Shown here: piece after piece, positions 1 to 27,109 of the stretch
Layout: each line of letters opens with the position of its first letter
Position numbering within the stretch: position 1 is the stretch's first letter
IMG/VR virus record: IMGVR_UViG_3300037493_000805
Span: 1 to 27,109 of that record
Direction: 5' to 3' (one strand)
Source of the DNA: a virus
Length of the DNA: 27,109 nucleotides
Program-made: the position numbers and the translations under genes
The notes under the pieces: model-generated
What the model was told of the DNA's origin: nothing
What the model saw: only the letters and a program-made list of their open reading frames with translations
The model's database searches: none

Positions 1-599
1 GTAGTTTCACAGTTAGTTAGTTTGTAAATGTTTGGTGGGCATACGTCTTCACCATTATCTATAACCAGGTCAAATGCAATTGATACACCTCCTAAAGCAC
101 AGGCGCTAACATTAGCACAAGGATCTACTAAGGCATTCATACAACATAAACCATCTACATGCCAAATGCCTGGATAGTTTGGATCATCAATTTCTATGAG
201 ATGATCTATAACAGTTTCCCAATCTGCATACTCACTTGAATTTACTACACCAAGAGCTACATTTAAAGTTAGGCCTGTTACACAATTTGTTACAAGAGCA
301 CAACAATTTGTTGAGGTTATTTCTTCACCGCATTCACCAATTCCTACAACTGTGATTGAACCAATTGATGGTGCCAGTATAGCCGTTAAACATTCAGGAT
401 CAAAAGCTGGATCATTGCTAAGTATAACAGAATCAACATACCATACATTAGGACCATAGGTACCATTTAATTGTATCCTTGATCCCACTAAAGCTTGCCA
501 AGCTGTAATGTTTACTTGTAATGTACGTAGATTAATATTATCACCTGTCCCATTACAGGGTACAAGTGTTATACATCCTTCTATCTCAGCAGCTGCCAT
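1..599 (-). CDS. Cysteine-rich virion/adhesin-like protein (3' part outside window)
   Basis: The reading frame opens with ATG at 599-597 and stays open for 199 codons to the window edge, so the C-terminal part is missing. The visible protein begins MAAAEIEGCITLVPC and is rich in Cys, Val, Thr and Asn. It carries CC pairs and 'LVTNC' and 'YKLTNC' motifs like those at the C-terminus of the 922-residue protein just upstream. It probably belongs to the same family of cysteine-rich surface proteins made of repeated small beta modules. It lies 8 bp downstream of that gene, so they are likely co-transcribed. No enzyme motif is visible. The role as a tail or surface protein is inferred from composition and neighbours. 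Confidence 0.8.
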   Translation of the reverse strand, partial: MAAAEIEGCITLVPCNGTGDNINLRTLQVNITAWQALVGSRIQLNGTYGPNVWYVDSVILSNDPAFDPECLTAILAPSIGSITVVGIGECGEEITSTNCCALVTNCVTGLTLNVALGVVNSSEYADWETVIDHLIEIDDPNYPGIWHVDGLCCMNALVDPCANVSACALGGVSIAFDLVIDNGEDVCPPNIYKLTNCET

Positions 600-607
600 A
601 ATTTTAT

Positions 608-3376
608 TTATTTACATTGGTATTGAAAACAACACTCACAATCATCATAACTCTGCACTACACCAACTGTAGTAAATGGGCCCGGGCAGTTTGTTGTTTT
701 TAATACTGTCCAACATAGTCCTGGGTAATCATTTAGTTCTACAACCTTACCTGAGAATATACTTAGGTTTTGATTAGTCAATAAAGTAATATCTGTATTG
801 TTACAGTTTGTAAGTAAGTAGCAAGGAGGTACTGCAATATATTCTTTGCAATCTTCACATGTTTCAAATGCTTCTTCAACGGCATCAATACTAATTTCTG
901 TAGAGTTAGTGCAATCAAAAGTAAGACTTACATATAAGCATTCATCTAAACCAGTTATCTTAAGAATTTGACCTTGCAATGCATTTAAATAATCATTTGC
1001 TAAACCAAATGTATTAACTATATATTCTACTAAACCTGTATCACAATTAGTTAATGTATAACAGCATGGTACAAAAAGATCAGATGATATGCAATCACAC
1101 CGATCTGTTGTTGTATTAATTACACATGGTTCTGGACACTCCAACGGAGGCTCTGCTATTGTACATAACAAACTTGTTTTAATACCAGCTATAAGACTAG
1201 CTGTATACGCAAATTCAGTTTCAAAATAATCAGGAGTGCCTGCAACATTATTACTAGGAAATCTTAACCAGTCACCACTACCTGGAGGCGAGTCAATTTG
1301 ATAAGAAGAATTCCAATAAGGAAGAGCTGTTCCTGCAGCCGCACTAGGGAAAAAGAAATCATTTACATTGAATTGACAGTAATTACCTGGTCCTGACAAC
1401 GGAGGTCCTCCTGCTGTAGTTACAGGACCTATAAGAGCACTTCTTGTAAGAGCTCTCTCTTCTGCTGTCCCTACTATGATTGCTGTGATATCCGTAGCTA
1501 CTGTGGTATTACTACCTGTACCATTCTTGATAGCTTGAGCAAGATCCATTGCTTGAGTATGCATCAATCTTTTTGCAGCTATGTACGGACTCGTGTTAGG
1601 TTGCGTAGCTAGATTAGTAGGCATATGACAAACATTCACAGGAGCGCTTGATCCAGCAACACCAGGAACTCCGTTTGCCGCTACATAACCAGTTGCAGTA
1701 GGTGTACACCAAGCATCTTGAAAGTTTGTGGGTTGGGTAACAGTATTTATAGTAACTGGAGGATTTGATGTATTAGGCCATCCGTCTGTTATCCAAAGTA
1801 TTTTTTTCTTTGCTGCAGGTCTAGAGTTAGTACCAACAATAGTATTATAAGCAGCTCTTAAACCTGCAAAATAATTAGTACCTTGACCAGAATAAGATCC
1901 TACACCAAGAGGAACCATTGAGTCTACTTTAGCTTTAAGTGTTCCTACACCTACTCCAGCTCCCCATGCAGTAGTATTACCTACCTGTAAGGGTAAATTG
2001 ATATTAGAACCGGTTTCAGCACCAGAAAGAGGAGAGGTCTGTCCCCAATAAACAATGCCAACTCTTACTGTATCATCTGTAATTCTAGCATTTCCGCCAG
2101 TTGTATCTTGTACAGCATCAATAATATCTTGTATAAAAGTTCTATAGTCATCCATTTCAGTAGCACTGATAGAACTAGATCTGTCAATAGCAAATACTAA
2201 GTCTAATAAGCAAGGTGTTTCCGCACCTTCACAGTCTTGTGTTGTTGCATTATATGTAAACCCATCTGGACATAAATTATAACTTTGTCTACAGGTTTGT
2301 GATGCGGCATCTAAAATAAATCCTGGAGGACATCCGCAACCTGGTGTCACCTGCGTAGTCCATAAAGAAAACCCTGGACCATATGGTACATTGTAATAAT
2401 CAAGAGATGATGTATTTACTATTGTAGTAGCTGCATCTATAGCTTTATATACAAGGCCTATAGTGTCAATGGCAGAGTCATATGTAAAGAAACCTTCTGT
2501 TGCAGAATAGAAACTTGATCCTTGTATTCTTCTTTGATTAGATCCAAGAGGCAGTGCCGGAAATACTTCTGACCAGGTTACCCCCATATCAGTGCTATGT
2601 ATCATTGGACCGTTGCCTGCTGATACCCATAAACTTGAGGTACTGTCAAATAAATAGTTTGGATGATAACCAGATAAGATGGTAAACTTTTGAGTAACTC
2701 CGTAATATTCACTACTGCTCCAGGTATAAACAACTGAGAAGCTTGTTCCACCATCTGTACTTCTATAAACTTTTTCATTAGTTACAGCTACAATAATTTG
2801 ATCATCATCAGACATAATCAAACCCGATACAATTTCACCTACTGCAAGTTCAACACCTCCATTTAAATATGTCCAGTTATCTGCACCATCTATTGTTTTA
2901 GCAATTGCTCCACCATGTCCTAAAATACCAGTGCTAACATCTTTAAAGTATATACTTCTTGCTGTATTACCAAATGTTGAGTTAAGACCTGTTACTTCTA
3001 AAGTATAGGTAAGACCTGCATCAACAGATTTTATAACAGATGGAAAAGTGGCAACACCAGTACCTGCTATATAAATACCAGGGTTCTGCATAGCAACTGA
3101 CTCGGGTATAGATATCTGATAAGCGTTATCAATAATAGTACCTACAGGAGCAGTTACTGAATTAACAGTTTGTCCACCATTTGTGGTATATCCAATATAG
3201 CCATCTCCGCAAAGAATAGCATAGTCAGGAAAATTAGGTAACTGAGAAGTTTTAACATCAAATAGACCATTTCCTGTTCCTAAAATAGGACCCTGATCAG
3301 TCCACGTATTCGTGTTATGATCATATACCTGGAATAAATCTTTTCCCCCTACTAGATATGTTTTACCGAAAGCCAT
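608..3376 (-). CDS. Large adhesin-like protein: Asp-box propeller, Cys-rich linker, vWA domain, Cys repeats
   Basis: A 922-residue protein with four visible parts. Residues 1-345 hold five Asp-box-like (BNR) motifs, about 64-71, 117-124, 161-168, 206-213 (STDGGTSF) and 261-268 (STDMGVTW), which indicates a beta-propeller of the sialidase/sortilin type; no sialidase catalytic set is apparent. Residues 347-389 contain two tandem CPxGF-x8-C units. From residue 390 comes a von Willebrand A domain with a complete MIDAS signature: D398-x-S400-x-S402, T500 and D531 (ITDGW). From about 735 the tail is rich in CxxC and CC and has two copies of a module beginning 'YxLTNC'. Such domains bind glycans or proteins, so a receptor-binding or virion-surface role is the best guess. 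No signal peptide is visible. It starts 11 bp below a zinc-ribbon micro-gene; the ATG follows an A/C-rich leader. Confidence 0.88.
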   Translation of the reverse strand: MAFGKTYLVGGKDLFQVYDHNTNTWTDQGPILGTGNGLFDVKTSQLPNFPDYAILCGDGYIGYTTNGGQTVNSVTAPVGTIIDNAYQISIPESVAMQNPGIYIAGTGVATFPSVIKSVDAGLTYTLEVTGLNSTFGNTARSIYFKDVSTGILGHGGAIAKTIDGADNWTYLNGGVELAVGEIVSGLIMSDDDQIIVAVTNEKVYRSTDGGTSFSVVYTWSSSEYYGVTQKFTILSGYHPNYLFDSTSSLWVSAGNGPMIHSTDMGVTWSEVFPALPLGSNQRRIQGSSFYSATEGFFTYDSAIDTIGLVYKAIDAATTIVNTSSLDYYNVPYGPGFSLWTTQVTPGCGCPPGFILDAASQTCRQSYNLCPDGFTYNATTQDCEGAETPCLLDLVFAIDRSSSISATEMDDYRTFIQDIIDAVQDTTGGNARITDDTVRVGIVYWGQTSPLSGAETGSNINLPLQVGNTTAWGAGVGVGTLKAKVDSMVPLGVGSYSGQGTNYFAGLRAAYNTIVGTNSRPAAKKKILWITDGWPNTSNPPVTINTVTQPTNFQDAWCTPTATGYVAANGVPGVAGSSAPVNVCHMPTNLATQPNTSPYIAAKRLMHTQAMDLAQAIKNGTGSNTTVATDITAIIVGTAEERALTRSALIGPVTTAGGPPLSGPGNYCQFNVNDFFFPSAAAGTALPYWNSSYQIDSPPGSGDWLRFPSNNVAGTPDYFETEFAYTASLIAGIKTSLLCTIAEPPLECPEPCVINTTTDRCDCISSDLFVPCCYTLTNCDTGLVEYIVNTFGLANDYLNALQGQILKITGLDECLYVSLTFDCTNSTEISIDAVEEAFETCEDCKEYIAVPPCYLLTNCNNTDITLLTNQNLSIFSGKVVELNDYPGLCWTVLKTTNCPGPFTTVGVVQSYDDCECCFQYQCK

Positions 3377-3387
3377 TTGTTGTAGTG

Positions 3388-3522
3388 TTATTGTTGTTTG
3401 GGTACCGCGTTTCTTTTAGCTTCTACGGTATGTATGCATTTTGTACATACTTGTTTACCATCTTTAGTTGTTCTCTTTTGACAACCACAGCTTAGGTTTG
3501 TTCCACAATTTGCGCATTTCAT
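3388..3522 (-). CDS. 44-residue zinc-ribbon micro-protein
   Basis: A short frame starting MKCANCGTNLSCGC and ending PKQQ-TAA. Cysteines at residues 3, 6, 12, 14, 26 and 29 form CxxC...CxC...CxxC, a typical zinc-ribbon arrangement, with no room for another domain. It fits precisely between the 184-residue structural gene (22 bp upstream) and the adhesin (11 bp downstream), same strand, and an A-rich stretch (TTTAAAAACCAAC) lies before the ATG. These points argue for a real gene rather than chance. Function is unknown; similar tiny CxxC proteins are frequent among phage virion genes, and a metal-binding or protein-contact role is only inference. Confidence 0.75.
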   Translation of the reverse strand: MKCANCGTNLSCGCQKRTTKDGKQVCTKCIHTVEAKRNAVPKQQ

Positions 3523-3543
3523 GATATGTTGGTTTTTAAATTA

Positions 3544-4098
3544 TTAACATGATCCACACCCACAGCCACAAGCTAACTTTCTAAGTTTGCCTATAACATA
3601 TGTATACATTGCCATACCCTCTGAAGGATTATGACAATACTCTACACGTGCTTTGGCAGCTTGTAACATGGTCCAAAGAAGTTGTACTTCTCTTAGTTTA
3701 TTTGTCAATGGTGCCTGAGGTTCACAATTAGGAACATCAAGACAACAAAGTACTTCATTTATTTGATTTAATGCTTGAGTAATACGTAAGTGGTTATACT
3801 CAACGTATACAGTATCATTTGGAGCTACGCTGTATCTAACAACATATACACCATCAGGTATAGCATTTCTTGTAGTAGCACAGTTAGTTAGCTGTAGACC
3901 TAAGTCACAAGCTGTATAGTTAACTGAGAAATCTGTACCAGGCTGCAACTCAATTGCAGTAGTAAATCCCGGAGCTGTTATCTGAAGCTGCGGACATTCC
4001 AAAGGAACGTTCTCATTGTATGTACTTGTATCAATAACTCTAAAGATACATGTAGTAAGAACATCTGGAATTTCTAATGAAAGTGCGTGTTGTGCCAT
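3544..4098 (-). CDS. Probable virion structural protein with Cys-Gly tail (184 aa)
   Basis: A 184-residue protein of unrecognised family. The first ~110 residues look like a beta-sandwich (alternating hydrophobic strands, 'DGVYVVRYSV'), followed by a helical section (about 130-170, 'LLWTMLQAAKARVEY'). It ends in a conspicuous Cys-Gly tail at residues 176-184 (ACGCGCGSC). It has its own start signals: a terminator ends the upstream gene and a TATCTTTG promoter element lies 13-20 bp before the ATG, so its level may be set independently of the 439-residue protein. Placement among structural genes suggests a neck, tail or surface component. The tail could bind metal or form disulfides; neither is shown. 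Confidence 0.8.
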   Translation of the reverse strand: MAQHALSLEIPDVLTTCIFRVIDTSTYNENVPLECPQLQITAPGFTTAIELQPGTDFSVNYTACDLGLQLTNCATTRNAIPDGVYVVRYSVAPNDTVYVEYNHLRITQALNQINEVLCCLDVPNCEPQAPLTNKLREVQLLWTMLQAAKARVEYCHNPSEGMAMYTYVIGKLRKLACGCGCGSC

Positions 4099-4110
4099 AG
4101 TACTAAGTTA

Positions 4111-4118
4111 CAAAGATA
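4111..4118 (-). promoter_or_regulatory. Candidate Bacteroidota-type -7 element (TATCTTTG)
   Basis: Read on the minus strand, TATCTTTG matches the TAnnTTTG -7 consensus of Bacteroidota promoters exactly. It lies 12 bp from the ATG of the 184-residue gene and just below the terminator of the preceding gene, where a new promoter makes sense. I find no good TTTG -33 element at 19-21 bp, so it may be weak or factor-dependent. Confidence 0.55.
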
Positions 4119-4130
4119 TAGTGTAAAAAT

Positions 4131-4169
4131 AAAAAAGGGAAGGAGTTTTTTTTGGCTCCCTCCCTTTTT
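4131..4169 (-). terminator. Rho-independent terminator after the 439-aa structural gene
   Basis: On the minus strand a 14-bp stem (arms 4156-4169 and 4132-4145) encloses a 10-nt A-rich loop and runs into a U-rich tract (UUUUUUAUUUUU). The only mismatch on the plus strand (A4141/C4160) becomes a G-U pair in minus-strand RNA, so the hairpin is better formed in the sense transcript. It starts 17 bp beyond the stop codon. Confidence 0.88.
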
Positions 4170-4186
4170 ACAAGTATTAGTTAAGA

Positions 4187-5506
4187 TTATAGGTCTGCTA
4201 CAACTGGCTCAGTGTATATACAGATACTTGGACAAGCAAACACTTCAAGACCTGGGCAGTCATTGCAGTTTGTTAACCATCCTGGTACAAATACTGGCTC
4301 TGGTCCTGCAGGAGTATAACCAACCATGAAGTTTTCAAAGGCTGTGTCACGTCCGTCAACAACAATCTCTAACAAGTATTGATCATTATCAAATGTACCT
4401 GATGGGTTGTTATAACGTGGTACAGTATGCTGGATGTAGTAACGTCCGTAAGTAGCAGTTCTATCAATTGCATTATACACATCTGTACCGTTAGTGATCT
4501 CACGAATACGTAAGTCTTGTCCAGTATAGAAAGGTTGTTGCATGTATCCTTCAGTTAAGATAAGATCACGGATAACATTTTCTCCTGATCCTTTCAACTG
4601 ATAACCTGGGCAGCCTTGAGTTACACAGATACCGCTGAATGCACATGGATCACCATTAAGATCTACCTCAGAAGCATAAAGCTTAACTGGCTCTAAGAAA
4701 GCAATGATAGAATCATTAGGGTAGAAAGTACAGTCTTGGAAACGTGTGTCTACATAAGCTCCAGTGATAATCAAACCAGCTCCGTCAGTAACAGCAGCAG
4801 GATCAACAGTTGGTAAACCAGCAGGATCTTGAATTAATGATAACAATAAGTTCAAGTTAGCTTGTGAGCTAGTACCATCACCAACTTCAGACCATGTAGC
4901 ACCGCTGTCAGTAGTGTAAGTAACATTAACTTGGATAAACGGATTAATCAATGGAGAGTTCAACAATTGGTAAGCCCATTGTACGTATACAATCAAAGGA
5001 TTAACAGCTACTGGAGCAATTGCATCATCTGGACAACATCCAGTGTAACCAGCTGCAGTATAGTAAGTGTTACGAGTTAACGTACGCAATACTGGTGAAC
5101 CTTTGATATCAACACGTAAGTTGTAAGTTTCTCCACATAGGAAATCTTTTGTACAACCTGTGTCACCAAAGCTAGTATCAGTAGCACCAACTGTAAGTTG
5201 AGCTTGTTGAGAAGGACAATCAGCTACATAATAAAACTTATGTACATACTTAGGATTGATAGTCTTAGACTTTACAGTCTCAGCATATCCACCGTGGTAA
5301 GGTCCGATTTTGTCTTTTCCTTCGTGGATTGAACCAGCTACAAGTACTAAAGGACAACAAGTGCTTGGAACACCATCGGTTGCTATCCAAGTCTTAGGAT
5401 CATAGAATCCAAATTCACCGAGCTCTAATTGCTCGGTTCTAGTGTCTTCTGTAAAACCATTGTATCCTACAAAGGTTTTGTTAAAGGCATGATTAAAATA
5501 ACTCAT
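4187..5506 (-). CDS. Abundant-type virion structural protein (439 aa)
   Basis: A 439-residue protein beginning MSYFNHAFNKTFVGY. It is beta-rich, with many paired cysteines (CC near residues 50 and 157; 'NCNDCPG' near the end) and aromatic strands, and I recognise it as like structural proteins found in environmental Bacteroidota phages, without a firm name. Two features suggest high expression: a strong private terminator directly after the stop, and a leader almost the same as that of the major capsid gene (TAACCCTTAAA followed by A-rich sequence ending AAC-ATG). It could be the main tail tube, a major decoration protein or a second capsid-type protein. It follows ferritin by 67 bp. No enzyme motif is seen. 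Confidence 0.82.
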   Translation of the reverse strand: MSYFNHAFNKTFVGYNGFTEDTRTEQLELGEFGFYDPKTWIATDGVPSTCCPLVLVAGSIHEGKDKIGPYHGGYAETVKSKTINPKYVHKFYYVADCPSQQAQLTVGATDTSFGDTGCTKDFLCGETYNLRVDIKGSPVLRTLTRNTYYTAAGYTGCCPDDAIAPVAVNPLIVYVQWAYQLLNSPLINPFIQVNVTYTTDSGATWSEVGDGTSSQANLNLLLSLIQDPAGLPTVDPAAVTDGAGLIITGAYVDTRFQDCTFYPNDSIIAFLEPVKLYASEVDLNGDPCAFSGICVTQGCPGYQLKGSGENVIRDLILTEGYMQQPFYTGQDLRIREITNGTDVYNAIDRTATYGRYYIQHTVPRYNNPSGTFDNDQYLLEIVVDGRDTAFENFMVGYTPAGPEPVFVPGWLTNCNDCPGLEVFACPSICIYTEPVVADL

Positions 5507-5552
5507 GTTTTTTGTTTTTAAGGGTTATAAATATATATTCAATATAAGAAGA
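5507..5552 (-). promoter_or_regulatory. A-rich leader with shared upstream element
   Basis: The minus-strand leader reads TAACCCTTAAA then A-rich sequence to the ATG, nearly as in front of the major capsid gene. At 5541-5552 the 12-mer TCTTCTTATATT ends 34 nt before the ATG. The same 12-mer occurs at the same distance before the gene starting at 26158, suggesting a promoter or activator element. There is no Shine-Dalgarno site, as usual for Bacteroidota. Confidence 0.5.
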
Positions 5553-5573
5553 ACTTTTAGATTCTCCAAATTT

Positions 5574-6182
5574 TTACAAATAATCTTTCATCTCATGGTC
5601 AAGTAAACGCATAGCTACCTTATCAGTACCAAAGGCATTTAACTGGTCAACCCAGTTTTGCATCTTGTTATGCTCCTCAACCTGTTCTTTTAAATAAGCT
5701 AAAGCAAACTCATATAACATATGATCCATTTTCTTCATCGCATCATCAGCTAACTCTTTGATTTGCTGAGTAACAACAATCTCATGGTCATAAGACATCT
5801 CAATGATCTCAGGTAATCCTGTAAAGGTTTGCTCAGGTGATTCCAATACTGGAGTCTCTGGTTGAACACCCATAGATAATAAGTATGTACGTGCTAAATC
5901 AGAATGAGACATTTCCTCATTAGAGTATTTACGCCATAGTTTAGCAGCATTAACATAACCGTTGTTATCCAACCACATAGACATAGCCAAGTAGATTCTA
6001 CCTGAGTATTCTTCTTGTTGTACGCGGTAGTTTAAGTACTCAACACAATCATCAGATAAAAGAATATTCTTACCTTTAGTAGATGGTGCTTTAGTAGAAC
6101 TTACTGATGCTACTGCTGGTTTAGCAGCAGGTGCTACAGCAACTGTTCTTCTTAGTAAATTTCTTGACGGGGCTTCAGCCAT
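5574..6182 (-). CDS. Ferritin (FtnA-like) with basic N-terminal extension
   Basis: A 202-residue protein with a full ferritin four-helix domain from about residue 39 to the end. It aligns by eye with E. coli FtnA over the five helices with a constant offset of 40 and no gaps. The ferroxidase ligands are all present: E57, E90, H93, E134, Q167 and E170 (FtnA E17, E50, H53, E94, Q127, E130), as are the third-site residues E89, E166 and E169. It should oxidise Fe(II) and store Fe(III) as a 24-mer. Residues 1-38 are an added Ala/Pro/Ser/Thr-rich, basic segment without a clear signal peptide. It lies 11 bp after the connector-like gene and 67 bp before a major structural gene, so it is expressed with virion genes. 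Virion incorporation is inference. Confidence 0.95.
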   Translation of the reverse strand: MAEAPSRNLLRRTVAVAPAAKPAVASVSSTKAPSTKGKNILLSDDCVEYLNYRVQQEEYSGRIYLAMSMWLDNNGYVNAAKLWRKYSNEEMSHSDLARTYLLSMGVQPETPVLESPEQTFTGLPEIIEMSYDHEIVVTQQIKELADDAMKKMDHMLYEFALAYLKEQVEEHNKMQNWVDQLNAFGTDKVAMRLLDHEMKDYL

Positions 6183-6193
6183 GATATTTAATT

Positions 6194-6901
6194 TTATGTA
6201 TTAGTTTGCGATGTTGATTGAGCTATCTGATATTGAGTAATTGACTCTATATCTCCTGCAAGAATTTGTACCGCTTCATCAACTAGGATTTCAGCAATAT
6301 CATCTTTGAACTCGCATTCTACATCTACTGGAGATGCTTGTAATGTATAAGGATCTACGCATCCAGCAAACTGAACATTAACCGGAAATCTATAATACAT
6401 TAAGATAGCTGTTACTACATCAAAGTCATTACCTGTATAGACTCTTAAATGATTACCTACAAATGTACAGAAGGTTTCTCCCCACTCAAAGCTTGGTCTC
6501 TTAAGAGCATCGCTTAGTAATAGGGCTATATTCTCTTCTTCTGCTAAGTATGTAACCGTCATATCTCTTCTAGTCTCGCAACAACCTTTATGAGAATGGA
6601 TATTAACTTTCTTATAGTACATATAGTTAGAAGGTAATAGATTTGACTCAGAGAAAGTATCTCTAGTGGTCATGTCTAATTGTTCTTCTATAAGTAATCT
6701 TTGTAAGTCATCTACGCGCATAGTGCTTTGCTCATCACCAGTTTTAGTAATGTTCAAGCCTTGGATTTGACGTCTTACCCACTCAACCATACCCTTATTA
6801 AAAGCCTCAACCATTTGCCAACATTCAAAGTTGTCATAGTCTTGACTATCAAGCTTGTTAAGTCTCTGCTTAATTTTAAGCTGTAGGGTTGTGTTATTCA
6901 T
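6194..6901 (-). CDS. Probable head-tail connector / neck ring protein (235 aa)
   Basis: A 235-residue, mostly helical protein starting MNNTTLQLKIKQRLNKLDS and ending in a helix 'DDIAEILVDEAVQILAGD'. An N-terminal helix bundle, a beta middle and a C-terminal helix followed by a short tail are typical of head-completion or neck-ring proteins in tailed phages; the sequence style resembles ring proteins of crAss-like phages. It follows a GG-box protein through a TAATG stop/start overlap (translational coupling) and precedes ferritin. The connector assignment comes from recall of family style and position, not from a decisive motif. Confidence 0.7.
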   Translation of the reverse strand: MNNTTLQLKIKQRLNKLDSQDYDNFECWQMVEAFNKGMVEWVRRQIQGLNITKTGDEQSTMRVDDLQRLLIEEQLDMTTRDTFSESNLLPSNYMYYKKVNIHSHKGCCETRRDMTVTYLAEEENIALLLSDALKRPSFEWGETFCTFVGNHLRVYTGNDFDVVTAILMYYRFPVNVQFAGCVDPYTLQASPVDVECEFKDDIAEILVDEAVQILAGDIESITQYQIAQSTSQTNT

Positions 6902-7383
6902 TACTTTTTGCTTTTGCCTCTTTTAATGGCACCACCCATCTTAGATGATTTATTATAACTAACATCTACCTTTATAGGAATTTTTCTTTTCTTTCCAATA
7001 GTGCCATCATAACTTACACCGGCTGTACTTTTTTTATTAGCTGCATCATAACCAACGTTTGCACCAAAGCCAGACTTTGATTTATAGCCCGCTTTATAAG
7101 TAGCTGAGTCTAAAGGTTTGTTTGCACCTAAGTTAGTATTCATACCAGCACTGAATCCACCAACATTAGCACTAGCATTAAAAGGTTTATTAGCTGATGC
7201 TCCCATAGAGCCACTGTTACCACCAATAGTAGGAGGAGGTAACATACCATCAAATGACCCACCTGGTTGTTTTTTAGGTAAGGACTTTTTAAAAGCCATC
7301 ATTGAAGCGTTTGCCTTTTTTAAAGCTTCTACTTTACCTTTATTAAAGTATGAAAGCGGATTTGATGTTTTTGATGTTTTCAT
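6901..7383 (-). CDS. Basic Gly/Ser/Asn-rich GG-box protein (160 aa)
   Basis: A 160-residue low-complexity protein rich in Lys, Gly, Ser, Ala and Asn. GG boxes occur near residues 41 (KKQPGGSFDG) and about 151 (KMGGAIKRGKSKK). The middle (about 60-145) has repeated short strands with 'ASANKPF', 'NVGGFSAG' and 'NVGYDAANKK', suggesting a small beta-repeat. The C-terminus is strongly basic. One base separates it from the upstream 272-residue GG-box gene, and it overlaps the next gene by TAATG. Function unknown; a virion-internal, DNA-contacting role is possible given its charge. Confidence 0.78.
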   Translation of the reverse strand: MKTSKTSNPLSYFNKGKVEALKKANASMMAFKKSLPKKQPGGSFDGMLPPPTIGGNSGSMGASANKPFNASANVGGFSAGMNTNLGANKPLDSATYKAGYKSKSGFGANVGYDAANKKSTAGVSYDGTIGKKRKIPIKVDVSYNKSSKMGGAIKRGKSKK

Positions 7384-7384
7384 T

Positions 7385-8203
7385 TTATTTTACACGCTTT
7401 AGTCTTGGGTTAGCAGCCTTTGCTTTAGCAGAAGCCTTACGTGTGCTAGCAGCTAAGATAGCTCCAGCAGCAGCTTTAGATACACCTGACTTAGCAGCAA
7501 TCTTTGCTTGTACTGCTTTGAATCCAGGATGAGCTCCGCCTTTCTTTGCATAGCCCATCTTGTTTCTTACAGGTGCTGGGAGCTTAGCTAGACCAGGATT
7601 AGCACCAGGATTAACAGGCTTAAGTGAACCACCTTTAGCCATGTTGGAACCAGCAACCTTACGTCTTGGTCCATCAATAGGAGATGCTACAATAACACCA
7701 CCTTTTTGTTTAAATGAGTTACGTATATCTATCTTGTCCATTTTACTTGTAACTCTTCCTTTCGCATTGGCAGTACGCAAGAATTTTTTAGTCGCCTTAT
7801 TGTCCACTTTCTCAGCAGCGTCATAAGCCTTTACTTTAGCAGGATCATCAGAGGAGTAGTAGTCTTCACTCATAAGTATAGGATTAATTGGTCTATTTTT
7901 ATAAGGAATCAGTTTATCACTTAGCTTATTATACTTATTGGCAAGATGTTTTCTTCTCATTTGAGTAATCATACCACCTTTTTGTTTCTTAGAGTTTGTA
8001 AACTCTTCTATTTTTTTTATTTTTTGAGCCGGTGTCATTGGTTTAGTAGTACCTACTTGAATCTTAGCTGGATTCATTTTCATCTTAGGATTCTTGATAG
8101 CGCCTTTTTTAAAGGTATCAATAGTTTTAACAGGATCTAATTTAGATCCGCCAGCTTGGTATTTCTTCTTAATAGAACCCCCCATCTTAGTTGAATTTCT
8201 CAT
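7385..8203 (-). CDS. Very basic multi-GG-box phage protein (272 aa)
   Basis: A 272-residue, extremely Lys-rich protein. It opens with MRNSTKMGGSIKKKYQAGG and carries further boxes KKQKGGM (near 75), FKQKGGV (near 168), MAKGGS (near 190) and YAKKGGA (near 221). The C-terminal ~50 residues ('HPGFKAVQAKIAAKSGVSK' onward) form a conserved helical module I recognise from many phage genomes, function unknown. Boxes divide the chain into segments, so proteolytic processing at GG is one possibility. It lies 21 bp after the small basic gene at 8225. Its charge suggests nucleic-acid or capsid-interior contact; this is inference. Confidence 0.8.
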   Translation of the reverse strand: MRNSTKMGGSIKKKYQAGGSKLDPVKTIDTFKKGAIKNPKMKMNPAKIQVGTTKPMTPAQKIKKIEEFTNSKKQKGGMITQMRRKHLANKYNKLSDKLIPYKNRPINPILMSEDYYSSDDPAKVKAYDAAEKVDNKATKKFLRTANAKGRVTSKMDKIDIRNSFKQKGGVIVASPIDGPRRKVAGSNMAKGGSLKPVNPGANPGLAKLPAPVRNKMGYAKKGGAHPGFKAVQAKIAAKSGVSKAAAGAILAASTRKASAKAKAANPRLKRVK

Positions 8204-8224
8204 GATATATATAAGTTTTAATAT

Positions 8225-8503
8225 TTAGCAATTCCATTTTCTAAGTGATAAGGCTTTCCTTGTAGATTTACCTTTCTCATCTTTCATAGGTCCGGGCACA
8301 CCAGACATTCTAGCACAGAAGCTCTTTCTTCTTTTAGCAGGTTTGCTATCTGGATCTAGCTTAGATGGTTTTGTTGTTACAGCGGTCTGTAACTTGCTTC
8401 CCGGATTAGCAGCTCTATATGAAGCCACACCCTTAGCATTAAGACCTCCCTTAGGATCCTTACCTGCTTTTCTTTGCCAACTTGGGCTTTTATACTTTGC
8501 CAT
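8225..8503 (-). CDS. Small conserved phage protein, DUF6321-like (92 aa)
   Basis: A 92-residue basic protein with a pattern seen in many phages: KSPSWQRKAGKDPKGGLNAKG near the start, then 'YRAANPGSKL', 'KRRKSFCARMSGVPG' and a C-terminal 'LSLRKWNC'. I recall this arrangement as the DUF6321 family; that name should be checked. No biochemical role is known. It overlaps the end of the HNH-like gene by 14 bp, so translation is probably coupled. Like two neighbours, it ends in a C-terminal cysteine. Confidence 0.82.
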   Translation of the reverse strand: MAKYKSPSWQRKAGKDPKGGLNAKGVASYRAANPGSKLQTAVTTKPSKLDPDSKPAKRRKSFCARMSGVPGPMKDEKGKSTRKALSLRKWNC

Positions 8504-8966
8504 CTTCTTTTTCTTTTACAGCTTTGCAAAACTTAACTACATCTTCATGATTAAATTCTGATTTGCAAACATTGTACATATATACTACAACTTGGACATT
8601 TTCCTTTAAGTATGGCTTAGAACTATCTATTCTATCTATAGAGGGTACCCAAGGATTTTTTGTATGAGATGAGCTATTTAGAGCTGTCTCAAGATCAAAT
8701 TTAATACCTGTTACTTCACAATAACCATTTTTAATTTTATCATATATCCAATTTGTACCAAAATCTGGTTCAGGCCAACCCATGACCTTTGCTCTTTTGC
8801 CAGCATTACCTCTCAGTCTTTGAGCTCTTAACTTATCGGGATTATTCTTTTCCCATTCTATTTTACTACATCTATTACATCTACTATTACCACCTTTAGC
8901 AAATAAAAGTTTGTCACCTTCTCGGTTACAGTCTATGCATTTTTGTAAAGTTGGTGTCTTAGCCAT
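8490..8966 (-). CDS. HNH-like endonuclease with N-terminal zinc finger (158 aa)
   Basis: A 158-residue protein. C10, C13, C30 and C33 form a two-CxxC zinc finger. Further on come 'GYCEVTG' (81-87) and 'PSIDRIDSSKPYLKENVQ' (108-125), then 'YNVCKSEF', the pattern of free-standing HNH-type nucleases in phages, with conserved D111-R-I-D114, N123 and N132/K135. H101 is the nearest upstream histidine; whether it serves as the HNH first histidine is unclear. Such genes are often homing endonucleases inserted among structural genes. It begins at a TAATG overlap with the 52-residue gene and overlaps the next gene by 14 bp, so it is fully built into the operon, unlike a recent insertion. Confidence 0.8.
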   Translation of the reverse strand: MAKTPTLQKCIDCNREGDKLLFAKGGNSRCNRCSKIEWEKNNPDKLRAQRLRGNAGKRAKVMGWPEPDFGTNWIYDKIKNGYCEVTGIKFDLETALNSSSHTKNPWVPSIDRIDSSKPYLKENVQVVVYMYNVCKSEFNHEDVVKFCKAVKEKEDGKV

Positions 8967-9124
8967 TACTTCTTAGATTTAGCTTTAATCTTTTTCTCCT
9001 GCTTTAACATTTCAGCAGTAGGCTTTTTGCCTGAACCTTTATTAGCACGGACATTATCCCAAAGACCTCTTTGAGATGTACTACCATCCTTGCGCTTAAG
9101 CGTAGGTTTACTTTTTGCAGCCAC
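8966..9124 (-). CDS. 52-residue basic phage protein with GTG start
   Basis: No in-frame ATG exists upstream of the conserved part, so the start is taken as GTG at 9124-9122. The frame then runs AAKSKPTLKRKDGSTS, continues with 'RGLWDNVRANKGSGKKPT' and ends in a Lys-rich helix, closing with TAATG into the HNH-like gene. The 'LWDN(V/I)RANKGSGKKPT' pattern is one I recognise from small proteins near phage virion genes; function unknown. The 5' end overlaps the preceding micro-gene by 17 bp in another frame. An alternative is expression by frameshift from that gene; GTG initiation is simpler. Confidence 0.72.
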   Translation of the reverse strand: MAAKSKPTLKRKDGSTSQRGLWDNVRANKGSGKKPTAEMLKQEKKIKAKSKK

Positions 9125-9239
9125 AGCCTTGTTTCTTAGTAGGGTAACTAGATGTCAAAGCCCCGCCTTGTTTATAGGCAGGGGACTTTGAAGCACCAAT
9201 TAGTTTACTAGCTTCTTTTTTATCTAGTATGGTATTCAT
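9108..9239 (-). CDS. 43-residue GG-box micro-protein
   Basis: The ATG at 9239-9237 comes directly after the stop of the 64-residue gene (one-base gap). The protein begins MNTILDKKEASKLIGASKS, contains 'YKQGGALTSSY' and ends 'KKQGCGCKK'. The YKQGG box matches those in neighbouring basic proteins. A GC-rich hairpin (9158-9190) lies inside the coding sequence. Too short for a fold assignment; its packing between genes and shared box support that it is real. Confidence 0.68.
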   Translation of the reverse strand: MNTILDKKEASKLIGASKSPAYKQGGALTSSYPTKKQGCGCKK

Positions 9240-9240
9240 C

Positions 9241-9435
9241 TTAGCAATATTTTCTCTTAGGCATAGCCAATGGTTTGTTTACACCTCCAGAAGATTTACC
9301 GGCAGATACCTTAGTAGCTTTAAGTGGTGCGTTAACGTGACCTGATGATTTACCTAATGAAGTAGGAGTATAGTTAAATACTGACTTGCTATTTGGATTA
9401 GATTTTCCACCAATCCCTTTTCCTGAAGCTTTCAT
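9241..9435 (-). CDS. 64-residue Gly/Ser/Lys-rich small protein
   Basis: A low-complexity basic protein with two related halves: 'LGKSSGHVNAPLKATKVS' and 'AGKSSGGVNKPLAMPKRK' share GKSSG-x-VN-x-PL, an internal repeat about 20 residues apart. It ends KRKYC with a C-terminal cysteine. It is 19 bp after the 304-residue basic gene and one base before the next micro-gene. An A-rich leader precedes the ATG. Function unknown; it belongs by composition to the local basic-protein cluster. Confidence 0.72.
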   Translation of the reverse strand: MKASGKGIGGKSNPNSKSVFNYTPTSLGKSSGHVNAPLKATKVSAGKSSGGVNKPLAMPKRKYC

Positions 9436-9454
9436 AATATATTATTATTTACGT

Positions 9455-10369
9455 TTAACATTTTTTACCTTTCATTGAACCACCTTTTTTCATAGACTTC
9501 ATCATAGAAGCAGGAGTTGATGGTCCAGCTTTACGTACAGCTTTTGGAGGTCTAACAGTATTACCGGGACGAACTGCTGGTGTCATAGAAGGACCATACG
9601 GTTGTCTCATATCAGATGCACTTTGCTTTGGGCCTCTAATGCTACGTGGAGGCTTCATACCAGTAGTCATTCCACCAGCTTGATATTTCTTAACCGATCC
9701 ACCGTGTTTTTTAAATAAAAAGTTATAACCCGCATCAAAAGCATCACCAGCATAACCAGCTTTTCTTTTACCGGTCTTGTATGCTTCCTCAACTATAGCT
9801 TTTGCTTTGTTATAAGCCTCATCTTTAATTGCTTTACCGGTATTGTATGCACCTTCTACAATTTCACGTGCACTATAGTCAAGAGGATTTTTACTCATGC
9901 TTCCATCAGCAAGACCTTTTTTCTGTGCCGGAGCTGGTTTAGGAACTTCCTGAGCTGGTTTACCATTATCTTTAAATTTAACACCTGGCTTACCTGCTGA
10001 TACTTTTTTCTTAACAGGAGCTGATTTCTTCACTGGAGCTTTAGCTGGAGTTACTGAACGAGGAGGGCTTGACTTTGGAAAATTAACAGCTGGTGATTTA
10101 ATGATTGATTTTGTCTCTTCAGCTGTTTTGAACTTTGGTTCAATCTTAGTCATTCCCTTAGGTTCTAACTTTGTTGCAGGTTGCTTGTTAGCTCTTGTTG
10201 CAACTTTGTCGTTAATCTTGTTAACTTTGGTAGCTGTTCTAGCAGCTATTTTATCTACTTTAGCAGTAGTTTTTAAAGTACGGGCATCTTGGCGATTTGC
10301 AGTTCTTGCAGTGCGGATAACCTGTCTAGATGCTTGACGGGCCGCTCTTACTGGATTTTTTGGAGGCAT
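9455..10369 (-). CDS. Very basic low-complexity protein with GG boxes (304 aa)
   Basis: A 304-residue protein. Residues 1-75 are Arg/Ala/Thr/Lys-rich heptad-like repeats ('RQASRQVIRTARTANRQDA'), probably helical and DNA-binding by charge. Residues 80-150 are Pro/Lys/Ala-rich ('KAPVKKSAPVKKKVSAGK'), resembling histone-H1-like tails. A helical repeat follows at about 165-205 ('AYNTGKAIKDEAYNKAKAI'). Then come KKHGGSVKKYQAGG (near 220), a Pro/Arg-rich part and a C-terminal 'MKKGGSMKGKKC'. It lies 33 bp after the 337-residue gene. A nucleoid-like packaging or virion-internal protein is plausible, but no direct evidence exists. Confidence 0.78.
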   Translation of the reverse strand: MPPKNPVRAARQASRQVIRTARTANRQDARTLKTTAKVDKIAARTATKVNKINDKVATRANKQPATKLEPKGMTKIEPKFKTAEETKSIIKSPAVNFPKSSPPRSVTPAKAPVKKSAPVKKKVSAGKPGVKFKDNGKPAQEVPKPAPAQKKGLADGSMSKNPLDYSAREIVEGAYNTGKAIKDEAYNKAKAIVEEAYKTGKRKAGYAGDAFDAGYNFLFKKHGGSVKKYQAGGMTTGMKPPRSIRGPKQSASDMRQPYGPSMTPAVRPGNTVRPPKAVRKAGPSTPASMMKSMKKGGSMKGKKC

Positions 10370-10402
10370 TGTTTTAAATATATATTGTTTATACTAAGTT
10401 AC

Positions 10403-11416
10403 TTAAGAATTCCAATACTTTTCTACTTTTTTTGTAATATCTTGAAGAAGCTCATCATTCAATGGGTTCTTAAGATACTCTACTACATCCACTTGACTTC
10501 TACCTAATAACGCTGAGTTATCTTTATGGTAGATAAATCCATCAACCTTTGTAATAATAATCTTATAGTATGTAGCATCTTTAACCATAGCACGTAACTT
10601 CAACGTCTCCATATCTAATCCCGATGCATCCAAAAACATTTGAGCTGCGCGGTTAGAATTCTTCTCTGTACCATCTCCATTAATAAAGCCGTCCATGTTA
10701 TCATAAACAACATCATTAGATGTAGATTTCTTATACTGTATGCCTGCGATGTCTACAACTTTAGCTATAAAAAGAAGCTTATTTGTATTTTTATCAAACA
10801 ACTTCTGTAACTCAGACAATGCCTTGTTACGAAGTTTCTTGCTTTCAGTCTTACTAGATACTGTATCTTCAAACTTATCTAAAAAGAACTTAGGCGATTT
10901 GTGACGTGAACGGGCATCTTCATAGCTCTTAGCAATAATACTGAATCCTCCAGCATTAATAGCGTGAAGCTTGATCAAATCATATGGATCTGTTGGATCT
11001 AAAAAGATAGGATCATTACCACACTTCATGTCAATCTTTCCCCAGAACTCATCATTATCTGGGCGTAACAACTGCACTTTATTCCAGAAGTCTTTATCTT
11101 CTATGTCTATCATGTTAGCAGCTAGAATCTTTTCTAATTCTGCAACAGTAGTTCTAATTTCTTTAACCTTTGCTTCACGTAGTTCGGGATCTGGAATGTT
11201 TCTCACATCTGGAGCAAATTCATTAAGACCTGTAACATAACGCTTGATACCGTTGTTCTCAAGACATGCTAGTTGTTCATAATGGGTTACTCCTTCAAAT
11301 AATGATAGTCCGTATTTCTCAAGACCCATGTTTGCTAAGTTTCCGTCAAAGTACGGTTTCACAGCTACCGATGTACGTTTAGAATTGTGTTTAGTTTCTA
11401 CAAGTGTAAAGCTCAT
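10403..11416 (-). CDS. Conserved virion-associated protein next to major capsid gene (337 aa)
   Basis: A 337-residue mixed alpha/beta soluble protein (MSFTLVETKHNSKRTSVAV...). I do not recognise a family with certainty. It has 'DKFEDTVSSKTESKK' and 'IITKVDGFIYHKDN' and ends KKVEKYWNS; no nuclease, protease or transmembrane motif is apparent. It begins 45 bp beyond the capsid-gene terminator, with the A-rich leader TAAAAACAAAAACC before the ATG, so it may be read through at reduced level or from a weak promoter. Position suggests a minor capsid, decoration or portal-vertex protein. Confidence 0.75.
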   Translation of the reverse strand: MSFTLVETKHNSKRTSVAVKPYFDGNLANMGLEKYGLSLFEGVTHYEQLACLENNGIKRYVTGLNEFAPDVRNIPDPELREAKVKEIRTTVAELEKILAANMIDIEDKDFWNKVQLLRPDNDEFWGKIDMKCGNDPIFLDPTDPYDLIKLHAINAGGFSIIAKSYEDARSRHKSPKFFLDKFEDTVSSKTESKKLRNKALSELQKLFDKNTNKLLFIAKVVDIAGIQYKKSTSNDVVYDNMDGFINGDGTEKNSNRAAQMFLDASGLDMETLKLRAMVKDATYYKIIITKVDGFIYHKDNSALLGRSQVDVVEYLKNPLNDELLQDITKKVEKYWNS

Positions 11417-11456
11417 AATGTTGGTTTTTGTTTTTATTGGTTTTTGTAAAGGTAGT

Positions 11457-11484
11457 AAAAAGGGGGAGATTTGACCCTCCCCCT
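11457..11484 (-). terminator. Rho-independent terminator after major capsid gene
   Basis: In minus-strand RNA, AGGGGGAG (11484-11477) pairs perfectly with CUCCCCCU (11468-11461) around an 8-nt loop and is followed by a UUUU tract. The hairpin begins 20 bp after the capsid stop codon. Placement directly after the capsid gene is common for limiting expression of downstream genes. Confidence 0.9.
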
Positions 11485-11503
11485 GTTTACAGATTATTTT
11501 TGA

Positions 11504-13123
11504 TTAGAATGATCCACCAGTAACTGGGTTACGCATAACAATCTTCAATACTTTGGTCGGGTCTTTAACCCAGATCGCAGGCATGTTTTGTGTCATGTAT
11601 ACACGGTATCCATTGAATTGTCCAGAAGACGCAAAGCCTTGGCTACGTCCCATGTAATCCATAGTTCCGTTTTGGTACCACCATTTCAATTGATTATCCC
11701 AAGATAATTTCAACAAGAAGATGTTGTCATTAGTATTGTCTGTGATATCAAAGATAATGAATGAGTAAGAAGACAATGGGAAACCATCAATGATTGGGTT
11801 TTCAATGTCGTTAGTATGCAAGTTGTCAAACGCTGGATTCAACACAAACTTAACGTTAGCCAAGAATGGAATAACATAAGAAGTGTAAGCAAATCCAAAG
11901 TTCAAGTCCATACCTTTACCAGTGATTGCTCCGATGTCAGCAGCTTGGATCAACAATCCAGAAGCCATTGCTTCACGTGAGATCGCACTGTTAACCATAC
12001 GCATACCACCCATACCAGTTTGAACAACTAACTGACGCTTAGGATCTGGTCCTTGGAAGTCAACCTTACCAGCGTAGAAGTTATAAATCTCTGAACGGAA
12101 CAAATCCAAGTTAAAGTTAGCCTTGTTATAGATGCGCTTGAATGAGTTATCCAATTGCTTCCAAAGACCCACTGATAAACGGATGTCATCTGGACCGTCT
12201 TGACGTACACGTCCACCTTGTCCCCACATTAAGTAGGTCTCAATGTCAGTAGCTACTTTACTCAAGTGAGCTGCTTCCATTGCAGTTAAGAATGTACGAG
12301 ATAATGAACCATTGTCTACAGCACGCTTAACATAGTCCTTACCCATACGTGATACCATAGTCTCAAGACTAGATACAGATGGATCAGAATTTTTGTCAAA
12401 GTTACGCCAGATCTCTACTACAGGTACAGTACCATCTGCATTCATTCCACCTTTGATCATAAGATCAGCGCGAGAAGAAATAGAATAGTGTACGTGTGCT
12501 TCTGCTCCTCCTACGAAGTTGTAGAATTCACGGAAACCAGTAGCAGTTACAATGTCAGAGAAACGCTCTCCGTACTCTCCACGAGCAGAACCTTTACGGA
12601 AGATCTTAGTTCCAGGAGCTAAGATGCTTGTGTCAAGACCAAAAGTAGAGTCATTGTTTACCAATTGTACAGTGTACAAGAAACCATCTCCTAAAGGGAT
12701 AATGTCTTCAGTTGGTACAATGTACATCTCAGCACCGTTGTACTTGTCATAAGTGATAATGTCACCATGTCCAAATTCTCTACGAGACATTTTGATCTGG
12801 AATGTTTGACCATCCTTACCTAAAGTATCGTTATCTGTTAGGATGTCATCAACAATGTAAGGAAGATCCATTACAATTGGCGTTTGCCATTTGTACTCTC
12901 CGCGAGCATTGTCAACATTAATTACGTTCTTTCCACCAAAGCTAGACATTTGGTACAAAGGCATTTCTACCTTTTGCGCCATTGCCCAAAGATCCACTGG
13001 TCCTAAGTCCATAGGTTCAGAATTCTTGAGCATGTTAACCAAGTGGTAAGAATCTACGTGTGAACTAGCTGCGTAGTTGGTATCTCGTAGAAATATACCG
13101 TTGTTTAAAACTGGAGTTGCCAT
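11504..13123 (-). CDS. Major capsid protein, HK97-fold type
   Basis: A 539-residue protein starting MATPVLNNGIFLRDTNYAA. Typical capsid traits are an N-terminal arm, a long mixed alpha/beta core with 'KYNGAEMYIVPTED' and 'GDGFLYTVQLV', and a late region 'FGFAYTSYVIPFLANVKF' before a hydrophobic C-terminal domain. The resemblance is to large Bacteroidota-phage capsid proteins. Position supports it: portal, acidic scaffold, then this gene, with an A-rich leader (AAACAAAAAAAAAC before ATG) and a strong terminator after the stop. There is no protease domain, and no N-terminal delta-domain can be told by eye. It should form the icosahedral shell. Confidence 0.88.
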   Translation of the reverse strand: MATPVLNNGIFLRDTNYAASSHVDSYHLVNMLKNSEPMDLGPVDLWAMAQKVEMPLYQMSSFGGKNVINVDNARGEYKWQTPIVMDLPYIVDDILTDNDTLGKDGQTFQIKMSRREFGHGDIITYDKYNGAEMYIVPTEDIIPLGDGFLYTVQLVNNDSTFGLDTSILAPGTKIFRKGSARGEYGERFSDIVTATGFREFYNFVGGAEAHVHYSISSRADLMIKGGMNADGTVPVVEIWRNFDKNSDPSVSSLETMVSRMGKDYVKRAVDNGSLSRTFLTAMEAAHLSKVATDIETYLMWGQGGRVRQDGPDDIRLSVGLWKQLDNSFKRIYNKANFNLDLFRSEIYNFYAGKVDFQGPDPKRQLVVQTGMGGMRMVNSAISREAMASGLLIQAADIGAITGKGMDLNFGFAYTSYVIPFLANVKFVLNPAFDNLHTNDIENPIIDGFPLSSYSFIIFDITDNTNDNIFLLKLSWDNQLKWWYQNGTMDYMGRSQGFASSGQFNGYRVYMTQNMPAIWVKDPTKVLKIVMRNPVTGGSF

Positions 13124-13146
13124 GTTTTTTTTTGTTTATTTAAGGG
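13124..13146 (-). promoter_or_regulatory. A-rich translation leader of the major capsid gene
   Basis: The minus-strand leader carries TAACCCTTAAA and then a nearly pure A stretch ending AAC-ATG. It has no Shine-Dalgarno site, matching Bacteroidota initiation by A-rich leaders. It shares the same 11-mer and layout with the leader of the 439-residue structural gene (5507-5527). Confidence 0.6.
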
Positions 13147-13155
13147 TTAGTTAAT

Positions 13156-14397
13156 TTATCTTTTAAAGAAGTTCCCCCCTCGAGAGATCTTTCTTTGTGT
13201 TGTTTCTTCTTTTTCAATTACTGGAGTACTGCTTGCCATCTTAGCTTGTTCAGTCTTAAGTTGACGTACTGTCTTCTCCACTTGTGCAGTTTTGCCTTGT
13301 TCTCTAATCTTAGCCTTATATCCCTCTGGATCAGCTAATAACCAAAGTGTTTCAGCAATAAGGTCATGTCTTGGTTCAACATACTGATATTTCTCTAGGA
13401 GGTGTCCTAGCATATTAGTTTGTTTACCAGAGATTGAAGGGTAGTTAGGTTGTACTAAACCTGTGTATAACAGACCTTGTACTTTCTTATCTAACTTGAT
13501 CCCGTTTACCTCACCTGCATTCAGAGTGTTATATACGTTCTGCATATATGCTTGAGCTGCATTCTGTTGTTGCTTACGCATGTTCTCCTGTTGAGTAAGC
13601 TTCTGAGCAACTACGTGCTCTTGCATCTTATCCAACTTTGGTTTGAACTTCATAGCTTTATTCTGCAGTTCGCCTCTGTCTTTCCATTCATAGATCTCTT
13701 CATCAATCTCCTCTTCATTACCAAAACTAGTAGCTCTTAGATATTCTCTAATGATGTGCTCCTGGTCTTTAGAATTAGTTGGATCTAATTGACGCGCTTC
13801 TTCTACTTCAGAAAGAATACGGAATAAACCTTTTAGATCTTCACCACCGTCTGCTACATATTTTGCAGCAACTTGTAGTTCTTCTGGTAAAGAATCAAAG
13901 AATTCTACTGGTGTAGTCTCACGGATCTTGTTCTCTCTTTCCACCATGTTGGCTTCCATAAGTTCTTCAAAATCCTTTATAGTATACTCATCTAATGATT
14001 TTTCATCATCAAATGGTACTATCTGTCCCTTCTCAATTAACTTATTGAAAAGTTCACTAACACCGCTCTTGTCAAGTTTAGGTCGCCCTGCTGTTGACTT
14101 CTTTGGTTCATCTTCAGTATCCGCAGGTGCTCCTAAGAACTCATCATCAAGTTCTTTAATAACAGCCGCAGGATTATCCTTAGGTTTTTTATCAGTTGAC
14201 TCAGTGTCCTCTTCATCTGTGTCATTGTCAATAAAGGAAAGGTCTGTTTTAACCTGAGTAAATATACTCGGTTTCTTAGCAGCCTCTGGGAGCATAACGT
14301 TTTCTGCACCCGGTGTACCTAGAAGTTCATCTAGATTCATTTCTACTTGTTCAATAGATGTTGTTTCTATTGGAGTTTTTGTTTCTTCAGTAGCCAT
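13156..14397 (-). CDS. Probable capsid scaffolding protein (413 aa, acidic)
   Basis: A 413-residue protein. The N-terminal half is strongly acidic and low-complexity (Glu/Asp/Thr-rich, 'DTDEEDTESTDKK'), followed by helical coiled-coil-like sections (about 215-300, Gln/Lys/Glu-rich) and a basic C-terminus (KISRGGNFFKR). An acidic, helical protein with a basic C-terminal hook, encoded between portal and major capsid, is the classic layout for a scaffold. No protease domain is present, so maturation would need another enzyme. It has an A-rich leader and lies in its own gap of 108 bp after the portal. Confidence 0.75.
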   Translation of the reverse strand: MATEETKTPIETTSIEQVEMNLDELLGTPGAENVMLPEAAKKPSIFTQVKTDLSFIDNDTDEEDTESTDKKPKDNPAAVIKELDDEFLGAPADTEDEPKKSTAGRPKLDKSGVSELFNKLIEKGQIVPFDDEKSLDEYTIKDFEELMEANMVERENKIRETTPVEFFDSLPEELQVAAKYVADGGEDLKGLFRILSEVEEARQLDPTNSKDQEHIIREYLRATSFGNEEEIDEEIYEWKDRGELQNKAMKFKPKLDKMQEHVVAQKLTQQENMRKQQQNAAQAYMQNVYNTLNAGEVNGIKLDKKVQGLLYTGLVQPNYPSISGKQTNMLGHLLEKYQYVEPRHDLIAETLWLLADPEGYKAKIREQGKTAQVEKTVRQLKTEQAKMASSTPVIEKEETTQRKISRGGNFFKR

Positions 14398-14450
14398 TTT
14401 GTTTGTTGGTTTTTTAGTCTACAATAATAATATACGTAAAAGTAGTGGTT

Positions 14451-14508
14451 TAAACTTTAGAAATTGATGCAATCTTTTTTTTAATCGCTATACTATAACT
14501 AAAGTTTA
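14451..14508. repeat. 10-bp inverted repeat at the portal/scaffold junction
   Basis: TAAACTTTAG (14451-14460) and CTAAAGTTTA (14499-14508) are perfect inverted copies 38 bp apart. The second overlaps the portal stop codon. The 108-bp gap has no good TAnnTTTG promoter; near matches such as TATTATTG are weak. The repeat could be a weak RNA stem or a regulator site. Confidence 0.55.
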
Positions 14509-17256
14509 CTTCTTCTTCTTCTTATCATCAGCTCCTTTGTCAAATTTGTTCTTGTTTTCACGAGCAATTTGAAGCTGAGTCTGTGCAATTTGTTGTTGAG
14601 CTTGTATCTTTTGTTGCTCAATACTCATCTTATCACGATGTTCCATTTGCTTTGTACTTTCTTTTTGACGATCAAAGTTCATGGTTTCTTGATATTGATC
14701 TGTTTTTTCTAGATTATTCATATAATCTACATAGTCACTCTCTTCATTCTTGTTAACATCTTGCATAGCTCCATAGCCTGCAGACTTAATTTGAGCTTGA
14801 AGAATATCAGCCTCACGGTCTTTAGCATTCTCTTCAGCTTCAAACTGCATCTTAAGCTTAGCTTCTTCAGCTTTAGCCTGAAGCATTTGATCTTGCATTT
14901 GTTGTTGAGATTGCATTTGCTGTTGTTTCTCAGCTTGTTGTTTCTTCTCAGATTCTTTAAGGATATGAGATACTTCAGCAATAGACTCAGACTTAAGAAC
15001 ATTACCAAGGTCATAGATACTAGCACCAGTTGTATTGTTCTGGATAGCCATTTGCTTAAGTTGCTCAAGCATAGCTCTATGATTAGCTTTAGTAGTACAG
15101 AATATATTAAGGTCTCTTAGTAGCAAATCGGTACCATTGATCTCAAAGTTCTTACGCTCATCCATAGAAGTGATGTACTGTAATCTTGCAGACGGTTTAG
15201 TAGACTGATAATGTTGGGCTAAGTCTGTACGCATCTGGTGCACGCGAGGCATCAAATAGTCACAGTGTTGTATAAAGTAAGTTTCTGTTTGAGCATAACT
15301 TGCATTAACTGATTGTTCAACTCCTGTAGCAGTCTGTTGTCCAATCTGTTGGCCTAAACGTTGTGGAGTAATACCAATGGTTTCAAATGCCTGTTGTTTA
15401 AAATACTGGGCTAACTGAATACGAGACATCAAACGGTTAGTTTGCTCAAGGTCAAGTTTCTGATAGTGCTGAAAAGCTAAGGCATTCTCTGTATTGGTAA
15501 TAGAAGTATCCAACGGTAACATCTGGAAGTTCTTCATTGCCACATAGGCCTTGGCCAAGTTGTTCTTTCCCCAGTCTTCTCCTAGTGAGTGTCTTGGTAA
15601 AGCGTTCTGGTCCAGTAAGATAACAGTTCCTAATTCATCCACAAGGATGTCAGCAATCTGATTATTTACAATATTATATCCAATCTGAAAAGGCTTCATT
15701 AAGTCAATCAATGAAGTAGATCTTGTATTACGGTCAGAGAATACAGAGCCTTCTACTGGTAACTTACATCCATAAAGAGAATCATCTCCTTTGAATTGAA
15801 ACTTAATAGGCTTAATGTTATTCTCATTAATACCAAGATAGATAGGGTTGATACCACCTGGGTTATTACTTCCCCAGAATGTAGGACGGTTAGGTCCAAT
15901 CTTAACACCACCCCACACCTCATTAATCCAGATCCAATCTATATGCTCACCAAATACTAAGTTATCTTTACTTTTATTCTTAATGATATTAGCATTATAT
16001 ACCGGCTTATCTGTAACCTTATATGTTTCATCAATAATATCCTGAGTAATATTTCCATTATCAGATATCTTAGTAAGATGACCAACTCTACGCTGTGACT
16101 TCCAATATACAGTGGTAACACGTAACATGTTACTCATACCCATATCTAAGTAGTCTTCATCGTTCATCATGATCCAGTTAACAATGTCTCCACCATAATG
16201 AGCATTATCCCACATGGATGTAAACTGACGGTAACCTAATGATGGCATCTTTGTATTCCAGTCATGAGACTTAGTAGCATCATAGTAAGATCCATCATTC
16301 TGATAACCTTGGATAGGATAACCAGCAGATCTTACAGGATAGATAAGCTCTAATGCTTTCATTTGATCTTCAGTCATGCACCAACCATAACGGTCAATTA
16401 CATCTGCTACAGTCATCATATCAAACTTACCAACCCATTGACCTTGAGATATATAACGTGATGCTGGTGACTTATGGTAAAATGTAAGAACCGGATTCCA
16501 TAGTTCAACATCATAATCATCTTCCAACATACGGAAGTGCCAGAACTCCCTATCTGTAATAAGCATATCACGGAAACCACGTTCCTCTAACTCATCCATT
16601 CTGAATCTTTCTACATCTACACGATGCTGATGCTCAGACCATTGCTCAACCATACTTCTATAGTCCTTGTTAAAGAACTCTTGTATTTCCGGTAATGACT
16701 TTAAGCTTTCTGGTTGCATAGCTTGCTGATACTCTTCAGATTCAGGATCTTGATCCATCTCTGCAAGTTTCATAGTCATCTTCTGCTGAGCCTCAAATAA
16801 AAGAACTTCTTCCACCTTAGAACGTTTCTGTTCAAGCATCTCATTGTATGAGTATTCATCAACAGCTGTATAAGTTACGCGAGTATTTCTTTTAGCAAAT
16901 TCTGATACTAATGTATTTACAACATTAGGTATAATAGGATAGAACTTAAGCTCTAGTGCAGAAGCATCTTCTTTTGTAAGAGTATCAATAAGATCAGCAT
17001 TTTCATTGTCTTCTTCTACAATGTAGTCAGTTCTATCAATGATACCTTTAGCTAGTTTATAGTTCTTCATGAACCTGCGGGCATTTCTGCGCACATGCTT
17101 CAGACCCTCCCACTCTAACCAGTCCATATTCCAAGCAGCCCATTCCTGGTCCTTCTTAGATTTTGGTAAAAATTGAACAGGCTGGTTGAGTGTACCCATA
17201 CGGTTGTACTCACCCTTAGCTCCATTCTTTAATTGCATTGCATTATATACCTGCAT
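14506..17256 (-). CDS. Portal protein (916 aa)
   Basis: A 916-residue protein between large terminase (one-base gap upstream) and scaffold. The early part has 'KGIIDRTDYIV', then 'FYPIIPNVVNTLVSEFAKR', the usual portal opening in Bacteroidota phages. The middle is mixed alpha/beta with many Trp/Tyr residues. A long helical stretch with 'QIAYFKQQAFETIGITPQR'-type content (read here as QLAQYFKQQAFETIGITPQR) corresponds to the stem/crown entrance. The last ~150 residues (about 765-905) are a Gln/Lys/Glu-rich coiled coil ending in poly-Lys. It would form the dodecameric ring at one vertex for DNA passage and terminase docking. Length is large for the class but typical of crAss-like portals. Confidence 0.88.
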   Translation of the reverse strand: MQVYNAMQLKNGAKGEYNRMGTLNQPVQFLPKSKKDQEWAAWNMDWLEWEGLKHVRRNARRFMKNYKLAKGIIDRTDYIVEEDNENADLIDTLTKEDASALELKFYPIIPNVVNTLVSEFAKRNTRVTYTAVDEYSYNEMLEQKRSKVEEVLLFEAQQKMTMKLAEMDQDPESEEYQQAMQPESLKSLPEIQEFFNKDYRSMVEQWSEHQHRVDVERFRMDELEERGFRDMLITDREFWHFRMLEDDYDVELWNPVLTFYHKSPASRYISQGQWVGKFDMMTVADVIDRYGWCMTEDQMKALELIYPVRSAGYPIQGYQNDGSYYDATKSHDWNTKMPSLGYRQFTSMWDNAHYGGDIVNWIMMNDEDYLDMGMSNMLRVTTVYWKSQRRVGHLTKISDNGNITQDIIDETYKVTDKPVYNANIIKNKSKDNLVFGEHIDWIWINEVWGGVKIGPNRPTFWGSNNPGGINPIYLGINENNIKPIKFQFKGDDSLYGCKLPVEGSVFSDRNTRSTSLIDLMKPFQIGYNIVNNQIADILVDELGTVILLDQNALPRHSLGEDWGKNNLAKAYVAMKNFQMLPLDTSITNTENALAFQHYQKLDLEQTNRLMSRIQLAQYFKQQAFETIGITPQRLGQQIGQQTATGVEQSVNASYAQTETYFIQHCDYLMPRVHQMRTDLAQHYQSTKPSARLQYITSMDERKNFEINGTDLLLRDLNIFCTTKANHRAMLEQLKQMAIQNNTTGASIYDLGNVLKSESIAEVSHILKESEKKQQAEKQQQMQSQQQMQDQMLQAKAEEAKLKMQFEAEENAKDREADILQAQIKSAGYGAMQDVNKNEESDYVDYMNNLEKTDQYQETMNFDRQKESTKQMEHRDKMSIEQQKIQAQQQIAQTQLQIARENKNKFDKGADDKKKKK

Positions 17257-17257
17257 A

Positions 17258-19471
17258 CTATCTTAAATTTTTAAATGCTGTACGTGGTATCTTCATACCG
17301 TCAAACTTATGTCCTCCTCCACCCATATGACGGAAAGGGCTCATATTCAATTTACTGAAATTCTTGCTGTTATCCAAGTTTTTTCCCGCTCCAGTTTCCT
17401 CATAACGCTTTTTATAACCTCTATTTGCCTGTTGAACTTTAGAAAAAGCAATTAATGCTGCAAATGCTACAAGTCTATCCACGTTGACGCCATCTCTATA
17501 TGCCATCATTTCTTTAAGCAACATTATGTCCGGAATACGTTCTATACCATATACTGTCTTAACTACTTTACCATCATCCGTTGTTTCCTGGTGTAACTCT
17601 TCTTTAAGAAAGTCAATAGCATAACTTACCATATGACTTTTAAATAAAGTACCTGTATTTCTCCAACCGTATTCTTGGAATACATTAGCATTAGCGCCAA
17701 GGTCTTTTAAGAATAGGATCTGAGATCTGGGTACAAGATACTTCTGTTTCTTTCTAAATATCATATAATTAATAAACTGACTAATATTATTCTCAACAAT
17801 AGTCCATGCATTATACCACTCTATGATAAGCTCTAGTCTCTCGTGTGTCTTGTTAATGTCATCAAAGCGTCCGCACCAAGCAGCTACAATTTTGTCATTC
17901 TCAATAAAGGTCTCAACCTTTTCTCCATCATTTCTAGTTACTTCTACAGGTGTTTTATATACATAGATAGAGCATAGAGATTCTGATGTAGTAGTCTTTC
18001 CTTCACCCACGGGGTCAATGCTTGCATAGTACATTCCAAACTCAGGATCTTTAACAGGACGCTCATACACTACAAGAGTACCTGTCTTATCCTCAGTATC
18101 TTTTGTTATTGGAAACTCTGATATAGGTAACTTATTAGTATCTCCTACAGCAGGTAGTCCATGATCATTTCTATAAATATCTAAGAACTCATAGGGATAC
18201 ATCTTATCTTCAATCCTACGGATCTGAGATGTAACCAAGTGAGCAGGGAATACTGATACTGTTCTGAAGTCAAATGCTTCTTTAATATTTCTAGGGTGCT
18301 GAGATATACGGAGTTGATATTCTTGTGGAGCAAGCTCTCTCTTCCACTCAGCAAATTGTTCATCTAATGCTAATAGAGCCTCAGCAACTTTAGAATTACC
18401 ATACTCATCAATAAATGGAGGCATGGACCATTGTTCAGGAATAAACAAACCTGTTCTACCTATAACACCAGTCTCATCTATAAGATTAGATTCTAAGCTA
18501 TAGATATCATTAGCATCAGGTCTAGTGATCATTTTCTTTAGTGGATCACACTGGGATAAGTCTCCTACAGATCCTGCAGCAATAAACATTCCGGTAGTCA
18601 TGAATCCTGATTTCATAGCAGGTCTGATGTACTCAAATGTTGTATCCATCTTAGGAGCAATACCTGCTTCCTCATGAAAGAAATATTTACATGGTCCCCC
18701 TACACCATTGGTTGGATCTTTCTCAAAGGACATACCTTGCATAACTCCTTTAAGGCCTATCTCAGATTTACGTTTTTGTGGACCTGATACAGTCTCAATC
18801 TTTTGTTGCCACATCATAACCTTGTTAGGGTTCATAGGGCGGTACCAGGCAGTGTGTTGATTTAAGAATGCCTCATATTCATTTAAGAACTTCCAAGTAC
18901 CCTTCTCATTAATATAGTCTTTAAGGCTAGCTCCGATCTTAAGAGTAACCCCTTCTTCAAACCATATTTGATTAATCAACTTACCAGCATGGTAATATGA
19001 AGATGCTATCTGACGTTTCTTAAGAATAGCCGCATGCTTATAGTTTAACTCTGCTAGGCATTCATATAAAGCTAAATGATACTGAGCATCTCTTACATCA
19101 GCAAAACCAAACTTTGCAATCTCCTTATTAAAGATAGGTAAGAAGTTTAGCCACATATAATAGTCACGTGGTATATACCAAGCATTACCATTACTTTTAT
19201 AGATAACTCCTGTTCTGCATTTATTCTTCTGATCATTCCAGAATACTACATAATCCTTAGTTCCTTGAGGAGCCTTACAGTAAAAGCTAAACTCATTAAA
19301 GTGTCTAGCTTGTTCATTAAACATTTTACTGGTCTCATCAAATTGATATAGACCAGGTTCTTTAAATATACTAAATACAAAGTCTTTGAAATCATCACGG
19401 GTATCAAAGGTGGTCACTGACCACTCTCCATTCTCCCATGTAGGAATTTCTATATCAGTTTGTTGTAGCAT
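17258..19471 (-). CDS. terL: Terminase large subunit
   Basis: A 737-residue packaging ATPase/nuclease. A Walker-A-like segment lies at about 150-160 (KKRQIASSYYHAGK), unusual in lacking the classic GKS/T. The Walker B with catalytic glutamate is at about 261-267 (YFFHEEAG). The RNase-H-like nuclease has 'YYASIDPVGEG' with its first Asp near 484, 'LFLKDLGANANVF' near 585 and 'NVDRLVAFAALIAF' with the late Asp near 664. These fit the two-domain TerL plan. It sits between a possible small subunit and the portal, one base from each. The stop is TAG, so TAG is not reassigned here. Confidence 0.92.
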   Translation of the reverse strand: MLQQTDIEIPTWENGEWSVTTFDTRDDFKDFVFSIFKEPGLYQFDETSKMFNEQARHFNEFSFYCKAPQGTKDYVVFWNDQKNKCRTGVIYKSNGNAWYIPRDYYMWLNFLPIFNKEIAKFGFADVRDAQYHLALYECLAELNYKHAAILKKRQIASSYYHAGKLINQIWFEEGVTLKIGASLKDYINEKGTWKFLNEYEAFLNQHTAWYRPMNPNKVMMWQQKIETVSGPQKRKSEIGLKGVMQGMSFEKDPTNGVGGPCKYFFHEEAGIAPKMDTTFEYIRPAMKSGFMTTGMFIAAGSVGDLSQCDPLKKMITRPDANDIYSLESNLIDETGVIGRTGLFIPEQWSMPPFIDEYGNSKVAEALLALDEQFAEWKRELAPQEYQLRISQHPRNIKEAFDFRTVSVFPAHLVTSQIRRIEDKMYPYEFLDIYRNDHGLPAVGDTNKLPISEFPITKDTEDKTGTLVVYERPVKDPEFGMYYASIDPVGEGKTTTSESLCSIYVYKTPVEVTRNDGEKVETFIENDKIVAAWCGRFDDINKTHERLELIIEWYNAWTIVENNISQFINYMIFRKKQKYLVPRSQILFLKDLGANANVFQEYGWRNTGTLFKSHMVSYAIDFLKEELHQETTDDGKVVKTVYGIERIPDIMLLKEMMAYRDGVNVDRLVAFAALIAFSKVQQANRGYKKRYEETGAGKNLDNSKNFSKLNMSPFRHMGGGGHKFDGMKIPRTAFKNLR

Positions 19472-19472
19472 A

Positions 19473-19994
19473 TTAAGTCATTTGGTCATAAGCAAGTCCT
19501 GCGCCCCCGCGTGCGCGACCCCCTTGTTCTTCTTGAAGATCTTTATAGGCACCTTTATATGCATCACGTATTTGCTGGTATTTTGCTGCTGCATTTATAA
19601 GTGCTGTTAAGTTACCATCTCTACCATCAGTTATATTGGTCACCTCCATATACTTACCAAGTCTATCAAGCATTTGCTTAATACCATTGTAAGCTCTAGA
19701 GGTGGGTGTCTCATATAGTTTTTTACAGAACTCCAATGCTCCAGGAATATAATCATCCTCAGAACTAAAGTCTGCATCTATCTCTGCTAGTACAAACTCT
19801 TCTTTGTCATCATCTGCAATATGAAAGAAAGGATTAATATCAGGATTTGGACAACTCATGTAGAATAAGTACTGGTATACTTTTATGTAGTTCTCAGGAT
19901 ATTCATCCATAATTCTTCTAAGTGTAGGTAAGGTGTAACAGCTCTCACTTGGTATCATTACCCCATTCTGTATATCAAATAACTTAACTAGCAT
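19473..19994 (-). CDS. Conserved phage protein, possible small terminase subunit (173 aa)
   Basis: A 173-residue, mostly helical acidic protein ('NPFFHIADDDKEEFVLAEI' and 'YNGIKQMLDRLGKYMEV') with a Gly/Arg-rich end ('EQGGRARGGAGLAYDQMT'). No helix-turn-helix can be picked out by eye. It overlaps the nuclease gene by 11 bp and ends one base before the large terminase, the position in which small terminase subunits are often found. The assignment as small terminase is therefore only from location and size. It could equally be a packaging accessory. Confidence 0.75.
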   Translation of the reverse strand: MLVKLFDIQNGVMIPSESCYTLPTLRRIMDEYPENYIKVYQYLFYMSCPNPDINPFFHIADDDKEEFVLAEIDADFSSEDDYIPGALEFCKKLYETPTSRAYNGIKQMLDRLGKYMEVTNITDGRDGNLTALINAAAKYQQIRDAYKGAYKDLQEEQGGRARGGAGLAYDQMT

Positions 19995-20799
19995 CTTTTA
20001 ACTTGTTTATTATACTTATTACTTCATTCTTAAGGTAAGGTACCTCATATTCTACAACTGAGTTTACAACAGGCTCACCAAACTCATCATATAATACAAC
20101 TCTGTTATCATATGCATCTTTACCAGCTTCCTCAAATAGTATATGTTCTATGATCATTTTCCCAGGCTTAAGCTTAGGGTTATGTTTAAGAATCATATAC
20201 ATATAGAAACTTAACTGTAATGCATAATGGTTAAGATTACAATCATCCAAATGATTGAGTGGAGCAAGCATTCTATCACTAAGTCCTTCCCAATTAACAT
20301 AAGACTCAGTCTTAATTTCTTTATTAGTTTTGTAATCATATATATTGACCTTTCCATTAATTACTTCTATTCTATCTGCTTGCCCACACAGGCATGCACT
20401 CTTAAGATACGTCATATGCTCAGGATATATACCATCAGCAAGCTTCTGAACCGGTGCCTTTTTAATCCCATCAATCTCAATGGGTTTAAAAATAGGTACT
20501 ATACAACCGTCTTTTTCTATGGTATCACAAGATGTATAAGCAGCTTCTCTTTGATTATGGTACCATGTACCAAGGTTCATAGCCTTCTGTGATTCATTCT
20601 TCCAAGCTTCTTTAACATCATCAGCAGACATGCCGTACCACTTGCTCTTCTTGTTCTTAATGGATTTGGCAGCAATACCATCAGCATCAAATGGCTTCTT
20701 ATACTTAGATATAATACCAGTTACACTAGTCCATGTGATGTTCTCATTAGGATCTATACTTATGTAACTGTGAGTCTCGGGTTTAAATACTATCGCCAT
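19984..20799 (-). CDS. PD-(D/E)XK nuclease, RecB/exonuclease-like (271 aa)
   Basis: A 271-residue protein with the RecB-family layout: 'LGTWYHNQREA' at 76-86 (GTxxHxxxE, H81 and E85), then 'CGQADRIEVINGKVNIYDYKT' spanning 138-158, giving D142, D155 and K157 as metal and catalytic residues. A following helix 'YALQLSFYMYMI' supplies the usual QxxxY element. It probably trims or cuts DNA in recombination, replication intermediates or packaging. Nucleases of this class occur beside terminase in crAss-like phages. It overlaps both neighbours (17 and 11 bp), so it belongs to the packaging unit. Confidence 0.9.
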   Translation of the reverse strand: MAIVFKPETHSYISIDPNENITWTSVTGIISKYKKPFDADGIAAKSIKNKKSKWYGMSADDVKEAWKNESQKAMNLGTWYHNQREAAYTSCDTIEKDGCIVPIFKPIEIDGIKKAPVQKLADGIYPEHMTYLKSACLCGQADRIEVINGKVNIYDYKTNKEIKTESYVNWEGLSDRMLAPLNHLDDCNLNHYALQLSFYMYMILKHNPKLKPGKMIIEHILFEEAGKDAYDNRVVLYDEFGEPVVNSVVEYEVPYLKNEVISIINKLKDAS

Positions 20800-21109
20800 A
20801 GTTTTCTAGTTTAGCATTCATATCATCTTCTTCTTCCTCTGTCATTACAGCAAACCATCTTCCTTGAGGGCATGCTGAAGACATGCTGTGAGTCTTATAC
20901 TTAAGAGAGCAGCCGCAATCACTACAACAAGGTTGAGTTCCAGGCATCTCACACTTAGATCCTTCTAGATCTATAAGAGGGCAGCTCTTACAAATCTCAT
21001 TACGCCAATAAGCAACACGCTTAATCTTCTTTCTAGTAAAGTAGTAGTTCAATACCCCTTCTAGGATAAACCATTTATTCTCCCAGATTTTCTTTATTTT
21101 TTTGAGCAT
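20783..21109 (-). CDS. Small zinc-binding Cys-rich protein (108 aa)
   Basis: A 108-residue protein with a basic, aromatic N-terminus ('WENKWFILEGVLNYYFTRKK') followed by a Cys cluster: C40, C43, C53, C61, C62, C65, C67 and C80 in 'ICKSCPLI', 'KCEMPGTQPCCSDCGCSLK' and 'SACPQG'. This pattern recurs in phages of Bacteroidota and suggests two bound zinc ions; function unknown. It overlaps the IHF-like gene by 35 bp and the nuclease gene by 17 bp. It may aid DNA handling together with them. Confidence 0.8.
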   Translation of the reverse strand: MLKKIKKIWENKWFILEGVLNYYFTRKKIKRVAYWRNEICKSCPLIDLEGSKCEMPGTQPCCSDCGCSLKYKTHSMSSACPQGRWFAVMTEEEEDDMNAKLENYGDSI

Positions 21110-21461
21110 ATACGTTTTGCTTATGTTTGATGCGTTTATCTTTCTCTTTAACGAGCATATCTTTTACTCTAACAAGTTGTTTGTTCTTATTAAGAATAGA
21201 CTCATATTTACTATAACCTTTAAATTCCTTAGGGTTAAGTGTCTTAAGATGTTCATGATTAATAGCTAATACCCGGCTTAACTTAGCCTCATTAATAGAA
21301 AAGGTACCAAAGCCTTTAAGGTTAATGTTAATATGTTCTTTATTAATCATGGTTTTTCTTAAGTACTCCCAATAGAATCTTATTATCTCTTCTACAAGAG
21401 CTGGGTCCTCATGCTTAGTAGCAAAGCTATCAAGCAGTAATTTCAGGTTCTTTGGATTCAA
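21075..21461 (-). CDS. IHF/HU-like DNA-binding protein (128 aa)
   Basis: A 128-residue protein. Residues 1-40 form the helical HU/IHF dimer part ('ALVEEIIRFYWEYLRKTM'). Residues 46-56 carry the family signature INLKGFGTFSI. The beta-arm that follows departs from HU: no RNPxTG at the arm tip, replaced by 'LKTLNPKEFKGYSKYES', and the C-terminus is a Lys-rich helix of ~30 residues. It would bend phage DNA during packaging, replication or transcription. IHF-like genes near structural genes are a known trait of crAss-like phages. It overlaps the winged-helix gene by 32 bp. Confidence 0.82.
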   Translation of the reverse strand: MNPKNLKLLLDSFATKHEDPALVEEIIRFYWEYLRKTMINKEHININLKGFGTFSINEAKLSRVLAINHEHLKTLNPKEFKGYSKYESILNKNKQLVRVKDMLVKEKDKRIKHKQNVYAQKNKENLGE

Positions 21462-21813
21462 CTCTTAAGATTTTATATTCTAATAATATGTTACCACCTA
21501 TCTGAATGTTTAGATTGGGATTCAGCTCAATAGTTTTTTTGTTCTTACCATTCTTTACAAGAAGATTCTTCTTCTCTGCCTTAGTCACAGCGTTTCTTAC
21601 TGACTGTGCACTACTAAAGATCTTATTTTTAGTAGCGTTCTCACAGAATTCAGTAAGCTCCGTCTCTCCAGATAATGCTAAGAAAGTCAAACAGTTAAGG
21701 TCTAAATCCGATACATTCATTGTCTTAAGATGGGAATGCACAGCAAGTTGAAACTTAACTATGCTCCATAAATCCATCTTAACATTCTTACGTACCTGAT
21801 TTACTATAGCCAT
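21430..21813 (-). CDS. Predicted winged-helix protein (127 aa)
   Basis: A 127-residue protein. A helical N-terminus ('MDLWSIVKFQLAVHSHLK') leads to 'LNCLTFLALSGETELTEFC', 'SSAQSVRNAVTKAEKKNLL' and 'NGKNKKTIELNPN', which read as helix, recognition helix and wing of a winged helix-turn-helix. It may regulate the virion genes or act as a DNA-binding packaging factor; it is also a small-terminase alternative. It starts at a TAATG overlap with the 74-residue gene. The fold is judged by eye only. Confidence 0.72.
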   Translation of the reverse strand: MAIVNQVRKNVKMDLWSIVKFQLAVHSHLKTMNVSDLDLNCLTFLALSGETELTEFCENATKNKIFSSAQSVRNAVTKAEKKNLLVKNGKNKKTIELNPNLNIQIGGNILLEYKILRVESKEPEITA

Positions 21814-22037
21814 TATTCTTCAGTATTTGGTTGTTCTTTAGATGGGCCCGCTATCATTTGAGCGGTTTTAACTTGAGCATATACCGCGCGAGCTCTTGCA
21901 TCTTCTACATCTGCTAGAAGAATTTCATATTCTAATTGTATTTTGAGAAACTCTATTTGGTCCTTATAGAACTGAGTCAGCTTAGATTTTCTCTCAGCCA
22001 TCTCCTCAGGGGACATGTCTTTTTGTTGGTTTTTCAT
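21813..22037 (-). CDS. Small coiled-coil protein (74 aa), first gene of packaging unit
   Basis: A 74-residue protein, almost fully helical ('FYKDQIEFLKIQLEYEILL' then 'ADVEDARARAVYAQVKTAQ') with polar ends. It likely forms a coiled-coil oligomer. It is the first gene after a good Bacteroidota-type promoter and leads into the winged-helix gene by TAATG coupling, so the two products may work together. Function unknown; I recall similar small proteins at this position in related phages. Confidence 0.75.
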   Translation of the reverse strand: MKNQQKDMSPEEMAERKSKLTQFYKDQIEFLKIQLEYEILLADVEDARARAVYAQVKTAQMIAGPSKEQPNTEE

Positions 22038-22060
22038 TACGTAACTTATTTAGGTTTAGA

Positions 22061-22090
22061 CAAATATATGTAAAAAGTTTAAACTTACAA
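22061..22090 (-). promoter_or_regulatory. Bacteroidota-type promoter of the packaging/capsid unit
   Basis: On the minus strand TTG (22090-22088), a 19-nt spacer and TATATTTG (22068-22061) match the -33/-7 Bacteroidota consensus. It lies directly after the terminator of the previous unit and 23 bp before the ATG at 22037. The implied transcript leader is about 20 nt. Confidence 0.75.
22075..22086. promoter_or_regulatory. 12-bp palindrome inside the promoter spacer (possible operator)
   Basis: AAGTTTAAACTT is a perfect palindrome lying wholly between the -33 and -7 elements, where a repressor dimer would block RNA polymerase. A related AAGTTTAAAC occurs in the portal/scaffold gap (about 14448-14457, minus strand). 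Confidence 0.45.
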
Positions 22091-22099
22091 CATTTAAAC

Positions 22100-22133
22100 A
22101 AAAAAATACCCAGGCTAAGCGGCCCAGGTATTT
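22100..22133 (-). terminator. Rho-independent terminator ending the right-hand unit
   Basis: In minus-strand RNA a 12-bp stem (AAAUACCUGGGC with GCCUGGGUAUUU) closes a 6-nt loop and continues into a U7 tract. Two pairs are G-U only in the minus-strand transcript (A-C mismatches on the other strand), fixing the direction. It starts 28 bp after the stop codon of the gene at 22162. Confidence 0.9.
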
Positions 22134-22161
22134 AACCTAAATCATATTAACCAGATAAGAA

Positions 22162-22515
22162 TTAAGCACGTTTACCGTCTTCTTCTCTCTTAGCCTTTAT
22201 GTAACCTGTTAACTCTGCAATGTTAGTACTCAATTGAGTCATATGCGTAGTAAGGTTATCCATCTTTAGATCAAGCTTCTCGTGAGCAGCTTTCTGATCT
22301 TCTTTAAGTATTTCCATTCTGTTATAGATGCTTGTCTCTTTAGCCATAAGGTCTGTTTCTAGGGAGTCCATATCACTGCAAACTTTATCTACCTTCCCCT
22401 TCAACTTTCCTAGTTCCTGTTTAAGAGCATAATATGCTGATAAACCTGCACCTATTGTCATCACTATCCAGATAACATCTTTAGTGGTAAATACCCACGC
22501 TTCTGCTGATCCCAT
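22162..22515 (-). CDS. One-TM coiled-coil protein, holin- or spanin-like (117 aa)
   Basis: A 117-residue protein. An N-terminal segment (about 11-30, 'VIWIVMTIGAGLSAYYAL') is a single transmembrane helix; the rest (about 33-110) is a charged heptad-type coiled coil. This layout is common for phage holin-like, antiholin or membrane-anchored accessory proteins, often placed near lysis genes, but no endolysin is in the window. Last gene before the terminator. Lysis function is a guess from topology. Confidence 0.72.
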   Translation of the reverse strand: MGSAEAWVFTTKDVIWIVMTIGAGLSAYYALKQELGKLKGKVDKVCSDMDSLETDLMAKETSIYNRMEILKEDQKAAHEKLDLKMDNLTTHMTQLSTNIAELTGYIKAKREEDGKRA

Positions 22516-22562
22516 AACTTAAATATATATACTTATAATATACAACATTTTAAGGTTAACCA

Positions 22563-22590
22563 CCTAAACAACTTGGCCTAAACAACTTGG
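22563..22590. repeat. Perfect 14-bp tandem duplication across a stop codon
   Basis: CCTAAACAACTTGG occurs twice head to tail (22563-22576, 22577-22590). Since 14 is not a multiple of 3, the second copy is read in another frame and supplies the TAG stop of the 673-residue gene. Confidence 0.95.
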
Positions 22591-24585
22591 GCAATCAGGA
22601 TAAACATTTATTAAACTTATAATTGTAGAATCAACAGGAGCTGTTGTTAAACCTATTAACCGTATACAAGCATCCTTTGTATCGCCTCCTACAGGAACCG
22701 CTTGGTTTACAGCATAAGCGTAGTTATTTGCACCACTTAGAGTTGTATCGGCAACATAAGTTACACCTGGAGTATCACATCTTTCCCAGATAACGCGTTT
22801 AAGGTTTCTTGAATAAAATTCACATTCCTCGCAAGTTGTAGCTGAAGGTCCTCCTCCACTTAAATATGGATATATTTCTCCAATTACAGGATAACCATAA
22901 CCTATTATTTCATAACATACTGTAGGATTAGGAGGGCGAAGAGAATAAAATAATCCTATTGTGGGAGTAAAATTCAATATAACTGTTATTGTAGTTTCAC
23001 TACCGCATTGTCTTACCTCATAAAGTCCGCACGGTGCTCCCTGTTTGCTCCTACATAAATTGCAGTCCGCAAAAGTAGCTAAACTCGGGGTAGTACTCCA
23101 GTCAGCTATAATATAAGTTTCTACACCAGTAGTACTAAATGACATTACCTCCCAACATATTCCCCACCTATCTTGGAATATAAGACCTTCATTAAATATC
23201 ATGAACGCTGCAGGAACCTGAGCTACTTCTATACGGTCATTATTACAACAGTTTCTAATAGTAATAAAGTATTCTGTAGGACAAGGATTTGCTGTAGTAC
23301 ACAATGTACAAGATGTTGGTACAACCCCTATACCTTGAAAAGGATATACAGTAACTACTTCAACACCGTAGATTGTTGGTAGTGAATTTCCAGGTCCTGA
23401 TACACCCCAGCATAGACCTTGAGCATCTACAAAAGAGTCTCCTGTATTTAAGACATCAGGTACCGCAATAGTGCCCGAAATGCTTGTACAGCAAGATTTT
23501 ACACGATAAAAGTTAGGACATGGGTTAGCTGTAAGACATGCTACACAGCCACCTTCAATAATACTAACTACAGTAATAGATTCTTCTGAAATTGGTGCAC
23601 CTGTTTCACCTGTTACGTTCCAACATAATCCATAGTTATCTACAAAGGTATCGCCTACAACTAATCCTGGTAAAGATCCTGTTACAAATTCAGTACCCAC
23701 TACGCAACAAGAAGAAATTTTAAGATTAAGAGGACAAGGATTTGCATCTTGACATTCTAGACAAGTAGTATAGATATCAGTAAAAGTCCTAGTGAAGTTA
23801 GTTACATCATTAGATACTTCCATTACTTCCCAGCAGTTACCTTCATCATCTACGTGGAAGTTACCTACTACTAATCCTGGGATATTTACTAACTCAGTAA
23901 TAATAGGCTCACAACAGTTTTTAATAACAAAGTTACTTGGTATAACCTGACAAGGTCTTTCTATATCTAGGGTGTATGAAACCGTTGCTACATTTGCATC
24001 TGGTGTTAGAATTTCACAGTCCTCAGCGGGGCATGTAGCAATTATATTATATCCAACTAAAATACGGGTATCATGAAAATCAAAGTTACTTCCTAAAGTC
24101 ACATCTGCATTAAAACATGCTTTACCATCTAAGTCAAATACAGTAGTACTGACTGGTATAAATGTAAATATCCTAGCTCCTCCCTCAACTACTTCGCTAC
24201 AGTTAAAATAGTAAACCCCCACAATAAGACTTACTTCCCAACCAACGTCTATATATTGATATGCGTTATTAAAGGATGCATTTCCAGATATTGTTACCGT
24301 ATCATTTGGCACTAAGTTTATAGGTATTGGTATACCCATTGCTGCAATACTAGCATCAATTGTTTGGATTATGTTACCTGCGGTATAAGGAAGTTCATGA
24401 TCACGGATATCTGCTGACCAGATAGGATAGGTATAGTCCATTAAACTAACATCACCACCTGTAAATAACTCTGATGCGTAATCTATACCAGGAAGTCCTG
24501 TAGGATGAAATATAAATGATTGCGAGGCTATCTTAGTAAACTCAGGTTGGCAACCATCCCCTTTAATAAATATTTGTGTAAGCAT
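22564..24585 (-). CDS. Cysteine-rich repeat protein of the virion surface (673 aa)
   Basis: A 673-residue protein. Residues 1-215 are a beta-rich N-terminal region. Then come about six modules of 68-82 residues, starting near 220, 288, 360, 440, 522 and 597. A typical module runs 'xxVKSCC...', 'GDxFVDxxGLCWxV' and ends 'CxxCxxANPCPxxY'. Cysteines are paired as CC, CxxC and PC, suggesting disulfides or metal. The same kind of module appears in the proteins at the left end of the window. It is probably a tail or surface fibre component with repeated binding domains. The C-terminus (LGQVV) has been altered by a 14-bp duplication. No catalytic motif. Confidence 0.82.
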   Translation of the reverse strand: MLTQIFIKGDGCQPEFTKIASQSFIFHPTGLPGIDYASELFTGGDVSLMDYTYPIWSADIRDHELPYTAGNIIQTIDASIAAMGIPIPINLVPNDTVTISGNASFNNAYQYIDVGWEVSLIVGVYYFNCSEVVEGGARIFTFIPVSTTVFDLDGKACFNADVTLGSNFDFHDTRILVGYNIIATCPAEDCEILTPDANVATVSYTLDIERPCQVIPSNFVIKNCCEPIITELVNIPGLVVGNFHVDDEGNCWEVMEVSNDVTNFTRTFTDIYTTCLECQDANPCPLNLKISSCCVVGTEFVTGSLPGLVVGDTFVDNYGLCWNVTGETGAPISEESITVVSIIEGGCVACLTANPCPNFYRVKSCCTSISGTIAVPDVLNTGDSFVDAQGLCWGVSGPGNSLPTIYGVEVVTVYPFQGIGVVPTSCTLCTTANPCPTEYFITIRNCCNNDRIEVAQVPAAFMIFNEGLIFQDRWGICWEVMSFSTTGVETYIIADWSTTPSLATFADCNLCRSKQGAPCGLYEVRQCGSETTITVILNFTPTIGLFYSLRPPNPTVCYEIIGYGYPVIGEIYPYLSGGGPSATTCEECEFYSRNLKRVIWERCDTPGVTYVADTTLSGANNYAYAVNQAVPVGGDTKDACIRLIGLTTAPVDSTIISLINVYPDCPSCLGQVV

Positions 24586-24586
24586 C

Positions 24587-24937
24587 TTATTTTACAGTTG
24601 TAATTAAGAATTCAGTTCCTGTTGCATTTAATGCTACATAATTTGCAGCAAATACATTATTAGGGCTACCGGCTTCAAGGTTAATAATTTCACCTGTTTT
24701 TAAATCAGTTCCATTAACTGTACCTGTTGCAGTACCTACATTAGCTACTGAGATAGAATATATAGGAGTAGTGTTAGTCCAGATTCCTGTACTTCTTTGT
24801 ACCGAAAAAGTTCTAACAACGGGAGTTGCTGTACCAGATAGTACATCTAGAATAGCCTGGAGACCCCTAAGCATTTTAAACTGCCAAGGGAAATTATTCT
24901 TCTTGTCTCCTTCTGTATTTACATTACCTACACTCAT
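24587..24937 (-). CDS. Small virion protein (116 aa), decoration/fibre type
   Basis: A 116-residue protein. The opening 'MSVGNVNTEGDKKNNFPWQF' with 'MLRGLQAILDVLSG' matches a family I recall in environmental phages: a short charged/aromatic head and a helix, then a beta domain ('ISVANVGTATGTVNGTDLKTG' region, ending 'NATGTEFLITTVK'). The beta part looks like a small head-fibre or decoration domain. It is one base before the 673-residue Cys-rich gene. Function in the virion is inferred. Confidence 0.76.
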   Translation of the reverse strand: MSVGNVNTEGDKKNNFPWQFKMLRGLQAILDVLSGTATPVVRTFSVQRSTGIWTNTTPIYSISVANVGTATGTVNGTDLKTGEIINLEAGSPNNVFAANYVALNATGTEFLITTVK

Positions 24938-24995
24938 GATATTGTTTTTTAGTATATTTATCTACATTGTATGTGCCACCGTTATTTAGTGACAT
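24924..24995 (-). CDS. Possible 23-codon micro-gene overlapping the next start
   Basis: The frame MSLNNGGTYNVDKYTKKQYH... ends 14 bp inside the 116-residue gene in another frame. It lies in the 147-bp gap after the fibre paralogues. It may be a real leader or coupling peptide, or chance; only position supports it. Confidence 0.25.
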   Translation of the reverse strand: MSLNNGGTYNVDKYTKKQYHECR

Positions 24996-25005
24996 ATTGT
25001 TAAAG

Positions 25006-25065
25006 TTATTTCTCAGGATCAGATATAATCTCTACTAATTCTGATACCTTATTTAAAATATCCAT
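25006..25065 (-). pseudogene. 19-codon stub MDILNKVSELVEIISDPEK, likely relic of a fibre paralogue
   Basis: The ATG lies 20 bp after the 187-residue gene. The first five residues, MDILN, and the later 'SDP' resemble the start of the two neighbouring proteins (MDILNWL...; '(N/S)P.DLV'). The frame closes after 19 codons. It may be a truncated third paralogue or a small peptide. Confidence 0.4.
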
Positions 25066-25084
25066 GTTAGTTTATGTTTTTTAT

Positions 25085-25648
25085 TTATGCGATTTGGTAT
25101 ACACCTGAAATATCAAAGTGACTTGTTACTGTTGTACCTCCAACTGGTGTAGTGTTTTTCCACGCAAGATCTGTAGTACTTCCTGAGTAATAGAATTTAT
25201 GGACAGTAGTACTTACAGCAACATCGGTTATACCAGCAATGTGATATAATGCAGCGCCTGTTGTTTGGTGTAGAGTACCGTTAGCTTGCCTCATTGTTTC
25301 TATAGAAGGAAATGGTAAAGTCATTTGATATTGTGTTGTACCAAAGTTAGTACATCCCGCAAAGTCTACATACACTCTAAAGTAACAAATGTTTCCAATA
25401 AGAGTGTAAGAACCTGTAGTTGTTACTCCAGCTAATAGACCACCGGCATCTTTAAACTGAGGATTAAATGCTACAGATGTTATTACAGAAGAAATAAAAT
25501 CTTCAGCAGGCATAGCGTAAGATTGATACTTATCACCCCGTTTTTGGAATGATACATCTGCTCCTAGCATTACCAAGTCCTTTGGACTATCTAGGGTGGT
25601 TCTGATTAAGTTTTGCTTCTTTATGCGAAGCCAGTTTAGGATATCCAT
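25085..25648 (-). CDS. Virion fibre-like protein with conserved docking domain (187 aa)
   Basis: A 187-residue protein with two parts. Residues 1-51 (MDILNWLRIKKQNLIRTTL, 'DLVMLGADVSFQKRGDKYQSY') closely match the start of the next upstream gene. The rest is a beta-rich domain ('LIGNICYFRVYVDFAGCTNF', 'HDISGVYQIA'-type end: SHFDISGVYQIA), like distal domains of short phage fibres. Shared N-terminus and different C-terminus suggest both proteins dock on the same virion site and display different tips. It is 12 bp after its paralogue. Confidence 0.78.
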   Translation of the reverse strand: MDILNWLRIKKQNLIRTTLDSPKDLVMLGADVSFQKRGDKYQSYAMPAEDFISSVITSVAFNPQFKDAGGLLAGVTTTGSYTLIGNICYFRVYVDFAGCTNFGTTQYQMTLPFPSIETMRQANGTLHQTTGAALYHIAGITDVAVSTTVHKFYYSGSTTDLAWKNTTPVGGTTVTSHFDISGVYQIA

Positions 25649-25660
25649 AATAGTTAGTTA

Positions 25661-26158
25661 TTAAATATATTGTCTAATTTCTAAAAATCCGTGTAGAAGA
25701 TCATTTCCTAATACACCCGTAGAGTTCCATGTTGCAATACCTATATCAGTACTATTATTAACAAAGGCTACTTCGTGAGGACCATTCGTAGTTAGTCCAT
25801 CTGTATAAAATAAGGCAAAATTACTGTTAGTAAACACAAGAGTTGAATCAGAGTTATCTAATTTGTAATCACCAACAGCGTTATATACACCTGTCCAAGT
25901 TCCACCTATTTCATTTCTTAATGCGTTTACTACTGCAGGAGCTTGTGTAGTTTTTTGAATAATGTAAAGTACAGTAGACTTGTAACCCTTTGCAGAGATA
26001 CCGAAGTCCTGTGCGGTCATTACATAGTTTTGATACTTGTCTCCGCGTTTTTGAAAGCCTACGTCTGCTCCAAGCACAACAAGGTCAGTATCTGGGTTTT
26101 CAATTGTAGTTCGCGTGAACTTGTTTTTGACTAGATATAGCCAGTTTAGAATGTCCAT
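25661..26158 (-). CDS. Virion fibre-like protein, paralogue with same docking domain (165 aa)
   Basis: A 165-residue protein. Residues 1-52 (MDILNWLYLVKNKFTRTTI, 'DLVVLGADVGFQKRGDKYQNY') are the same module as in the gene at 25648. The distal part (about 60-165) is a different beta domain ('GTWTGVYNAVGDYKLDNSD', 'FLEIRQYI' end). The DNA of the shared module has diverged at many silent sites, so the duplication is old and the amino-acid sequence is kept by selection. The 12-mer TCTTCTTATATT lies 34 nt before the ATG. Confidence 0.78.
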   Translation of the reverse strand: MDILNWLYLVKNKFTRTTIENPDTDLVVLGADVGFQKRGDKYQNYVMTAQDFGISAKGYKSTVLYIIQKTTQAPAVVNALRNEIGGTWTGVYNAVGDYKLDNSDSTLVFTNSNFALFYTDGLTTNGPHEVAFVNNSTDIGIATWNSTGVLGNDLLHGFLEIRQYI

Positions 26159-26192
26159 GATTAGATTAGATTAATGGATTAGTATATAGTAT

Positions 26193-26204
26193 AATATAAG
26201 AAGA
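26193..26204 (-). promoter_or_regulatory. Upstream element TCTTCTTATATT
   Basis: Identical to the 12-mer at 5541-5552, and at exactly the same distance (34 nt) from a start codon. It lies in the 64-bp gap between two fibre genes. Possibly part of a phage-specific or middle/late promoter. Confidence 0.45.
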
Positions 26205-26222
26205 CTTGTTTATATATCCAAA

Positions 26223-26660
26223 TTATAGTTGGACATATACATCTGTAATGTACCAGCTATTAACTGGATCTGGGTTAGCAACCACAGTCACTGCTCCAGG
26301 ATCACCTGTGCTACCTAGTGCCATTATGGTTATAGAAGGATAGGTACCCGCATCTAACTGCACTCCTGCAACAGGTTGTACTATGTAGTCATCTGGCGTA
26401 ACATTCTTAATCATTACAGTCTGACCATTCAAACTATTTGCAGATGGTAAGTATACCGTAGGACTTGTACCTGTAGTAGCTCCTGTTAAGAAAACATATG
26501 TAAGATAACTTGTAAACTGGGCACAGCTTAATGAGTAATCAGTAATACCAAGAGTATTAAAGTCTAATACAATTACATTGGGTGCTCCAACTGGTTCTGA
26601 TTCTGGATCAGGTATAGTAAATATGTTTTCTGCAAAAAAGTTGTTAGGAGGTGTTGCCAT
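26223..26660 (-). CDS. Small virion/fibre-like beta protein (145 aa)
   Basis: A 145-residue protein, Pro-rich at the N-terminus (MATPPNNFFAENIFTIPDPE) then beta-rich ('SPTVYLPSANSLNGQTVMI', 'DAGTYPSITIMALG', 'WYITDVYVQL' end). The 'LPSAxxxxGQTVxIKN' pattern is common in distal domains of phage fibres and head spikes. It starts at a TAATG overlap with the first gene of the unit. No docking domain like that of its neighbours is present. Function inferred. Confidence 0.76.
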   Translation of the reverse strand: MATPPNNFFAENIFTIPDPESEPVGAPNVIVLDFNTLGITDYSLSCAQFTSYLTYVFLTGATTGTSPTVYLPSANSLNGQTVMIKNVTPDDYIVQPVAGVQLDAGTYPSITIMALGSTGDPGAVTVVANPDPVNSWYITDVYVQL

Positions 26661-26950
26661 TATTTAAGTCTTTTATTAGTTCCTTTACCATTACGAGCTC
26701 TGTTGGTAGACTTAGTTTCTTTAACTAGTTTACCAACCTTAGTATGAGAAACATCCTTACCGTCTCCATTACCATAGGTGCCAGATGCTCTGTTAGCCAT
26801 ATTCAACTTAGCTCTATACTTGTTTCTCTCAGGTGTGCTATGATACTCCTTATTATAGGCGTTCTTCTTAGCACGGGCCTCAGGGTGACTTGCAAAGTAC
26901 TTAGCAGATGTAGACTTACCTGTAGATTTTCCAGCTAGACCATTTCTCAT
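26660..26950 (-). CDS. Small basic conserved phage protein (96 aa), first gene of unit
   Basis: A 96-residue Lys/Asn/Arg-rich protein with 'SAKYFASHPEARAKKNAYNK', 'YGNGDGKDVSHTK' and 'NRARNGKGTNKRL', a pattern I recognise from small uncharacterised proteins across environmental phages and cyanophages. No function is known. A good promoter stands so close to the ATG that the message may have no leader. It ends by TAATG overlap with the fibre-like gene. Confidence 0.8.
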   Translation of the reverse strand: MRNGLAGKSTGKSTSAKYFASHPEARAKKNAYNKEYHSTPERNKYRAKLNMANRASGTYGNGDGKDVSHTKVGKLVKETKSTNRARNGKGTNKRLK

Positions 26951-26954
26951 ATAT

Positions 26955-26986
26955 CAAAGATACAATAATTTTGGGAGCACTGCAAA
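26955..26986 (-). promoter_or_regulatory. Bacteroidota-type promoter at the head of the right-hand unit
   Basis: On the minus strand TTTG (26986-26983), a 20-nt spacer and TATCTTTG (26962-26955) match TTTG-N19-20-TAnnTTTG well. The -7 element ends 4 bp before the ATG at 26950, so transcription should start at or near the A of the start codon. Confidence 0.75.
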
Positions 26987-27006
26987 AAAAATGGGTGCAA
27001 AAGGGA

Positions 27007-27073
27007 GTAGGGTCTACATTACGAGCGCATCCTATCCCAAGATAAGAAGCGTTTGTAGTAACGTAGACCCTAC
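27007..27073. repeat. Long inverted repeat / 67-nt hairpin upstream of the promoter
   Basis: The arms 27007-27022 and 27058-27073 match over 16 bp with one mismatch (11 bp perfect at the ends: GTAGGGTCTAC and GTAGACCCTAC). Inside are further short stems (about 27024-27028 with 27049-27053; TATC/GATA around CCAA). No good U tract follows on either strand, so it is not a classic terminator. The rest of 26987-27109 shows nothing else I can support. Confidence 0.8.
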
Positions 27074-27109
27074 AGTTAAGGTATCTCTTAGTATACTATA
27101 GCAATTGAA

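Follow-up and report, generated by a model that had tools for sequence, protein, structure and literature searches.

A shared N-terminal tag precedes interchangeable ferritin and Dps-like payloads in a late-gene slot of crass-like phages

One slot in the late genes of a group of crass-like phages holds a modular gene, in which a short N-terminal tag is shared, the payload is swapped between a ferritin and a Dps-like protein just after the tag, and the metal ligands of both payloads are conserved. Based on the tag, the swaps, the ligands and the mass spectrometry of relatives, we consider that this gene is best explained as encoding a tagged, swappable ferroxidase cage that is loaded into the virion, a reading to which we assign a probability of about 0.58. 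Ferritins and Dps proteins of phages are commonly classed as auxiliary metabolic genes; the occurrence of two cages of unrelated sequence behind one tag in one slot of the virion block makes the selected activity (ferroxidation and iron sequestration) and the delivery system separable and testable.

The window, i.e., the whole stretch of DNA analysed, is a 27,109-base fragment of a virus record. Judged from its genes, the phage is a divergent, uncultured crass-like (Crassvirales-like) phage: its major capsid protein is of the crass type, and the ring proteins and the crass-like portal and terminase lie in order. The terminase is less than 60% identical to every one of the 133 named phage records that it matched, which include human-gut crAss-like, Flavobacterium and Cellulophaga phages. 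The tag-and-swap system is a stronger finding than the ferritin itself. The relevant features are the following:

4187..5506 (-): 439-aa protein g439 (MSYFNHAFNK...), downstream border of the slot; conserved, located after the slot in nearly all relatives
5574..6065 (-): FtnA-type ferritin domain, residues 40-202, with ferroxidase centre, third site and fifth helix (PF00210, nine invariant ligands, Foldseek match to 3qz3)
6066..6146 (-): Ala/Pro/Ser/Thr-rich linker, residues 13-39, variable in length and sequence among relatives (residues 1-29 disordered in the model)
6147..6182 (-): N-terminal tag of the ferritin gene, MAEAPSRNLLRR, residues 1-12 (36-nt identity with the relative L144, LKR enrichment)
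6194..6901 (-): ring (tail barrel) protein of the gp34/gp35 type, upstream border of the slot (profile match to phiCrAss001; phrog_29507, virion structural protein)
11504..13123 (-): major capsid protein, Crassvirus-type (PF23898 Crass_capsid, E 1.1e-30)
14506..17256 (-): portal protein (phrog_6547, E 4e-97)
17258..19471 (-): terminase large subunit (phrog_6681, E 3.4e-58)

The ORF at 5574..6182(-) encodes a complete protein of 202 aa that matches the Pfam Ferritin family (PF00210) with an E of 5.6e-21 and 75 bits, against a cut-off of 24.5. Its best solved relatives include the Vibrio ferritin 3qz3 and E. coli FtnA (1eum), and residues 42-198 align with residues 2-158 of the 1eum chain at a constant offset of 40. 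With this offset, the FtnA sites, which we take to be E17, E50, H53, E94, Q127 and E130 for the ferroxidase centre and E49, E126 and E129 for the third site, correspond to E57, E90, H93, E134, Q167 and E170 and to E89, E166 and E169 of the phage protein, respectively. All nine positions are invariant in an alignment of 45 ferritins. An initial reading of this DNA from its letters (hereafter, the sequence-only reading) had described a complete ferritin with all six ferroxidase ligands and the third-site acids at this offset, which is what we found, and had expected the protein to be active; with its ligands intact, it probably is. The single-chain AlphaFold2 model consists of a four-helix bundle and a fifth helix (residues 44-73, 77-103, 123-150, 154-184 and 188-201), with a pLDDT >90 for 160 residues and with residues 1-29 disordered. 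A Foldseek comparison of this model with 3qz3_A gave an rmsd of 1.3 A, and the matches listed were all ferritins. The phage protein shares with E. coli FtnA the fold, the domain length and all ferroxidase and third-site ligands, but it is only ~32% identical to it (structure alignment), adds an N-terminal tag and linker, and lies in a late-operon context. The search for ferritins in named phages returned only three weak metagenomic fragments.

The ferritin gene is located 11 bases after the ring gene and 67 bases before g439. In a profile search, the ring gene matched the phiCrAss001 ring proteins gp34 (E 2.8e-12) and gp35 (E 4.7e-10), and a previous 'R1/gp43' identity was dropped in favour of the gp34/gp35 type. 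No homologue of solved structure was detectable for g439, which is possibly a late virion protein. The ferritin had been placed between a neck-ring gene and a major structural gene; the profile bears out the ring protein, whereas the label 'major structural' derives from position. A profile scan of viral contigs detected a ferritin relative in 123 contigs, and most of the 80 contigs kept have the order capsid - g337 - small genes - ring - ferritin - g439 - g184 - g922. The ring - payload - g439 order is found in nearly all relatives, and near-identical synteny around the ferritin recurs in dozens of contigs, in line with the view that the gene sits stably inside a virion-gene block. The same late arm is present in a 119.6-kb relative (G002), where the ferritin lies beside further ring-like, muzzle-sized, cargo-like and very large proteins, with functions assigned by analogy with phiCrAss001 (PMC10172136). 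Other crass-like genomes encode ferritins outside the slot, right after the portal gene (L081), between the portal and capsid genes (L024) or upstream of the terminase gene (L031, L068 and L070). At L024:7543-8934, a Dps-like gene, a ferritin gene and a GroES-type co-chaperonin look-alike, recognised by eye only, stand in a row between the portal and the scaffold/capsid genes.

Close relatives without a ferritin were retrieved by searching with the capsid gene, and the same gap mostly held another gene. Among 40 relatives near the window's capsid gene, the slot contains a ferritin in 3, a Dps-like gene in 34 and nothing in the remaining 3. The slot product of these sister phages starts with the residues that also open the ferritins and continues with a different domain, DUF5856 (phrog_858); in L160, the tag and linker alone match the ferritin queries, and the payload itself is Dps-like. 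Based on a profile match to H. pylori NAP (HP-NAP, 1ji4; E 6.7e-6) and on the predicted structure, this payload is assigned to the Dps fold. Its leading Foldseek matches are overwhelmingly Dps proteins with a probability of ~1.0, but with E values of 0.01-0.05 and TM scores of 0.4-0.6. Residues H68, H80, D95 and E99 are invariant and have the spacing of Dps H51, H63, D78 and E82, while the equivalent of Dps D67 is not conserved; four of the five E. coli Dps ligand positions are thus matched by spacing.

Across 287 loci with both borders, the slot contains a Dps-like gene in 143, a ferritin gene in 84, both in 4, no gene in 43, and another or no recognised gene in 13, counts that come from partly redundant contigs found with queries from this lineage and are not population frequencies. 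They comprise 101 distinct Dps-like and 45 distinct ferritin payload proteins, plus 3 with both. The sequence-only reading had regarded relatives lacking ferritin at this position as evidence against its proposal; many do lack it, but most of those carry a tagged Dps-like cage in its place. The payload is dispensable, since many genomes carry none anywhere: in 16 empty- or other-slot records, neither family was found relocated by Pfam above the cut-off. Conversely, ferritin and Dps-like genes stand in tandem in L048:7998-9054, L050:7917-8971 and L057:7977-9034. Both payloads of the L048 tandem bear the same tag type, MQKIVRPTVFNTK and MQKIPRPSVLSAK, and the Dps-like copies of L050 and L057 have no tag. 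In L263, L264, L267, L282 and L289, the slot is occupied by unrelated small basic proteins, some with KTGG stretches, and no iron cage.

A natural exchange of payloads is seen between L340 (Dps-like) and L341 (ferritin), which are 98-100% identical along most of their 8-kb flanks. Their DNA identity runs through ATGGCCGAACAACCAAGAAATTTACTAAAGAGAGA, the tag, and then stops, with the break at codon 12; one further variable patch lies in the upstream small-gene region. The window and L144 (Dps-like) share this junction, with 94% DNA identity over the 36-nt tag, no meaningful similarity in the payload, and 76% identity downstream. The ferritin domain of the window is closest to the L002/L003 group (91% to L003 over the tree columns); nevertheless, the tag DNA is only 69% identical between the window and L003, though the L003 ferritin is 85% alike. 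On a tree of the capsid protein, the payload changes 13 times, and at least 8 of these changes are forced by well-supported branches.

The 38-residue 'basic extension' noted by the sequence-only reading is a short tag followed by a disordered linker. That cellular ferritins such as FtnA lack the extension was correct, but its basic charge is not conserved: the net charge of the N-terminal region ranges from -1 to +5 among the 45 ferritins (median +2), which rules out a basic DNA-binding tail as the conserved trait. The conserved part comprises the first 8-14 residues, most commonly in the form ...R-[ML]-L-K-R, and the identical 11-mers MAEQPRNLLKR and MEAKPRMLKRP are found on both payload types. 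The LKR motif occurs within the first 16 aa of 68/104 Dps-like proteins and 27/45 ferritins, against 8/1771 other ORFs and shuffled means of 0.4 (Dps-like) and 0.3 (ferritin). It is written in 16 different codings, indicating that the amino acids, not merely the DNA, are kept; the distance from the start codon to the motif varies among relatives, and the motif itself is retained. Approximately one third of the tags are degenerate (KRPLK, RPTIFS and RQLK types), and such variants are also common to both payloads: KRPLK on the L012 ferritin and the L300 Dps-like protein, RP[ST][VI]F on the L037 ferritin and the L378 Dps-like protein, and MAEF[IV]KRP on the L399 ferritin and the L402 Dps-like protein. 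Across payload classes, tag similarity tracks ring-protein similarity (rho 0.45 vs a permuted maximum of 0.26), but because the tag and the ring gene adjoin each other in the DNA, linkage contributes to this lineage signal. Linker similarity does not track the phage lineage as given by the ring protein (rho 0.03). The five ferritins outside the slot mentioned above have no LKR tag. A scan of viral contigs for the tag pattern (DNA of MExPRMLKR) recovered slot genes and otherwise short or unrelated frames that matched by chance, with no convincing protein outside the slot, and a search for [LIVM]KR in the first 14 residues of proteins outside the slot returned three ORFs in G002, none convincing, and none in G012.

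FtnA and Dps are both closed cages that oxidise Fe(II) and retain the mineral inside, with their N-termini on or close to the exterior. We propose that the late-gene slot after the ring protein supplies a protein composed of a tag, a disordered linker and either of two iron-oxidising cages. The tag would dock the cage to a virion component, likely a head component, in the course of head assembly, as the T4 capsid targeting sequence (CTS) does for internal proteins; borne on a flexible linker and present in many copies per cage, it would be suited to docking. The late virion block and the crassvirus habit of carrying protein cargo (PMC10172136) point to a head component during assembly as the likely dock. 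The cage would then be located in the head interior or, less likely, on the outer surface. There, it would oxidise and lock away Fe(II) and consume peroxide or O2, and the phage would benefit in that its DNA and proteins are spared Fenton damage, either within the particle or while it is being assembled. Since cages that differ in size and are unrelated in sequence replace each other, selection appears to act on ferroxidation and iron storage and not on a particular surface; ferroxidation with iron sequestration is the only activity that both payloads are expected to share, and is thus most likely what selection keeps. More tentatively, at slightly short of even odds, we suggest that a peptide-tag system loads whole iron-mineralising nanocages (ferritin or Dps-like) into the virion as a cage-in-capsid antioxidant cargo, which recombines at the tag-linker joint and is distinct from ejected cargo.

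The virion- or assembly-linked role put forward by the sequence-only reading is likely the best reading, given the tag common to the Dps-like payload in the same slot and the mass spectrometry of relatives. Mass spectrometry of the Salmonella phage Sajous1 detected its gp217 protein (retrieval count of 10), and the authors themselves raised the possibility of contamination (PMC10892097); we confirmed that gp217 belongs to DUF5856 (E 1.3e-28). In the CsCl-purified Klebsiella phages VMC03/04, a protein that corresponds by its annotated family name was detected with 26/27 spectra (PMC13119998). These reports suggest that DUF5856 is a Dps-like family that is sometimes virion-associated. Because Dps is abundant and binds DNA, its detection in phage preparations may reflect carry-over, a caveat that applies to both preparations. 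Moreover, the known DUF5856 members Sajous1 gp217 and Vi01_092c are 117 aa long and encoded outside the structural block, unlike the slot payload.

The closest working analogue is the T4 CTS with its variable internal proteins, a likeness from which we claim no membership. In both systems, a short conserved N-terminal tag is followed by highly diverse or exchangeable payloads. In T4, the CTS sends proteins to the head core and can also be used to load foreign ones (PMC3012670). The tag sequence and the phage order are different, however, and the T4 payloads are small anti-restriction proteins, whereas those described here are multi-subunit iron cages; for the crassvirus tag, virion loading is a proposal. 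Family 1 encapsulins are similar in that an HK97-fold shell takes up iron-oxidising four-helix-bundle cargo through a short terminal peptide, and a cage within the shell has been proposed for their Bfr cargo (PMC8346489). The ferritin-like cargo of encapsulins bears its peptide at the C-terminus, and encapsulins package no genome, whereas the tag of the slot gene is N-terminal and the shell would be a phage capsid. An encapsulin cargo proper was ruled out, as there is no adjacent encapsulin shell gene and the capsid gene encodes a crassvirus major capsid protein accompanied by portal and terminase. A further comparison is with the cargo of phiCrAss001 (gp45, gp46 and RNA polymerase subunits), which shows that crassviruses carry large protein cargo in head and tail (PMC10172136). 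Those cargo proteins are believed to be ejected in unfolded form, a route that would be difficult for an assembled ferritin. In phiCrAss001, the lumen of the tail measures 8.15e5 cubic angstroms (PMC10172136) and a 12-nm sphere ~9e5 cubic angstroms; a 24-mer of ~12 nm exceeds this lumen and should not fit the tail. The phiCrAss001 paper mentions no ferritin or iron (PMC10172136), and we found no description of a tagged ferritin / Dps exchange in crass-like phages in the open literature (subscription papers and preprints lay outside the search). Should the tag load cages into heads, it would account for the way in which some phages shield their packaged DNA from iron-driven damage, extend the T4-style internal-protein logic to Crassvirales, and offer a ready-made peptide with which foreign cages could be packed into phage capsids.

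The most serious alternative, which we nonetheless regard as unlikely at roughly one chance in four, is that nothing is packaged and that the cage acts only in the infected cell, as the product of an accessory metabolic gene that buffers the iron and peroxide arising from host takeover; the tag would then bind an intracellular phage partner (DNA, polymerase or membrane) or aid translation of the late transcript. The dispensability of the payload is consistent with this role, as are the Dps-like genes that other phages carry outside structural blocks, e.g., near the primase gene in Vi01, and the Dps and manganese catalase of Gratiaviridae, which have been read as oxidative-stress genes (PMC8008677). 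Nevertheless, a soluble enzyme needs no protein tag that is conserved across swaps with many synonymous codings, the ferritins outside the slot manage without one, and relatives of the payload are present in phage preparations.

That the 'tag' is only an upstream homology arm, with recombination proceeding through the conserved ring gene and the first codons of the payload gene, is improbable. Such a passive arm would account for break points just after the tag and for tags that follow the ring lineage, but not for an LKR motif whose frequency far exceeds that in shuffles or other ORFs and which is encoded in 16 ways, nor for its persistence at varying distances from the start. Additionally, the second of the two tandem genes in L048 is tagged in its own right even though it does not adjoin the ring gene. 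We consider it very unlikely that the four-helix bundle has been co-opted as a scaffold or decoration to which iron chemistry is irrelevant. Its position among virion genes would agree with this use; the nine ferritin ligands invariant in 45 sequences, the Dps-type ligands invariant across the Dps-like set, the mutual replacement of 24-subunit and presumably 12-subunit cages, and the existence of empty-slot genomes all argue against it. The least probable alternative is the 'Ferrojan horse', entertained by the sequence-only reading and put forward for Vi01-like phages, whose proteome includes a Dps-like protein, in which particle-borne iron aids siderophore-receptor binding, but the iron core of these cages is enclosed, a Dps-like cage serves equally well in the slot, the gene lies outside the tail-fibre / muzzle block, and Vi01-like phages infected TonB- and FeoB-deficient Salmonella about as well as the wild type (PMC10892097).

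Regarding the origin of the ferritin, the phage sequences fall together on one side of a single branch when 93 ferritins are placed on a tree (support of 87/93; a single group in 94% of the bootstrap trees). The nearest cellular group is a Flavobacteriaceae chromosomal ferritin of 43-47% identity without an N-terminal extension, and ordinary Bacteroidota ferritins are far more distant (~30% identity). The single phage clade and its distance to this extension-free gene rule out a recent, isolated acquisition from a host, an origin that the sequence-only reading had named as contrary to its proposal. The Flavobacteriaceae sister group (L087-L096) has a conserved chromosomal neighbourhood. A phage-type ferritin was also found at L086:1090-1689, on a 5.5-kb contig of a Tissierellales MAG, which is probably a misbinned phage contig.

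Elsewhere in the window, the 922-aa protein encoded at 608-3376(-) matches the von Willebrand A domain (PF00092, E 3e-8) and, weakly, BNR/YCF48-like repeats, and homologues of varying length are encoded downstream of the slot in many relatives. The small proteins clustered in the capsid-to-ring interval at 6901-10369(-) are Lys/Gly-rich and repeatedly contain K-x-Q-x-G-G or KKGG stretches; comparable stretches are present in other late proteins of relatives and are possibly a shared assembly or cleavage signal. Within this interval, at 8225-8503(-), a 92-aa DUF6321 protein (PF19846, E 2.4e-23) is encoded by a gene that overlaps the end of the HNH-like gene at 8490-8966.
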